This document shows, piece by piece, positions 1 to 64,000 of a stretch of DNA of 64,000 nt. Position numbers and translations under genes: made by a program. Location of the stretch: positions 682,001 to 746,000 of the forward strand of contig NZ_CP035807.1 in the NCBI RefSeq assembly GCF_008329945.1, read 5' to 3'. The stretch comes from Thiospirochaeta perfilievii (GTDB taxonomy: Bacteria > Spirochaetota > Spirochaetia > DSM-2461). Position 1 is the first letter of the stretch; each line of letters begins with the position of its first letter. The notes under the pieces are model-generated. The model was not told where the DNA came from. It did no database searches and saw only the letters and a list, made by a program, of their open reading frames with translations.

Positions 1-776
1 ACCGTAATTGCAGAGACACTCTCTATCATCTCCATAAAATCTTTTATGTGTTCTGTTGTTAAAGCAACATCTGCTAAGTTTACCTTAATCTCAACTTCAC
101 CCCGGCTTTTCATTTTTCTTAAGGCCTGAATAACATTACTTAAAACAACATTTTTTTGCTCTTCCGAGATTACTTTAACTACTTTCTGAGATATTAATAA
201 AACAAGCTCAACCATTTGGTTTTCAGCCTCCATTATTATATCCCGTCTCTTATCAATGGCTGCATTTAAAACTTTATGAACCCTATCAACTAATCTTTGG
301 ACCTCATCTCTACCAGAGTTATACCCCTCTTCCTTTCCAAGGTTAACTCCCTCGTTATAAGCTTCAGCCTTTATTTTCTCAGTCTCAGCCTTTGCTTCGT
401 TGATTATTTTTTCTGCTTCATCTTTAGCTCTGTTTAAGGTTAAAGTAGCTTCGTCTATTAGTTTATTTGACTCAATTTGTGCATCATCAACCTTATCTTG
501 AGCCATTTTCGCACTAGATTCCTGGGCTCTCTCTTTAATCTGGTTAGCTTCATTTTCAGCTTGAGATACAAGAAAACTCTTCTCCTGCTCCCACCTTTGC
601 TTAAACTCTTCAGCTTCCCTTCTTAGATCGTCTGCTGTAGGCCCTGTATACTCTTCCATCTCAGTAAGTTCATCTAACTCTTCAACTTCTTCTATACTTT
701 CAAAAACAGGAGCTTGGATTTCTACTTTTTGTACGAGATTCATTATTTCCATTGGTCTAAATACATTTTTTGCCAT
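1..776 (-). CDS. fliH: Flagellar export ATPase regulator FliH (C-terminus cut by window edge)
   Basis: The reading frame opens at ATG 776, behind an AAGGAG ribosome site 8 nt upstream, and runs without a stop to the window edge, so 258 residues are visible and the C-terminus is missing. The visible protein has an acidic N-terminus, then a long Ala/Glu/Lys-rich coiled coil (about residues 60-150), then the start of the globular FliH/YscL domain. FliH binds the FliI ATPase and docks it at the flagellar type III export gate. It lies 11 nt after fliG, in the standard fliE-fliF-fliG-fliH order, which is what decides the call. fliI is expected next, outside the window. Confidence 0.9.
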   Translation of the reverse strand, partial: MAKNVFRPMEIMNLVQKVEIQAPVFESIEEVEELDELTEMEEYTGPTADDLRREAEEFKQRWEQEKSFLVSQAENEANQIKERAQESSAKMAQDKVDDAQIESNKLIDEATLTLNRAKDEAEKIINEAKAETEKIKAEAYNEGVNLGKEEGYNSGRDEVQRLVDRVHKVLNAAIDKRRDIIMEAENQMVELVLLISQKVVKVISEEQKNVVLSNVIQALRKMKSRGEVEIKVNLADVALTTEHIKDFMEMIESVSAIT

Positions 777-787
777 CTAACTGCTCC

Positions 788-1813
788 TTAAACCAGTACG
801 TCCTCTTCACCACTTCTGGCAATGATAACTTCACCTTGTTCCTCAAGTTTTCTAATAATTGAAACTATTTTCTGCTGGGCATCCTCTACATCCTTCCGTC
901 TTGTAGGTCCCATATACTCCATATCCTCTTTTAATAGGGCTGCAGCCCTCTTACTCATATTTCTATATATTTTATCTTGAACATCCGCATCTACACCCTT
1001 AAGAGCTTTTGATAACTCGGAAGTATCAACTTCACGCATAATTTTCTGAATTGATTTATCATCAAGCATAACAATATCCTCGAATACAAACATTCTCTTC
1101 TTAATCTCTTCTGCTAACTCTGGATCATCCTCTTCTAGAACCTCAATAATACTCTTCTCTGTTGTTCTATCTACAAGGTTTAAAATCTCAACAATACTCT
1201 CAACACCACCAGCTGACGTATAATCTTCCTGGGATACTGATGATAGTTTTTTCTCTAGAACCCTCTCAACTTCCCTTAAAATCTCAGGGGATGTTCTCTG
1301 CATTGTTGCAATTCTCCTAGCAACATCAGACTGCTTCTCTGCCGGAAGTTGCCCTAGAATAATTGATGCTTTTGCCGGTTCTAAGTAGGCTAGAATAAGT
1401 GCAATAGTTTGTGGATGCTCCTGCTGAATAAAGTTTAAAAGATGGGCAGGGTCAGTTCTTCTAATAAAATCAAATGGTCTAGTTTGTAGGGAAGAAGTTA
1501 ATCTATTTATTATATCAACAGCTTTTTGATTCCCAAGGGATTTCTCTAGTAACTCTCTAGCGTAGTCAATACCACCATTAGATATAAAATCCTGTGCTAT
1601 CATTAACTCTTGAAACTCTGCTAAAACCTTATCTCTCTGCTCAGAATCGATATTCTCTAATCTGGCAATTTCAAAGGTTAATATTTCAATTTCATCTTCC
1701 CTTAGGTGTTTAAAAATTTCCGAGGATATTTCAGATCCAAGGGTTACAAGGAAAATTGCGGCCTTTTGCCGTCCTGTAAGTTCCTCTTTGTGGGTCTGCT
1801 TCTTCTTAGCCAT
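788..1813 (-). CDS. fliG: Flagellar motor switch protein FliG
   Basis: FliG is the rotor component of the C ring; it couples stator ion flow to torque and takes part in direction switching. The 341-residue length is normal. The N-terminal FliF-binding domain spans about residues 12-110, the middle domain carries the EHPQ motif at 132-135, and the charged C-terminal torque domain spans about 215-320. Translation probably starts at ATG 1813 behind AGGA. It starts 7 nt after fliF ends. Spirochaetes often carry two FliG paralogues; from one copy I cannot tell which this is, but its place in the flgB-type operon favours the motor-functional one. Confidence 0.97.
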   Translation of the reverse strand: MAKKKQTHKEELTGRQKAAIFLVTLGSEISSEIFKHLREDEIEILTFEIARLENIDSEQRDKVLAEFQELMIAQDFISNGGIDYARELLEKSLGNQKAVDIINRLTSSLQTRPFDFIRRTDPAHLLNFIQQEHPQTIALILAYLEPAKASIILGQLPAEKQSDVARRIATMQRTSPEILREVERVLEKKLSSVSQEDYTSAGGVESIVEILNLVDRTTEKSIIEVLEEDDPELAEEIKKRMFVFEDIVMLDDKSIQKIMREVDTSELSKALKGVDADVQDKIYRNMSKRAAALLKEDMEYMGPTRRKDVEDAQQKIVSIIRKLEEQGEVIIARSGEEDVLV

Positions 1814-1820
1814 CTATTTC

Positions 1821-3524
1821 CTACTCCTCTGATAACCAGGTTCTAATTAACTGTGCAACATCTTCAGGGTGTTCCCGTGCCACATTTATAGCCTGTTCTT
1901 GCATCTCTAATCTTGCTCTATCTTCAACCGACATCTCTACTTCCATGCCATCTTCTTCTGCACTTCTAAGAGCAGCTTCCCTCATAGCCTGGTGCTGTCT
2001 AGCCATCTCTTCTTCTTTTAATCTTCGACGTCTTTCAAGCTCTTTTGAAACCATTCTCATAATAACAAAGATGATAACTATTAATACAAACCCTAAAACA
2101 GAGAAAAGTAAAATCTTTTTTCTATTTTGTGCATCTCTTTCTAATTTATTCTCTAACTCAAACTCACTAGTTCTATCAAACTGTATTGCTTGAACAGTAA
2201 CTGAATCACCATTTTGAATATCATAATTTATTGCATGTTTAATTAACTCTTCAGCTGCTAATATGTCTTCTTTTGTTAGTGGTATAAACTTTCTTACAAT
2301 CTGACCATTCTCAATTAGAACATTACCATCTTTATCATACTGTTTCTCCCACTTACCATCAATATTTACAGCTACAGAAGTTCTCTCTTTTTTCCACTGA
2401 CTCTTAACCTGTTTAGTATTAACAGTATTTACAACTTTATTTACAATCTCGCTACTTTGATTATAAGTCCCAGCCATTGTATCTAACTCTTGATATTGGG
2501 GAGGTGTTTGTCCCTCGGCTCCCGCCGGTCCTTCTGGAGTAAATCCTGAACCTTGAAATTCTGTTTTATTTATCTGTCTAGATATCTCAATAGACTCTTG
2601 GTTAACCTCTTCAGAGTAACCTGTAGCAGGATTATCCTTAGTTGTAATTATTGGGGTATGTTCCTCCTTATCAACTTCAACAACATCGGTATTCAGTGTT
2701 ATATCTAAGTTAACTAGGGCTACCCTATCCTCTGTAAATATTTCAAAAAGAGCATTCTCAATTGACTCTTTATATTTTAATTCAAATTTAGTTTTTTGGT
2801 CCATCTCCTTGTTACCAAGGGCTAACCTATCAAACTCTGCCATATCCTCATCAGATACATTTAGGATCTTACCAGTCGATCTATCAACAATTGTAATATT
2901 ATCCTTATTAAGGTTTACAACAGAGGTCATTATTAACCTCTCAACCCCTTGGATTTGGGATCTATCACTTGCAAAGTTTGAACCGTGTTTTATACGAAGG
3001 GATACTGATACAGTGTTTGGTTTTTGATTCTCTTTAAACAACTCTTTCTCAGGAATTACAATTGTAACAGATGCATCATCTATACTATCTAAGGTTTCAA
3101 TGTGATACTCTAATTGGGTTTTAACCCGCATCTGAAGTTTTTGGTCTTTGTCCCACTGGGTTTCAGTAAAACTAGGAGTACCTAACATATCAAAACCGGA
3201 TACTGAACCTGGAACACTATTTGTTGCAACAAGTTGAGTTCTAATTTTTTTTGCTAAATATTCACTCTCTACCATAATCGTTCCATCGGAGGATATTGTA
3301 TATGGCTGATTCATATCATTAAGTGTAAACAGAAGCTCCTGATTAGCCTCTTCAGACAGACCTAGATATAAAGGTTTAGCAGATGTTCCTGCATTTACAC
3401 CTACAACAGCCGATAAAGCTCCTATAACAACTACAACAATTACAATCAATATAATTTTTTGTACTAATGACCACTTACTCCATAAGCTAGTGATTTTAGA
3501 AATTATTTTTTTAATAAAATCCAC
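1821..3524 (-). CDS. fliF: Flagellar MS-ring protein FliF
   Basis: FliF forms the MS ring in the inner membrane, the base on which the rotor and export gate assemble. The 567-residue protein has the family layout: a short cytoplasmic N-terminus, a membrane helix at about 23-45, a large periplasmic region with ring-building motifs, a second helix at about 470-492, and a charged C-terminal tail that binds FliG. The start is GTG at 3524 behind a strong GGGAGGGGAG site. fliG follows within 7 nt. Confidence 0.97.
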   Translation of the reverse strand: MDFIKKIISKITSLWSKWSLVQKIILIVIVVVVIGALSAVVGVNAGTSAKPLYLGLSEEANQELLFTLNDMNQPYTISSDGTIMVESEYLAKKIRTQLVATNSVPGSVSGFDMLGTPSFTETQWDKDQKLQMRVKTQLEYHIETLDSIDDASVTIVIPEKELFKENQKPNTVSVSLRIKHGSNFASDRSQIQGVERLIMTSVVNLNKDNITIVDRSTGKILNVSDEDMAEFDRLALGNKEMDQKTKFELKYKESIENALFEIFTEDRVALVNLDITLNTDVVEVDKEEHTPIITTKDNPATGYSEEVNQESIEISRQINKTEFQGSGFTPEGPAGAEGQTPPQYQELDTMAGTYNQSSEIVNKVVNTVNTKQVKSQWKKERTSVAVNIDGKWEKQYDKDGNVLIENGQIVRKFIPLTKEDILAAEELIKHAINYDIQNGDSVTVQAIQFDRTSEFELENKLERDAQNRKKILLFSVLGFVLIVIIFVIMRMVSKELERRRRLKEEEMARQHQAMREAALRSAEEDGMEVEMSVEDRARLEMQEQAINVAREHPEDVAQLIRTWLSEE

Positions 3525-3570
3525 TGTTACTCCCCTCCCAAAAAAGAAACTATTTTAAATACTGTTTATA

Positions 3571-3912
3571 TTAACGTAGAGATGTTATCTCTTTATATGC
3601 TGATACTGCCTTATCTATAACCGCCTTAGTTACATTTAATGACATCTCGGCCTTTGCCATGGCTATTGTTAAATCATGGGTATCAACAGAGTCTGGATTT
3701 GTAATCATCTGCTGCATTAAATCTGCAGACTCCATCTGATCACTATTAACACCATTAACAGCCTCTAACATAAGCTCTTCAAAAGTTGCTCCATCACTAT
3801 TTGTTAACGGAGTTTTTTCTCCATCAATATTTAGATGAAGAGGATTAGTTCTTTTAATATCTACCAAGTCGCCTGAAACCTGATTATTACTTAAAACGTC
3901 TAAAATACTCAT
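3571..3912 (-). CDS. fliE: Flagellar hook-basal body protein FliE
   Basis: FliE is a small adaptor between the MS ring and the rod. The protein is 113 residues, with the conserved C-terminal half (about 60-113) that contains the M-x-x-A-x-M-S-L-N-V and AYKEI-type segments seen across FliE. It sits between flgC (6 nt upstream) and fliF, the standard position. The N-terminal half is variable, as usual. Confidence 0.95.
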   Translation of the reverse strand: MSILDVLSNNQVSGDLVDIKRTNPLHLNIDGEKTPLTNSDGATFEELMLEAVNGVNSDQMESADLMQQMITNPDSVDTHDLTIAMAKAEMSLNVTKAVIDKAVSAYKEITSLR

Positions 3913-3918
3913 ACTCTA

Positions 3919-4377
3919 TTATCTCCCAATTTCTAAAGCTTTATTAAACATTGCCTTTGTACCTTCAATTACAGAGACATTGGCTTCGTAGGCCCTTGAG
4001 GCAGAAATCATATCTACCATCTCTGTAACTGGGTTTACATTTGGATATAAAACGTAACCCTTTTGTGGCCCTACCTGAATTGCATCAGGATGGGTTGGAT
4101 CCCAAACTTGTCGTAATTCAGCATCCATATCCTCTTCTATCTTCTCAACTTTAACACCCTTACCAACACCGTTGTCCAAGTCCTTTGGTTGAAAAGGGCT
4201 ATTCCAATATGGTTGCTCTACATTGCTTTTTAATACAACCCGGCTTCTTCTATATGGTCCACCATCAGATGTTCTAGTAGTCTCTGCATTTGCAATATTA
4301 TCAGATATTACATCTAATCTTAATCTCTGTGCTGTTAACCCTGATGCAGCTGTATTTATTGAACTAAACATACCCAT
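3919..4377 (-). CDS. flgC: Flagellar proximal rod protein FlgC
   Basis: FlgC is a 152-residue proximal rod subunit. The N-terminal segment with SSINTAASGL and the DNIANAET signature (about residues 5-33) and the C-terminal EMVDMISASRAYEANV helix (about 117-132) are the paired coiled-coil ends shared by axial flagellar proteins. It lies 13 nt after flgB. The first ATG (4377) gives the usual N-terminus of the family. Confidence 0.97.
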   Translation of the reverse strand: MGMFSSINTAASGLTAQRLRLDVISDNIANAETTRTSDGGPYRRSRVVLKSNVEQPYWNSPFQPKDLDNGVGKGVKVEKIEEDMDAELRQVWDPTHPDAIQVGPQKGYVLYPNVNPVTEMVDMISASRAYEANVSVIEGTKAMFNKALEIGR

Positions 4378-4390
4378 AATCTATAACCCC

Positions 4391-4807
4391 TTATTTTACT
4401 ACCATATTAATTTTCTGAAACTGCTCACTAACAGCCTGAGTAAGTAGTTGATACCTCATCTGGTTTTTAACGACATCCATCATCTCAACTTCAATATCAA
4501 CATTATTCCCATTACTATCAGACTGGGTAGTATAATCTAAAACCCTTCTTGGTTTTATAGTTTTGTAATCCACAGTTCTATCAGCAGGAATATGTCTTTC
4601 ATCTGTCATTGTCATTTTAAAAGTGTTTTTACCTTCACTAGCTAATGCTTTTGATAAAGACTCCTCAAATGTTACATCAGTTCTTTTAAAATTTGGTGTC
4701 TCCGCATTTGCTATGTTATTAGAGATAACCTCTCGCCTTAAAAGAGATACATCCATAGTTCTTTGCAAAACATCTAAACTTTTTCCAAACGTTGTATTAT
4801 CAAACAT
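4391..4807 (-). CDS. flgB: Flagellar proximal rod protein FlgB
   Basis: FlgB is a 138-residue rod subunit and conventionally the first gene of the flgBC-fliEFGH operon. It shows the SNNIANAETPNFKR axial-protein signature at about 28-41 and a C-terminal helix matching the FlgB family. A GGGAG ribosome site lies 6 nt before ATG 4807. A 62-nt gap separates it from hslU. I see no convincing sigma-28 or sigma-70 promoter there, so read-through from hslVU is likely. Confidence 0.97.
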   Translation of the reverse strand: MFDNTTFGKSLDVLQRTMDVSLLRREVISNNIANAETPNFKRTDVTFEESLSKALASEGKNTFKMTMTDERHIPADRTVDYKTIKPRRVLDYTTQSDSNGNNVDIEVEMMDVVKNQMRYQLLTQAVSEQFQKINMVVK

Positions 4808-4869
4808 ATTATACTCCCTGCTAAACTCTTAATCTTAATTTCGGTATTTAAATAAAATTATTAACTTTT

Positions 4870-6243
4870 TTATAATATATACCGACTAAGGTCCCTATCC
4901 TGGGATAGATCCTTTAATCTCTCATCAACAAACTCTTTAGTTATCTCAATCTTTTCACCCTTAGTATCAGGTGCATTAAATGAGATATCTTCCAATAGAT
5001 GTTCTAAAATTGTATGAAGCCGTCTAGCCCCAATATTTTCAGTTTTATTATTAACATCAGCGGCAATCTGGGCAATTCTTTTAATTGCTTCATCTTTAAA
5101 TATTAGTTCCACATCTTCTGTTTTTAATAGCTCAATATACTGCTTAGTTAAGGATGCTTTAGGTTTAGTTAATATTGCCTCAAAGGCTTTTGCATCTAAG
5201 TCCTGCAGTTCAACCCTTAGTGGAAAACGCCCCTGTAACTCTGGTATTAAATCAGATGGCTTGCTCATACTAAATGCACCAGCAGCAATAAAAAGGATGT
5301 GGGAAGTATCTACAATACCGTGCTTAGTATTTACTTTTGATCCCTCAACAATTGGTAAGATATCCCTTTGAACGCCCTGTCTTGAAACATCCTGTCCCCC
5401 GGATCTACCACCTTTTGCTGCAATTTTATCAATCTCATCAATAAAAATAATACCCATATTTTGAACTCGATCCCTAGCTATATCAACAGCATTATCAGTA
5501 TCTATTAACTTATCCCTCTGTTCAGCAAGTGTAATTTCCCTAGCCTGTTTAACAGTAACAATTCTCTTTTTTTTGTTTCCACCTGGGGATAACATACCAG
5601 TTATAGCTCCGATATTCATCTCCATATTCTGGAACTCACCACCACCTAAAATTTCAAATGATGAAGGTTTAGATACAGAGATCTCAATCTCTTTATCCTC
5701 AAGTTTTCCCTCTTTGAGCATTACTCGAAACTTCTCTCTAGTACTATTCTCTTCTATAGGTTCTATAGATTTATCTGGGTTACCAAATCCAACATCCTTC
5801 TTTTTATCCTTGCTAAGACCAGGAAGCAGATAGTCTAGTAAAATCTCCTCAGTACGTTGTTTTGCATCCTCTTCTATACCGTCTTGCATCTCTGTTTTAA
5901 CCATAGATACAGCTGATGCCATTAGATCTCTAACCATTGATTCAACATCTCGACCTACATAACCTACTTCTGTAAACTTAGTTGCTTCAACCTTAATAAA
6001 TGGAGCCTTAGCCAGCTTAGACAACCTTCTTGCTATCTCTGTTTTACCTACACCTGTAGGACCTATCATTATTATATTTTTAGGAGATACTTCATTTATC
6101 ATATCTTCATCTAAAAGTGCCCGTCTCATTCTATTTCTAAGGGCTATAGCTACGATTTTTTTTGCAGAATCTTGGCCAATTATATATTTATCTAGTTCAT
6201 TTACTATAGATTTAGGAGTACTCTCTTCCATGTTAAGTTTCAT
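4870..6243 (-). CDS. hslU: ATP-dependent protease ATPase subunit HslU
   Basis: HslU (ClpY) is the AAA+ unfoldase that feeds substrates into the HslV peptidase. The protein is 457 residues, with Walker A GPTGVGKTE at 61-69, Walker B with IIFIDEIDKIA near 265-275, an inserted I domain between them, and a C-terminus ending in RDLSRYIL, the tail that docks into HslV. It begins at the base after the hslV stop (TAA-ATG), a tightly coupled pair. It is followed by flgB. Confidence 0.98.
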   Translation of the reverse strand: MKLNMEESTPKSIVNELDKYIIGQDSAKKIVAIALRNRMRRALLDEDMINEVSPKNIIMIGPTGVGKTEIARRLSKLAKAPFIKVEATKFTEVGYVGRDVESMVRDLMASAVSMVKTEMQDGIEEDAKQRTEEILLDYLLPGLSKDKKKDVGFGNPDKSIEPIEENSTREKFRVMLKEGKLEDKEIEISVSKPSSFEILGGGEFQNMEMNIGAITGMLSPGGNKKKRIVTVKQAREITLAEQRDKLIDTDNAVDIARDRVQNMGIIFIDEIDKIAAKGGRSGGQDVSRQGVQRDILPIVEGSKVNTKHGIVDTSHILFIAAGAFSMSKPSDLIPELQGRFPLRVELQDLDAKAFEAILTKPKASLTKQYIELLKTEDVELIFKDEAIKRIAQIAADVNNKTENIGARRLHTILEHLLEDISFNAPDTKGEKIEITKEFVDERLKDLSQDRDLSRYIL

Positions 6244-6774
6244 TTATACCACCTCTAAAATTATATTATTATTTGTATATATACATATGTTCCCTGCTAT
6301 ATGTAGGGATCTTTTTGCAATCTCACCAGCATCTAAGTCTGAACTATCTAAAAAAGCAAGTGCTGCAGCATAGGCAAAATTACCACCACTACCAATTGCA
6401 ATTGCTCCATGTTCAGGCTCAATAACATCACCATTTCCACTTAGAAGATATATTTTATCTTTATCAGCTACTAGTAACATAGCCTCTAGTTTTCTTAAGG
6501 CTCTATCAGTTCTCCACTCTTTTGCAAGTTCAACTGCAGCCCGAGTTATATCACCATTAAATTGATTAAGTCTATCTTCAAAAAGTTCTTCTAATGTAAA
6601 TGCATCTGCTGTTGACCCAGCAAAACCTACAACAACTTTTCCACCATATATTCTTCGAACCTTTCTTGCATTACCCTTCATAGTCGCATTACCTAGGGTT
6701 ACTTGCCCATCACCAGCTAATGCTATTACACCATCTTTTTTAACTGCTAAAATTGTAGTTCCTCTAATATCCAT
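6244..6774 (-). CDS. hslV: ATP-dependent protease peptidase subunit HslV
   Basis: HslV (ClpQ) is the proteasome-like peptidase of the HslUV protease. The 176-residue protein begins with five residues (MDIRG) before the TTILAV motif, so Thr6 should become the N-terminal nucleophile after processing. The [16 protein letters not shown] and AIGSGGNFA segments match the family. It lies directly before hslU and 17 nt after a xerC-type recombinase gene, the same neighbour arrangement as codV-clpQ-clpY in Bacillus. Confidence 0.98.
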
Positions 6775-6791
6775 AATAACTCCTATTCTCT

Positions 6792-7664
6792 CTAACTTTT
6801 TTTGCCATGGGGATGTGCTCCCCTATATACCTGCCGAAGTTTTTCTATTCCAGTATGGGTATATATTTGAGTTGTTGAAATACTCTTGTGCCCTAATAAC
6901 TCTTGGACCACTCGAATATCCGCTCCCTCATTTAAAAGATGGGTTGCAAAAGTATGCCTAAATGTGTGGGGGCTTACCTTTTTATCCATTCCGACTTCAC
7001 GTACTCTCTTCTCAATTAGGTAATAAACACCACGGGTAGTTAGTTTATCCCCCATAAAATCAAGAAAGAGAGAGTTTATCTTTCCCCTATCCTTTAACAT
7101 CTCCTCCCTTAAAGGAAGATACTTTTTAATTAAGTTTTTAACATCCGGGGTTAGATAGACGAATCTATCCTTATCACCCTTTCCGATAACCTTAACTCGG
7201 CTCTCACCATTTTTAACCTGATTAACAGTTATTCCAACTAACTCGGAAACCCTGCAACCAGTACTGTAAAGGGTTTTAAAGATTAACTGATCCCTAATAT
7301 GGAAAAAGTCATCCCCCCCATTACTAAATATTTTCTCCAAATCCTTAAAAAAAAGGTAGTTTGGTAATTTACTCTCTTGTTTTAGGGATTTTATCTGGTT
7401 AAATGGGTTATCCTCCCTTACTCCAGTTAAAATCTCAAATTTATAATAATTTCTTATAGCACTTAAATGTCTATTAACAGTTGAGGCTTTTAACCCTCTT
7501 TTTTGTAGAAGAACAAGATAACGTCTGATTATACTACGTGTAATATTATTATTACCATCTAAAAATGTGAACCATGATTTTAAATCTCTTTTATAACTAA
7601 TTAAAGTATTATTACTTACGTCTCTAACATTTTTAAGGTAGCTAATAAAATCATCTAAGTTCAT
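6792..7664 (-). CDS. xerC: Tyrosine recombinase, XerC type
   Basis: A 290-residue tyrosine recombinase with a SAM-like N-terminal core-binding domain (about 1-85) and a catalytic domain (about 105-280). The catalytic residues are all visible: Arg138 (STGCRVSEL), Lys162 (GKGDKDR), His233 and Arg236 (PHTFRHTF), His259 (LGHKS) and Tyr268 (TQIYTH). The C-terminal tail fits XerC/D rather than phage integrases. I assign XerC from its place next to hslV. The start overlaps the dprA stop by 4 nt. A second Xer gene lies 1.6 kb upstream at 9305-10174. The pair probably resolves chromosome dimers at dif. Confidence 0.9.
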
Positions 7665-8605
7665 AACCTAAAATAACACCCCTTATACTTAATAATAGCT
7701 CCATCAAGTTCAAGTTTTATAATCTCTTGACTACTAAACTGACTACTATCAAATTCAGGAATATACAACTCCCTATTAAAATCCATTAAAAGAGGCAGAG
7801 CGGAATCAATTTTTTTTGCTCCATCTTTATAATACTTATCACTTCCTAAAAATTTTTTATCATTAACACCTACAGAGTGAACATATACACTTCTTCCATT
7901 GTTAAGAGCAAAATCCCCAGTTATTAAGGAACCTGATTTTGTTGGTGCTTGAACAATTATTAGGGAGTTTGAAAGACCAGCTATAACTCTATTTCTTTTT
8001 GGAAAGTTAAACTTTAAAGGAGACTCTCCTAGGGGAAACTCACTAATAATAGCCCCGTTACTCTGTAAAAGATCACCTGCAAGGGCTTTATTACTCTTAG
8101 GATATATTGTATCTACCCCTGAACCTAATACTGCAACACTCTCTCCACCTGTTACTAAATTTCCCTTATGGGAAGCACTATCAATACCTAAGGCTAGTCC
8201 TGAAACGACTCCAATATTACCACGACCTAGATCCATTCCCAGTTTAAAAGACTCATGAAGACCTCTAAGGGATGGCTTTCTTGTACCAACAACAGATACT
8301 AAATCTTTTTTTAAAGAGTCTAAATTACCCCTAACATAGAGTAAAAATGGAGGATCATAAATATTTTTAAGATTATCAGGATAACTGCTATCTACTAGGG
8401 AAGTAATTTTAATATTCCCCTTTGTTATCCCTTTTTCAATTAATGAAAACCTGCTAAAGGCGTGCCCCTTTTCAAGGTTAAACTCTTTTTTAAGTTCATC
8501 TGTTTCACAAAGATGTGATAATTCCCTTAAAGAATAACCCCAATTTAGAAGTGCTATTTTACTATTATTACTCCCTTTTAATAGGGATATTAGAACTCTA
8601 GTCAC
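7661..8605 (-). CDS. dprA: DNA processing protein DprA (Smf)
   Basis: DprA protects incoming single-stranded DNA and loads RecA during transformation or recombination. The 314-residue protein has the Rossmann-like core with SVVGTRKPS (about 104-112), SGLALGIDSASH (about 134-145), GSGVDTIYP, and the KRNRVIAGLS loop near 203. It overlaps the TPR lipoprotein gene by 8 nt and xerC by 4 nt, so the three are translationally coupled. No competence pilus genes are seen in the window, so a role in general recombination is as likely as natural transformation. Confidence 0.95.
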   Translation of the reverse strand: MTRVLISLLKGSNNSKIALLNWGYSLRELSHLCETDELKKEFNLEKGHAFSRFSLIEKGITKGNIKITSLVDSSYPDNLKNIYDPPFLLYVRGNLDSLKKDLVSVVGTRKPSLRGLHESFKLGMDLGRGNIGVVSGLALGIDSASHKGNLVTGGESVAVLGSGVDTIYPKSNKALAGDLLQSNGAIISEFPLGESPLKFNFPKRNRVIAGLSNSLIIVQAPTKSGSLITGDFALNNGRSVYVHSVGVNDKKFLGSDKYYKDGAKKIDSALPLLMDFNRELYIPEFDSSQFSSQEIIKLELDGAIIKYKGCYFRL

Positions 8606-9308
8606 TAGTTAACCTACTTAAAACTTCATCCCTATGGGTTGTTGCCCTAACAATGTGGTCATCCTTTTTTGATTGACTTAAAACACTATCATATAGGTCT
8701 AAGGCCTCATTATACTCTCCATCTTTTTCATATAACAGGGCTCTTAATAACATGGCATCAAACTCCCTAGTAGAGATACTTATTAGACGATCTAAAAGAT
8801 CCTTAGCATCATCTGGTCTATCAAATTCATATATATATAAAATTGATAGGGCATATAAACCTTTAACAAAGCCGGGGTTAAGTTGAATTGAGTACTCATG
8901 GCTATTTAGTGCTCTTTGTAAATAATCTCTTTTAACACTTTCCACATCCTGACTAAGTGCAAACTGACTAGCGGCAATACCCCTATAGTAGTGTAACATC
9001 TCACTATTAGGATAAAACTCAATCGCCTTGCTAAAGTGCTCATAGGCTTTATAATACATTTTATAATGCATCATCTTAACACCTAAAGCCCTATGGAAGT
9101 TCCCAATTTTTTGATACTTCTCAAGGGTAGCATCTAGATCTTTCTCAAGTTTTTTAATATTAGCTGTTAACTCTTGAACCCTCTCATCCCTATTAGACTC
9201 ATTATTATTCTCAGTTTCATACACCTGGTTAGATAACTCTTTAACTTTTTTACTAGAACAGGAAAATGTTACTAATACAATAGTTAATAAAATTGCATAT
9301 TTTTTCAT
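8598..9308 (-). CDS. TPR-repeat lipoprotein
   Basis: A 236-residue predicted lipoprotein. A lysine-led signal peptide ends in a VTFSC lipobox (lipidated Cys about residue 17). A coiled-coil stretch follows (about 25-70), then three or four TPR-like repeats (about 72-230). A TPR gene in this place, between ftsZ and dprA, is what I recall from other spirochaetes. The function is unknown; a periplasmic scaffold role linked to division or envelope growth is only an inference. It overlaps xerD by 4 nt and dprA by 8 nt. Confidence 0.75.
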   Translation of the reverse strand: MKKYAILLTIVLVTFSCSSKKVKELSNQVYETENNNESNRDERVQELTANIKKLEKDLDATLEKYQKIGNFHRALGVKMMHYKMYYKAYEHFSKAIEFYPNSEMLHYYRGIAASQFALSQDVESVKRDYLQRALNSHEYSIQLNPGFVKGLYALSILYIYEFDRPDDAKDLLDRLISISTREFDAMLLRALLYEKDGEYNEALDLYDSVLSQSKKDDHIVRATTHRDEVLSRLTSD

Positions 9309-10174
9309 ACTCCCTCCGGATGGTAGGTATTAAAGGCTTTTTCAAGCTCATTACTACTTAAATGGGTATATATTTGGGTTGTTCCAATATCACTATGACC
9401 TAAAAGTTCCTGTACAGATCTTAAATCAGCACCACCAATTAGGAGGTGAGTTGCAAAGGAGTGTCTTAAAGAGTGAAGCTTTCCTTCTACACCAGACTTT
9501 GCGCAGATTGTTTTAAAGTTTTTCCACATACCCTTTCTAGTTAAACGCTCACCTCTACTGTTAAGAAATAGAGCCTCGTTTCTATGACTATTTGAAAGGT
9601 GAGGTCTAGACTCATCTAAGTATTTTCTAATCCAGTAGATAGCCACATCCCCAAGGGGTACTAACCTCTCCTTATCTCCTTTACCCTTAACAAGCAGCAC
9701 ACCTTCAGCTAAGAATAGATTACTTTTATTAAGATCTACAGCCTCACTTACCCGTAACCCACAGGAGTAAATTAATTCATAGAGTGCCCTATCCCTTAAT
9801 CCTGCACTGCTGCTTATATCAATAACACCTAAAAGTCGATCAACCTCTTCTACTGCTAAAACATGGGGGAAATGCCTTTTAAACCTGGGAGTATCAATCT
9901 TATCTAGGGGATTATCCCCTCGTACACCCTCAATTATAAGGAAGTTATAATAAGACTTTATAGCTGTATGGCATTTTGCAAGTGTTCTAGCTGTTAAAAG
10001 AGTCTCTCTCCTTGTTATTAAAAAATCAATAATTTGATCAACCTGTAGTTTTTCTGGATTTAAAGACCTATCAATACAGTAGTTATTAAGTTCCATAGCC
10101 TCATACATATAGGTTTCAACAGAACTCTCTTGTAGACGAATCTCAACTGTAAGGTAGTCTCTAAATTTCTCCAT
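9305..10174 (-). CDS. xerD: Tyrosine recombinase XerD
   Basis: A 289-residue tyrosine recombinase with full catalytic set: Arg141 (SCGLRVSEA), Lys165 (KGKGDKER), His234/Arg237 (LHSLRHSF), His260 (LGHSD) and Tyr269 (TQIYTH). Segments such as LRDRALYELIY, KGDKERLVPLG and EALF are closer to XerD than XerC as I remember the families. It follows ftsZ by 5 nt, a placement that links dimer resolution to division. With the XerC-type gene at 6792-7664 it would form the XerCD pair acting at dif. No dif-like site was noticed in the window. Confidence 0.9.
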   Translation of the reverse strand: MEKFRDYLTVEIRLQESSVETYMYEAMELNNYCIDRSLNPEKLQVDQIIDFLITRRETLLTARTLAKCHTAIKSYYNFLIIEGVRGDNPLDKIDTPRFKRHFPHVLAVEEVDRLLGVIDISSSAGLRDRALYELIYSCGLRVSEAVDLNKSNLFLAEGVLLVKGKGDKERLVPLGDVAIYWIRKYLDESRPHLSNSHRNEALFLNSRGERLTRKGMWKNFKTICAKSGVEGKLHSLRHSFATHLLIGGADLRSVQELLGHSDIGTTQIYTHLSSNELEKAFNTYHPEGV

Positions 10175-10179
10175 TATAT

Positions 10180-11313
10180 CTAATTAATCCTCTGTCTCTC
10201 TCTTAATATAGTTGGAACATCAAAATCCTGACTAATAGAGAAGTTTTGTGTTAAGATGCTACTTTTACTCTTAGCCTTTTCGGTTTTTGCTTTAGGAGTC
10301 TTATTATGAGATGTTATCTCAAGGATTTCATCTTTATATGTATGATCTCCTCTAAATCCAGTTGCAACAACAGTTACAATAATCTTTCCATTCATAGTTT
10401 CATCAACAACGGTTCCAGATTTTATCTCGACTCTATCATCAACAGTGGATGTAATTATCTCATTAATCTCTTTATACTCAGTTATTGTAAGGGATTCATC
10501 ACATCTAATATTTACTAAAAGACCTGTTGCACCATCAATAGTTGATTCATTCTCTAATAGAGGGTTTTTTATAGCACTAGTAGCAGCATCAATTGCTCTG
10601 TTATCACCAAAACCTTCACCAATGCCCATTAATGCATCACCCTTTCCCTTCATAGTACTCTCAACATCAGCAAAATCGATATTAATTATACCAGGAGTAG
10701 TAATAAGATCGGATATTCCTTGTACACCCATTCTTAATACATCATCAGCCATTAAAAAAGCCTCTTTTATTGATGCATTTTTATCAACAACATTAAATAA
10801 ATTTTCATTCGGAATAGTGATAACAGTATCAACGATACTCTTTAAGTTATTAATACCATTTTCTGCATAGGACATCTTTTTTTCCCTTTCAAAAGCGAAG
10901 GGTTTTGTAACTACTGCAACTGTTAAAATATCTAACTCCTTTGCAATAGAAGCTATAACAGGGGCTGCTCCAGTTCCTGTACCACCGCCCATACCAGCAG
11001 TTATAAAGACCATTTTAGAGCCCCTTAACATATTTGTTAAAGTCTCCCGATCCTCTTCTGCTGCATTTTTTCCAACCTCAGGTTTACCACCGGCACCTAA
11101 TCCTCCGGTTAACTTTGATCCTATAGCTAGTTTAATACTGGCTAAAGACATATTTAGGGCTTGTTGATCTGTATTAACAGCAATAAAATCTACACCTTTA
11201 ACACCCTCTGATATCATACGGTTTACAGCGTTACTTCCACCTCCACCTACACCAATAACCTTAATAATTGTGCCTACAACCATTGGTTCATCATTAATAT
11301 ACTCAATATCCAT
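10180..11313 (-). CDS. ftsZ: Cell division GTPase FtsZ
   Basis: FtsZ is the tubulin-like GTPase that forms the Z ring. The 377-residue protein has the [13 protein letters not shown] nucleotide-binding start (about 21-33), the GGGTGTG signature at 109-115, the T7-loop NIDFADV segment near 212, and after a short linker a conserved C-terminal peptide ([10 protein letters not shown]) for binding FtsA and other partners. The linker is short and lysine-rich. It is 16 nt downstream of ftsA. Confidence 0.99.
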
Positions 11314-11329
11314 TTACCCCTCCCAGACT

Positions 11330-12559
11330 TTAAATGAAGTGTTTAAAAACTCTTTTAAATAAATTCTCTTTTTTAGGACCACTAGAGTCCAAATCTTTTC
11401 TTTTAATTACAGTATTCTTATTTTTTTTCCCAATAAAAGATACTAAACCTACTGCTGTTGAAAACCCAGGATGTCGTAACTCCTCGGTTAATCCGGATAC
11501 CCCTTGGGGTAGACCTATTCTTGTTTGTACACCTAGAATCTCTGTAGCCAAATCAGCAATCCCTGGTAGAAGTGAAGATCCACCAGTTAAAACAACTCCA
11601 CCAGGATACTTATCACCAAAACCCTTTCTTCTAAGCTCAGTACCAATTATATTAAACATCTCACATGCTCTAGCTTCAATAATCTCAGCTAAATATGTCT
11701 TAGTTACAGTTAATGGAGGTCTTCCAGCTATTCCTGGAATTATTATCTCCGATTCGGAATCAACGTAACTAGCAACACAACACCCCTCTCTTAACTTAAT
11801 ATTTTCTGCAGATAGGATTGGTGTATTTAAAACCTTAGAGATATCATTTGTAAAAATATCTCCTCCCATAGGTACAACATTTGTATAATAAGGAGCTCCT
11901 CCATAGTGTAGTAAGACGTCTGTAGTTCCACCGCCAATATCAATTAGTAGAACACCTAACTCCTTCTCGTCCCTTGTAAGGACACATTCACTTACAGCTA
12001 ATGACTCTAAAACTATCTCATTAACGTAGTAGTTTCCTCTGTTTACACACTTAACAATATTATCTGTGGATGTTAAAGAGCAGGTTATAATGTGAACCTC
12101 AGCCTCAAGTCTAACACCTATCATATTTACAGGATCATAAATTCCACTCTGCCCATCTATTGTATACTCCTGGGGAATAACATGTAGGATTTGCCTATCT
12201 AGAGGTATAACCAGTGCTTTAGCTGCTTCTAAAACCCTATCAACGTCGTGGGTAGTTATCTCTTTTCCCCGGTCTGTAACAGCTACAACTCCCTTAGAGT
12301 TATAACACTCAATACTACCCCCTGCAATTCCAGTATAAAGATGAGTAACAGTTCTACCAGCCATCTGTTCTGCAGCGGATATAGCACTGGAAACAGCTTT
12401 TATAGCCTCTTCCATGTTTGTAATTACACCAACTCTAACACCCTTTGACGGAGCACTGCCCCAACCAACAATATGAAGTTTACCAGAGGTATTATACTCA
12501 GCAATAACAACCCTAATTGTTGTTGAACCAATATCTAAACTAACTACTAAATCATCCAA
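11330..12559 (-). CDS. ftsA: Cell division protein FtsA (probable TTG start)
   Basis: FtsA is the actin-like membrane tether of FtsZ. It has an SLDIGSTTIRVVIAE phosphate-1 motif, a LLIDIGGGTTDV phosphate-2 motif, an LTGGSSLLPG adenosine motif, and a positively charged amphipathic C-terminus (LFKRVFKHFI) that would bind the membrane. The frame is open back to ATG 12616, inside ftsQ. However, an AAAGGAG site at 12567-12573, formed by the end of ftsQ, sits 7 nt before TTG 12559. That start leaves only a short lead-in (DDLVV) before the conserved core, so I prefer it. ATG 12592 is an alternative. Confidence 0.93.
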   Translation of the reverse strand: MDDLVVSLDIGSTTIRVVIAEYNTSGKLHIVGWGSAPSKGVRVGVITNMEEAIKAVSSAISAAEQMAGRTVTHLYTGIAGGSIECYNSKGVVAVTDRGKEITTHDVDRVLEAAKALVIPLDRQILHVIPQEYTIDGQSGIYDPVNMIGVRLEAEVHIITCSLTSTDNIVKCVNRGNYYVNEIVLESLAVSECVLTRDEKELGVLLIDIGGGTTDVLLHYGGAPYYTNVVPMGGDIFTNDISKVLNTPILSAENIKLREGCCVASYVDSESEIIIPGIAGRPPLTVTKTYLAEIIEARACEMFNIIGTELRRKGFGDKYPGGVVLTGGSSLLPGIADLATEILGVQTRIGLPQGVSGLTEELRHPGFSTAVGLVSFIGKKNKNTVIKRKDLDSSGPKKENLFKRVFKHFI

Positions 12560-12563
12560 CAAA

Positions 12564-13310
12564 CTACTCCTTTTCCCTATAAACAATTTCATCTTCTCTA
12601 AAATCAACCTGATCAACAGAGACAGACTCCCTCTCTAACAGGGAAATAACAACTATAATATTCTTTAATTCTGATGCTGTTAAAACATCTCTAACTACAG
12701 CTTTTATAGGTGAAAAAATAAAATGTAAAACAAGATCAAATGTTTTTTCACCCCTTTTTGTAACAATAATTTCACTAATAGAGGAGTAATACTCTGGAAC
12801 ACTGCCTCTAATATCCTTTAGGGACTTTAATAATGGAACTAAAACCTTAGGAAGTTCCCCACCTGTGGAAACCTTTCCAAAATCTAAATCCCCACTTAAT
12901 ACAGGAAGATTAATATCCTCTATCTCATTACCTATTTGAAAAACAACACCATTTTCATCAAAGCAGATAGGAATGGAGATACCACCCTGATCCACATAAG
13001 CAATAGCTAATGCCTTCCTACCAAATACAGTTATATTCAGAGTATCAGGAAAGGATTTTTCTACATATACTTTTCGAACTAAAGGCTCTTTTAATATTCT
13101 TTTTTCAATTATATCTGGCTTAATAAATAGGAAAGAACTAGAACTATTAAGCCCTGCAATATTCTCAATATTATTGGAGAAACTTATGGATGAGTCTAAC
13201 TTTATCTCCTTAATAGTAAAAAAAGGCAGAACAAAGAAACCAAAAATTGATATTATGATCAATATAGTTAATAGAGTATATATAGAGTTTATAATTATTC
13301 TAGAATTCAT
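12564..13310 (-). CDS. ftsQ: Cell division protein FtsQ/DivIB
   Basis: A 248-residue bitopic membrane protein with one helix at about 9-32, then a POTRA-like segment beginning with IKEIKLDSS (about 33-100) and a beta domain. It is the periplasmic scaffold of the FtsQLB divisome complex. Sequence similarity in this family is low, so the call rests on topology, the POTRA segment and its position between ftsW and ftsA. It overlaps ftsW by 11 nt. Its last codons supply the ftsA ribosome site. Confidence 0.88.
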   Translation of the reverse strand: MNSRIIINSIYTLLTILIIISIFGFFVLPFFTIKEIKLDSSISFSNNIENIAGLNSSSSFLFIKPDIIEKRILKEPLVRKVYVEKSFPDTLNITVFGRKALAIAYVDQGGISIPICFDENGVVFQIGNEIEDINLPVLSGDLDFGKVSTGGELPKVLVPLLKSLKDIRGSVPEYYSSISEIIVTKRGEKTFDLVLHFIFSPIKAVVRDVLTASELKNIIVVISLLERESVSVDQVDFREDEIVYREKE

Positions 13311-14454
13311 CTTCTACCTCAACATCCTCAAACCTAGAGAGATTAAATAGAAAACCAACCATTATCATAGTAACTAAAATTGAAGTACCACCCTGGGAGA
13401 AAAATGGAAGAGGAATACCTGTTGGTGGAAGAAGTCCTGAAACAACACCCATATTTAACATTGCTTGGAAAAATATGGCACAACTAAAACCTGCTCCCAC
13501 TAAAACCTTAAAGCTAGAGTCTTGCCTCTTGGCGATTGAAATACCCTTTAAAAAGAAAATAACAAAAAGGGTTATTATAGCAAAAACTCCAATTAAACCC
13601 GCTTCCTCACCTACAACTGTAAAAACAAAATCAGAATGAGCCTGGGGTAATGGTCCTAGTTTTATATTTCCAGCTCCTAATCCCTTCCCGGAAAAACCAC
13701 CTTGATATAGAGCCTTTAATGATGTTAAAACCTGATATCCACTAGCTAAGGGATCTTTCTCAGGACTTAACCATGAGAGGATCCTACGAATTCTGTAGGG
13801 CTGGACCATAATAACTAATGAGGCAACAAGTAGACAGAATCCCGATATAATACCAATAAAACGGATTTTAACCCCTGATAAAAACAGTAGAATCAGTGAT
13901 AGAGAGAAAACAAAAAAGCTTGTAGAGAAGTCATTCTGAATAATAATTATCCAGGATGAGAAACCAACAACAATAAGGGCTGGTAAAATTGTCCTAGACA
14001 TATCATTTATCATACCCCTCTTTTTATCAAACATTCTAGCAAGATAGATAGTTAGGGTTATTTTTACCAACTCAGATGGTTGAAATTTTATACCCGCAAT
14101 TTCAAACCACCTAGTCCCTCCAGATATTGTTCTACCTAGACCAGGTATAAAAACCAATAGATTTAATATTAAAGAGATCAGGAGAATAAGGGATGCAAAC
14201 TTCTCAAAAAAATCAATATTAATAAATGTAATCAAAATAGCTAATATAACACCTAAACCTAAAAATTGTAGGTGCCTATAAAAAAAGTAGTATGGTCCCC
14301 TATCTACCTTTAGACTAAAATACCAAGAAGCAGAAAATAGAGATACAGCACCAATTCCAGCTAATAAGATAACGATCATTATTAGGTGTAAGTCTACGGA
14401 CTTCTTAGATGAGATAGATTCAAATGTAAACTGATTTTTTATATTATTTGCCAT
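13300..14454 (-). CDS. ftsW: Septal peptidoglycan glycosyltransferase FtsW
   Basis: A 384-residue SEDS-family polymerase with about ten membrane helices. Family segments are visible: FQPSELVKITL (about 125-135), the INDMS loop, the GYQVLTSLKALYQGGFSGKG stretch, HSDFVFTVVGEEAG, and a C-terminal PLPFFSQGGTS. It polymerises lipid II at the septum together with a class B PBP. No ftsI gene is present in this cluster, so the partner must lie elsewhere. It starts 4 nt after mraY. Confidence 0.95.
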   Translation of the reverse strand: MANNIKNQFTFESISSKKSVDLHLIMIVILLAGIGAVSLFSASWYFSLKVDRGPYYFFYRHLQFLGLGVILAILITFINIDFFEKFASLILLISLILNLLVFIPGLGRTISGGTRWFEIAGIKFQPSELVKITLTIYLARMFDKKRGMINDMSRTILPALIVVGFSSWIIIIQNDFSTSFFVFSLSLILLFLSGVKIRFIGIISGFCLLVASLVIMVQPYRIRRILSWLSPEKDPLASGYQVLTSLKALYQGGFSGKGLGAGNIKLGPLPQAHSDFVFTVVGEEAGLIGVFAIITLFVIFFLKGISIAKRQDSSFKVLVGAGFSCAIFFQAMLNMGVVSGLLPPTGIPLPFFSQGGTSILVTMIMVGFLFNLSRFEDVEVEDEF

Positions 14455-14458
14455 TTTT

Positions 14459-15538
14459 TTATTGTGTTTTTAACATTGAAAGCCCAAGAATTGCTAACAT
14501 TCCTCCAATAATCCAAAATCTATTTATAACCTTACTCTCAGCCCAGCCCTTTAATTCAAAATGATGATGTATAGGAGCCATTTTAAAAACCCTCTTACCT
14601 GTTCTTTTAAACCAAAAGACCTGTATTATTACAGATAGAGTCTCCATAACAAAAACTCCACCAATAATCAAAAAGAGAACCTCTTTCTTAACAATAATGG
14701 ATATAACACCTAATACTCCACCTAATGCAAGACTTCCTGTATCCCCCATAAAAACCTGGGCAGGATAACAGTTAAACCATAAAAACCCAATACATGCCCC
14801 AACTAATGCAAGACTAAATACAGTTAACTCCCCACCACCTGGGACAAAGGGGATATTAAGATATTCAGAAAAATCAGGTCGCCCCGATAAGTATGTAATA
14901 ACAGCTAAGGCTATAGTTGCAAAAAGAACTAATCCTGTAGCAAGACCATCTAAACCATCTGTTAAATTAACCGCATTAGATATCCCAACTATATAAAAAA
15001 CAATAACAGGGATCATAAAAATACCTAGGTCAATAACATGACGTTTTAAAAATGGGATATAGAGTTTTGAGAACTCCTCACTGCCATGTAAATATAATAA
15101 TATTGCCACAACTGAAGCTATAAATACCTGACCAATTAGTTTAAACCTACTTCTTAATCCCTCGGAACTCTTTCTTGAGATTTTCAAATAATCATCTAAA
15201 AAACCTAAAAAACCAAAGGAGACAAATGCTCCAATTACAAGCCATGAGTAGAAACTTCTAATATCCTGCCATAGAACTACTGATATAATTACAGAGACAA
15301 TTATAATAAAACCACCCATTGTAGGAGTCCCTGACTTTTTTAAGTGGGACTGGGGCCCATCATGCCTAACCTCTTGTCCCATTTTTATTTTAGTTAAAAA
15401 CTTAATAATCCATGGCCCTAGAATAAATGAGATTAAAATTGCAGTCACCGCAGCATAGGCTGAACGAAAACTGATATATTGAAAGATATTTAAAAAGGAT
15501 ACACTATCCTTTAATGGATATAATAATGCTTTAAACAC
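14459..15538 (-). CDS. mraY: Phospho-N-acetylmuramoyl-pentapeptide transferase MraY
   Basis: MraY transfers phospho-MurNAc-pentapeptide to undecaprenyl phosphate, giving lipid I at the inner membrane. The 359-residue, roughly ten-helix protein shows SGTPTMGG (about 69-76), the DDYLK motif (about 116-120), NLTDGLDGLATG, the FMGDTGSLALGG motif and the basic MAPIHHHFELKGW loop near the C-terminus. The start is GTG 15538 behind GGGGGAG. It lies between murF and ftsW. Confidence 0.98.
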   Translation of the reverse strand: MFKALLYPLKDSVSFLNIFQYISFRSAYAAVTAILISFILGPWIIKFLTKIKMGQEVRHDGPQSHLKKSGTPTMGGFIIIVSVIISVVLWQDIRSFYSWLVIGAFVSFGFLGFLDDYLKISRKSSEGLRSRFKLIGQVFIASVVAILLYLHGSEEFSKLYIPFLKRHVIDLGIFMIPVIVFYIVGISNAVNLTDGLDGLATGLVLFATIALAVITYLSGRPDFSEYLNIPFVPGGGELTVFSLALVGACIGFLWFNCYPAQVFMGDTGSLALGGVLGVISIIVKKEVLFLIIGGVFVMETLSVIIQVFWFKRTGKRVFKMAPIHHHFELKGWAESKVINRFWIIGGMLAILGLSMLKTQ

Positions 15539-15578
15539 GAATCTCCCCCCTAGAATCGAAAAAATATATAATTAAAAG

Positions 15579-16946
15579 CTAAAGTAAATTATCAGTAATT
15601 CCCTCTAAGCCTATGCCCCTTGAAGCTTTTAAAAGAACCAAGGAGCCAGAACCAACTAAAACGTCGACTCTATTTTTAAGGTCGTTAACATCCTTAAAGT
15701 AGTGAATGCCTACAACACTCTCTAATTCAGAAAAGACCTGTTCAAACTCTTTACCACAAAGGATAACTGTTTTAAACCGATCCCTTGCGAAGTTTAATAT
15801 TTTATTATGCTCCAAATAGGAAGAGTCTCCTAACTCAAGCATACTACCTAAAATTACAACCTTCTCCTTATCCCATTTAGTAGATTCAAACATTTTAAGT
15901 GAGCTTAACATAGAGTCTGGATTTGCATTATAACAATCTCTAATAACCCAATTTTTCCCATTTAAAACCTCTCCACGACCAAACATTGATGGAAGATTTT
16001 CTAATCCTTGGGCTATAAGCCTAGAAGGAACGCCTAATTCCCTAGCACAACTTATAGCCATAAAAGCATTTAATAGATTATATCTGCCAATATATGGATA
16101 TTTAACAGTTACATCTTCATATTTAAACTCCCAACCATAAAAACCTAAATCATTTATATTTGATATAAAATCAGGGTTATCACTTACAGTTAGAACACTA
16201 CCATTTACTTCAGAAGAAAGGTAGCTGTAATAATCATCCCAACCCGGAATAATACCAATATTATCCCCTGTAAAGTTTGCAAAAGAGTCCTTCTTCTCCC
16301 TTGCTATACCATCTCTTGATCCAAAAGAACCAATATGAGCGGTACCAATATTTGTAATTATAGAAATATCAGGGTTAATAATATCAACAAGGGCTTTAAT
16401 CTCCCCTGGGTTACTCATCCCCATTTCTAATACTGCTAATTCATTCTCCTCTCTAACCCTAAAAACAGTTAAAGGTAGCCCAGTTTCAGAGTTAAAATTT
16501 CCATCTGTTACCAGGGTAGGTTTATATAGCTTTAAAATTGAGCCTAAAACCTCTTTTGTTGTAGTTTTACCACTACTACCAGTTATAGAAATAACCTTTA
16601 ATTTTGGAAATTTCTCTATATAGTGATGGGCCAATTTATGTAGAGCCTCTAAACCATCGTTAACTATAAAAAAAGTAGCTCCATACTCAGCAGCTAATTT
16701 TTCAATCATCTCCCTATTCTTATCAAAGTAGAAAGAAGATACTAAGGAGCTAACAACCCCTTTTTTTAAACACTCTTCTATATATAAATTCCCATCTGTA
16801 AACTCCCCTTTTAAAGGAATAAAAAGTGAACCACCTACAGCTAATCTAGAATCTATTATAACTCGGTCAACAACACCATCTTTATAACCTACGGCTTTGG
16901 CCTCTAGAGCATTTAATATATCATAGTGGGAAAAAAGCTCAATCAT
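15579..16946 (-). CDS. murF: UDP-N-acetylmuramoyl-tripeptide--D-Ala-D-Ala ligase MurF
   Basis: MurF adds D-Ala-D-Ala to the UDP-MurNAc-tripeptide in the cytoplasm. The 455-residue Mur ligase has an N-terminal UDP-binding domain, the ATP loop ITGSSGKTTTKE (about 120-131), an EMGMSNPGEI motif, the YNANPDSM segment, and a C-terminal domain that ends in a KASRGIGLE stretch. It overlaps ftsL by 8 nt. The usual companions murE, murD, murG, murC and ddl are not in this cluster. Confidence 0.96.
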   Translation of the reverse strand: MIELFSHYDILNALEAKAVGYKDGVVDRVIIDSRLAVGGSLFIPLKGEFTDGNLYIEECLKKGVVSSLVSSFYFDKNREMIEKLAAEYGATFFIVNDGLEALHKLAHHYIEKFPKLKVISITGSSGKTTTKEVLGSILKLYKPTLVTDGNFNSETGLPLTVFRVREENELAVLEMGMSNPGEIKALVDIINPDISIITNIGTAHIGSFGSRDGIAREKKDSFANFTGDNIGIIPGWDDYYSYLSSEVNGSVLTVSDNPDFISNINDLGFYGWEFKYEDVTVKYPYIGRYNLLNAFMAISCARELGVPSRLIAQGLENLPSMFGRGEVLNGKNWVIRDCYNANPDSMLSSLKMFESTKWDKEKVVILGSMLELGDSSYLEHNKILNFARDRFKTVILCGKEFEQVFSELESVVGIHYFKDVNDLKNRVDVLVGSGSLVLLKASRGIGLEGITDNLL

Positions 16947-17220
16947 CTAAACCTATCACCTCTAAACGAACAATCTGGCCACCACCAATCTTCTTTAATC
17001 GCTCATTGGTATCTATATACTCAAAAACCCTAGCTGGTGACTCTAGCTCAGCTACACGATTTATCAGCTTTTTATTATTTTGAACCAACTCTTCCTGGCT
17101 ATTTATTAAACCTCTAACCTCAAAATACTCCATCATATACCTTTCAGACTGTAATACATTAACAAAGAGGAATAGAGGAACAGATAAGGTTACAATTATA
17201 GCTAAAAAAGATCTTCTCAT
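16939..17220 (-). CDS. ftsL: FtsL-like divisome protein
   Basis: A 93-residue bitopic protein with one N-terminal membrane helix (about 6-24) followed by a coiled-coil segment (about 35-62). FtsL sequences are barely conserved, so the call rests on size, topology, coiled coil and position directly after rsmH, where ftsL lies in most dcw clusters. The start overlaps the rsmH stop by 4 nt. It would act with FtsQ and an FtsB/DivIC protein encoded elsewhere. Confidence 0.75.
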   Translation of the reverse strand: MRRSFLAIIVTLSVPLFLFVNVLQSERYMMEYFEVRGLINSQEELVQNNKKLINRVAELESPARVFEYIDTNERLKKIGGGQIVRLEVIGLDD

Positions 17221-18176
17221 CCCATAACTTCCCTAGCTTCTGTAAGCTTTTCAATAACCCTTAACTTTGCACTTCTAGAAGGAGGATTTAGTTTAATCTC
17301 TTCCTCTGTAGGACCTATAGGTTTCTTTGTTAATCTTTTAACCTCAGGCTTCCCTCCACACAGACATCTTGGGTAATTATCAGGACATATACACTTTTTT
17401 GCCCTATCCTGGAAAAAACGTTTTACAGCCCTATCTTCTAAAGAATGGAAGGTAATGATACCAAACCGCCCTCCAGGTTTTAATATCCTTAAAGCGTCTT
17501 CTAAAACCCTGTCTAATCTATATAGTTCTGAATTAACCGCGATTCTTAAAGCTTGAAAAGTTCTAGTTGCAGGATGGGTTTTTCCATGACGTTTATCAGG
17601 TGCAAAACATCCACGAACAATATATGCCAACTCATCCGTTGTTTCAATAGGTTTTATCTCCCTTTGAGCACATATTTTTCTTGCTATTTTCCTTGATAAT
17701 TTCTCATCACTAAAATCATATATTAAGTTTGCTAAAGTCGTCTCATCATAGGTATTAACAATGTCCCTAGCACTCTCTACAGTGTTTGGGTTTAACCTCA
17801 TATCAAGGGGTTCATTCTTTTGAAAAGTAAAGCCTCTTCCACTTTTTTCGTAGTGAAAAACAGAGATTCCTAGATCCAACAGAATCCTATCAGGTCTCTC
17901 ATAATTATAGTTATCAAAATTCTCAAAAAACTCATTAAACCAGGTATTTTCAAAATTAACCCTATCACCAAAGGGAGCTAATCTCTCCTTAGCTACACCC
18001 TGAATAACATGATCAGCATCTATTCCAATAACTTTCATAGTAGGAAAATTTGTTAAAAACATATTTGAATGTCCACCCTCACCCATTGTTCCATCAACAA
18101 GTAGTTGATCTGGTGCAGACGGTTTTAAAAAACCTAAAACCTCATCCATTAAAACTGAATAATGTACAATATCCAT
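17217..18176 (-). CDS. rsmH: 16S rRNA (cytosine-1402-N4)-methyltransferase RsmH
   Basis: RsmH (MraW) methylates N4 of C1402 in the 16S rRNA decoding centre. The 319-residue protein has HYSVLMDEVLGFL at the start, the SAM motif DGTMGEGGHS (about 29-38), DLGISVFHYE, RGFTF, the ARKIC stretch, and the C-terminal FHSLEDRAVKRFF followed by a Cys-rich insert and PPSRSAKLRVIEK. It overlaps mraZ by one base and ftsL by four. Confidence 0.98.
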   Translation of the reverse strand: MDIVHYSVLMDEVLGFLKPSAPDQLLVDGTMGEGGHSNMFLTNFPTMKVIGIDADHVIQGVAKERLAPFGDRVNFENTWFNEFFENFDNYNYERPDRILLDLGISVFHYEKSGRGFTFQKNEPLDMRLNPNTVESARDIVNTYDETTLANLIYDFSDEKLSRKIARKICAQREIKPIETTDELAYIVRGCFAPDKRHGKTHPATRTFQALRIAVNSELYRLDRVLEDALRILKPGGRFGIITFHSLEDRAVKRFFQDRAKKCICPDNYPRCLCGGKPEVKRLTKKPIGPTEEEIKLNPPSRSAKLRVIEKLTEAREVMG

Positions 18177-18613
18177 TAAAAATCCAATCCTTCAAGAGCT
18201 TCATTAAGATCCTCTTCAGTCTCTCTTTGGTACTCTTCATACGCTTCCACATCCCAAACCTCAATATGGTCATCAAGGCCTAAAATAACACACTCTCTTA
18301 CAACATCTACTGACTTCATAACCGAGGCAGAGAGTTTAATTCTACCGGCTTTGTCAATATTAACTTCTTGAGCAGGAGCGATCAGTCTTCTTTGAATAAG
18401 TCTGGATTGTGATTTAAATAGAGAACTATTCTCTTTTACTAAAGCCTCTAGCTTCTGCCAAGGCTCAGTTGGGAATAACCATATACAGCGATCGACGCCC
18501 CTAGTTTGAACTAGGATATCATCTGGCAGAGAAGCCCTGATTTTTCCAGGAAGAAGTAGTCTTCCCTTATCGTCAATAGTACCGTTGAACTGGCCTTTTA
18601 TCTCATATCCCAT
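18176..18613 (-). CDS. mraZ: Transcriptional regulator MraZ
   Basis: MraZ is a ring-forming DNA-binding protein with two SpoVT/AbrB-like half domains (about 8-55 and 80-125). The 145-residue protein shows GTIDDKGRLLLPGKIR in the first half and NIDKAGRIKLSA in the second, the conserved DxxGR motif of each half. It heads the dcw cluster. Three matching operator boxes and a promoter lie just upstream (see 18630-18694), so it probably controls its own operon. Confidence 0.98.
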   Translation of the reverse strand: MGYEIKGQFNGTIDDKGRLLLPGKIRASLPDDILVQTRGVDRCIWLFPTEPWQKLEALVKENSSLFKSQSRLIQRRLIAPAQEVNIDKAGRIKLSASVMKSVDVVRECVILGLDDHIEVWDVEAYEEYQRETEEDLNEALEGLDF

Positions 18614-18629
18614 CTAATTACACAAAAAT

Positions 18630-18654
18630 CCTACAAATTCCCACTTTCTCCCAC
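18630..18654 (-). promoter_or_regulatory. MraZ operator: three 10-bp-spaced boxes
   Basis: On the minus strand the sequence reads GTGGG-N5-GTGGG-N5-GTAGG, at 18650-18654, 18640-18644 and 18630-18634. The exact 10-bp period and TGGG core match the known MraZ-binding repeats of other bacteria. The third box has one mismatch. The boxes lie between the -10 element and the mraZ start codon, a position that suggests repression. Confidence 0.85.
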
Positions 18655-18665
18655 TTATATCCCTA

Positions 18666-18694
18666 ATAATGACACTTAGAAATTCAATTGTCAA
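18666..18694 (-). promoter_or_regulatory. Sigma-70-type promoter of the mraZ/dcw operon
   Basis: A perfect -35 TTGACA (18689-18694) and a -10 CATTAT (18666-18671) are separated by 17 bp. Transcription would begin near 18659, directly in front of the MraZ boxes, giving a leader of about 45 nt. I find no other convincing promoter or terminator in the following 18 kb, so this could be the main promoter for the division-to-flagellum run. Confidence 0.8.
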
Positions 18695-18780
18695 CGAAGA
18701 AAAAAAATTTAGAATTTAAATTAAATGCCGATAATAGATAGAACTATACAGGCGTTAAGTAAAAAAATATTTTATTAGAA

Positions 18781-18813
18781 TAAAAAAAAAGAGAGTGGAA
18801 AAACCACTCTCTT
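18781..18813 (-). terminator. Rho-independent terminator after the GH57 gene
   Basis: A perfect 10-bp stem (18789-18798 with 18804-18813) with a 5-nt loop is followed on the minus strand by a run of T. It lies 25 nt past the GH57 stop codon and separates that gene from the mraZ promoter. Confidence 0.9.
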
Positions 18814-18837
18814 ACTAATAATTATTACTATTTAAAA

Positions 18838-20436
18838 CTAAATCTTTTGAAAAACTAGATAGTTTATATCCTTAAAGAGATTATTCTTTTTTTCTAACTT
18901 AGTTAACCATTCAGTTTTTACCACATTTTCACACAAGGAATCGTAAATTTTATGAAAATTTAGTATATGAGTTTTAACACGCTTAGTAGCGTATGGAACT
19001 GTAGTTCCTGTTTTTAAAATTAAAGGCCAGTCCGAGGCTTGAGCAAGTAAAACTTCCCTAGCTGCTTGATTTAAAGCCCTTCTTTTAAGGCCTGTAGCAT
19101 CAGGGTACCTCTGGGTTAGTTCAACCATTTTCTCTATAACTTTAAATAAGTGTCTATAAATCCAATCATTAGATCCATCTAACCATACCTGACTATATCC
19201 CTGTTCCCCCCAACTAGAATATACAGGTTCAACAGTTTGATTCTCAGGGTAAGATTTTAAATACTCAAGAGGTGTACAATAATCAAATATATCACTTTCA
19301 GATATGGAGACTAAAAGTTTCTCAATAAATTGGGGACCTTCAAACCACCAGTGACCAAATAACTCAGCGTCATATGGACATGTAAATAGAGCAGGTCTAT
19401 CATCAAAAACTTTTCTAACTCTATTTACCATCTTCTCTCTATTATATAGAAAGTTATCTACATGTTCCTCGATCTTTATCTCAGCCTTAGCTGGGTTGTA
19501 TAACTGCTTAGTTTCAGAGCCTGTAATAGCGTAATACTTAAACCCGGTATTAACCCTAATATCATCATCTTGAATATATGGTCTTATATAGTCTATAGGA
19601 AGATCAAAACCAATATCCCTATAAAACTCTCTATATACAACATCTCCTGGGTACCCATCAATAGGGGACCATATATCCCGGCATGACTCCTTCTCTCTTG
19701 GGAATACCGATACTCCATTTGGACATGAAACAGGGGCAAATACACCTTTATCAGGAGTTGTATCACTATACATTACCCCATGGGCTGATGAAATATAGAA
19801 TTTTAAACCAGACTCTTTTAATATTTCTTCTAGTCCAGGGAAATACCCACACTCAGGTAACCAAATACCAGAGGGCCTTTCAGCAAAAACCCGTCGAAAT
19901 GAGTCAACAGCTGTAACTATTTGTGCTCTAATAACTTCAGGATACTCTGAAAAGTTAGGTAAAAAAGCATGGGTTGCAGCACTGGTAATTAGTAATAAGT
20001 TCCCCTTATTAAAATAGTGTTTAAAACCAATAGTTATATCTTTATTATATAAGTTAACAAAGTCATTATAATTTTCTGTAAATAGCTTCTGGTACATTAT
20101 TGCCATTTTATGTTCAGCAGGATTACTTCTAGTTCTAATAATCTCTTTTTCCGCTAACTCTATAAGGGAAGATAAGTGATCTAAATACCTCTCTTGTAGA
20201 AATGGATCAACTAACATCTCAGTTAGTGTTGGAGAGAATGATATAGTAAGTTTAAAATCTATACCCTTAGACTCAAGATTTCTAAAAGTTCTTAACAGAG
20301 GAAGATATGTCTCACTTATAGCCTCAAAAAGCCACTTCTCTTCTAAGAACTTCTCATACTCTGGATGCCTAACAAATGGAAGATGGGCGTGTAAAACTAA
20401 GGATAAAAGTCCCTGTGAATTTTCAAAAGATCTCAT
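18838..20436 (-). CDS. GH57-family 1,4-alpha-glucan branching enzyme
   Basis: A 532-residue glycoside hydrolase family 57 protein with a C-terminal DUF1957-like region. HAHLP (16-20) begins the GH57 barrel. GIWLPECGY holds the likely nucleophile Glu195, and YDAELFGHWW holds the likely acid/base Asp356. Trp-rich segments near 400-430 fit the branching enzymes of this family (for example Thermotoga AmyC and Thermococcus TK1436). It likely forms alpha-1,6 branches in glycogen in the cytoplasm. It shares one base with the upstream DUF4912 gene and ends at a strong terminator. Confidence 0.88.
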   Translation of the reverse strand: MRSFENSQGLLSLVLHAHLPFVRHPEYEKFLEEKWLFEAISETYLPLLRTFRNLESKGIDFKLTISFSPTLTEMLVDPFLQERYLDHLSSLIELAEKEIIRTRSNPAEHKMAIMYQKLFTENYNDFVNLYNKDITIGFKHYFNKGNLLLITSAATHAFLPNFSEYPEVIRAQIVTAVDSFRRVFAERPSGIWLPECGYFPGLEEILKESGLKFYISSAHGVMYSDTTPDKGVFAPVSCPNGVSVFPREKESCRDIWSPIDGYPGDVVYREFYRDIGFDLPIDYIRPYIQDDDIRVNTGFKYYAITGSETKQLYNPAKAEIKIEEHVDNFLYNREKMVNRVRKVFDDRPALFTCPYDAELFGHWWFEGPQFIEKLLVSISESDIFDYCTPLEYLKSYPENQTVEPVYSSWGEQGYSQVWLDGSNDWIYRHLFKVIEKMVELTQRYPDATGLKRRALNQAAREVLLAQASDWPLILKTGTTVPYATKRVKTHILNFHKIYDSLCENVVKTEWLTKLEKKNNLFKDINYLVFQKI

Positions 20437-21164
20437 TATTCCTCCTCATCCATACTATCCATAGGTAGTATTCTATTTAAACTTTTTCTACTCTCTTCTA
20501 TAATATCGCAATTAGAATAGCCACTTAATTCTACAATTTTTTTAAGCTTAGCATTATCATCTAAAACGTAGTTTATATGGTCTCTAGTAGTTTTCACAAT
20601 CCTACTTCTATCAATAATAATCTCTTTTGAATCGGATAAGAGTACAAATTCAACACAGTAGAACGACTCTTCATGGGGGAGACTAACATACCTACTAGTC
20701 TCTCCTTTTTTTATCCCAATATCAAAAAAATCAACAATAGCATCAGTAGAATACTCAGCTTCATCTAACTCAATGATTCTTAGGATATAATTTACATCCT
20801 CTAACTGGTTCTGGTACTTTAAATTTAGTGAATCTTTAATATCCCACATAATAAAACCCCAGGAATTATCCCGTAATAGGAAATGAAGCATATTTTCATT
20901 ATACCTATCTGGTAAAACCATCTCTTCATCAACATCGTAGGCTAAATCAAGTTCTTCATTAATTGTTACTGAATATTTTTTTGATTCAATTGATACGGCT
21001 AAATTTAAAAGAGACTCTTTCTCTATACGATCCTCTTCCATTACCTCAATAATAGAATCAATCATTTTTGAACGATCCCAATCCTGCTTTACTCTAATTC
21101 CAATTTTCTTGGAAAGATTAGCTAAAACATCATCACTTAATAACTCTAAACGCTCTATAGTCAT
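20436..21164 (-). CDS. DUF4912-domain protein, GH57 partner
   Basis: A 242-residue soluble protein. The N-terminus (about 1-45) resembles a SAP/Rho-N-like helical domain. The central region (about 88-190), starting with YNENMLHFLLRDNSWGFIMWDI, matches the DUF4912 pattern as I know it. DUF4912 genes are often next to GH57 genes, and this one overlaps the downstream GH57 start (TAATG). A regulatory or glucan-binding role is inferred from context only. It has its own promoter at 21213-21241. Confidence 0.7.
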   Translation of the reverse strand: MTIERLELLSDDVLANLSKKIGIRVKQDWDRSKMIDSIIEVMEEDRIEKESLLNLAVSIESKKYSVTINEELDLAYDVDEEMVLPDRYNENMLHFLLRDNSWGFIMWDIKDSLNLKYQNQLEDVNYILRIIELDEAEYSTDAIVDFFDIGIKKGETSRYVSLPHEESFYCVEFVLLSDSKEIIIDRSRIVKTTRDHINYVLDDNAKLKKIVELSGYSNCDIIEESRKSLNRILPMDSMDEEE

Positions 21165-21212
21165 ATACCATCCTATACTAAGGAAAACAAATTTTTTTTA
21201 GATATTAAAAGT

Positions 21213-21241
21213 ATGTTATGAAAATGATGAACCAGTGTCAA
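21213..21241 (-). promoter_or_regulatory. Promoter of the DUF4912-GH57 operon
   Basis: TTGACA (21236-21241) and TAACAT (21213-21218) are separated by 17 bp on the minus strand, about 49 nt upstream of the DUF4912 start. The -35 overlaps the last codon of the preceding methyltransferase gene. Confidence 0.65.
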
Positions 21242-22098
21242 GGGTCGATATAGATAGGTTTCACAGCTTTGATAATGACTACATCTCCAAAGCCCAGGGG
21301 TTTTGCAAGTCTATCTAGTAATAATTTAATTAGTTTATGATAGCCACTATTTGCACACAGACCTCCCCAGGTTTTATGTCTTTCTACTTTAAAATTATTC
21401 TGTGTAAAAAGACGCTTTAGGGTTTTTATAGAGAATAGAATTAAGTGATCAGGAATAACTGACCGCCATTTATCTTTAAACAGTTTAGCTTGAAATCCGG
21501 AAATATTTGGAGTGGTACAATAAATAACTCCTCCAGGCTTTAATAAAGAGTATATATCTTTAACAAAATCATCAGGATTATTTATATGTTCAATAACATG
21601 GGATAAGTGTATTACATCTAAGGACTCTTTTTCTATAGGAGCTTCATTAAGTGTCCCATTAAAGATGTTTACACCCCTAACTCTATTTCCATACTCTGCA
21701 GCTCCCTTACACACCTCAACACCGTAGGTTTCCCATCCAAGCTCCTTCATGTGGGAGAGGAATAGACCTGTTGCACAGCCGATATCTAAAATCTTCTTTT
21801 TACGTTCCATTACAGGGTTAAAGTCAAAAGAAACATCCTTTAATCCAAGAATCATTAAATTTAGAAAGGAGTCTTCGTTCTCTATTTCATACTCAAAATA
21901 GTCATCATCATATCTACTAGTAACATCTGAGGCTACAGGCTGAGGATTTTGATATATAAGGGAGCAGTTACAACATTTTTTATAGCTATACTCCCTATCC
22001 ATATCCCAAAAATCAATAAACTTATCATCTTTACAAACAGGACAACTAATAACTTCCTGTCTCTCTAAAATACTTGGTTTTGTAGAAAATGTTTTCAT
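21238..22098 (-). CDS. Class I SAM-dependent methyltransferase with N-terminal zinc ribbon
   Basis: A 286-residue protein. Two CxxC pairs (Cys19/Cys22 and Cys42/Cys45) form a likely zinc ribbon. The Rossmann core starts with LDIGCATGLFL (about 107-117), followed by GVEV and the LSHVIEHINNPDDF and LLKPGGVIY segments typical of the UbiG/Methyltransf_11 group. Zinc-ribbon methyltransferases of this build often act on sugar nucleotides or lipid-linked glycans, but the substrate cannot be read from sequence. It overlaps the upstream gene by one base. Confidence 0.8.
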   Translation of the reverse strand: MKTFSTKPSILERQEVISCPVCKDDKFIDFWDMDREYSYKKCCNCSLIYQNPQPVASDVTSRYDDDYFEYEIENEDSFLNLMILGLKDVSFDFNPVMERKKKILDIGCATGLFLSHMKELGWETYGVEVCKGAAEYGNRVRGVNIFNGTLNEAPIEKESLDVIHLSHVIEHINNPDDFVKDIYSLLKPGGVIYCTTPNISGFQAKLFKDKWRSVIPDHLILFSIKTLKRLFTQNNFKVERHKTWGGLCANSGYHKLIKLLLDRLAKPLGFGDVVIIKAVKPIYIDP

Positions 22099-22955
22099 TA
22101 TTTTACTACCACTGGATAGGATCTTGATGCTTCATTACCTTCTATATCCTTTATTACTATCTCTATTAAACTGCTACCGGTAGTAAGGTATACATCCCCA
22201 CCATAGAGTAGAGTACCTCCAGAGATTATGTCTTTAAGTGGAACATCACTATTCCCGGAGAGGTATATAGTTTTATCAATCTCTTTTAATGAACTAAAGG
22301 ATGTATTATATCTCTCAAAACCATCTACAAAAACATTAACACTAAAGGGAGTAAACTTCTTATACTTACCCCTAATTCTTACAACATCCCATGCATCTAT
22401 ATAAATCCTTGATAAACCTGGGTTTAAACTTATATTTCTTGTTAACTTGCCCCTAGTTTCAAGATTATCTATATAGACACTACTTATAACAGGTTTTCTA
22501 TCATCTAATAAAAAGGGTAAAATTTGCTGGGGATTAATATATGAATCTTTTTTATCATCATATAAAGAGAAGATAAAAGAGTCATATACCCCTGAAGAGA
22601 CCCCTATTAGTTCAGACTTAGATAAATTTTTAGTTTGTGTAAAACTATCACTTGTAGAGAAGTTTCTATATATAGACTTAAATTCTCCTACATGTTTAAG
22701 AATTAAAATATTTCCCTCTTCACCATTGTAATCTAAATCACCAAACTCAAAACTGTCCTGGTAAAATACAATTTCACCATCTGTTATAGGGTAGATAGCT
22801 TGATTTTCGCTATCAAATTCAATTCCATCTAATATATTATCCCCTGTAAATGATCCAAAAACTGATGATAAATAGTCCTTATTTGATGGCCACTGGTATG
22901 AAAAAACTGCCGTTATGGCAAAATAAAGTAAAAATAATAGAACAAATTTTCTCAC
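22098..22955 (-). CDS. Degenerate M23/LytM-like exported protein
   Basis: A 285-residue protein starting at GTG 22955, with a signal peptide (about 1-20). The region about 30-145 resembles a LytM/M23 fold: SVFGSF, a TDGEIVFY strand, ILILKH and an FSLYD segment. The HxxxD and HxH zinc ligands are not where they should be, so it is probably inactive. The C-terminal half is beta-rich and unassigned. Catalytically dead LytM proteins often activate amidases or act as scaffolds, which is possible here. It overlaps the methyltransferase gene by one base. Confidence 0.6.
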   Translation of the reverse strand: MRKFVLLFLLYFAITAVFSYQWPSNKDYLSSVFGSFTGDNILDGIEFDSENQAIYPITDGEIVFYQDSFEFGDLDYNGEEGNILILKHVGEFKSIYRNFSTSDSFTQTKNLSKSELIGVSSGVYDSFIFSLYDDKKDSYINPQQILPFLLDDRKPVISSVYIDNLETRGKLTRNISLNPGLSRIYIDAWDVVRIRGKYKKFTPFSVNVFVDGFERYNTSFSSLKEIDKTIYLSGNSDVPLKDIISGGTLLYGGDVYLTTGSSLIEIVIKDIEGNEASRSYPVVVK

Positions 22956-22958
22956 ACC

Positions 22959-23999
22959 CTACTCCCTTATATCCAACTTAATAACTGAATCATCAATTAC
23001 TGTATATATAGACTTATTCATTGATCTAACAGAGACTCCCTCTCCAATAAAGTTGTTCTCTAACAATACCCTATTGTCCGGTGTTAACAGTTTTATATTA
23101 TTATAATTAACTGCTCCTGAATGAACTAGGTAGATATCTAACTCTTTTAAATACTCAACATTTTTTAAGTTGTAGTTACTTTCAAAAAATGTATCAGATT
23201 TCTCCTCAATATTTATAATGAAAAAACCACTACTGTTTTGAAGGAATACAGAACGGTTATTGGATGTAATAAAAAGTTTAACACTCTTCCTTATCTCATC
23301 TTTTAAAGTAGTTGTGTAATAGGGTTTATACTCAACACCCCTTCTCTCATATAGTATAAACCTTTGAGGATCTAGCCCACTTACAATACCTATATATTTA
23401 CTATCCTTTGATATTACAACACTGTAAATTATTGAGACTCTACTACCTCCAGGTTCATAATCAAAAGTAATCTCACCATCACTATCTAAAACTGTAAAAA
23501 AGCCCTTTGCAAATCCGATTACAGTAGTGTCGAAGTTCCCATCAATTGAAGTAATAATATAATTAAATGATCTACTCCACTTAACTCTACCCTCTTCAAT
23601 TTCATATAGACTCTTTCTATCCCTACTAATTACATATAATCTATCTGAGATACTAAATGGGTATCCATCATCCTCTATAGAGAATTTAATATCACCATCA
23701 AAGTTTCTTATTTGAATTATTTTTTTATCCCTAGAGGAGTTAATAAAACTACTATCTAAAAGAGTAATACCATCTTTTATCTTAACACCCCAGGACTCTT
23801 CTAAATCTTTTGTAAAATAACCAGCGTGGTTTTTATATATATATGGAATCTTCTCACCTGATAAAGGTGTTTGGACTAGGGATAGTTTCATTGAGTCTGC
23901 AGAGTTATAATTAAGATTTGGTACTAATTTTAGTGGAAATAGAAGAAAAAACAGTACAAATATTAAAGTTGCAGTTATTATATTTTTTTTATCAGACAT
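22959..23999 (-). CDS. Membrane-anchored beta-propeller-like protein, function unknown
   Basis: A protein of 346 residues from ATG 23999; an in-frame GTG at 24008 would add three. One N-terminal membrane helix (about 6-24) is followed by a long beta-rich region with repeated short strands of a WD40/PQQ-like type (for example VVISKDSKYIGIVSG and IVDDSVIKLD-like repeats). I do not recognise a specific family. It is 3 nt upstream of the LytM-like gene and may work with it at the cell envelope; that is inference from position. Confidence 0.65.
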   Translation of the reverse strand: MSDKKNIITATLIFVLFFLLFPLKLVPNLNYNSADSMKLSLVQTPLSGEKIPYIYKNHAGYFTKDLEESWGVKIKDGITLLDSSFINSSRDKKIIQIRNFDGDIKFSIEDDGYPFSISDRLYVISRDRKSLYEIEEGRVKWSRSFNYIITSIDGNFDTTVIGFAKGFFTVLDSDGEITFDYEPGGSRVSIIYSVVISKDSKYIGIVSGLDPQRFILYERRGVEYKPYYTTTLKDEIRKSVKLFITSNNRSVFLQNSSGFFIINIEEKSDTFFESNYNLKNVEYLKELDIYLVHSGAVNYNNIKLLTPDNRVLLENNFIGEGVSVRSMNKSIYTVIDDSVIKLDIRE

Positions 24000-24026
24000 A
24001 CTTCTCACTTTAGTAGATTTTATCTC

Positions 24027-24055
24027 ATCCTACACTAGGGGCGAATATGTGTCAA
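24027..24055 (-). promoter_or_regulatory. Promoter upstream of the propeller/LytM/methyltransferase genes
   Basis: TTGACA (24050-24055) and TAGGAT (24027-24032) at 17-bp spacing on the minus strand. Transcription would begin about 20 nt before the start codon at 23999 and drive the three overlapping genes down to 21238. Confidence 0.65.
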
Positions 24056-24081
24056 ATAATTAATACCAAATTAGCAAATGC

Positions 24082-24903
24082 CTACTTTCTAGCTTCTCTT
24101 TGTCTATTTTCTTGTATCTGCTTATCCGATTGTAACTTTGCCTTCCAAACATCGATCTTTTTTTGTACTTCAGCCATCTCTTTCTTTTTTCCAATATAAG
24201 AGTACAACCTTCTAAGGGTCGCTAATAGAAGTATTGCCCTTTTAAAATCATCTAATTTATTTGTAGTAAGTTCATATTTTAACCTGTAACTATTTGCCGC
24301 ATCATTAAGAGCCTTTATAGTCATCTCTATAAAACTTATATGTAGAGAGTACAACTCCCTCTCCCTAGGATCTAACTCTTTCGCAATACTCTTAAAATCG
24401 ATACAGTTATGGGAAATTACAGCATGTCTACCCTCTAAGTCAATAAATGATAACTTCCATTTAGAATTCTCCCCAAAGGCATCTTTTACCATATTTATAC
24501 TAAAACCTAACTTTTTAAGAAGATTGTACTTACTCTCAATAGGGTATGTATTAAACTCAACAAAGTTATCTTTATAATCTGCAAATGGAGCATTTACTAA
24601 ATCCCCAAAAACTGCCTCTAGAAGTATTAAAGACTCATAACACGCCTTTCTTGCTTCATTTATGAAAAATTCATTTTTTATACCTAATAACTCTAATGAA
24701 AGTCTATTCATAATGCCATAAAGGGATATTAACTTCATAGTTTCATCGGCTATTAATATTTTTTTATAAGATGCACCAGAATCATCACGTTGCAAAATAA
24801 GTTTCATTTGATTAATTTTTTTTGTTGTCTCTTCTAAATTTCTCTTATACTCAGAAATCTTTTCAGAATAGAGATGTTTAGCTTCTTTACTTACCTTTGC
24901 CAT
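24082..24903 (-). CDS. Conserved helical protein, function unknown
   Basis: A 273-residue, charge-rich, mostly helical protein without signal peptide or membrane helix. Coiled coil is likely at about 5-40 and 215-270. I do not recognise a family. It starts 6 nt after recN, so it is probably co-transcribed with nadK-recN. Its position between recN and envelope genes, near cheW, resembles the spirochaete gene order I recall around recN/nadK/cheW. No function is claimed. Confidence 0.65.
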   Translation of the reverse strand: MAKVSKEAKHLYSEKISEYKRNLEETTKKINQMKLILQRDDSGASYKKILIADETMKLISLYGIMNRLSLELLGIKNEFFINEARKACYESLILLEAVFGDLVNAPFADYKDNFVEFNTYPIESKYNLLKKLGFSINMVKDAFGENSKWKLSFIDLEGRHAVISHNCIDFKSIAKELDPRERELYSLHISFIEMTIKALNDAANSYRLKYELTTNKLDDFKRAILLLATLRRLYSYIGKKKEMAEVQKKIDVWKAKLQSDKQIQENRQREARK

Positions 24904-24909
24904 AACTTT

Positions 24910-26583
24910 TTAGCAGATACCAAGGAGTTCTTTAGCATGATTTAAAGATGCCTCATTACACTCGCCTGATAACATTCTTGCTATCTCCCTTACACGTTGA
25001 TCATCCTGAAGTTTAACTACCTCAGTTTTTGTCTTTGTACCATCTGTACTTTTAATAACCTTTAAGTGATTTTCACCACAACTTGCAATACTTGCTAAGT
25101 GGGTGATACTTAAAACTTGTTTATTTCTAGAAAGTGATTTTAAATGCTCCCCTATACTAAGAGCAACTTCTCCGCCTACTCCAGAATCAATTTCATCAAA
25201 AATTAAACACCCAACACTATCTACATCGGCTAAAACACTCTTTAAGGCAAGCATAATTCTAGAAATTTCTCCCCCAGATGCAATCTGCTTAACCGGTTTT
25301 AGTGGTTCCCCAGGATTCATAGACATTAAAAACTCTACTTCATCCATTCCCCAAGGGCCACAGGATGGTTTTCCATTACTATCCTTCCTAGGAGCTAAAT
25401 CAACAACAAACCTTACATTAGGTAGACTAAGCTGTTTTAACTGGGCTACCACCCTATTTTCAAGCTCCTTAGCAAACTTACTTCTACCCTCGGACAAGAG
25501 TTTGGCTTTTTGTAAGATATCCTCTTGTTCTAGTTTTAATCGCCCTTTTAAAGCTTCTATATTATTTCCAGAACCTTCAATCTTATCAATCTCTTTTTTA
25601 GCCTCTATACTATAATCTAAAACATCTTTAATAGTTGCGCCATACTTCTTTTCAAGTTTAAATATTTCAGATAATCTCTGTTCTTTAATATTAAGCTGTT
25701 CTGGTGAAAAATCAATCATTCTTTTATAATCACTAATAGATTCATTTATATCATCCATCTCATAATAACTATCCTTTACTCTTTTTATCATAGGAGTAAA
25801 AACATCATCAATATGGGAAAGAGAGTCTATATTAATTGTTAGATTCTTAAGATATTGAACTATACCCTTAGCCCCATTTGTAAAACTTAGGGCTTCATCT
25901 ATTAGGTAACAGAGTTTATCCGTATTTCTTAATAGTTTTAGATCCTTCTCTATCTCCTCTTCTTCACCGTCATATAAAGCAGCCGAGTCAATCTCTTTTA
26001 TAGCTCTATTTAGCTCCTCTAATTTATCACCTAAGTCTGTCTCTTCCTCTTCAAGGTCAGCTATATCAGCTCTTAGTTTAGTAATCTCTTGAAATTTGTT
26101 ATATAGAGATAATACATCATCATTTAAGCCTCCATACTTATCTAGTAACTTCCTGTGGTTTACCTTGCTAAAAAGAGATTGATGCTCATGCTGTCCATGC
26201 ATATCAAATAGAAGGGAGGAAAACTCCTCTAATTGGGATCTAATAATCCCTTGTCCTTGAATATACTGACTACCTCGCCCAGAATTTTTTATATTTCTTT
26301 TTATTAATACTTGATCATCTTCATAGGTTATTCCTGCATCTAATAACCATCTTTGTGCCTCATGGTTACCACTTATATCAACTAAGGCAGATATATTTGC
26401 CTCATCGCATCCCTGCCTTACATAGCTTGGGTTTCCTTTTTTACCAAAAATTAGACCAAGTGCTCCAACTAATAAGGACTTACCTGCACCGGTTTCACCT
26501 GTTAATATATTTAACCCTTTTGAGAATGAGACTTGAATATCATCAATTAATGCATAATTAGTAACACTTAACTCTTCAAGCAC
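24910..26583 (-). CDS. recN: DNA repair protein RecN (probable GTG start)
   Basis: RecN is an SMC-like ATPase acting in double-strand break repair. The N-terminus LEELSVTNYALID is followed by Walker A GETGAGKS (about 33-40), a long coiled coil, an ASGGEISRIMLALKS signature and Walker B CLIFDEIDSGVGG near 465. ATG 26595 is in frame, but GTG 26583, behind GGAGG, gives the canonical RecN N-terminus (MLEELS), so I use it: 557 residues. It overlaps the nadK stop by 8 nt. Confidence 0.95.
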   Translation of the reverse strand: MLEELSVTNYALIDDIQVSFSKGLNILTGETGAGKSLLVGALGLIFGKKGNPSYVRQGCDEANISALVDISGNHEAQRWLLDAGITYEDDQVLIKRNIKNSGRGSQYIQGQGIIRSQLEEFSSLLFDMHGQHEHQSLFSKVNHRKLLDKYGGLNDDVLSLYNKFQEITKLRADIADLEEEETDLGDKLEELNRAIKEIDSAALYDGEEEEIEKDLKLLRNTDKLCYLIDEALSFTNGAKGIVQYLKNLTINIDSLSHIDDVFTPMIKRVKDSYYEMDDINESISDYKRMIDFSPEQLNIKEQRLSEIFKLEKKYGATIKDVLDYSIEAKKEIDKIEGSGNNIEALKGRLKLEQEDILQKAKLLSEGRSKFAKELENRVVAQLKQLSLPNVRFVVDLAPRKDSNGKPSCGPWGMDEVEFLMSMNPGEPLKPVKQIASGGEISRIMLALKSVLADVDSVGCLIFDEIDSGVGGEVALSIGEHLKSLSRNKQVLSITHLASIASCGENHLKVIKSTDGTKTKTEVVKLQDDQRVREIARMLSGECNEASLNHAKELLGIC

Positions 26584-27424
26584 GGGGCCCTCCACTCCAT
26601 TTTAATTTTGTTCTTACTACATCAAAGAACGACCTTTTATCAGACATAATAACCCTAGCATACCTACCGTGTTCACGGAAATATACTAGGTCTTCTTCTT
26701 CTAAATCTATAGACTCCTGTCCATCTATAGTTAATAGTATATTAGCTCGCTGATTTTTATTTATTTTTACCTTTATAATCTCATTACCACCAGTAACTAT
26801 AGGCCTATTAGATAGGGAATAAGGACAAATAGGTGTAAAAATCAGCGCGTTCATCTCAGGATTAATTATTGGTCCCCCTGCAGCTAATGAGTAAGCTGTA
26901 GAACCTGTAGGCGTAGATATTATAACTCCATCTCCATGAATCTCACCTATCTCTATATCCGAAAAATATACCTTTAATTCAATTATAGCCTTTATATTGT
27001 TAGAAGTTACAATTCCATCATTTACTCCAATGGTATTAAAGATCTCCCTATTCTTCCTAACAACCTTTATATCTAACAGAGTACGATTACTAACCCTTAG
27101 GGTGCCATCTATATATTTATCTAACGCCTCTCTCCATTCACCCTTGGCTATCTCTGTTATAAAGCCTACTGTACCTAGATTAATACCTAAAATCGGAATT
27201 TGATAGGCGTGTATCCTTCTTAGTGCCTGAAGAACTGTACCATCTCCACCTAGTGTGATAACTAGATCAAAATTTTTTATTTCTGAATGTTCCTGTTTAT
27301 CAGCATAAATAACTGAGTTTTCAATACCGATACCATTTAAATAGGTAGTTATATCAGACTCAAGAGATGTAGCTTCACACTTTATTCTGTTTACATACAG
27401 TAGAACATTTTTTATAGTAGCCAT
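26576..27424 (-). CDS. nadK: NAD kinase NadK
   Basis: NadK phosphorylates NAD to NADP. The 282-residue protein has the GGDGT motif at 59-63, ILGINLGTVGFITEI (about 76-90), a GVNDGIV segment where most homologues have NE, and GDGVIISTPTGSTAYSLAAGGPI (about 164-186), the diagnostic NAD-kinase stretch. It is followed by recN with an 8-nt overlap, a pairing common in bacteria. Confidence 0.97.
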   Translation of the reverse strand: MATIKNVLLYVNRIKCEATSLESDITTYLNGIGIENSVIYADKQEHSEIKNFDLVITLGGDGTVLQALRRIHAYQIPILGINLGTVGFITEIAKGEWREALDKYIDGTLRVSNRTLLDIKVVRKNREIFNTIGVNDGIVTSNNIKAIIELKVYFSDIEIGEIHGDGVIISTPTGSTAYSLAAGGPIINPEMNALIFTPICPYSLSNRPIVTGGNEIIKVKINKNQRANILLTIDGQESIDLEEEDLVYFREHGRYARVIMSDKRSFFDVVRTKLKWSGGPRA

Positions 27425-27443
27425 AACTAATAATATTGGGATT

Positions 27444-28430
27444 TTAGGGCAATGTCGATAGAATCTTGGAAATTAGTTCTATACCCTTCTTTTTCATAGA
27501 TAACGACAGAGGAATAAGTAACGTCCTACTTGTTAAAGATTTTGCATTACAACATTTAAGACCTCTAATATTTCTAATTATTGAATCTAAATATCCTCTC
27601 TGTGTCTCTAATCCATTATTTTTACAATAGTGCTGGATCTCCTTCAACGACTTTTTAACAATTACAGGAAAAGAGCTATAGATAGTAGTATCCCCACTAT
27701 CAAAGGTGTAGTATCCAGATTTTAGTATTGAGTTTTTATATGCTTCAATAACATGTATACGTCTCTCTTGAAAATGTTCTAAGTCATTAATTAATGAGAT
27801 TGCCAAAGAGGCATTTAATCCTGAAAGGATTAGGTGTGGATTATGCTTAAGGTAGTTATCAATATATTTTGTTTCATGATTTGTAAAAAAAATAGCTCCA
27901 CCTAAGGAGTTAACTATTAAATCTTCTTCAAGTGATATTATAGTGTAGTCACTATTAAAGTTTATGCTATCCATATTAACATCTAACCCAATACCACACA
28001 ATAAAATATCTATAACAGGAACCCCTAAATCTTTAAGATATGATGTATCAATATATGTGTACGTAGATGTATTTATTATTAACACAGTTTTATCCCTAAG
28101 ATTATTATTATATGAATCAAATTCTACTAAACCTGTTTCTAAGGATACATCTAATACAATAGGAGTAAACCCTTTTTCAATAATAACCCTATATAGAGAT
28201 ACTGGAGCTAATGCAGAGATCATTATCTCTCCACCTTTAAGTTCTAGTTTTTCTAAAAAGATCCTAAAGGCAGACTCATAATCTCTTAAAAGTTTCACAT
28301 TATGTTTATCATAGTTTTTTTTAATTAATTTAGACAACTCACCTACAGCATCAAAGTCATCTTCGACTAAATAAGTGAGTAGTGAGTCCATCTCTTTTCT
28401 TCTGAAATATTTTTTACTTACTTCTATCAA
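27444..28430 (-). CDS. DegT/DnrJ-like fold protein, probably lacking PLP catalysis
   Basis: A 328-residue protein with the general plan of fold-type I PLP enzymes of the DegT/DnrJ/EryC1/StrS family: a GGEIMISALAPVSLYRVIIEKGFTPIVLDV segment near 66-95, a VPVIDILLCGIG strand, and TIISLEEDLIVNSLGGAIFFT near 184-204. That last segment aligns with the family stretch that normally carries the PLP lysine followed by GEGG, but it has Glu/Asp in place of Lys. It is probably not an aminotransferase. The start overlaps the cheW stop by 4 nt, so it is co-translated with cheW. Confidence 0.6.
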   Translation of the reverse strand: MIEVSKKYFRRKEMDSLLTYLVEDDFDAVGELSKLIKKNYDKHNVKLLRDYESAFRIFLEKLELKGGEIMISALAPVSLYRVIIEKGFTPIVLDVSLETGLVEFDSYNNNLRDKTVLIINTSTYTYIDTSYLKDLGVPVIDILLCGIGLDVNMDSINFNSDYTIISLEEDLIVNSLGGAIFFTNHETKYIDNYLKHNPHLILSGLNASLAISLINDLEHFQERRIHVIEAYKNSILKSGYYTFDSGDTTIYSSFPVIVKKSLKEIQHYCKNNGLETQRGYLDSIIRNIRGLKCCNAKSLTSRTLLIPLSLSMKKKGIELISKILSTLP

Positions 28431-28930
28431 AGGTTTCCTAAGTCTATATTTTTAAGTTCGCCTCTACTAAAAAGTCTCCTAGTATCTAGAATAACCAAAT
28501 ATCCATCTTCTTCATTAACAACACCATGAATATACTCACTTCCTATACCAGAAACAATTTGTGGTGGTGGCTGAATATTTCTCTTATCAACTGTAACTAC
28601 TTTTAAAATTTTATCAATAATTATACCGATATCCATATTATTAATATTAATTATTATAAATCCACTTAGGAGTTTTTCTTCTTCAGTTAGTTCTTTTTTT
28701 TCAAAATGAAACCTTTTTTGCAGATTAATTACAGGAATAATAGCCCCTCTTAAATTAAAGAGACCTTCCACATATACCGGAGCATTAGGAATAGGTCTAA
28801 CGTCTTCAATACCATTAATCTGTTTAACATCCATTATATCAATACCATATCTCTCTTTCCCTAATTGGAAAGTAACAAGCTGTAGCGTATGATCTTCTAC
28901 AACCTCTTTTTTACTTTGACCTAATATCAC
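28427..28930 (-). CDS. cheW: Chemotaxis coupling protein CheW
   Basis: CheW links chemoreceptors to the CheA kinase. The 167-residue protein is one CheW domain: LVTFQLGKERYGIDIMDVKQI (about 18-38), NLRGAIIPVINLQKRF and the GIIIDKILKVV and GYLVILDTRRLF strands. The start is GTG 28930 behind GGAG. A promoter lies just upstream. It is separate from any che operon here, but the motility genes lie in the same chromosomal region. Confidence 0.95.
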   Translation of the reverse strand: MILGQSKKEVVEDHTLQLVTFQLGKERYGIDIMDVKQINGIEDVRPIPNAPVYVEGLFNLRGAIIPVINLQKRFHFEKKELTEEEKLLSGFIIININNMDIGIIIDKILKVVTVDKRNIQPPPQIVSGIGSEYIHGVVNEEDGYLVILDTRRLFSRGELKNIDLGNL

Positions 28931-28951
28931 AACAAATCTCCTACATATTAC

Positions 28952-28979
28952 ATTCTAATAAAAATTATTAATTTTTCAA
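28952..28979 (-). promoter_or_regulatory. Promoter of cheW
   Basis: TTGAAA (28974-28979) and TAGAAT (28952-28957) at 16-bp spacing on the minus strand; five of six bases match in each hexamer. It lies 21-49 nt before the cheW start. Confidence 0.6.
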
Positions 28980-28992
28980 GGCATTATTATTA

Positions 28993-29619
28993 TTATATAC
29001 CTTTACAAAGTTTTTTTACAGAAATATATAATTTTTTACACGCTTCACTCTTATTATTTTTAAAATCCTTAAATGTATTTTCATCACAGTTGTCAGTAAT
29101 AACTCTTTTTGAAAAACAAGGAATTTTTAATTTATTACAAACTTCAAAAACTGAGGATGTTTCCCAACTTACTACAGAACAGCCCCTATCTACCAATAGA
29201 TTTCTTTTTTTAGGGTCACTGACACTATCCTCAATAGATGCATTAATATAATCATCAAACTCCAAATTATTAAAAATAGTTAATAAACCTTCTTTCTTAA
29301 TACTATATTTTTTTCCAACTGTCTCATAATTGTAAAACTCCAATGACCTATTTATAGTTACAATATCTAGGGGATGAAGTTTATTATTAAGTGATCCACA
29401 TGTACCTGTATCTATAACAACTAAATCTTTTAAATTTAAGAGGTTTTCATAAAGATTAATCAATGTATTAACTTTTCCAAGACCTGTATAGATTAGTGTT
29501 ACATGGTCTTTTTTAGCAACTCTTGGTAGATCGCCCTTTAATGTCTCTTCTCTTAAACCTAACTCATTTTTTGCTGAATTAAACTCAAAAGGCAAAGCAC
29601 ATGTAATTACTATTTCCAC
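28993..29619 (-). CDS. Nucleoside phosphorylase/MTA-SAH nucleosidase-like protein
   Basis: A 208-residue protein of the PNP/UDP phosphorylase superfamily: an ITCALPFEFNSAK start, TGLGKVNTL (about 45-53), DTGTCGSL (about 69-76), and SWETSSVFEVCNKLKIPCFSKRVITDNCDE near 149-178. In MTA/SAH nucleosidases the matching stretch has M-E-x-A and an R-x-I-S-D aspartate. Here Glu and Asp are kept but their surroundings differ, so substrate is uncertain. It lies 2 nt after an orphan gene. Confidence 0.65.
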   Translation of the reverse strand: MEIVITCALPFEFNSAKNELGLREETLKGDLPRVAKKDHVTLIYTGLGKVNTLINLYENLLNLKDLVVIDTGTCGSLNNKLHPLDIVTINRSLEFYNYETVGKKYSIKKEGLLTIFNNLEFDDYINASIEDSVSDPKKRNLLVDRGCSVVSWETSSVFEVCNKLKIPCFSKRVITDNCDENTFKDFKNNKSEACKKLYISVKKLCKGI

Positions 29620-29621
29620 TT

Positions 29622-30071
29622 TTAATTACTTATCTTTAAACCATACTCTTTTGTAAGTAAGTCTAAATCTTTGTTAAGTTTTTTTAGTTTATCAGTTGTT
29701 AAGTGACCTGTAAGATTTTTTTGAAAATATAAAAACTCTAATTCAAAGTTCAATCCTAACTCACTATTTAGCATTTGTATAAACTCCTCCTCAAAATCAT
29801 CTGTTTCATTAGAATCTAGGAGAATCCTATTATTATTCCCTTTAATAAAAATAGCTACAGAGTTTATTCTATTTATCTCAAGTATTTCATCATTTTGGAA
29901 GTAGTACTTAACATCTCCACAATTCTCAATAAAATCCTGTGAATGCTCAGTTACAACACCATTTTCATCTAATAATCGAGACTCTGTCTTTACAACTTTT
30001 TTAACACTATTATCCAGGATATAGTTATGTACAGCCCGTTTCTTAGTAAAATCTGAAAAATTTACTTTCAT
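29622..30071 (-). CDS. Hypothetical protein
   Basis: A 149-residue acidic soluble protein without signal peptide or recognised domain. It lies 2 nt upstream of the nucleosidase-like gene in the same direction, so the two probably share an mRNA. Nothing in the sequence suggests a function. Confidence 0.55.
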   Translation of the reverse strand: MKVNFSDFTKKRAVHNYILDNSVKKVVKTESRLLDENGVVTEHSQDFIENCGDVKYYFQNDEILEINRINSVAIFIKGNNNRILLDSNETDDFEEEFIQMLNSELGLNFELEFLYFQKNLTGHLTTDKLKKLNKDLDLLTKEYGLKISN

Positions 30072-30189
30072 ACTACCCTCTTAACTTTATTATATATCTC
30101 ACAATTCAAGAATGGAAGTATTTATGAGTATTAAATAGGGGTAAGTGTAATTATTACAGTTGAGTTTTATAATATTAGAATGGATATCA

Positions 30190-30845
30190 ATAAATCTACA
30201 GCCTAGGAACTAAATACAGTGCAATTAGCCTACTCTCCCACTCAAAACATTTCGATCAGAAATTGTTTTGCTTAACTAGGAGATTGATATGGAACTTAAT
30301 ATATTATTTGCATGACTGGATTGAATTGGCATTGTACCATCGAGATGGAACTGCGTTAGTTCATGTTAAACAAAACGTGTTGATTAAAAAAAGAAAATTA
30401 ATAAAAAAAAGTCTAGCGTATGAACCTAATTGCAGTGCAATTAGCCTACTCTCCCACTCAAAACATTTCGATCAGAAATTGTTTTGCTAAACTAGGAGAT
30501 TGATATGGAACTTAATATATTATTTGCATGACTGGATTGAATTGGCATTGTACCATCGAGATGGAACTGCGTTAGTTCATGTTAAACAAAACGTGTTGAT
30601 TAAAAAAAGAAAATTAATAAAAAAAAGTCTAGCGTATGAACCTAATTGCAGTGCAATTAGCCTACTCTCCCACTCAAAACATTTCGATCAGAAATTGTTT
30701 TGCTAAACTAGGAGATTGATATGGAACTTAATATATTATTTGCATGACTGGATTGAATTGGCATTGTACCATCGAGATGGTACTGCGATAGTGGGGAAAT
30801 CCTAATACAGATACATGGTAAATAAAACTATTATAAATAAAAAAA
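30190..30845. repeat. Tandem array of 216-bp repeats bearing 5S rRNA 3'-end copies
   Basis: Anchoring on CCTACTCTCCCACT, copies begin at 30229, 30445 and 30661, exactly 216 bp apart. The first two full units differ at one base. The third drifts after about 30785 and runs into the true 5S gene. A degenerate edge precedes copy 1 (30190-30228). Each unit holds, on the minus strand, the 5S-like AGTGGGAGAGTAGG, a short insert containing a palindrome (AATTGCA-G-TGCAATT), then GCTAGAC followed by a T run like the end of the true 5S. Each also has an imperfect hairpin (CAAAACATTTC / GAAATTGTTTTG) and GTACCATC-GA-GATG. The whole 30072-30845 stretch contains no gene I would call. Confidence 0.9.
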
Positions 30846-30955
30846 GTCTAGCGATCACCTACTCTCCCACTAACGCAGTACCATCGGCGCAACTTGGCTT
30901 AACTTCCGTGTTCGGTATGGGAACGGGTGTGGCCCAAGTGCTATCATCACTAGAC
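30846..30955 (-). rRNA. rrf: 5S ribosomal RNA
   Basis: On the minus strand the gene reads GTCTAGTGATGATAGCAC at the 5' end, contains CCGTTCCCATACCGAACACG and ends in GCTAGAC. The termini pair as helix I. A run of seven T follows the 3' end directly, so helix I plus the T run could serve as the operon terminator. Length is about 110 nt; ends are estimated to within a few bases. Confidence 0.97.
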
Positions 30956-31024
30956 AAAAATTTTAATTAAAAACTCTTAAAAAAAGTGTTTAATTAAAAC
31001 AACTTAAGAAAACTTAAGTTTATT

Positions 31025-31108
31025 TTAAATAACGCTGGAGTTAAGTTATTCTACTTATTTATACTCCGTTATTTCCCGAAGGTAAATAACTAAATAGGGT
31101 ATAAAAAT
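31025..31108 (-). other. 23S-5S spacer: hairpin and 3' half of the 23S processing stem
   Basis: Bases 31025-31076 contain a long hairpin (AAATAACG..GGAGT with ACTCCGTTATTT). Bases 31088-31108 are complementary, within the same transcript, to 34201-34226 on the other side of 23S (12 + 9 pairs around a small bulge). This is the expected RNase III processing stem of the 23S precursor. No tRNA lies in this spacer. Confidence 0.65.
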
Positions 31109-31134
31109 CATATCCAGTTAAGGAAAATAAAAAT

Positions 31135-34104
<2,970 letters not shown>

Positions 34105-34578
34105 ATATATTTTGCTAGCAAAATATAGTCGACAGAAGTTTCAAAGAAACTTCGATAGACATATTGTTCCTATCAAAAATATTTGTGCTTTCACACTATA
34201 ATTTTTATACCCTTCGCTATTTAGTTGTAAACGTAGTTTACAACACCGTCAGAAGTTTCGAAGAAACTTTGAGAGGTTGCCAACTATGCTATTTTGCCTT
34301 TCAATGATTAAAAACAATCAATGTAAGGCAAGTCAAACATTTCTAATAGAAAAGTTTGATATTTAAGCCACTGGAATCGAACCAGAACAATACTCACCAA
34401 AGACTTAACTGTCACGAGGACAAATATAAAAATAGAAGGAGGAAGAAATACTAACCTATTGTACTGCAGTTTTACTTTACAAGAGTTACCTCTCTTGAAT
34501 GTCTTTTACCCAAGACATTTAGGGTTTAAAGATAAATCTTTAAGGTACTTAGTAAAAACTAAGCTTCCCTTTCTCGTA
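34105..34578 (-). other. 16S-23S internal spacer, rich in hairpins, no intact tRNA
   Basis: The 474-nt spacer holds a perfect 22-bp palindrome at 34106-34127 next to the 23S 5' end, GAAGTTTC/GAAACTTC-type hairpins near 34134 and 34252, the 23S processing-stem half at 34201-34226, a perfect GTTGTAAAC/GTTTACAAC hairpin near 34225-34245, two longer imperfect hairpins at about 34297-34356, and the 16S processing-stem half at 34431-34451. At 34371-34385 a tRNA T-arm-like CTGGTTCGATTCCAG occurs, but no complete tRNA cloverleaf can be folded around it. Confidence 0.75.
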
Positions 34579-36119
<1,541 letters not shown>

Positions 36120-36331
36120 TATGTTTACTAACCGAAGTTAGTAATAACTAAGTTGATCTTTATACTCAAGGTTTTAATTAACATTAAATGTTAAAAGTAT
36201 TTCTTCCCTTCTCTATTACTAATGTAAACATGATACTACAAAGTAGCTCATGCCTTAACAACTAATAAAAGTTATTAAGTTTTTCGTCTCAACAGACTCT
36301 TAAGTTAGAGTTACTGTTGCAACGCTCGATG
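36120..36331 (-). other. rRNA operon leader with 16S processing stem
   Basis: The roughly 205-nt transcribed leader carries two perfect hairpins (TTACTAAC-cgaa-GTTAGTAA at 36125-36144 and TTAACAT-taa-ATGTTAA at 36177-36193). At 36197-36217 it holds a 21-nt segment complementary, with few mismatches, to 34431-34451 beyond the 16S 3' end. That pair is the expected RNase III stalk for 16S maturation. No coding region is evident. Confidence 0.6.
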
Positions 36332-36360
36332 AATATACCAACTCACATTTTTTTTGTCAA
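36332..36360 (-). promoter_or_regulatory. rRNA operon promoter
   Basis: Perfect -35 TTGACA (36355-36360) and -10 TATATT (36332-36337) at 17-bp spacing on the minus strand. The upstream 25 bp are almost pure A/T, like an UP element, and lie directly against the oadA stop codon at 36384. There is no room for an oadA terminator between them, so oadA transcripts may read into the rRNA operon. Confidence 0.85.
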
Positions 36361-36383
36361 TAAACATTTCAAAAAAAATATAA

Positions 36384-38285
36384 TTATTCTATAGATACTA
36401 ATACATCACCTTTTGCTACACTATCTGCTGTTGAAAAATGAATCTCTTTAATTACACCGTCTATAGCAGCTTCTAGATTATTCATCATTTTCATCGCTTC
36501 TAAAACAACAACAACATCACCTTTTTTAACTTCGTCCCCAACTTCCTTTTTGTATTCAACAATCATTCCAGGAATTGGAGCTACAATTGATTTAGGATCT
36601 GCGACAACACTCTCTTTTTTCTTTTTTGGAGACTTAGAAGTAGAACCACCAGCTTTTGGAACAGCAACTTGAACACTAAAGTGCTCGCCTTCAACATAAA
36701 CATCAAAACTTCTAGCATTAGCAGGAGCTTCAGCATCACCCTTCTCTTTTAATTCACCACTTACAGCTTTAGCAATAAGCTCTCTCTCCATCTCAACATC
36801 TTCTAATGTTTTAGGTTTAACATCATCAGGAGCTTTTTCATGTCCATGTTTCCAGTTTAAGAATCTTTTTCCAGTAATTGGATATAACGCACATAAAACC
36901 TCTTCATCAATATCTTTAGCTAAACCAGAAAAATCCTTTTTAACTTTAGGCATTTCAGGCTCTAAAATATCTGCAGGCCTACAAGTTATAGGCTCTTGCC
37001 CTCTTGGATAATCCTTAAGAGCTTTCTTTTGAACTTCACTATCTATTGGTAGTTCTGTTTTTCCATATAACCCATAACATAGATCCTTTACCTGTTCTGT
37101 AATCTGAGTAAACTCCTCTCCGTTTTTATCAAATAGAACATTATTTACGGTTTGAGTTCCTACTATTTGTGAAGTGGGAGTTACTAATGGTATCTGTCCT
37201 AATTTTTCTCTAACTTTTGGAAGCATTTCAAATACTTCATCAAGTTTATCTATAGAACCCATCTGCTTTAATTGATTAACAAGGTTAGATAACATTCCTC
37301 CAGGAGTTTGATGTAATATAACATCAGTATCTATAACAGAAAGTTTTGTATTATCCATTAGATGCATATATTTTGGAGTACTTTTTTCCATCTCCTTAGA
37401 GATTCTATTAAGTAGCTTTAGATCAAAACCAGTATCCCTATCAGTTCCCATAAGAGTTACAACTAATGGCTCAATTGCGGGATGGGATGTTCTATACGCA
37501 TATGGAGCCATACATGTATCAATTACATCAACTCCAGCTTCAACAGCTTTTAAAAGTGTTAAGTCACCCATTCCAGATGTAAAGTGGGAATGTAAATGAA
37601 TAGGTGTGTCTGACTGAGACTTTAATGCTTTGATTAAATTATATGCGTCATACGGAGCTAATAACCCTGCCATATCCTTAATACATATAGAGTCAACACC
37701 CATATCAACCAACTCTTTTGCTTTTTTAAGATAAAAATCTATATTATATACATCTCCACCTAATCTTAACTCAGTTAAAGTATAACATAGGGTTCCTTGA
37801 AAATGTTTACCGTTGGCTTTAATTGCCTTAGCAGCTGTTTCAAAGTTTCTAAAGTCGTGTAAAGCATCAAACATTCTAAAAATATCAATTCCATTCTCAG
37901 ATGCCCTATTAATAAAAGTATCAACAACATCATCTGCATAATTTCTATACCCAACTAAGTTTTGACCTCTTAAAAGCATTGAAAAAGGAGTTTTTGGAGC
38001 GTGTTGACGTAGAGTTTTTATTCTTTCCCATGGATCTTCATTTAAAAAACGATGCATAACATCGAAGGTTGCACCACCCCACATCTCCAAAGAATGAAAA
38101 CCTACTTCGTCCATCATCTCTGCAACAGGTATCATATCTTCAGTTCGTCCTCGGGTTGCAAAAATAGATTGGTGACCATCCCTATAAGAAACATCTTGAA
38201 CTTTAACAGGATTCTTTGCCTTCGGTCTATCTCCAGCGTAATTCATCTCTGTCATATTTAAAACGCCATGTTTATCAAATTTCAT
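36384..38285 (-). CDS. oadA: OadA-type carboxyltransferase with C-terminal biotin carrier domain
   Basis: A 633-residue protein with a pyruvate/oxaloacetate carboxyltransferase barrel (DVSYRDGHQS near 26, metal-binding HLHSHFTSG, and the KDMAG lysine), a conserved linker domain, an Ala/Lys-rich hinge (about 530-560) and a biotinyl domain with EAMKMMN near the C-terminus. The enzyme class moves CO2 between oxaloacetate/pyruvate and biotin. Start at ATG 38285, 6 nt after AAGGAG-containing sequence; an ATG 6 nt upstream is too close to that site. Two tandem 49-nt elements lie directly upstream. It is downstream of the PccB/MmdA-type gene and a 53-aa MmdE-like gene. No OadB membrane subunit or biotin carboxylase is nearby. 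Confidence 0.93.
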   Translation of the reverse strand: MKFDKHGVLNMTEMNYAGDRPKAKNPVKVQDVSYRDGHQSIFATRGRTEDMIPVAEMMDEVGFHSLEMWGGATFDVMHRFLNEDPWERIKTLRQHAPKTPFSMLLRGQNLVGYRNYADDVVDTFINRASENGIDIFRMFDALHDFRNFETAAKAIKANGKHFQGTLCYTLTELRLGGDVYNIDFYLKKAKELVDMGVDSICIKDMAGLLAPYDAYNLIKALKSQSDTPIHLHSHFTSGMGDLTLLKAVEAGVDVIDTCMAPYAYRTSHPAIEPLVVTLMGTDRDTGFDLKLLNRISKEMEKSTPKYMHLMDNTKLSVIDTDVILHQTPGGMLSNLVNQLKQMGSIDKLDEVFEMLPKVREKLGQIPLVTPTSQIVGTQTVNNVLFDKNGEEFTQITEQVKDLCYGLYGKTELPIDSEVQKKALKDYPRGQEPITCRPADILEPEMPKVKKDFSGLAKDIDEEVLCALYPITGKRFLNWKHGHEKAPDDVKPKTLEDVEMERELIAKAVSGELKEKGDAEAPANARSFDVYVEGEHFSVQVAVPKAGGSTSKSPKKKKESVVADPKSIVAPIPGMIVEYKKEVGDEVKKGDVVVVLEAMKMMNNLEAAIDGVIKEIHFSTADSVAKGDVLVSIE

Positions 38286-38291
38286 TTTCAT

Positions 38292-38389
38292 CTCCTTGGT
38301 TGCATAGGCGAGTAAGAACTTGTTCCAACCCGCAAAGTATCTCTTTGAACATAAATAGTAGTAGGAACCTGGTCCAACCCTTAAAGTAT
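38292..38389 (-). promoter_or_regulatory. Tandem 49-nt leader element of oadA, shared with fabD
   Basis: Two head-to-tail copies of exactly 49 nt each: 38341-38389 (distal) and 38292-38340 (proximal). Both begin ATACTTT and end in an A/G-rich AAAGAG or AAGGAG; in the proximal copy this is the oadA ribosome site. The proximal copy matches the proximal copy of the fabD leader (41465-41513) at 45 of 49 positions. A hairpin at positions 15-26 of the copy (GGAA-CAAG-TTCY) is kept, and GGTTG (11-15) could instead pair with CAACC (39-43) just before the ribosome site. It looks like a cis-acting RNA element; a protein operator is the alternative. Confidence 0.75.
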
Positions 38390-38459
38390 CATTTTGTCTA
38401 TAAACTAGGATCAATAAACTTTAATTTACGATCTATCTTAATTAATAGACAAAACAGCC

Positions 38460-38621
38460 TTATCTAAAGAGTTTTGTTTGGGCCATCTGTCGATTCTTCA
38501 TAATCATCTGCCTACCAGAATCTACCCAATTATTACCACTCTTTTTATTTTTTTCTTCTTCTTCTAAAAATGCCATAACTGCCATAATAGCAGCCTTTTT
38601 CATCTTTGCTCTTTTATCCAT
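38460..38621 (-). CDS. Small MmdE/OadG C-terminal-like subunit (53 aa)
   Basis: A 53-residue reading frame, ATG 38621 to TAA 38460, lying 9 nt after the PccB/MmdA-type gene and 174 nt before oadA. The protein has a Lys/Ala/Met-rich helix (AAIMAVMAFLEEEE) and a C-terminal W-V-D-S-G-R-Q-M-I-M-K-N-R stretch. The W..GR..M..R pattern resembles the C-terminal tail of OadG/MmdD subunits and the 55-aa MmdE subunit of Veillonella methylmalonyl-CoA decarboxylase. It has no membrane helix. It likely holds the carboxyltransferase and OadA-type subunits together. The ribosome site is weak. Confidence 0.7.
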   Translation of the reverse strand: MDKRAKMKKAAIMAVMAFLEEEEKNKKSGNNWVDSGRQMIMKNRQMAQTKLFR

Positions 38622-38630
38622 AACTAAACC

Positions 38631-40196
38631 CTATAGAGGAATATTCCCATGTTTCTTAGGAGGTAGCGCTTCACGTTTAGTCTTTAAAATATTTAAAGCG
38701 TCTACTAATCTTTTTCTTGTCTCTGATGGCTCTATAATAGCATCTATATATCCACGTTCTGCAGCAATATATGGTGTATTAAATGCTGTTTCATACTCAG
38801 CAATTTTTTCATCAATAACAGCTTGCTTATCATTCTCATCAGCTGCTGAAATAGCTTTTCTATATGATGCAATAATACCAACGGCACCCTTTGCACCCAT
38901 TACAGCTATTTCAGAACTTGGCCATGCAAACATCATATCTGCACCTAAATGTTTAGAACTCATTGCAATGTAAGAACCACCATAATTTTTTCTAGTAACA
39001 ACTGTCAACTTAGGAACTGTAGCTTCAGAGTATGCCCATAACATTTTAGCACCATGACGAATTATACCATTATGCTCTTGATTAACCCCAGGAAGAAACC
39101 CTGGTACATCTACAAATGAGATTAAAGGAATATTATAGGCATCACAAGTTCTAATAAACCTAGTCATTTTATCCGATGCGTCAATATCTAAACAACCAGC
39201 TAAAAACATTGGCTGATTTGCAACAATACCAACAACTCTACCATCTAAACGCCCATATCCTACTATTGCATTTTCAGCAAAAAGCTCTTGCACTTCATAA
39301 AAATAACCATCATCTAAAACCTCTTCAATAATATTTTTCATATCATAGGGAGCTCTAGCATCATCTGGAATAACTGTATTTAAATCAGGACAATCTCTAT
39401 GTGGATCATCACTAGAGTGAATTGTTTCTGGCTCTTCCATATTATTATTAGGTAAAAATGAGATCAACTCTCTTATACTCTCTAATGCATCTTGATCACT
39501 CTCACACGCAAAATGAGCATTACCTGACTTTGCATTATGAACAACTGCACCACCTAGCTCTTCAAATGTAGTTTTCTCACCTGTAACAGACTCAATAACA
39601 CTTGGACCTGTAATAAACATATAACTAGTTTTTTTAACCATAAATATAAAATCAGTCATAGCAGGAGAGTATACAGCCCCTCCAGCACAAGGTCCCATAA
39701 TACATGATATTTGAGGAATAACACCTGAGGCCCTTGAATTTCTAAAGAAGATATCCCCATAACCCTTTAAAGAGTCTATACCTTCTTCTACCCTTGCTCC
39801 TCCAGAGTCATTTAATCCGATTATAGGAACTCCACACTTCATTGCTAGGTCTTGCACTTTTACGATTTTTGCAGCGTGTTGCTCCCCTAAAGATCCACCT
39901 CTAGCGGTAAAATCTTGAGAGTATGCAAAAACAGGCCTTCCTTCAATTAAACCATGCCCTGTAATAACACCGTCTGCCGGTATATCAACATCTTGAAAAT
40001 TAAAGTTTGTAGAACGATGTTTAACAAACATATCAATCTCTCTAAACGTACCTTCATCAAACAGAATATCAAGTCTCTCTCTAGCTGTAAGCTTATTTTT
40101 ATCATGTTGTTTCTTAACACGATCTTCTCCACCCATTTTCTTTATTATTTCTTCTCGCTGTTTTAACTCTTTAAGCTTGTCAGCTACTGTAGACAT
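38631..40196 (-). CDS. Acyl-CoA carboxyltransferase, PccB/MmdA (12S) type
   Basis: A 521-residue protein with the two crotonase-like halves of the PccB/MmdA family. The N-terminal half has KLTARERLDILFDEGTF (about 34-50), FAYSQDFTARGGSLGE and a GGARVEEGIDSLKGYG acyl-CoA pocket. The C-terminal half has FLPGVNQEHNGIIRHGAKMLWAY and AVMGAKGAVGII. It transfers CO2 between biotin and an acyl-CoA (propionyl-, acetyl- or methylmalonyl-CoA; not decidable here). It is first of a three-gene set with the MmdE-like peptide and oadA, and has its own promoter. It is divergent from fabH. Confidence 0.93.
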   Translation of the reverse strand: MSTVADKLKELKQREEIIKKMGGEDRVKKQHDKNKLTARERLDILFDEGTFREIDMFVKHRSTNFNFQDVDIPADGVITGHGLIEGRPVFAYSQDFTARGGSLGEQHAAKIVKVQDLAMKCGVPIIGLNDSGGARVEEGIDSLKGYGDIFFRNSRASGVIPQISCIMGPCAGGAVYSPAMTDFIFMVKKTSYMFITGPSVIESVTGEKTTFEELGGAVVHNAKSGNAHFACESDQDALESIRELISFLPNNNMEEPETIHSSDDPHRDCPDLNTVIPDDARAPYDMKNIIEEVLDDGYFYEVQELFAENAIVGYGRLDGRVVGIVANQPMFLAGCLDIDASDKMTRFIRTCDAYNIPLISFVDVPGFLPGVNQEHNGIIRHGAKMLWAYSEATVPKLTVVTRKNYGGSYIAMSSKHLGADMMFAWPSSEIAVMGAKGAVGIIASYRKAISAADENDKQAVIDEKIAEYETAFNTPYIAAERGYIDAIIEPSETRKRLVDALNILKTKREALPPKKHGNIPL

Positions 40197-40233
40197 TGGT
40201 TGCTCCTCTTAACTGTAAAGTTAACTGTTTATT

Positions 40234-40261
40234 ATTTTAACGCCAGCCTGTTTAATGTCAA
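40234..40261 (-). promoter_or_regulatory. Promoter of the carboxyltransferase operon
   Basis: TTGACA (40256-40261) and TAAAAT (40234-40239) at 16-bp spacing on the minus strand, about 40 nt before the start codon at 40196. A small inverted repeat (TTAACT-TTAC-AGTTAA) lies in the leader. The ribosome site is GAGGAG. Confidence 0.65.
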
Positions 40262-40353
40262 GATAAATGAAGATAAAATAAACAAATTAGCAAAAACGTC
40301 AAAAAAATCTTTAATAAAAAATATATATAGGGTAAAATATGGAAATTAGATTA

Positions 40354-40378
40354 TTGACAACAATACATTTTTTGTCAA
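40354..40378 (+). promoter_or_regulatory. Inverted repeat upstream of fabH, possible operator
   Basis: TTGACAA (40354-40360) and TTGTCAA (40372-40378) form an inverted repeat with an 11-nt spacer, 37 nt before the fabH start. The left arm also reads as a -35 hexamer, though no good -10 follows at 17 bp. A dimeric regulator could bind here. It does not match the FapR or FabT consensus as I know them. Confidence 0.4.
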
Positions 40379-40414
40379 AAATAAATCTAAGAAAGAATAA
40401 TATGGAGAAAATAT

Positions 40415-41398
40415 ATGGGTGTAAAAATATTATCAGTAGGTGCATGGACCCCTAGCAAAGTTTTAACCAACGATGATCTTACAAAAATGGTTGATACTTC
40501 TGATGAGTGGATAAGAACAATGACTGGTATTTGTGAAAGACGAATAGCTGATGAAGATACAGCAACTTCTGACATTGCATATAATGCAGCAAAAATTGCT
40601 TTAGAAAGAGCAAAAATAAATGCCGATGAACTTGATATGATAATTGTAGCTACTGCTACCCCAGACTATATAGGTTTCCCAGCAACGGCTTGTATTGTAC
40701 AAGACAGAATAGGCGCTACAAAAGCAGGGGCCTTTGATTTAGTTGCTGGTTGCTCAGGGTTATCCTACGCTATTGAGGTAGCTCGAGGCTTAATAAATAA
40801 TGGTAGAATGAAAAATATTATGATAATTGGAGCGGAGAAACTCTCAAGCATTGTAAACTGGAATGATAGAAGTACTTGTTGTCTATTTGGTGACGGGGCA
40901 GGCTCACTAATATTATCAAAGGGTAGTGATGCTGATGGAGATATTATTGACTCAATTGTTAGAGCTGATGGTAGTGGAGAGTGCGCCTTAAAAATTAATG
41001 CGGGAGGTTCTAGAAACCCAATAAAAGATACTCTTCCAGATATTACAGAAAGAACTCTATATATGGACGGTCAAGCTGTTTACAACTTTGCAGTTAAAGT
41101 TAATACAGAGATGGTTAAAGAGCTTTTAGAGAGACATAACTTAACTGCAGATGATATTGCATGGATTGTACCTCACCAAGCAAACTATAGAATAATTAAA
41201 GCTGCGTCAAAGCGATTAAAACTTGATGAGTCTAAATTTTATATGAACTTAAAAGATTATGGAAATACATCTGCAGCAAGTATAGGTATAGCTCTAAACG
41301 AGATGCATGAAAAAGGACTGCTAAAACGAGGAGATTACATTATAACAATGGGATTTGGAGCAGGATTAACATACGCTGCAAACCTTATAAAATATTAA
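40415..41398 (+). CDS. fabH: Beta-ketoacyl-ACP synthase III FabH
   Basis: FabH condenses acetyl-CoA (or another primer) with malonyl-ACP to start fatty-acid synthesis. The 327-residue protein has the catalytic Cys113 in DLVAGCSGLSYA, the His in VPHQANYRII (about 253) and the Asn in GNTSAAS (about 282). The C-terminal GFGAGLTYA loop matches the family. Start ATG 40415 follows GGAG by 8 nt. It is first of the fab genes and separated from fabD by 125 nt that hold the tandem leader element. Confidence 0.97.
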   Translation: MGVKILSVGAWTPSKVLTNDDLTKMVDTSDEWIRTMTGICERRIADEDTATSDIAYNAAKIALERAKINADELDMIIVATATPDYIGFPATACIVQDRIGATKAGAFDLVAGCSGLSYAIEVARGLINNGRMKNIMIIGAEKLSSIVNWNDRSTCCLFGDGAGSLILSKGSDADGDIIDSIVRADGSGECALKINAGGSRNPIKDTLPDITERTLYMDGQAVYNFAVKVNTEMVKELLERHNLTADDIAWIVPHQANYRIIKAASKRLKLDESKFYMNLKDYGNTSAASIGIALNEMHEKGLLKRGDYIITMGFGAGLTYAANLIKY

Positions 41399-41411
41399 AC
41401 TCTTTTTATAG

Positions 41412-41513
41412 AGACTTTATTGTAAGTTGGAAGAAATTCCAGCTCACTATTAATGCATAAAGATATACTTTACGGGTCGGAACAAGTTCCTGCTCGCCTA
41501 TGCAACCAAGGAG
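41412..41513 (+). promoter_or_regulatory. Tandem leader element of fabD, shared with oadA
   Basis: Two copies of the element described at 38292-38389. The proximal copy (41465-41513, 49 nt) has four differences from the oadA proximal copy, all transitions. The distal copy (41412-41464) is 4 nt longer and more diverged. The inner hairpin is kept in the distal copy as TGGAA-GAAA-TTCCA. At copy positions 14 and 28, oadA has T and A while fabD has C and G, a compensating change if these pair across a bulged position 27. The proximal copy ends in AAGGAG, 10 nt before the fabD start codon. Confidence 0.75.
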
Positions 41514-41523
41514 ATTTATTAGA

Positions 41524-42453
41524 ATGAATGTATTTTTATATCCTGGACAAGGAGCCCAATACCCATTAATGGGTACTGATTTTTATGAAAACTCAGATGC
41601 AGTTAAGGAGCTTTTTGATATTGCACAAAAAGAGACTGGAATTGATGTCAAAGAGTTATTATTTAATGGTAGCCCAGAGGATCTTAAACAGACAGATAAT
41701 ACACAAGTTGCAATAACTTTAGTGAATTTAGCATCTACTATAATGTTAAAAGAGAAGGGAATAGATCCAAGTGGTGTAGCTGGATTTTCTTTAGGTGAAT
41801 ATGCAGCTTTAGCAACAGCAGGAGTGGTTTCAGTTAAGGATGTATTTAAACTTGTAAAAAAACGAGGGGATGTTATGCAATCCGTTTGTGAGGGTTTAAA
41901 AGAGTCTAAGGGTGAAACAGGAATGTCAGCTGTATTAAGAATTACACCAGAAGTTATTGAAGATGTAATAAAAACGTCAGGGATAGATGGTGTATATATG
42001 GCAAACTATAATAGCCCTTCTCAAACTGTAATATCAGGACTTAAAGAGAGCTTATTAGCAATTGAACCACTACTAAAAGAGGCTGGGGCTAGAAGGGTTG
42101 TACATCTACAAGTCTCTGGACCATTCCACTCCCCATTATTAGAAGAGGCAAAGAATCAATTCGAAGATTTTTTATCTACAATTACTTTTAACGATCCACA
42201 AATGCCTATATATTCTAATGTAACTGGAGATATAATCAAAAGTGGAGAAGAAGCAAAAAAACTTTGTGGCGATCAAATTATCTGTCCAGTAAAATGGATT
42301 TCAATTGAAAACAAAATAAAAGAAGCAGGCTTTACAACAGCCTATGAAAGTGGACCTGGAAAAGTTTTAACTGGACTTTTTGCAGGAATAGATAAAGAAT
42401 TTAAATCAATCCCATCAGGGACTTTAGAAGATATTCAGGGAATACAGGAGTAA
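41524..42453 (+). CDS. fabD: Malonyl-CoA:ACP transacylase FabD
   Basis: FabD loads malonyl from malonyl-CoA onto acyl carrier protein. From ATG 41524 the protein is 309 residues and begins MNVFLYPGQGAQ, the family N-terminus. An ATG at 41500 is in frame but lies within the leader element and would add residues not found in FabD. The nucleophile is Ser89 in GFSLGEYAAL, and the catalytic His is in GPFHSPLL (about 207). It is followed by fabG after 3 nt. Confidence 0.97.
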   Translation: MNVFLYPGQGAQYPLMGTDFYENSDAVKELFDIAQKETGIDVKELLFNGSPEDLKQTDNTQVAITLVNLASTIMLKEKGIDPSGVAGFSLGEYAALATAGVVSVKDVFKLVKKRGDVMQSVCEGLKESKGETGMSAVLRITPEVIEDVIKTSGIDGVYMANYNSPSQTVISGLKESLLAIEPLLKEAGARRVVHLQVSGPFHSPLLEEAKNQFEDFLSTITFNDPQMPIYSNVTGDIIKSGEEAKKLCGDQIICPVKWISIENKIKEAGFTTAYESGPGKVLTGLFAGIDKEFKSIPSGTLEDIQGIQE

Positions 42454-42456
42454 GAA

Positions 42457-43206
42457 ATGTCAGGATTATTAGAAGGAAAAAAATTATTAGTTACAGGTGG
42501 TTCTAGGGGAATCGGAAAGGCTATTGCAGTTAAAGCTTTAGAAAATGGGGCTATTGTATACAACCTAGATCTTGGTATTGATCCAGATATGGCAGAAATG
42601 GAAACTCTTGCAAAAGCGAACAATACAGAAATATTTGGTTATACGGCTGATGTTAGTAATGAAGAACAAGTAGTTGAAGCTTGTAAAAAAATCTTAGAAC
42701 ATGCTGGATCAATTGATATATTAGTAAACAACGCTGGAATAACTAGAGATGGACTAATGATGAGAATGAAAACTAAGGATTGGGATGATGTTATTAATAT
42801 TAACCTTAAATCTGCATTCTTAATGAGTAGAGAAATTTCAAGAGCTATGATGAAAAAAAGAACTGGTTCAATTATTAATATGTCATCTGTTGTTGGTGTT
42901 CAAGGAAATGCTGGACAAACAAATTATTGTGCATCTAAAGCGGGACTTTTAGGTCTTACAAAAGCTTTAGCGAAGGAAATTGGTTCAAGAAACGTAAGAG
43001 TTAATGCAATTGCACCTGGTTTTATTACTTCTCCAATGACTGATAAATTATCTGAAGAAGTTCAAGCTAATTACAAATCTGCAATTCCATTGGCAGCCTT
43101 TGGTGAAGCGGATGATATTGCAAATGCTGTTTTATACTTAGCATCAGATATGTCAAAATATGTAACAGGACAGGTTCTAGGTGTTAATGGTGGATTAAAC
43201 ATGTAA
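42457..43206 (+). CDS. fabG: 3-oxoacyl-ACP reductase FabG
   Basis: FabG reduces beta-ketoacyl-ACP with NADPH. The 249-residue short-chain dehydrogenase has TGGSRGIG (about 13-20), NNAGITRDG, the catalytic Ser/Tyr/Lys set (NMSSVVG, then YCASK) and the C-terminal TGQVLGVNGGLNM. The start codon follows AGGAG by 6 nt and lies 3 nt after fabD. Confidence 0.97.
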   Translation: MSGLLEGKKLLVTGGSRGIGKAIAVKALENGAIVYNLDLGIDPDMAEMETLAKANNTEIFGYTADVSNEEQVVEACKKILEHAGSIDILVNNAGITRDGLMMRMKTKDWDDVININLKSAFLMSREISRAMMKKRTGSIINMSSVVGVQGNAGQTNYCASKAGLLGLTKALAKEIGSRNVRVNAIAPGFITSPMTDKLSEEVQANYKSAIPLAAFGEADDIANAVLYLASDMSKYVTGQVLGVNGGLNM

Positions 43207-43208
43207 TA

Positions 43209-43230
43209 TGAAGTTTGTTAACAAACTTCA
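43209..43230. repeat. Perfect 22-bp palindrome between fabG and fabF
   Basis: The palindrome is TGAAGTTTGTT followed directly by its reverse complement, with no spacer. It lies 3 nt after the fabG stop, in the 61-nt gap where acpP usually sits in fab operons. As RNA it gives an 11-pair hairpin minus loop bases, without a T run, so it is not an ordinary terminator. As DNA it could be a dimer-binding site. Confidence 0.7.
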
Positions 43231-43267
43231 ATTTGAGTAATTATAAATATATACTGAGGATTTTAAA

Positions 43268-44500
43268 ATGAGAAGACGAGTTGTTGTAACAGGAATGGGA
43301 ACAGTTAACCCACTTGCGAAAAACGTGAAAGATACATGGGATGCTTTAAAAGAAGGAAAATGTGGAGTAGCACCAACTACTTTAGTAGATGTTTCTAATT
43401 ATCCATCTAAGGTTTCCGCTGAAGTTAAGGATTGGAAAGCTTCAGATTTTATAGATAAAAGAGCTGCAAGACAGATGGCTAGATTTACACAGTTTGCATG
43501 TGTAGCAGCAAAAGAAGCTATGGAAGACGCAGGACATAAAGAGGGGACCTTTGACCCATTTAGAACAGGAGTAATTCTTGGAAATGGTATTGGTGGTTTT
43601 GAAATAATTGAAGATGGATATAAGCAAATTTTTAATGGTAAAAGTGTTGCTCCAATGACTATTCCAAAACTTATTCTTAATGAGGGTCCAGCTAACGTAG
43701 CGATAATGCATGGAATTAAAGGTCCTTGTCATGCAGTTGTAACAGCATGTGCGGCAGGAACTGATGCTATTGGAAATGCATTAATGTCTATTAGGTCAGG
43801 CCAAACCGATATGGTTATTACAGGTGGAATGGAAGCTCCAATCTCCCTACTAGCTATTGATGGTTTTTGCAAAATCCAAGCTTTAACTACAAATGACGAC
43901 CCTAAAACAGCTTGTAGACCCTTTGATAAAGATAGAGATGGTTTTATTCTAGGTGAGGGTGCTGGAATTTTAATACTTGAAGAGTTAGAGCATGCTAAGG
44001 CAAGGGGTGCTAAAATTTATGCAGAGCTTGTTGGTTATGGACAAACATGTGATGCAGGACATATTACAGCTCCTTCCCCAGATGGAGAAGGTGGAGCAAG
44101 ATCTATGACAATTGCGCTACAAGATGCTGGTATGGAACCAGAAGAGATTCAATATATTAATGCCCACGGAACATCTACACCTAAAAATGACCCTATAGAG
44201 ACAAATGCTATTAAGACTGCATTTGGTGAGCATGCTTACAAATTAAAAGTATCTTCAACTAAGGGTATGACAGGACACTGTGTAGGTGCAGCTGGTGGTA
44301 TCGAAGCGATTATCTCAGTATTAGCAATCAATAACAACTTCTTCCCTGCAACTATTGGATTAGAAACAGAAGATGAATTATGTGACCTAGACTATGTAAA
44401 AGGAAAGGGTGTTGAGGGTGAAATTAAGGCAGCTTTAACAGACTCACTAGGTTTTGGTGGACACAACGGTTCACTTATATTTAAACAATACGAGGATTAA
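43268..44500 (+). CDS. fabF: Beta-ketoacyl-ACP synthase II FabF
   Basis: FabF elongates acyl-ACP with malonyl-ACP. The 410-residue protein has the active-site Cys in VTACAAGTDAIG (about 162), His in NAHGTSTPKND (about 302) and His in KGMTGHCVGAAGG (about 339), the Cys-His-His triad of KAS I/II enzymes. A GAGG site lies before ATG 43268. It is followed by fabV after 3 nt. Confidence 0.97.
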   Translation: MRRRVVVTGMGTVNPLAKNVKDTWDALKEGKCGVAPTTLVDVSNYPSKVSAEVKDWKASDFIDKRAARQMARFTQFACVAAKEAMEDAGHKEGTFDPFRTGVILGNGIGGFEIIEDGYKQIFNGKSVAPMTIPKLILNEGPANVAIMHGIKGPCHAVVTACAAGTDAIGNALMSIRSGQTDMVITGGMEAPISLLAIDGFCKIQALTTNDDPKTACRPFDKDRDGFILGEGAGILILEELEHAKARGAKIYAELVGYGQTCDAGHITAPSPDGEGGARSMTIALQDAGMEPEEIQYINAHGTSTPKNDPIETNAIKTAFGEHAYKLKVSSTKGMTGHCVGAAGGIEAIISVLAINNNFFPATIGLETEDELCDLDYVKGKGVEGEIKAALTDSLGFGGHNGSLIFKQYED

Positions 44501-44503
44501 TAA

Positions 44504-45673
44504 ATGACAGTAGAACCAAGAATTAGAAATGGAATATGTATGACAGCTCACCCAAAAGGTTGTGCCCTAGCTGTTCAAAAAGAGATAGATTATGTAAAGT
44601 CTCAACCTAAATTCAACGGAGCTAAAAAAGTGTTAGTAGTTGGAGGATCTACAGGTTATGGACTTTCATCTAGAATATCCTTAGCCTTTGGATCAGGTGC
44701 AGGAACTTTAAATATCTCTTTTGAAAAAGAAGGTTCTGAAAAGAGACCTGCTACTCCGGGATTTTATAATAATAGGGCTTTCGATGAGAAAGCGAAAGCT
44801 GAAGGTTTAATTGCTGAAAGTATAAATGCTGATGCATTTTCCCATGAGACAAGAAAAATTGCCATTGAGAGAATAAAAGAGCTCTTTGGTAAAGTTGATA
44901 TGATTGTCTACTCCTTAGCATCTCCTGTTAGACCTGATCCAGATACTGGAGAGTTATACAAATCATGTTTAAAACCCTTAGGTGAAACATATACAGCAAA
45001 ATCAGTTAACCCTGAGAAGGGAACTGTAACTGAAGTTTCAATAGAACCAGCGGATGAGTCTGAAATTGCCCCAACTGTAAAGGTTATGGGGGGTGAAGAT
45101 TGGATGTTATGGATCAAAGCTTTAAAAGAGGCAGATGTTCTTGAAGATGGTTTTAAAAGTATAGCCTACTCCTACATTGGTCCTGAGTTAACTATGGCTG
45201 TGTACAGAAAAGGAACTATAGGAAAAGCAAAGGAACACTTAGAGGCCACAGCTAAAGAGATTACAGAGTTTACTAAAGATATTAATGGACAAGCTTGGGT
45301 ATCAGTAAATAAAGCCTTAGTAACAAGAAGTTCATCTGTTATCCCAGTTGTGCCCTTATATATTTCCCTTCTATTTAAAATAATGAAAGAGAAAGAGATT
45401 CATGAGGGCTGCATAGAACAGATGCAAAGAATGTTTGTCCAAAAAATATATAATGGCTCTACTGCAATTGTAGACGAGGAAGGTCGATTAAGACTAGATG
45501 ATCTTGAGATGAGGGATGATGTTCAAGCAGAAGTTGAAAAAAGATGGGATAGTATTACAAGTGATACACTATCTGAAATGACTGATATTGAGACATATAA
45601 ATCTGATTTCTTAAAACTACACGGTTTTGGATTTGACGAGATTGATTATACAGAAGATGTAGATTTTCTATAA
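44504..45673 (+). CDS. fabV: Trans-2-enoyl-ACP/CoA reductase FabV (TER)
   Basis: FabV reduces the enoyl intermediate with NADH and is one of four enoyl-reductase classes. The 389-residue protein has an N-terminal helical extension, VGGSTGYGLSSRISLAFGSG (about 47-66), the YSLASPVRPDPDTG stretch and the YSYIGPELTMAVYRKGTIGKAK segment (about 222-243) with the family's Y-x8-K active site. The well-studied TER of Treponema denticola belongs to this family. It ends the operon at a strong terminator. Confidence 0.96.
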   Translation: MTVEPRIRNGICMTAHPKGCALAVQKEIDYVKSQPKFNGAKKVLVVGGSTGYGLSSRISLAFGSGAGTLNISFEKEGSEKRPATPGFYNNRAFDEKAKAEGLIAESINADAFSHETRKIAIERIKELFGKVDMIVYSLASPVRPDPDTGELYKSCLKPLGETYTAKSVNPEKGTVTEVSIEPADESEIAPTVKVMGGEDWMLWIKALKEADVLEDGFKSIAYSYIGPELTMAVYRKGTIGKAKEHLEATAKEITEFTKDINGQAWVSVNKALVTRSSSVIPVVPLYISLLFKIMKEKEIHEGCIEQMQRMFVQKIYNGSTAIVDEEGRLRLDDLEMRDDVQAEVEKRWDSITSDTLSEMTDIETYKSDFLKLHGFGFDEIDYTEDVDFL

Positions 45674-45674
45674 T

Positions 45675-45710
45675 AAAAAGAGGCAAGCTAAGCTTGCCCC
45701 TTTTTATTTT
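45675..45710. terminator. Bidirectional terminator between fabV and the response regulator
   Basis: A perfect GGCAAGC / GCTTGCC stem (45682-45688 with 45692-45698) with a 3-nt loop, flanked by an A run on the left and a T run on the right. It can end the fab transcript on the plus strand and the two-component transcript on the minus strand. Confidence 0.9.
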
Positions 45711-46618
45711 TAGAACAGAGTAATCTCATCTTTTTGTTTTATTTTATAAGTTGCTAGTTTTACAAAATCTTCAAAATGTTCAGCTGATAACTTACCCTCT
45801 CTATATATCTTCTCTAATAGAGAGTAAAAAGATGTATCAGTAATACTACCTCCTACTAGTGTCTTTTTATCAATAAGTCCTATTGATACTAAAGCATTAA
45901 TAGCTCCTTCAATATCAGAAATTGCCATTTTAAGGGGTTCTATTGTTTGGGAGAGAATTTTAAAATACTCTTCCCCTGGCTCTTTTATTAATTTATCAAT
46001 AGATTCTCGACTCTCATCTAGAATTTTTGCTACTACTTTTAAACTTCCTAAATCATTGGATGCTATTAAGGGAATTAGCTCTTTTACACTCTGTAGTTGA
46101 TTATCCATATCACTCTTTTGAGTTAAAACTTTTTTTACTCTCTGGGCTAGATATTCCGCCTTATTTTGCATTAACTCAGATGTATTATTAACTTCAATAT
46201 TTATTAAATTAAGCTGAGCATTTTTTTGATTTAAAAGCTCCCTATTTCTCTTTATCTCTAAATGTGTTTTAACCCGTAGTTCTAATTCAATAGGCTGAAA
46301 TGGTTTAGTAATATAATCTACGCAACCACACTCAAACCCCTGTTGTAAATCTTCAATTTGTGCCTTTGCTGTAAGAAAAATTATAGGAATATCCATATAC
46401 TCTTCATGTAACTTAATCATACTACAAACTTCATATCCATTAATCTCTGGCATCATTATATCCAATAGAATCAGATCAGGTCTCTCCTTCTCTAGTAATT
46501 CCATAACCTTTTTACCATCTTTTGATGCTATGATTTCATATTGATCCTTCAAAAGAATAATTAATAACTCTATATTTTCAGGAACATCATCTACTATTAA
46601 TATTTTTTCCTTAACCAT
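45710..46618 (-). CDS. Response regulator without a recognised output domain
   Basis: A 302-residue protein. An N-terminal receiver domain (about 4-120) has the acidic pair at 10-11, phosphoacceptor Asp53 (LLDIMMPEING), Thr in IIFLTAKA and Lys in YITKPFQP. A coiled coil (about 120-170) follows, then an unassigned helical C-terminus of about 130 residues. There is no DNA-binding, GGDEF or HD-GYP motif. It directly follows the hybrid kinase gene (adjacent bases), so it is probably that kinase's target. Confidence 0.9.
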   Translation of the reverse strand: MVKEKILIVDDVPENIELLIILLKDQYEIIASKDGKKVMELLEKERPDLILLDIMMPEINGYEVCSMIKLHEEYMDIPIIFLTAKAQIEDLQQGFECGCVDYITKPFQPIELELRVKTHLEIKRNRELLNQKNAQLNLINIEVNNTSELMQNKAEYLAQRVKKVLTQKSDMDNQLQSVKELIPLIASNDLGSLKVVAKILDESRESIDKLIKEPGEEYFKILSQTIEPLKMAISDIEGAINALVSIGLIDKKTLVGGSITDTSFYSLLEKIYREGKLSAEHFEDFVKLATYKIKQKDEITLF

Positions 46619-49600
46619 CTATTCTCCCTCTATTTCTATAATTATTTCTAATGATTTTTCAAAATCAAAATTCTTAATATGTTTTAAAACATCTTTCAAT
46701 TTTTTTTCTAGACTATCGTCTTCCACCTTAATTATCAGATCCTCTAAAAGTTTTACACTTTGAATATTATTACTACTAATATATCCCTTTATAACTTCAA
46801 GTTCATTTTTTAAATTATATGCATCAATCTGAGTTTTCCCAACCTTTTCTTTTATTTTGTACTCCTTATTAACTTCAAAGAAGTTATCTATACTGTTAAA
46901 AAGGGCATTAATGGCCTCTCCAAGGGAGGAAATTAAATTAGAGCAGAGATTATTATCTTCATTGTTGTAGGCATTCTCTATCTTTATGCAAATACTATAG
47001 ATCTCATTTGCACTAATATTACCTGCAATACCTTTTAGTTTATGAATGACTTCGCAACAAGATTCATAGTCACCAATAGAGTAGAAACTATTTATTTCAT
47101 TAAATATTCCAGCATTATTCTCTCTAAACCTGGAAATTATTGATAGATAGGATTTCACATCATTATTAATTCGAGCAATACCCTCATGACAATCTAGGTG
47201 TTTAATATTAGGAATTTCTAAACTACTCTTATCAATTGGGGTTATTTGTAAATTAGATACCCACTTATTGATTTTAACAAACATATTGTCAAAATTTATA
47301 GGCTTTGTAATGTAGTCATTCATTCCACATTTTAAAACCTCATCCTCTACACTCGAAACTGCATTACCAGTTAAAGCAATAATTGGTAACTCTACCTCAC
47401 TGTACAATTCACGTATTATTTTTGTAGCAGAAATTCCATCTAACTCAGGCATCTGCAGGTCCATTAAAATTATATTATATCTCTTCTCTTTTGCCATTTT
47501 AATTGCTTCTAAACCATTACATGCTACATCAATAAAAACTCCATCTTGATTAAGGATTTCAACTATTACTTGTTGATTTATCTCATTATCTTCAACAAGT
47601 AAAATATCCATTCTATTATCAAACTCTAGCCTATTCTTAGTTGATTCAATACTATTTGATTCTGTATTAGGAGGACTATTTATCTCCATAATAGTATAAA
47701 GTGTATCATCTACAGCACTTCTTGTTATAGGTTTTAATAAAATTGAATCAACACCAACCCTTGTATACTCATTAATAATGTCAGGTCTATTAAAATCACA
47801 TATAAGTATAGTCTTAGAACTATGTTTGTCATCCAAATTTTTTATCTTCTTAATTGTATCAAGACCATTTAGTTCTGTTAGTTTTAGATCAACAAAAATA
47901 ATAGAGTATCTTTTAGATTTCTCTTTCTTATTACTATTATATGCTTCAATTGCATCATACCCACTTTTGACACTGTTAACTTTAAAATCATACTCCATTA
48001 GAAGATAGGATAATGTGGTTACTAATTCATCATCACTAGAGGCTAAAAGAATATTAGTATTTTTAAACTCTTTTGGAATATCAAATAAATCAAAAGGTTG
48101 AGTTCCAACAATATTACACCGACAGGTAAAGGAAAAAGTACTACCCTCCTCAGGTTTACTATTTACTGAGATATCCCCATCCATTAATTTTGATAGTTTT
48201 TTTGAGATTGAGAGCCCTAAACCTGTACCACCATACTTTCTAGTTGTAGATGTATCTGCCTGGCTAAAGGATTTAAACATCTTTTTACTCTGCTCTTCTG
48301 TTAACCCAATACCTGTATCAATTATATCAAATTTCAATAAAATATCTGTCTCTAACATATTGTCTAGGCTACATTTGATTATAATCTTCCCCTGTTCTGT
48401 AAATTTAATTGCGTTACTAACTAAATTTGTTAATATTTGACTAATCCGAAGGGGATCACCATTTAGAAATCTAGGTACAAGCTCATCAACTTTTACTTGT
48501 AAATCTAATGATTTTTGACTAGCTTTTTCCTGGAACATATTAAAAATATTATCAACTACTTCATCAAGATTAAAATCAATATTATAGATATCAAGTTTTC
48601 CTGCTTCTATTTTTGAAAAGTCTAAAATATCATTTATAATATCCAATAAATTAGTTGAAGCGATATTAATCTTTTTAATATAATTTTCCTGTTTTTCGTT
48701 TAGATCAGTTTTAGTTAAAAGATGTAGTAGGCCTACAATTGCGTTCATGGGTGTTCTAATCTCATGGGACATATTTGCAATAAAGTCACTCTTAGCCCTT
48801 GTAGCTTCCTCAGCCTTATGTTGGGCTAAAACCCTATCATTTGCTTCGACAGTTAGGGAGATAAAGTTAGATAGAGACTTACCATAGGACTTCTCATCAT
48901 TCTTCCACTCCTTAGTTGTACTGTTTTCATTGCATAAAACACCCCATATATCACCCCTAACCCATATAGGAATATCAAGTAATGATTTAACATCGTTATC
49001 AACTAAGTAGTTATTAATTAACTCAGTAGTTCTCTCATCACTAAAAGCATCGTATACAACCAGACTTTTACACTTTAAAATTGTTTCGAAGTATATAGGA
49101 AAATCAGTAACTTTTAACACTGAACCAACTAATGACTGGCCATTAGTTTCCCCATACTCGCTATAACAGGAGAGTTCAGTTTTATCACTGTTAAATAACC
49201 AAATACTGGATCTTGAAATATTTAAACCAAGAACTGCATATTGAGAAATTTTATCATATGTATTTTCTATGGATTGGTTAACAAGGTCATCATTCTGAGT
49301 AAGTTTTGATAGATATAGACTGTGTTGCTCATATCTAACAGATTTATCCTTTAACTCTTTTTCCCTTATTTTCCGTCTTGTTATATCATCTTTAATAGCA
49401 ACAAAATTACTTATAACTCCTCTATCATCTAATATTGGAGTGATAGTTGTAGCCTCACAATATATAGATCCATCTTTCTTTTTATTATATATCTCACCCT
49501 TCCAAGTTTCACCGGATAAAATAGTATTCCATAACTCTCTATAAAACTGATCACCCATAATACCAGACTGTAGTATTGATGGTTTTTTCCCAATGACATC

Positions 49601-50920
49601 CTCCTGGCTGTAACCTGAGACTTTAGAGAATTCCTGATTTATATATATAATCTGAGCATCAGTATCTGCAATTATAATAGATACAGGGCTCTGTTCAACA
49701 GCTTCAGACAACCTTTTTAACTGTATATTTGTCCTATACTTCTCTGTTAAATCTATACCAAAACCAACAGTATATGTCTGATCATTAATATCTACCTTAG
49801 ACCCTGTAAATAAAAATGGAATTAAAGTCCCATCCTTACTTCGTATATCAGCCTCAAGAGAGTTATTTCCAATTCCCTTTAACTTTTCAAAAATATCCAT
49901 ATCGGAAGAGTTATCCCTATCGATATGGTTAGTTAATAGGTCTACTTTTTTAATACTTCCTTCGTTTAAACCTAATAAATTCTGAAAAGATTTATTTGAT
50001 CTTTGTATATCACCCTTATTGTCAAAGGTGTAAAATATTCCAGGAAGATTATTTATAATATGATCAATAAAAGACTTCTCCTCTTCTAACTCCCTTGTTC
50101 TAAGATAAACACTCTCTTCAAGTTTTTCATTTAGTTTAATAAGCTTATTTTGAGCACTCTTTTTCTCTGTTACATCGTTATTAAAACCTCTATACCCAAT
50201 TATTGTCTCATCTTTATCATAAATAGGGGTTATAGAAGTTTGTAAACATATAAAGTTTCCATTTTTGTGTTTATGCCAATTTTCATAATCTTTAATCATG
50301 GATTGTAATGTATTAAGTTTACGTTTATATTCAGGAATTGAGGATTGTTCAAGGGTTTCATAGGGTGGTTTACCTAAAAGTTCATGGGGTTCATACCCTA
50401 ATATATCAACAATATTTTCAGAGATATAGTTAAGGTTTCCATTTTTGTCAGTCTCCCAAATTAAGTCTGCAATATTTTCATTAATATCCTCATATCTTGC
50501 GCATTTTTTTTCCAATAATAGGTTGTAACTCTCTAATGACTTGTTTTTTTTAAGTTCATTTGTCGCTTTATTAACTCTAAATATAACCTCTGATTTAACT
50601 ATTGGTTCAGATATATAATCTACCATACCTATCTTTAATATTTTATACATATTCTCATCGTTATGTTTGCCTACAAAAATAGAGGGTATAGATACCTGAC
50701 AACTATTTTTAATATCCATAAAACTTTTTAGGCTATCATCCATTGTGTGATTGATAACAAAAATAAGTAGTTGAGGTGTATTATATTTAATACTTGATAT
50801 CCCTTGTGCTGTATCTTTAACACTAAGTAGATAAAAATCTTCTGGTTCTAATATTTTTTTAAGAGCTTTAGATAATCTAGAGTTTTTATCAATTACAACT
50901 ATTAAGTTATTAGAATGCAT
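46619..50920 (-). CDS. Hybrid sensor histidine kinase (pseudo-REC, 3 PAS, GAF, HK, 2 REC, HPt)
   Basis: A 1433-residue cytoplasmic multidomain kinase. In order: a receiver-like domain (about 5-125) lacking the phosphoacceptor Asp; three PAS domains (about 145-265, 280-400, 405-520), each ended by a DVT/DLT/DIT-type motif; a GAF domain (about 540-700); HisKA with His719 in SHEIRTPMN; HATPase_c with DTGIG near 870 and GGTGLGLSI; receiver 1 with Asp near 1010 (FVDLKL); receiver 2 with Asp near 1153 (LMDLQMPE); and an HPt domain with His near 1291 (IHKLKGIAGN). There are no membrane helices, so it senses internal signals or partner proteins. The response regulator gene follows directly. Confidence 0.92.
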   Translation of the reverse strand: MHSNNLIVVIDKNSRLSKALKKILEPEDFYLLSVKDTAQGISSIKYNTPQLLIFVINHTMDDSLKSFMDIKNSCQVSIPSIFVGKHNDENMYKILKIGMVDYISEPIVKSEVIFRVNKATNELKKNKSLESYNLLLEKKCARYEDINENIADLIWETDKNGNLNYISENIVDILGYEPHELLGKPPYETLEQSSIPEYKRKLNTLQSMIKDYENWHKHKNGNFICLQTSITPIYDKDETIIGYRGFNNDVTEKKSAQNKLIKLNEKLEESVYLRTRELEEEKSFIDHIINNLPGIFYTFDNKGDIQRSNKSFQNLLGLNEGSIKKVDLLTNHIDRDNSSDMDIFEKLKGIGNNSLEADIRSKDGTLIPFLFTGSKVDINDQTYTVGFGIDLTEKYRTNIQLKRLSEAVEQSPVSIIIADTDAQIIYINQEFSKVSGYSQEDVIGKKPSILQSGIMGDQFYRELWNTILSGETWKGEIYNKKKDGSIYCEATTITPILDDRGVISNFVAIKDDITRRKIREKELKDKSVRYEQHSLYLSKLTQNDDLVNQSIENTYDKISQYAVLGLNISRSSIWLFNSDKTELSCYSEYGETNGQSLVGSVLKVTDFPIYFETILKCKSLVVYDAFSDERTTELINNYLVDNDVKSLLDIPIWVRGDIWGVLCNENSTTKEWKNDEKSYGKSLSNFISLTVEANDRVLAQHKAEEATRAKSDFIANMSHEIRTPMNAIVGLLHLLTKTDLNEKQENYIKKINIASTNLLDIINDILDFSKIEAGKLDIYNIDFNLDEVVDNIFNMFQEKASQKSLDLQVKVDELVPRFLNGDPLRISQILTNLVSNAIKFTEQGKIIIKCSLDNMLETDILLKFDIIDTGIGLTEEQSKKMFKSFSQADTSTTRKYGGTGLGLSISKKLSKLMDGDISVNSKPEEGSTFSFTCRCNIVGTQPFDLFDIPKEFKNTNILLASSDDELVTTLSYLLMEYDFKVNSVKSGYDAIEAYNSNKKEKSKRYSIIFVDLKLTELNGLDTIKKIKNLDDKHSSKTILICDFNRPDIINEYTRVGVDSILLKPITRSAVDDTLYTIMEINSPPNTESNSIESTKNRLEFDNRMDILLVEDNEINQQVIVEILNQDGVFIDVACNGLEAIKMAKEKRYNIILMDLQMPELDGISATKIIRELYSEVELPIIALTGNAVSSVEDEVLKCGMNDYITKPINFDNMFVKINKWVSNLQITPIDKSSLEIPNIKHLDCHEGIARINNDVKSYLSIISRFRENNAGIFNEINSFYSIGDYESCCEVIHKLKGIAGNISANEIYSICIKIENAYNNEDNNLCSNLISSLGEAINALFNSIDNFFEVNKEYKIKEKVGKTQIDAYNLKNELEVIKGYISSNNIQSVKLLEDLIIKVEDDSLEKKLKDVLKHIKNFDFEKSLEIIIEIEGE

Positions 50921-51013
50921 AGAATCTCCATATAATAATTTTAAATTGATACCAAAGTAAAATTCAAATATTTTATTTTTACATGCTCACTATTTTTTTT
51001 AACATCAATAATA

Positions 51014-51019
51014 TATATT
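51014..51019 (+). promoter_or_regulatory. -10 hexamer of thyA, probable leaderless start
   Basis: TATATT ends 7 nt before the thyA ATG (51027), so transcription would start at or next to the start codon. No Shine-Dalgarno sequence lies in front of thyA. The -35 region is a T run rather than a TTGACA match, so the call is tentative. Confidence 0.4.
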
Positions 51020-51026
51020 ATTAGAT

Positions 51027-51821
51027 ATGAAACAATATTTAGATCTTTTAAAACATGTTATAGATAGTGGGACTCAAAAGGGAGATAGGACTGGAACAGG
51101 AACTATTAGTACCTTTGGATATCAAATGAGATTTAACTTAGAAGAGGGATTTCCCCTTGTAACTACAAAAAAAGTCCATGTTAAATCCATCATCCATGAA
51201 CTTTTATGGTTTCTTAAAGGTGATACTAATATAAAATATCTTAAAGATAACGGTGTAAGAATTTGGAATGAGTGGGCTGATGATAATGGAGAGTTAGGTC
51301 CAGTTTATGGTTCCCAATGGAGAAGCTGGCCAACTGCTAATGGTAAGCATATTGATCAAATAACCCAGGTTATTAACTCTATAAAAACAAATCCGGACTC
51401 TAGACGACATATTGTAAGTGCTTGGAATGTAGGGGAGTTAGATAATATGGCTCTTCCTCCGTGTCATGCTTTTTTTCAATTCTATGTAAATGATGGGAAA
51501 CTATCGTTACAACTATACCAAAGAAGTGCAGATATATTTTTAGGTGTACCCTTTAATATAGCATCCTATGGAATACTATTAGCTATGGTTGCCCAGGTAA
51601 CAGGCCTAAAACCCTCCGAGTTTATTCATACAATAGGTGATGCCCATATATATAATAATCATATCCAACAGGTTAATTTACAGTTAAGTAGGGATCCAAA
51701 AACTCTACCAACACTAAAAATAAACCCAGAAGTTACAGACATTTTTGATTTTAAGTATGAAGATTTTACCTTTGAGAATTATACCTGTCATCCAGGTATA
51801 AAAGGAGAGATATCTGTATGA
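51027..51821 (+). CDS. thyA: Thymidylate synthase ThyA
   Basis: ThyA converts dUMP to dTMP using methylene-tetrahydrofolate. The 264-residue protein matches the standard length. It has [12 protein letters not shown] (about 20-31), RRHIVSAWN, the active-site Cys in [13 protein letters not shown] (about 146), the [17 protein letters not shown] stretch and a C-terminal end of normal length. It overlaps folA by 4 nt, the classical thyA-folA pair that regenerates tetrahydrofolate. Confidence 0.98.
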
Positions 51822-52294
51822 TATCAATAATTGTTGCAATGGATAGAAATAATGGAATAGGTTGTAATGGAGAACTACTAACCTACCTTCCTGGAGATCT
51901 ACCACGTTTTAAAGAGTTAACTATAAATAAAACCGTAATAATGGGTAGAAAAACATATGACTCTCTACCTAAGGGACCTCTTCCTAAAAGGGAAAACATA
52001 ATAATATCTCGAAGTAAGGATCTTCACATAGATGGGGCAATAGTTGTTAACTCCTTAGAAGAAGCAGTTAAAATAAGTTCAAAGGATATATTTATAATCG
52101 GGGGCGGTGAAATATATAAACAAGCACTAAATATTGCTGATAAACTATATGTTACTCATATAGAAAAGTCCTTTACTGCGGATACATTCTTTCCACAAAT
52201 AGGTAGAGAGTGGGAAATATATAGTGAAGAAGTAGTTAATAACAATCCAGAACTAATATTTAGATATACAAATTATAAAAGAGTAAAAAAATAG
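51818..52294 (+). CDS. folA: Dihydrofolate reductase FolA
   Basis: FolA reduces dihydrofolate made by ThyA. The 158-residue protein has [18 protein letters not shown] (about 4-21), [24 protein letters not shown] (about 41-52), a [10 protein letters not shown] segment (about 95-104) and a beta-rich C-terminus. It starts within the thyA stop (ATGA overlap). Confidence 0.97.
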
Positions 52295-52320
52295 GCTGTT
52301 ATATTAACAGCCTTATTTTA
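52285..52320. terminator. Bidirectional terminator between folA and the PIG-L gene
   Basis: A perfect 8-bp stem GGCTGTTA / TAACAGCC (52294-52301 with 52305-52312) and 3-nt loop between an A run and TTATTTTA. It sits where thyA-folA and the PIG-L gene converge and overlaps both stop codons. Confidence 0.75.
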
Positions 52321-53130
52321 AAATAGATCCTTATATCTTCTTGGGTCATATAGATTAAACTCAATATCCCTAAAATATTCAACATTTCCACCCTCTCTTG
52401 TACTATCCACAAGAACTGATATTTGTGTTTGGGACTCAAATGCTAAAATTGCTTTTAGTTTATTTTCTAAAGCAGCATCATCACTTGTTATCTTTAAATT
52501 TGGATCCTTATCAAAATCACAGTAAACAGCCATTTCATAAACTGGAGGAATCCAACCTAAAGGTTCTCCTAAATTAGGCCAAATAGTTCCTGTTGCATGA
52601 AAAATAGACATTAACAACTCATCATATACAACCTTATGATCCATATTTAAGTCTGACCCAGCTGGTACAAAAACTCTAGTTGGTCTTATTTTTCGAAGAT
52701 TGTATGTAAATGCGTTTTCTATACCTGTACAACCATCAATAACACAGGGATCTCCAGATATGGCTACTCTACGACCTATAAAGTTACTTGTATTACAGTC
52801 TGGGAAGTTCAGCCATTTAGCGTTATTAACACCTAGGATCTCAAGACCCTTAAGTGTCTCATTTCTTCTTATTTCTATAATATTGTCCCGATCCTCTTCA
52901 CTACAGTAGCCCATAGAACCGTCAGTTGTAATTAAAACTGAGACCTTAACCCCATCCTCAATTGCTTTTTGAATAAGAAGAGCACCACCAATTATAACAT
53001 CATCATCATGGGGTACTACAAAAAGAAGATGCTCCTGTGACTCCCCCTTCCAATTTGTAAATATATCCTTCCAGTTTTTTGAACTTAAACTCATATTATT
53101 ATCTCTTTTAAAAAGTGTAAAATTACTCAT
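52318..53130 (-). CDS. PIG-L/LmbE-family deacetylase
   Basis: A 270-residue member of the zinc-dependent PIG-L/LmbE N-deacetylase family. The metal motif is VVPHDDDVIIGG (His41, Asp43/Asp44), followed by VLITTDGSMGY, an EIRRNETLKGLEILGV stretch (about 88-103) and a second metal His in NMDHKVVYDE near 178. Members deacetylate GlcNAc-type sugars in glycolipid, mycothiol or bacillithiol pathways. The substrate here is unknown. GGAGG lies 6 nt before ATG 53130. Confidence 0.85.
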   Translation of the reverse strand: MSNFTLFKRDNNMSLSSKNWKDIFTNWKGESQEHLLFVVPHDDDVIIGGALLIQKAIEDGVKVSVLITTDGSMGYCSEEDRDNIIEIRRNETLKGLEILGVNNAKWLNFPDCNTSNFIGRRVAISGDPCVIDGCTGIENAFTYNLRKIRPTRVFVPAGSDLNMDHKVVYDELLMSIFHATGTIWPNLGEPLGWIPPVYEMAVYCDFDKDPNLKITSDDAALENKLKAILAFESQTQISVLVDSTREGGNVEYFRDIEFNLYDPRRYKDLF

Positions 53131-53193
53131 ATAACCTCCGCTTAGTTTGAATAGCCAAACTTATATGATGTTACACCTAAAAATCAATTCTGG

Positions 53194-53466
53194 CTAGTTA
53201 TAATTTTTCCTACCACTTCTTTCTGAACCAGTAAAAAGAGATACAACAACAGCACCAATTAAAATTAGTGTTACAGAACCTACAGAGATAAAGGGTATCG
53301 ATATAATAAATAAAAGGGGTAATAGTGGAATAAATATACAAGCTATTACAATCTTAATTATAAAACCTGCTCCTACCAATAAAACACCAAATACAAAAAA
53401 AAGAATTTTGAACAGTATAACAGCACCCAAAAAAATAAATAGACTAATTAAAAACAGACCAAACAT
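53194..53466 (-). CDS. Small membrane protein, function unknown
   Basis: A 90-residue protein that is almost entirely hydrophobic, with about three membrane helices and a basic C-terminal tail (SERSGRKNYN). A strong AGGAGG site precedes ATG 53466 and a TATAAT lies about 35 nt upstream. I do not recognise the family; it resembles small phage-shock or YrrS-like envelope proteins only in being short and hydrophobic. Confidence 0.6.
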   Translation of the reverse strand: MFGLFLISLFIFLGAVILFKILFFVFGVLLVGAGFIIKIVIACIFIPLLPLLFIISIPFISVGSVTLILIGAVVVSLFTGSERSGRKNYN

Positions 53467-53567
53467 TGTGTCCTCCTAAACTTATTAAAGCAATTATAAT
53501 GCCAACTTAATATATAGCCAGTATGATCATTTAGACTGAAAATAGTGGTAAATAATACCATTACAGG

Positions 53568-54332
53568 TTAAATTAACCCTAAAGCCTCATCACAGGAGAC
53601 AGACTCATCCCTATTACAAATTCTATAGGGGATTTCACCGGTATATAGTTCAGAAAAATCCCTCTCGACGGCTTCTATGCTGTTATTGTTTTTAGAAAGA
53701 TGACATAGATAGACATAGGATATACAACAATTGTCATCACTAGTTAGATCATTAAGAAAATTTATTGCTGAAATATTTGATAAGTGTCCAACATTAGACT
53801 GAATTCTTCTTTTAAGAAAGTCAGGATAAGGTCCAGATTTTAACAGCTTATCACAGTAGTTTGCCTCTAAAAACAGTAGATGGGATCTTTTGGCTAAATT
53901 ATACATCTGGGGTGTTATCATTCCAGTATCTGTAATAATTGTCACTCTTTTTTCTAAAATCTTAAAGTAGAAACTTATAGAGTCTTTAGCATCATGGGAT
54001 AGATCAAAGGGCATAATGTTAAGTTCATTTATAACATAGTGTTTAAATGGTTCTATTGGTTTATGGATATAAAAATCACCCTTTATATTTTTATGAGCAT
54101 AAACAGGAATTTCCAAATCCCTAGAGAGAGGCCCTACTCCCTTAGAGTGGTCTGAGTGGGTATGAGTAAGAAAAACTGCTCTTATATCCGTGTATTTAAA
54201 ACCTAATTTATTAACCCTTAACTTAAACTCTTTTAAGGAAAAGCCATTATCTATAACAAAAAGGTCCTTCCCAACTTCAAAAATATAAGAGTTTGCAGAC
54301 GAACCAGATCCAATTACAGCGTATCTCATCAA
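53568..54332 (-). CDS. Metallo-beta-lactamase-fold hydrolase, YycJ-like
   Basis: A 254-residue MBL-fold protein. The first residues MRYAVIGSGSSANSYIFEV match the YycJ/WalJ group start, and the metal motif is THTHSDH (His57, His59, Asp61, His62). Later ligands are in LNIMPFDLSHDA and TDTG, and a LSHDA-type His is present. Such proteins are predicted nucleases or esterases. The gene begins one base after the ArsC-like gene. Confidence 0.8.
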   Translation of the reverse strand: MMRYAVIGSGSSANSYIFEVGKDLFVIDNGFSLKEFKLRVNKLGFKYTDIRAVFLTHTHSDHSKGVGPLSRDLEIPVYAHKNIKGDFYIHKPIEPFKHYVINELNIMPFDLSHDAKDSISFYFKILEKRVTIITDTGMITPQMYNLAKRSHLLFLEANYCDKLLKSGPYPDFLKRRIQSNVGHLSNISAINFLNDLTSDDNCCISYVYLCHLSKNNNSIEAVERDFSELYTGEIPYRICNRDESVSCDEALGLI

Positions 54333-54671
54333 CTATTCCTCAATTAAAGACTTTATAGCTTTTTGATCAAAACCAATAATAACCCTATTCCCACTTCTAA
54401 TTATAGGGGTAACTAAAAGATCTGGATGCTCTAAAATTTCTTCAAGGGGATTATAATCCATATATATAAAATTTTTCTTTTTAAAAGTTACCGAGTTTTT
54501 ATTTATCAGATCCTCAGGGTCTCTACCAGATGATATTTTATTTAACTCACCAACACTAATTCCACGCTCTTTAAGGTCTGCAAAGTGGTATTTAATAGAC
54601 CGATCTTTAAAAAACCTTTCAACTTTTTGTGTATCTTTACACTTTTTTGTACCTATAATCTGAATATTCAT
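54333..54671 (-). CDS. ArsC/Spx-family thioredoxin-fold protein
   Basis: A 112-residue ArsC-family protein with a single active-site Cys (GTKKCKDTQK, Cys11), a family helix FFKDRSIKYHFADLKE (about 21-36) and a late VTPIIRSGNRVIIGF strand. Arsenate reductases and Spx regulators share this fold. Lacking ars genes nearby and with the CxxT-type site, it is more likely a YffB/Spx-like redox protein. It overlaps apbE by 4 nt. Confidence 0.75.
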   Translation of the reverse strand: MNIQIIGTKKCKDTQKVERFFKDRSIKYHFADLKERGISVGELNKISSGRDPEDLINKNSVTFKKKNFIYMDYNPLEEILEHPDLLVTPIIRSGNRVIIGFDQKAIKSLIEE

Positions 54672-55666
54672 GGAATTATACTATATGTTTCATCTTTAAG
54701 AGTAAATATATTCTTAAGGGCATCAGTTATATAAATCTCCTTATTTCTAGTAATAAAGACTCCTTCAAACTCTATAGACTCCCTAAGCTTCTTAACATCA
54801 GATATACTTCTTCCAAAAGTTATAGTAGACAGGGCATCTCCTTTTATTGCCGATGAATCTAATATAGATGAACTTATAATATCTCCATTTTTAGGGTAAC
54901 CTGTAAAACTATCTAATATATGATGATATCGAATGCCATCCTCTATAAAAAACCGTTCATAATCACCACTAGAAACAAACGATGACTCCTCAACCCTCAA
55001 TAAACCGATATAATTACCCCTAATTTTTCTAGGGTGCTGAATTCCAATACTCCACAAGCTATTACTATTTTTTAAACCTATTAGATCTATATTACCACCT
55101 AGATTTATAATGGCAGATTTAACACCTCTACTTACTAAAAAATCTTTTAACCTATTAGAAGCATAACCCTTGGCTATTCCTCCTAGATCAATGGACATAT
55201 CTTTGTTCTGTAACATAACTTTTTTATCTTCAATAATAATATTGTTATAATTAACTAAGGGTAATAAATTCTCTATATCACGACTATTTGGAACAGTAGT
55301 TTTATTATTAATATCCCAAAGAGAGATAAGGGGTCCTATTGTTATATCAAATTCACCATTTGAAATAACCCCATACTTTATACCCTCTCTAATAACAGTA
55401 AGGGTAGATTCTGATGGTTTATAAAAAGTAATACCAGCCAATCTATTTATATTACTAACATCACTATCAAAAACATGGGAACTCATTAGATTTTCAATTT
55501 CCATAATCTGAGCCTTTACCTCTTCAATATCAATTGGAGAAGAGTTATAAATAGTTATGCTACATGTAGTATTTAGACCTAAAAAACTAAAATTTTGTCT
55601 CTCTTTAATATTACTGCAACTAAGTGAAATAATAATTAAATATATTATTGTAATCTTTCTTAACAT
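54668..55666 (-). CDS. apbE: FAD:protein FMN transferase ApbE (lipoprotein)
   Basis: ApbE attaches FMN covalently to Thr/Ser of exported or membrane redox proteins (such as RnfG/RnfD or FMN-binding lipoproteins). The 332-residue protein starts with a signal peptide and SLSC lipobox (Cys about 17), then GLNTTCSITIY, an EIENLMSSHVFDSDVSNIN motif, DITIGPLISLW, SIDLGGIAKGYASNRL (about 173-188), AIINLGGNI and a HHILDSFTGYP segment. It diverges from a NusG-II/Gx-transporter pair, a linked flavin module. Confidence 0.93.
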   Translation of the reverse strand: MLRKITIIYLIIISLSCSNIKERQNFSFLGLNTTCSITIYNSSPIDIEEVKAQIMEIENLMSSHVFDSDVSNINRLAGITFYKPSESTLTVIREGIKYGVISNGEFDITIGPLISLWDINNKTTVPNSRDIENLLPLVNYNNIIIEDKKVMLQNKDMSIDLGGIAKGYASNRLKDFLVSRGVKSAIINLGGNIDLIGLKNSNSLWSIGIQHPRKIRGNYIGLLRVEESSFVSSGDYERFFIEDGIRYHHILDSFTGYPKNGDIISSSILDSSAIKGDALSTITFGRSISDVKKLRESIEFEGVFITRNKEIYITDALKNIFTLKDETYSIIP

Positions 55667-55689
55667 AATAACCCCAGATAAGATATACT
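55660..55689 (+). promoter_or_regulatory. Promoter of the NusG-II gene, leaderless
   Basis: TTAACA (55660-55665) and TATACT (55684-55689) at 18-bp spacing. The predicted transcription start falls on the ATG at 55696. No Shine-Dalgarno sequence is present, so a leaderless mRNA is likely. Confidence 0.5.
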
Positions 55690-55695
55690 CCTATT

Positions 55696-56061
55696 ATGAT
55701 ATTTAAACCCCTAGATGCTCTAGTAGTTATATGCACAATTGTAGTAATAACTATTTTTTTTATAAATACACTAAACAACAGTAATAGTAGCAGTTTTGTC
55801 AAGATTGAAGTAGTAGGTAGAGAGTATTTATACCCTCTAGATAAAGATGAAGATTATACATTTCATGGGGAAATAGGAGATACAACTGTAAGGGTATTAG
55901 ATAACACAGCGAAGATTATAGAGTCTCCCTGCTCCAACAAAACCTGTATAAAAATTGGAGAAATCTCCAAAAGTGGTCAGAGTTCAGCCTGTTTACCTAA
56001 TAGAATACTTATATCAATAGTTGGAGATCATGATAATGAAGTCGATGCCATCACGTTCTAA
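55696..56061 (+). CDS. Membrane-anchored NusG domain II protein (EetA-like)
   Basis: A 121-residue protein with one N-terminal membrane helix (about 8-26) and an exported beta-rich domain of the NusG-II type, with SPCSNKTCIKIGEISKSGQ (about 77-95) and a C-L-P-N-R segment near the end. It overlaps the Gx-transporter gene. The NusG-II plus Gx pair next to apbE recalls eetA-eetB of Gram-positive extracellular electron transfer loci and other flavinylation clusters. It contains four Cys, three within 77-99. Confidence 0.8.
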   Translation: MIFKPLDALVVICTIVVITIFFINTLNNSNSSSFVKIEVVGREYLYPLDKDEDYTFHGEIGDTTVRVLDNTAKIIESPCSNKTCIKIGEISKSGQSSACLPNRILISIVGDHDNEVDAITF

Positions 56062-56566
56062 TAGTTACAATATAATACCTATTTTAGGAGCACTTTCCCT
56101 TTTTTTCTCGGTTATTGAGTATATTATACCTAAACCTATACCATTCCTTAGAATAGGACTTGCAAATATACCAATCCTACTCTCCCTAGTACTACTAACC
56201 CCTAAAAAGACTATTTTATTAATTTTTATCAAGTCAATTGGTTCTTCACTAATTGCCGGGACTATCTTTAGTTGGATTTTTTTATACTCACTTTCTGGAT
56301 CTTTAGCTAGCGGGATTATTATGTTAATCTTTTACAGAGTTTTTAATAGATGGATTTCAATGATAGGTATAAGTGTTATTGGAGCATTAAGTAGTAACTT
56401 AGTACAAATATCATTTGCAACACTACTACTAGGTTCTGGAGCTAAGTATATTGGGTTGCCTATACTTATTACAGGATTAATAACAGGTATAGTTATCGGA
56501 TATTTCACTAATAATTTTTTAGACAAGTCCCTTTGGATAAGGAGTAACAAATTAAACATACAGTAG
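56036..56566 (+). CDS. Gx transporter family/heptaprenyl-diphosphate synthase component I-like membrane protein (EetB-like)
   Basis: A 176-residue protein with five or six membrane helices and the RIGLANIPILLSL segment (about 45-57) typical of the Gx transporter family (COG4769), an ECF S-component-like fold. ATG 56036 has GGAG 9 nt upstream; an ATG at 56030 is also possible. It overlaps the NusG-II gene by 26 nt. It may bring a flavin or polyprenyl precursor across the membrane, inferred from linkage with apbE. Confidence 0.75.
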   Translation: MKSMPSRSNSYNIIPILGALSLFFSVIEYIIPKPIPFLRIGLANIPILLSLVLLTPKKTILLIFIKSIGSSLIAGTIFSWIFLYSLSGSLASGIIMLIFYRVFNRWISMIGISVIGALSSNLVQISFATLLLGSGAKYIGLPILITGLITGIVIGYFTNNFLDKSLWIRSNKLNIQ

Positions 56567-56583
56567 GTTTTTTATCAATTTTG

Positions 56584-57105
56584 ATGTTTCTATTTATTAA
56601 TAACCCATATTTAAAGCTAATAACTGCTATTTTTTATATAATAATAACATTTTTATCCGGATTTAGAGTAAAACTTCTTCCTAATATCTTGCTATTTACA
56701 TCTATTTTAATAGTTTCTCTATTTAGTCCTGTAGGACTAGTTATAACGAATATTGGACCAATGACAATAACCTTAGGAGCACTGGAGAATGGATTATATA
56801 ATTCAGCCCTATTAATTGGTCTATTATATCTATCAAAGCATATAAGTATGTCTAATATTAAGTTTTCAGGAACAACTGGTATTCTAATTAGAGATACATT
56901 TCACTATTTTAACCAGCTAACCTCTGGTGATAAAATTAAATTTAAGGGATTTATAGAACAAATAGATAATAAGCTTTTAAATCTTACACCTTATAATTCA
57001 GACAGTAATACAAATGAGGTAAAAAAAACAAAGGATAATAGTAAAATAATCTTTGTTATAACCCTATCTCTTATCCTCCTTGACAAATTATACCATAATT
57101 TTTAG
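56584..57105 (+). CDS. Membrane protein, possible EcfT/CbiQ-like component
   Basis: A 173-residue protein with four N-terminal membrane helices (about 10-110), a charged loop and a last helix near the C-terminus. It lies 17 nt after the Gx-transporter gene, where ECF transporter T components are often found. The short family-like stretch ITLGALENGLYNSALLIGLLYLSKHIS fits an EcfT/CbiQ-type protein, but the usual A-R-G coupling motifs are not evident. TTG 56581 is an alternative start. Confidence 0.5.
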   Translation: MFLFINNPYLKLITAIFYIIITFLSGFRVKLLPNILLFTSILIVSLFSPVGLVITNIGPMTITLGALENGLYNSALLIGLLYLSKHISMSNIKFSGTTGILIRDTFHYFNQLTSGDKIKFKGFIEQIDNKLLNLTPYNSDSNTNEVKKTKDNSKIIFVITLSLILLDKLYHNF

Positions 57106-57108
57106 TTT
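57080..57108 (+). promoter_or_regulatory. Weak promoter of vanY, leaderless
   Basis: A perfect TTGACA (57080-57085), 17 bp, then TAGTTT (57103-57108). The predicted start is at the vanY ATG (57114), which has no Shine-Dalgarno sequence. The -10 matches at only three positions. Confidence 0.35.
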
Positions 57109-57113
57109 TACTT

Positions 57114-57896
57114 ATGAGAAATATTTTTTACATAACTTTATATATAGTAATATTATCAACTTCAATTTATACCCAAAATTTACATAATAAATTTAATATA
57201 AATAGTGATGACCTAGCGAAGGTAATTATTAATGAAGATGAAATTACAAAAAAAGCCATAACAACTACTCCTGTCAACTTTCTAACACTTGTAGATAAAC
57301 TCCTTAATAATAGTGTTGATTTAACCTTAGTTGATAAAAACCATAGACTATTAGAAAACTATATCCCTCCTAAAATGGTCAATTTAAGTGATTTCGATCT
57401 GCACACAAGATATAAAACAATGCTTTTTGCCCAATATGCAATAGATGATTTTATTCAGATGTCAAATGATGCAAAGAAAAATAATATCGATATTTTTATA
57501 GCATCAACCTATAGATCCTATGGTTTTCAAAATAGAATATTTAACAATATGAAAAATTTTCACGGTGAAGAAAAAGCAGCAACAATTGTGGCATACCCAG
57601 GAGCGAGTCAACACCAGCTAGGAACAGCTGTTGATTTTGGGACAATAACAACAGCTTATGCTTACACAGATGCTGGTAAATGGTTAAAAGAGAATAGTTG
57701 GAAGTATGGTTTCACCCTATCCTATCCCAAGGGAAAAGAGAGTTTAACAACATATATATGGGAACCTTGGCACTATAGGTATATTGGACCTGCAGGAGCA
57801 CTAATTCAACGAAATTATTTTAACGACATACAGCAAAATTTTCTTATTTTTTGGGATAAATACAGTGCATTTTTTTTAGAAAGGCATATACACTAA
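57114..57896 (+). CDS. D-alanyl-D-alanine carboxypeptidase, VanY/M15B type
   Basis: A 260-residue exported metallopeptidase that trims D-Ala from peptidoglycan stem peptides. It has a signal peptide (about 1-20), an N-terminal helical part, IASTYRSYGFQ (about 126-136), the zinc motif SQHQLGTAVDFG (about 164-175) and the EPWHYRYIG motif near 219. All M15 zinc ligands (H-x6-D and H) are present. Confidence 0.9.
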   Translation: MRNIFYITLYIVILSTSIYTQNLHNKFNINSDDLAKVIINEDEITKKAITTTPVNFLTLVDKLLNNSVDLTLVDKNHRLLENYIPPKMVNLSDFDLHTRYKTMLFAQYAIDDFIQMSNDAKKNNIDIFIASTYRSYGFQNRIFNNMKNFHGEEKAATIVAYPGASQHQLGTAVDFGTITTAYAYTDAGKWLKENSWKYGFTLSYPKGKESLTTYIWEPWHYRYIGPAGALIQRNYFNDIQQNFLIFWDKYSAFFLERHIH

Positions 57897-57910
57897 GATT
57901 TTATTTTCTG

Positions 57911-57916
57911 TATAAT
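57911..57916 (+). promoter_or_regulatory. -10 element of asnS, probable leaderless start
   Basis: A perfect TATAAT ends 8 nt before the asnS ATG (57925), preceded by TG. Transcription would start within 2 nt of the start codon. There is no Shine-Dalgarno sequence and no clear -35. Confidence 0.55.
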
Positions 57917-57924
57917 ACCATATT

Positions 57925-59301
57925 ATGGATAGACGGATAAAAGAGATTCTACAAACCCCTGCAAAAGAGCAGGAATTGACAGTTAATGGCTGGGTTAGAT
58001 CCAAAAGAGATTCTAAAGCAGTATGTTTTATAGCATTAAATGATGGTTCATGTATGAGTAATATACAGATCATTATTGATAAAGAGAATTCTAATGAGAA
58101 TTTATTAAATGCTATAAATCAGCTTAATACCGGTGCTAGTTGTAGTGTAAACGGAATTCTAGTTGAGTCTTTAGGTAAGGGTCAAACAGTCGAAATACAG
58201 GCAAAAAATATCACTGTCCTAGGGGAAGCTCCAGATGATTATCCTCTGCAAAAAAAGAGACACTCATTTGAATTTTTAAGGGATATAGCCCATTTACGAC
58301 CAAGAAGTAATACATTTGCTGCTGTTGCTAGGGTTAGAAACGCAATGAGTTTTGCTGTGCATAAATATTTCCAAGAGAATGGATTCCTATATGTAAATAC
58401 ACCTATAATCACAGAGAGTGATGCAGAAGGTGCTGGAGAGATGTTCCAAGTTACAACTATTCCTATGGAGAAACTATCAGGTGGAGTTGACTATACAAGG
58501 GACTTCTTTGGTAAAAAGGCATCCTTAACTGTTAGTGGCCAACTAATGGGTGAAACATACGCTACAGCCCTTGGTAATATATACACCTTTGGACCAACGT
58601 TTAGAGCAGAAAACTCCAATACTACAAAACATTTATCTGAGTTTTGGATGATTGAACCAGAGATGGCTTTTTGTGATATTAATATGAACATAGACATTGC
58701 TGAGGAGTTTTTAAAATATATATTACAGTATGTACTAGACAACTGTCAGGAAGATATGGCGTTTTTTAATCAACACATAGAAAAGGGTGTTATTGAGAAA
58801 CTAGAGAATGTAATTAAGAGTGAGTTTAAAAGGGTTACATACACCGAGGCTATAGATATTTTAGAGAAATCTAATGAGAAATTCCAATACCCTGTAAGCT
58901 GGGGAATAGACCTACATACAGAGCATGAAAAGTACTTAACAAAACATTTTAATGGAGCTGTTGCAGTTGTTGACTATCCTAAGGATATTAAAGCCTTCTA
59001 TATGAAACTAAATGAAGATGGAAAGACTGTAAGAGGTGTAGATATTTTAGTTCCTAGACTAGGTGAAATAATTGGTGGATCCGAAAGAGAGAATGATTAC
59101 GAGACGCTTTTAGGGAAAATCAAAGAAGTAGGGTTAGATCCTGAAGAGTACTCTTGGTATTTAGATACAAGAAAGTATGGCTCTGTACCACATTCAGGTT
59201 TTGGTCTTGGATTTGCAAGATTGATAATGTATGTAACTGGTATGGAAAATATTAGGGATGTTATACCCTTCCCAAGAAGTTCTAAAAATCTTAAATTCTA
59301 A
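57925..59301 (+). CDS. asnS: Asparaginyl-tRNA synthetase AsnS
   Basis: A 458-residue class IIb aminoacyl-tRNA synthetase. The OB-fold anticodon-binding domain spans about 18-105 ([11 protein letters not shown]). The catalytic domain has motif 1 near 125-150, motif 2 with [21 protein letters not shown] (about 226-246, the AsnRS-type wording) and motif 3 with [28 protein letters not shown] at the C-terminus. The NIRD-IPFPR ending distinguishes it from AspRS. It ends at a strong terminator. Confidence 0.97.
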
Positions 59302-59328
59302 AAAAAGCTGCTTATGCAGCTTTTTTTA
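59297..59328. terminator. Bidirectional terminator after asnS
   Basis: AAAAAAGCTGC, a 4-nt TTAT loop, then GCAGCTTTTTTT: a perfect stem flanked by A and T runs, serving asnS on the plus strand and the exported-protein genes on the minus strand. Confidence 0.9.
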
Positions 59329-59329
59329 T

Positions 59330-59803
59330 CTACTCTTCCCTATACATATCAAACCTATAACCAAAACTGAGGGAAAAAGTATAGACAAAACTACTCTCAT
59401 ATTCAAACATTGTATACCCCATAATTGGGATACCCCTTATAAAAAAGTTATTATTTAAAATATACTCTATTGGGAATCTAATTAAAAAAATTGATGAGAA
59501 TTTATCTAGGGAAACATTCAATAGAACCCCACTTCCTAGGCCTATTTTTAACTGAGAACTATTAAGATCCCTACTGTATAAAAAAAGATCTGTAGAGAAG
59601 GTCATCCCTTTGAAATGGATAAATGAGTAATCAAAATTTAGGTTTATATTTTTAGAGTTTATAGTTAAACCAGAGGATATACCAACATTTAACATTATAT
59701 AACTCTCATTTGGATTACTGTTATAAAATTGAAATAGCCTACTCTCTTGGGAGTAGACTATAAATGATAGATTAAAAAATATAAGAAACAGTAAATGCTT
59801 CAA
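59330..59803 (-). CDS. Exported beta-rich protein, possible small outer-membrane barrel
   Basis: A 157-residue protein with a clear signal peptide (about 1-18, cleaved near VYSQE). The mature part is built of alternating hydrophobic/polar strands of 9-12 residues and ends in SFGYRFDMYREE, reminiscent of small outer-membrane barrels. It is 1 nt downstream of another exported-protein gene. No family is recognised. Confidence 0.65.
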   Translation of the reverse strand: MKHLLFLIFFNLSFIVYSQESRLFQFYNSNPNESYIMLNVGISSGLTINSKNINLNFDYSFIHFKGMTFSTDLFLYSRDLNSSQLKIGLGSGVLLNVSLDKFSSIFLIRFPIEYILNNNFFIRGIPIMGYTMFEYESSFVYTFSLSFGYRFDMYREE

Positions 59804-59804
59804 A

Positions 59805-60236
59805 TTATAGTCCTACTCTAACTCCAAGACCTACTTCAAAATCAAATGTAGGTTTAGGAATTATAGGTACTATAGGCTTAGCTTGAAGATAGATATCTAA
59901 ACCATTTAATATTTCCCTAATTTTAAATACTAGTTCTACTGGAACAATAATATTTAAGCCAAAATAATTATCACTAATACCAATTCCTGCACCAGCTGCA
60001 ACATTCCAAGAGAAACCATTAGCAATTCCGGCTCCTGCTAGTGTATAGTCTGCACTTAAACTTAGGGCACTGTTTGTTAAAGCTGTAATTGATAACTCAA
60101 CCTCTACTTTTCCACTACTAGCTGTTGCAGTAAAACCTGAAGGCTCAAATACACCCATACCACCAACAGTTACAGCACTAGCTGTTCCAATAGTAGTAAC
60201 AATAAAAAATAAGATAACTATTCCTTTTTTCACCAT
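59805..60236 (-). CDS. Exported protein, function unknown
   Basis: From ATG 60236 (behind GGAG, 6 nt away) the protein has 143 residues. An upstream ATG at 60248 overlaps that ribosome site and is less likely. A signal peptide ends near GTASA. The mature region is rich in Ala, Gly, Ser and Val in strand-like runs and ends in EVGLGVRVGL, which resembles a barrel-type C-terminus. It is the first of two exported-protein genes. No homologue family is recognised. Confidence 0.65.
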   Translation of the reverse strand: MVKKGIVILFFIVTTIGTASAVTVGGMGVFEPSGFTATASSGKVEVELSITALTNSALSLSADYTLAGAGIANGFSWNVAAGAGIGISDNYFGLNIIVPVELVFKIREILNGLDIYLQAKPIVPIIPKPTFDFEVGLGVRVGL

Positions 60237-60338
60237 AATAAACTCCATTAAAAAAAATTATGTAATGTTAGCATTAATAATTATAAATTACTATAAATAT
60301 TTCATATCTAACATTATGCTTATAGTAGAGGTTACAAT

Positions 60339-61973
60339 ATGAATAAGATTAATTTAACAATAGATAAAAAAAATTATGAAGTAGATCAGTATTCTAATTT
60401 AATAACTATTTTAGAAGATAAAAGTATAATTGCCGCATCGGCAAATAATAAAATAATATCTCTACACCACGAGTTAAAGTCAAACTGTAATATAGAACCA
60501 ATCTATATAGATACTATTCCTGGATCTAGAGCATACAGACAGACACTATGTTTTATTTTATCCATGGCAGCAAAGGAAGTTCTACCTAATAAGAAGTTAA
60601 TTATTGGCCACTCTCTAGGTCACGCATTTTACTACTACTTTCTTGACGAAATAGTAACAGAGGATGAACTAATTCTTTTAGAAAATAGAATGCACGAGAT
60701 TGTAGAAGAGGATAGACCTATAAAGGAGAACTACATCTCATGGGTTGAAGCTGTTAACTATTTCAAATCTATTCACCAGTACGATACAGCCCAGCTTTTA
60801 GAGTATAGAACAGAGGATGACCTTAAAATTGTTGATTGTCTAGGGTTTAAAGAGATATATCACATGCCCTTAGCTCCATCTACCGGGTATATTAAGACCT
60901 TTGATTTAGTTAATAAGGGTAACGGGTTTTTACTTCACTTCCCCCACTCATTAAACCCTAAAAAACTAACACCGGTAGAGGATATGCCAGTTATTTTTGG
61001 TATATTTCAAGACTATAAAAAATGGGTTAAAATCCAAGAAGTTCACTGTGTAGGTAAATTAAACGAGTTATCATTAACAAAGAGTATTAGGCACTTTATT
61101 AAGTTATCCGAAACAGAACATGATAGACAAATTGTTAACATTGCATCAAAAATACAAAAAAATATCGATAGTGTAAAGGCAATTTTAATAGCAGGTCCAT
61201 CCTCTTCAGGGAAGACTACATTTTCAAAAAAATTAGCCCTTGCATTGGAGATAAATGGTATAAAACCAATTAATATCTCCCTTGATGACTACTATCTTCC
61301 CCATGATAAGGTACCAGTAGATGAGTTTGGTGAGAAGGATCTAGAAACTGTTCATGCTCTTAATATACCCCTTCTTAATCAGAATCTGATTGATCTACTC
61401 GCAGGGAAAGAGACATATATTCCAATAAATGACTTTACTAAAGGGATACAGATATTAGAGGGTAGGAAGCTAAAATTAGAAGAAAATAATGTCCTAATTA
61501 TTGAGGGTATACACGCATTAAATGATGAACTAACAGATAAAGTACCCAAATCATCAAAGTTTAAAATTTATATTTCAGCCCTTACAGGACTTAATCTTGA
61601 TGATAACAATAGGATCTCTTCAACAGATAATAGATTATTAAGGCGTATGGTTAGGGATTATAACTTTCGAAGATATAGTGCAGATAATACATTTAATATT
61701 TGGCCTAGTGTTAATAGGGGTGAAAAGAAATATATATTCCCATTTCAAGGAAGTGCAGATTGTGTTTTTAATTCAGCCCTACCCTATGAGATAGCAGTAC
61801 TAAAAATATATGCAGAACCTCTGCTTAGAACTATTAGGCCAGATAATGCAAACTATAATGAAGCTGTTAGAATACTTAATCTATTATCCAATTTTACCCC
61901 AATACCTGAGGATTTAGTACCATCAGATTCACTTATTAGAGAGTTTATAGGAAAGAGTTATTTTAAATATTAA
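60339..61973 (+). CDS. Uridine-kinase-like protein with N-terminal tRNA-SAD-type domain
   Basis: A 544-residue fusion. The N-terminus (about 1-60) is TGS-like. Next is a domain resembling the second additional domain of threonyl/alanyl-tRNA synthetases, with HSLGH at about 88-92 (the HxxxH of those editing domains). The C-terminal half is a P-loop kinase of the uridine kinase/phosphoribulokinase type: Walker A AGPSSSGKTTF (about 284-294), SLDDYYLPHDKVP (about 314-326) and IIEGIHALND. Such fusions occur in Thermotogae, Clostridia and spirochaetes; their substrate is unsettled. AGAGG precedes the start. Confidence 0.85.
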   Translation: MNKINLTIDKKNYEVDQYSNLITILEDKSIIAASANNKIISLHHELKSNCNIEPIYIDTIPGSRAYRQTLCFILSMAAKEVLPNKKLIIGHSLGHAFYYYFLDEIVTEDELILLENRMHEIVEEDRPIKENYISWVEAVNYFKSIHQYDTAQLLEYRTEDDLKIVDCLGFKEIYHMPLAPSTGYIKTFDLVNKGNGFLLHFPHSLNPKKLTPVEDMPVIFGIFQDYKKWVKIQEVHCVGKLNELSLTKSIRHFIKLSETEHDRQIVNIASKIQKNIDSVKAILIAGPSSSGKTTFSKKLALALEINGIKPINISLDDYYLPHDKVPVDEFGEKDLETVHALNIPLLNQNLIDLLAGKETYIPINDFTKGIQILEGRKLKLEENNVLIIEGIHALNDELTDKVPKSSKFKIYISALTGLNLDDNNRISSTDNRLLRRMVRDYNFRRYSADNTFNIWPSVNRGEKKYIFPFQGSADCVFNSALPYEIAVLKIYAEPLLRTIRPDNANYNEAVRILNLLSNFTPIPEDLVPSDSLIREFIGKSYFKY

Positions 61974-63003
61974 AACCACGTAATCTATAGGATTGCACAG
62001 AGAGGACAATAATAAAAAAGAAAAATGCAACAGCCATTGAGATTAATATTAGTTGTAGAAACGACTCTTTGGTTTTGCTTTTTTCTAATTTGTCCAAAAG
62101 TACCTCTTGATTAAATCCTAGTCTTTGAATTTTCTTATTTTGTAAAAGTATAAAATTTGAATACTTCTCTTGTAAGGCGATTAGGTCTTCTTGTACTATG
62201 GATAAATTTTTATAATCACCAACTTTTTTATATTTTTGACAAAGTGACTTAAGAACCTCTATCTCTAAAGGGTCCTTATTAATAAACTTACTTACTAAGT
62301 AGGCCTCTTTTAAGTAGTTTGTACTATTTGTAATCTCTCCTAATGCTAAAAGGGATTGGACTCCATAAGGACTCATCTCAAACTCTGAAGATTTTAAAAA
62401 GTAAGAGAGGGATTTTTGTAAATCGATATCCTTATAATACTCACCAAAAAAATTATATACCATAGCTAAGATTTCATCGTTCTCTAAACTTTTACTTAAG
62501 TTTAATATTTGTTCAAACTTATTCAAATCTATCTCTATACCTAACTCGAAATTAAGTTTAAAACGTAAAATTGAAAAATATACAACTTCTCTATCATCAA
62601 GTGATGCAACAAGTTCTTCTATAGTTAATAGAGTGTCTAATTCTTCATACATATCATATTTAAGAAATGTTTCTGCAATAAATAGTATAAATAGGTTGTT
62701 ATCCAACTTTATGTTACCCTCTTTTATAATGTTAAATCCCTCTTTAACAGTATCAATAAGTAAAAATTTTTCATTTAATATATCTAAGGCTCTAGCTTTA
62801 ATATAAAGAGAGTATAGGTACTCCTTTTTATCACTATTATTATTAATATAGATACTCTTATCAGCAAAATAGAGGGCGTTTGATGGATCTAAGTCAAGGG
62901 AGTTAAAAGCTCTTGTATTAAAAGCACTTATTTCCTTCTCTATTGAAAAGAGAGGACAAAGAGATAATAAAAATATCAGAAGAATAACGGCTTTACTATT
63001 CAC
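61963..63003 (-). CDS. TPR-like exported protein with C-terminal membrane helix
   Basis: A 346-residue protein from GTG 63003 (AGGAG 6 nt upstream). It has a signal peptide (about 1-20, ending LCPLFS), a series of helix pairs of TPR/Sel1-like type (about 25-270), a coiled coil (about 270-305) and one membrane helix near 318-340. This is the plan of sensor or scaffold proteins with periplasmic TPRs, but no kinase domain follows. It overlaps the upstream TPR gene by 8 nt and, tail to tail, the kinase gene by 11 nt. Confidence 0.7.
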   Translation of the reverse strand: MNSKAVILLIFLLSLCPLFSIEKEISAFNTRAFNSLDLDPSNALYFADKSIYINNNSDKKEYLYSLYIKARALDILNEKFLLIDTVKEGFNIIKEGNIKLDNNLFILFIAETFLKYDMYEELDTLLTIEELVASLDDREVVYFSILRFKLNFELGIEIDLNKFEQILNLSKSLENDEILAMVYNFFGEYYKDIDLQKSLSYFLKSSEFEMSPYGVQSLLALGEITNSTNYLKEAYLVSKFINKDPLEIEVLKSLCQKYKKVGDYKNLSIVQEDLIALQEKYSNFILLQNKKIQRLGFNQEVLLDKLEKSKTKESFLQLILISMAVAFFFFIIVLSVQSYRLRGFNI

Positions 63004-64000
63004 TAATGCTCCTGCTATACCAGGTTGTATCCTTATATTCTGTAGCTAGTATGTTCATAATTTTGTCCTTTAAAACTAGATCCTCAATTTTCCCACTTAA
63101 AATAAGGCCTTTATATAAGGCATAGGAAGCCTCTTCCTTAAAGTCAGAATAGTTTATATAGAGATTTAGATAAAGATCTATAGCCTCTTTTTCTTCTCCA
63201 TACTCCTCTAAAATTTGTGCTTCTAACATTATTGCATCTATTTTAACCAAGTCTTCTGTTAAGCTACTTGATAAAAGGGTTGTAATATTTATTTCAGCCT
63301 CTTTAAAATTATTATCTTTAAAAAGATAATAAGATTTAAGATATATCAATCTATCAATTTCATCTCTACTATCAGATAGCTGAATTAGGTTATTGATAAC
63401 TTCAATGGAACTATCCCCATAAAAGCCTTGGTTTATTATTTCTGTATAAATAGGGATAACTAAACTCTTATCTATATTTTTATCTTCTAATAAATTCTTT
63501 ACATAGAGTGTTAATCTTGGATCTAACTGTTCTTTTAAGATTGTTACAATCTGTTTAACACTCTCTAAAAAATATATGTCTTTATCATAGATGGAATCAA
63601 TTAGTAAATTTAGAGATTCTATGATATTTTCTGATAAGGAGTAAGCTTCTGCTAATCTAAATCTAGCTTTATACCAGTTTTTATCCCTATCAAAAATATT
63701 TAAAGCCTCTTTATATACATCTATAGAACTAATAATGTTTCCACCATATAGTCTATTATCCCCCTCATTCATCATAACACTACCTGGGAGTTCAGACTCT
63801 CTATATTTATTATAGAAATCTTTAACTAATATAAATGCATCCTTATCTCTAGATAATTTAAATAGAATCTCAACCGATTTATAATATGAACTCTCGATAT
63901 ATTCACTTTCTAGATCAACTAATAAAAGATACTCTTCTAAAGCTTCCTCTAATAAATTCATGTTACTATAACAGTTAGCAGAGTTAAAAATGTAGATATC
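62996..64000 (-). CDS. TPR-repeat protein (N-terminus cut by window edge)
   Basis: The frame is open from the stop at 62996 to the window edge. An ATG at 63961 exists, but the 13 codons before it continue a TPR helix (NSANCYSNMNLLEEALEEY), so the true start lies outside. At least 334 residues are visible, made of repeated TPR-type helix pairs (A-x6-Y and E-A-x2-Y patterns) with no membrane helix seen. It is translationally coupled to the next TPR gene. Function unknown; a scaffold is likely. Confidence 0.75.
   Translation of the reverse strand, partial: DIYIFNSANCYSNMNLLEEALEEYLLLVDLESEYIESSYYKSVEILFKLSRDKDAFILVKDFYNKYRESELPGSVMMNEGDNRLYGGNIISSIDVYKEALNIFDRDKNWYKARFRLAEAYSLSENIIESLNLLIDSIYDKDIYFLESVKQIVTILKEQLDPRLTLYVKNLLEDKNIDKSLVIPIYTEIINQGFYGDSSIEVINNLIQLSDSRDEIDRLIYLKSYYLFKDNNFKEAEINITTLLSSSLTEDLVKIDAIMLEAQILEEYGEEKEAIDLYLNLYINYSDFKEEASYALYKGLILSGKIEDLVLKDKIMNILATEYKDTTWYSRSISE

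What the first reader, a model, noticed from the sequence alone, without database searches (positions are those of the whole stretch)
30190..30845. 216-bp tandem array built around copies of the 5S rRNA 3' end and terminator
Three copies at exact 216-bp steps lie directly after the 5S. Units 1 and 2 differ at a single base, so duplication is recent. Each unit ends, in rRNA sense, with AGTGGGAGAGTAGG, a 27-nt insert with a palindrome, then GCTAGAC plus T run, i.e. an interrupted 5S 3' end. This is what repeated insertion of a small element at the 5S 3' end, leaving target-like copies, would produce. Alternatively it is slippage amplification of a terminator cassette that strengthens the end of the rRNA operon.
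Basis: partly seen in the sequence, partly recalled or inferred. Interest (0 to 1): 0.68.

Follow-up and report, generated by a model that had tools for sequence, protein, structure and literature searches.

The report
Tail repeats copying 5S gene end
Behind most ribosomal RNA operons of this spirochaete sit short repeated cassettes that each end in a copy of the 5S gene's own tail, the same arrangement as the poorly understood 'tRNA-linked repeats' of E. coli, and here I find such gene-tail repeats behind tRNA genes across about a third of the spirochaete genomes sampled.

Summary
The 216-bp array is real. Window 30210-30857 holds three 216-bp steps directly after a 5S gene (30954-30846, minus strand); units 1 and 2 differ at one base. 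The genome is Thiospirochaeta perfilievii P by exact contig sizes, a closed PacBio assembly. Six of its eight 5S genes carry such units (1-4 each). They come in two sequence families (A, B), every copy is 5S-linked, and a same-flank operon without units exists. Each unit has a T-run, about 50 nt of spacer, an ANTISENSE copy of part of the 5S 3' domain, a conserved stem-loop with compensatory changes, and a SENSE copy of the 5S 3' end. This is the anatomy of E. coli tRNA-linked repeats (TLRs: rttR at tyrV; rrA/rrB/rrF after 5S), checked here on E. coli DNA. The same genome has TLRs after two tRNA-Met genes. A covariance model of those finds relatives in 109 of 297 Spirochaetia genomes. Where a Met or Leu tRNA lies just upstream, the unit nearly always ends in an exact, usually 18-nt copy of that tRNA's own 3' end, and keeps a CsrA-type A(N)GGA loop. 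Best reading: a spirochaete TLR array, a read-through small-RNA cassette reusing the gene's 3'-end signal. Anatomy is shown; expression and function are inferred.

The parts
30846..30954 (-). 5S rRNA gene (host gene of the array); last gene of a 16S-23S-5S operon
   Evidence: Rfam RF00001, 96.1 bits, E 1.3e-19; 23S 31135-34104 and 16S 34580-36119 on the same strand
30210..30857 (-). tandem 5S-linked repeat array, three 216-bp steps
30642..30845 (-). 5S-proximal unit, chimera: B-type left part (about 30845-30793) joined to A-type right part (30792-30642)
   Evidence: A-unit match 712642-712792 at 99%; B-unit match over 712638-712850 at 75%
30426..30641 (-). A-type unit 2
30210..30425 (-). A-type unit 1, outermost; its far end is degenerate
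30776..30795 (-). antisense copy of 5S 3' domain (rRNA sense CCCACTATCGCAGTACCATC), 20 nt, one mismatch to the 5S complement
   Evidence: (inverted repeat I1)
30560..30576 (-). antisense copy of 5S 3' domain (ACTAACGCAGTTCCATC)
   Evidence: (I6)
30344..30360 (-). antisense copy of 5S 3' domain (ACTAACGCAGTTCCATC)
   Evidence: (I5)
30661..30674 (-). sense copy of 5S 3' end, AGTGGGAGAGTAGG
30445..30458 (-). sense copy of 5S 3' end, AGTGGGAGAGTAGG
30229..30242 (-). sense copy of 5S 3' end, AGTGGGAGAGTAGG
30675..30702 (-). stem-loop CAAAACAATTTC-TGATC-GAAATGTTTTG with a conserved bulged A
   Evidence: compensatory changes against B-type and other copies
30459..30486 (-). same stem-loop, unit 2
30243..30270 (-). 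same stem-loop, unit 1
30642..30660 (-). palindrome CTAATTGCACTGCAATTAG, part of the 27-nt segment that replaces TGATC of the 5S end
   Evidence: some units at 1271k and 3370k have the native TGATCGCTAGAC instead
30426..30444 (-). same palindrome, unit 2
30619..30634 (-). end copy (rRNA sense CGCTAGAC) and T-run
   Evidence: sequence
30403..30418 (-). end copy (rRNA sense CGCTAGAC) and T-run
   Evidence: sequence

Best explanation
The array is a spirochaete version of the E. coli tRNA-linked repeats (TLRs): short cassettes behind a stable-RNA gene, each carrying an antisense and then a sense copy of that gene's 3' end. Proposed working: some RNA polymerases run past the T-run behind the 5S and transcribe one or more cassettes. 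The sense copy gives each cassette a 3' end that resembles the 5S 3' end, so the same termination or maturation machinery can act on it, as proposed for RrB of E. coli. The structured core is then released as a small RNA whose amount follows rRNA synthesis. Copy number and the A/B/hybrid types change by recombination between repeated 5S ends within and between the eight rrn operons. Shown: anatomy, 5S-only location, sharing between operons, an empty-site operon, a conserved stem-loop, and the same anatomy at tRNA genes and in relatives. Inferred: read-through, processing, the small RNA and its target. For the tRNA-Met-linked repeats of the same genome a likely target is CsrA; the 5S-linked A/B units lack such motifs and their partner is unknown.
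For: Six of eight 5S genes have units and no full unit lies away from rrn. Sense copies of 14, 17, 26 or 29 nt. An antisense copy at tail position 50-51 in all six occupied operons, 0 of 200 shuffles. The unit hairpin pairs in 96.4% of cells with 5 of 11 pairs changed on both sides; every slid control collapses. E. coli tyrV-rttR, read here from MG1655: 19-nt sense copies at tail 159, 337 and 515 and a 10-nt antisense at 59; the rrB-type locus has an 18-nt 5S-end repeat. RrB is made by read-through between T1 and T2, and RNase E is proposed to use the repeat (PMC8144298). T. perfilievii has tRNA-Met-linked units of the same plan. Family members have other 5S-linked units of the same plan.
Against: No expression data. 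No terminator-like stem in the array, and the A-type unit does not fold into a closed domain using its sense copy. A/B show no match to the tRNA-linked model R1 or to Rfam families. In A units the antisense pairs with the real 5S, hardly with the unit's own sense copy. Same-genus genomes have no match, only decayed remnants in one, so any function is not conserved at species level.
Confidence: 0.6

Rival explanations
1. The units are non-autonomous mobile elements that enter at the 3' end of stable-RNA genes, leaving a displaced 3' fragment of the gene at their far end, as integrative elements do at tRNA and ssrA genes; tandem arrays are repeated integrations.
For: Empty (422k) and filled (3370k) operons share the same downstream flank with the 5S end as the direct repeat. 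In tRNA-linked units the copy nearly always begins at the same T-loop position and ends at the gene end. Dehalococcoides ssrA islands leave 20-bp ssrA-end repeats, insert in the T-loop and lie in tandem (PMC3146451).
Against: No full copy lies outside rrn or tRNA-Met loci in T. perfilievii and about 200 bp cannot encode a recombinase. Integration does not explain an antisense copy inside the element that follows the host gene's sequence. Loss by recombination between direct repeats explains the empty site equally well.
Confidence: 0.2
2. The array is mainly a by-product of concerted evolution: a once-formed tail unit is copied, chimerised and amplified by recombination between rrn operons through the shared 5S end, without function.
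For: Seven of the eight 5S genes score identically and the eighth nearly so. B/A chimera at 712k. Variable copy number, 194- and 216-bp versions and decayed copies. Only remnants in one same-genus genome.
Against: The hairpin keeps its loop and bulge with compensatory changes, and the antisense position is nearly constant in both families and at E. coli tyrV. Tandem amplification alone does not make the antisense copy.
Confidence: 0.25
3. The array is a reinforced operon end: extra copies of the 5S 3' end plus T-run act as serial terminators.
For: 5S helix I folds next to the first T-run; T-runs follow GCTAGAC in inner units. Some relatives can pair antisense and sense at the unit base before a T-run.
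Against: No terminator-like stem in 29600-31150, where the shuffle mean is 0.7; outermost units at 712k and 2990k lack GCTAGAC/T-run.
Confidence: 0.12
4. The array is an assembly artefact.
For: Near-identical tandem units after a multi-copy operon are a classic collapse or expansion site.
Against: Contig sizes equal the closed PacBio assembly CP035807/CP035808 (about 10-kb subreads, 176x; PMC7380536), and different copy numbers with distinct flanks occur at six operons.
Confidence: 0.03

Closest known systems
E. coli tRNA-linked repeats at tyrT-tyrV (rttR, 178-bp units)
   Same: Tandem units directly after a stable-RNA gene; 19-nt sense copy of the gene's 3' end at tail 159/337/515 and a 10-nt antisense copy at tail 59; similar unit size and number
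   Different: Host gene is tRNA-Tyr; core sequence unrelated; copies include the encoded CCA; Rfam search of the window gave no match besides rRNA
E. coli rrA/rrB/rrF, TLRs behind the 5S of rrnA, rrnB, rrnD
   Same: Located behind 5S; about 18-nt repeat of the 5S end about 150 nt downstream; present in several rrn operons and absent from others
   Different: Single copy between two strong terminators; no antisense copy of 8 nt or more; has GGA loops that bind CsrA, which A/B units lack
Integrative elements at tRNA/ssrA 3' ends (e.g. Dehalococcoides ssrA islands)
   Same: Displaced 3'-end fragments of the host gene, crossover in the T-loop, tandem arrays (PMC3146451)
   Different: Large islands with integrase genes; no antisense copy mentioned in the passages read
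CsrB/CsrC-type CsrA-binding RNAs
   Same: The tRNA-linked relatives carry GGA, mostly A(N)GGA, in a hairpin loop in 38 of 40 units, and csrA is present
   Different: Does not apply to the 5S-linked A/B units; no binding test

Membership tests
tRNA-linked repeats (TLR) | Lies directly downstream of a tRNA or 5S gene | tested here: met
   All AGTGGGAGAGTAGG sites and all full unit matches in the genome lie at 5S genes
tRNA-linked repeats (TLR) | 3' end of the unit identical to 18-19 bp of the 3' end of the gene upstream | tested here: inconclusive
   Copies of 14, 17, 26 and 29 nt; in units with the 27-nt segment the copy is interrupted. tRNA-Met-linked units of the same genome have exact copies of at least 18 nt
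tRNA-linked repeats (TLR) | One to five units per locus, several loci per genome | tested here: met
   Six 5S loci with 1-4 units and two tRNA-Met loci with 3 and 1 units
tRNA-linked repeats (TLR) | Core sequence similar to E. coli TLRs | tested here: not met
   Rfam scan of the window found only rRNA; the tRNA-linked model R1 finds neither the A/B units nor E. coli rrB. Hence filed as the same kind of arrangement, not as a homologue
tRNA-linked repeats (TLR) | Transcribed by read-through and processed | not testable with these tools
   Needs RNA data
Mobile element / MITE | Copies at unrelated sites | tested here: not met
   Genome searches with A and B units find rrn loci only; one stem-loop match lies in the leader of the 1278k operon
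Mobile element / MITE | Empty site with a direct-repeat signature | tested here: met
   422k vs 3370k operons; direction (gain or loss) is not resolved
Intrinsic terminator array | G+C-rich stem followed by a T-run in each unit | tested here: not met
   0 sites in 29600-31150
CsrA-binding small RNA | A(N)GGA in hairpin loops | tested here: not met
   The unit hairpin has a TGATC loop; the motif is met only for the tRNA-linked relatives

The most novel reading that the evidence does not exclude
Gene-tail repeats are a widespread class of RNA cassettes in spirochaetes (and occur behind 5S in at least one Acidobacteria and one Bacteroidaceae genome) that tie a small RNA, often with CsrA-type loops, to transcription of tRNA and rRNA genes. 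Each cassette carries sense and antisense copies of its own host gene's 3' end, so that stable-RNA synthesis is reported to global regulators.
Probability: 0.35. Interest if true: 0.82.

Novelty: new variant of a known kind. Interest (0 to 1): 0.64.

Why it matters
TLRs have been known in E. coli since 1978 and have no settled function (PMC8144298). Finding the same anatomy in another phylum, behind 5S, tRNA-Met and tRNA-Leu genes, with a constant antisense/sense arrangement that follows the host gene (0 of 10000 permutations) and with covarying A(N)GGA hairpins, turns an E. coli curiosity into a comparative system. One can ask which part is conserved, whether the RNA binds CsrA, and how a cassette comes to carry its host gene's own end. 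The T. perfilievii genome offers eight operons as a natural series: no unit, one unit, two families, hybrids.

Tried and rejected
Coding: 216 bp is a multiple of three and gives 75- and 68-aa ORFs on the opposite strand, but the 194-bp version at the 1271k operon breaks the frame. Known RNA family: Rfam gathering and E-value scans of window and units gave only rRNA/tRNA plus a sub-threshold sX6 hit outside the units. Tandem full 5S genes: most hits of the two-copy pattern scan (Marinifilum, Sphingobacterium, Clostridium and others) are ordinary duplicated 5S genes; only L103 (Acidobacteria) and L096 (Bacteroidaceae) are 5S tail units. Dispersed hairpin: pattern hits with 0-1 mismatches are all rrn-linked; at 2 mismatches they look like noise. 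CsrA motif in the 5S-linked A/B hairpin: absent. Minus-strand loci of relatives were read in the wrong orientation; this was redone.

Full report
Identity and reliability. The window is G000:C1:682001-746000 of a genome with contigs adding to 3,700,583 bases, C1 being 3,667,739. These sizes equal the closed PacBio genome of Thiospirochaeta perfilievii P (3,667,739 + 32,844; CP035807/8; about 10-kb subreads, 176x; PMC7380536). G005 (4,012,482 bases) equals Oceanispirochaeta crateria K2 from the same paper. The identification rests on these exact sizes. An array of 0.65 kb is well within read length.

The array. 5S is at 30954-30846 (minus), the end of a 16S-23S-5S operon. Directly after it come three 216-bp steps. 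Units 1 and 2 differ at one base in a suitable register. The unit next to the 5S is a chimera of two families: its right part is A (99% over 151 nt) and its left part is B.

Genome-wide. There are eight 5S genes. Units follow six of them: 712k (3), 1874k (2), 1271k (3 A plus 1 decayed B), 1278k (B plus A, plus remnants), 2990k (1 A), 3370k (2 B). The 422k and 3375k operons have none. All 22 AGTGGGAGAGTAGG sites, one with a mismatch, are in a 5S or in a unit. 422k has the same downstream flank as 3370k but no unit, so it is the empty counterpart; gain or loss cannot be told. Unit ends are either the native 5S end TGATCGCTAGAC (194-bp spacing at 1271k) or the version in which a 27-nt palindromic segment replaces TGATC (216 bp).

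Anatomy. In rRNA sense: T-run; AT-rich spacer; antisense copy of part of the 5S 3' domain (match scores 12 to 17, at tail position 50-51 in all six operons, none of 200 shuffles; the two empty operons show nothing); core; sense copy of the 5S end of 14-29 nt. The core contains a stem-loop, CAAAACAATTTC-TGATC-GAAATGTTTTG in A and TCAAACATTCTC-TGATC-GAGAAGTTTGA in B. Over five distinct copies 96.4% of cells pair, 5 of 11 pairs change on both sides, and sliding the partner collapses the score. The sample is small. The stem-loop is rrn-restricted; one copy lies in the leader of the 1278k operon, in the other orientation.

Relatives. The A unit has no DNA match in 40 relatives. Same-genus G002 has decayed remnants (GTGGGATCGTAGG, GTGGGATAGTAG) behind two 5S genes. 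More distant members of the family have 5S-linked units of unrelated sequence but the same plan: antisense GCGACGACC about 50-70 nt after the gene, structured core, sense copy ending GTCGCC(A/G)G, T-run or terminator (G004, G008, G009, G011, G013, G014, and two tandem units behind one of four 5S genes in O. crateria; individually of modest significance). Outside the phylum, an Acidobacteria contig (L103) and a Bacteroidaceae contig (L096) show 5S tail units.

The known kind. E. [quoted passage not shown] rrA, rrB and rrF lie between T1 and T2 behind 5S and are read-through small RNAs that bind Hfq and CsrA in vitro (PMC8144298). Read directly from MG1655, the tyrV tail has 19-nt sense copies at 159, 337 and 515 and a 10-nt antisense copy at 59; the rrB-type locus has the 18-nt repeat at about 150 but no antisense of 8 nt or more. 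The T. perfilievii array therefore has TLR anatomy with unrelated core sequence, so I file it as a variant of the kind, not as a homologue.

tRNA-linked units in the same genome. Testing all 59 tRNA hits for downstream copies of their own 3' end gave two positive loci, both tRNA-Met(CAU): three tandem 194-bp units at 2770k and one at 2786k. Aligned with related units they show a consensus structure with 10 of 19 pairs changed on both sides. A covariance model finds matches in 109 of 297 Spirochaetia genomes and 55 of 112 genera, often in tandem (E-values rough). Of the 30 loci held, 25 have a tRNA (Met, Leu or Pro) upstream on the same strand, and most units end in an exact copy, usually 18 nt from the T-loop to the gene end, of that tRNA; the Pro locus is a poor fit and five loci show no RNA gene in the DNA held. 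The antisense copy fits its own tRNA better than other tRNAs (score 301; 0 of 10000 permutations; related sequences inflate this somewhat) and often extends 2-5 nt past the sense copy. On 40 units 94.2% of cells pair, against 27-39% for slid versions (alignment fitted to the model). The helix-2 loop holds GGA in 38 of 40, mostly A(N)GGA, the CsrA signature; csrA is present in T. perfilievii. R1 does not find the 5S-linked A/B units, whose hairpin lacks GGA.

Mechanism. I favour read-through transcription with 3'-end mimicry (0.6 for the whole statement; about 0.85 for the TLR anatomy alone). Copy number and A/B mixing are best explained by recombination between repeated 5S ends across operons. 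Against: no terminator-like stem, no closed fold for A, no RNA data. Integration at the gene end (as for ssrA islands, PMC3146451) remains a serious rival for the origin; it does not explain host-tracking antisense copies. How a cassette acquires an antisense copy of its host gene is unexplained in all models considered. In the paper library held here I found TLRs named in two papers only, both about or citing E. coli work; subscription journals are mostly missing from it.

Noticed in passing
L209 (C1:2770131-2770785) and L210 (C1:2786648-2786912), T. perfilievii: Two tRNA-Met genes are followed by 3 and 1 gene-tail repeats with antisense and sense copies of the tRNA 3' end and CAGGA hairpins; model matches occur in 109 of 297 Spirochaetia genomes, behind Met, Leu and other tRNAs.
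   Followed up: yes
L297 (E. coli MG1655 tyrV tail): E. coli TLRs at tyrV also carry an antisense copy of the tRNA 3' end (GGGGAAGGAT, tail position 59), a feature not mentioned in the passages of PMC8144298 that I read.
   Followed up: partly
L103 and L096: 5S tail units also occur in an Acidobacteria MAG (three copies of the 5S end, 196 and 187 bp apart) and a Bacteroidaceae MAG.
   Followed up: partly
C1:1284217-1284244 (L026 14218-14245): The unit stem-loop with TGATC loop also sits, in reverse orientation, in the leader of the 1278k rrn operon; a degenerate form seems to be in the 422k leader.
   Followed up: partly
window 30831-30843 and family 5S/tRNA-Met tails: The T-run behind 5S and tRNA-Met genes is often followed by ATTTATAA across the family; TTATAA is an m6A motif in both T. 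perfilievii and O. crateria (PMC7380536).
   Followed up: no
C1:1271-1284k and 3365-3377k: Two pairs of rrn operons appear to lie head to tail, so two of the arrays separate neighbouring operons.
   Followed up: no
window 30263-30490 and 30500-30706, + strand: Opposite-strand ORFs repeat because 216 is a multiple of three; the 194-bp version elsewhere breaks the frame.
   Followed up: yes
window 49197-49251: A tandem repeat with a 28-bp unit, two copies, 77% match.
   Followed up: no
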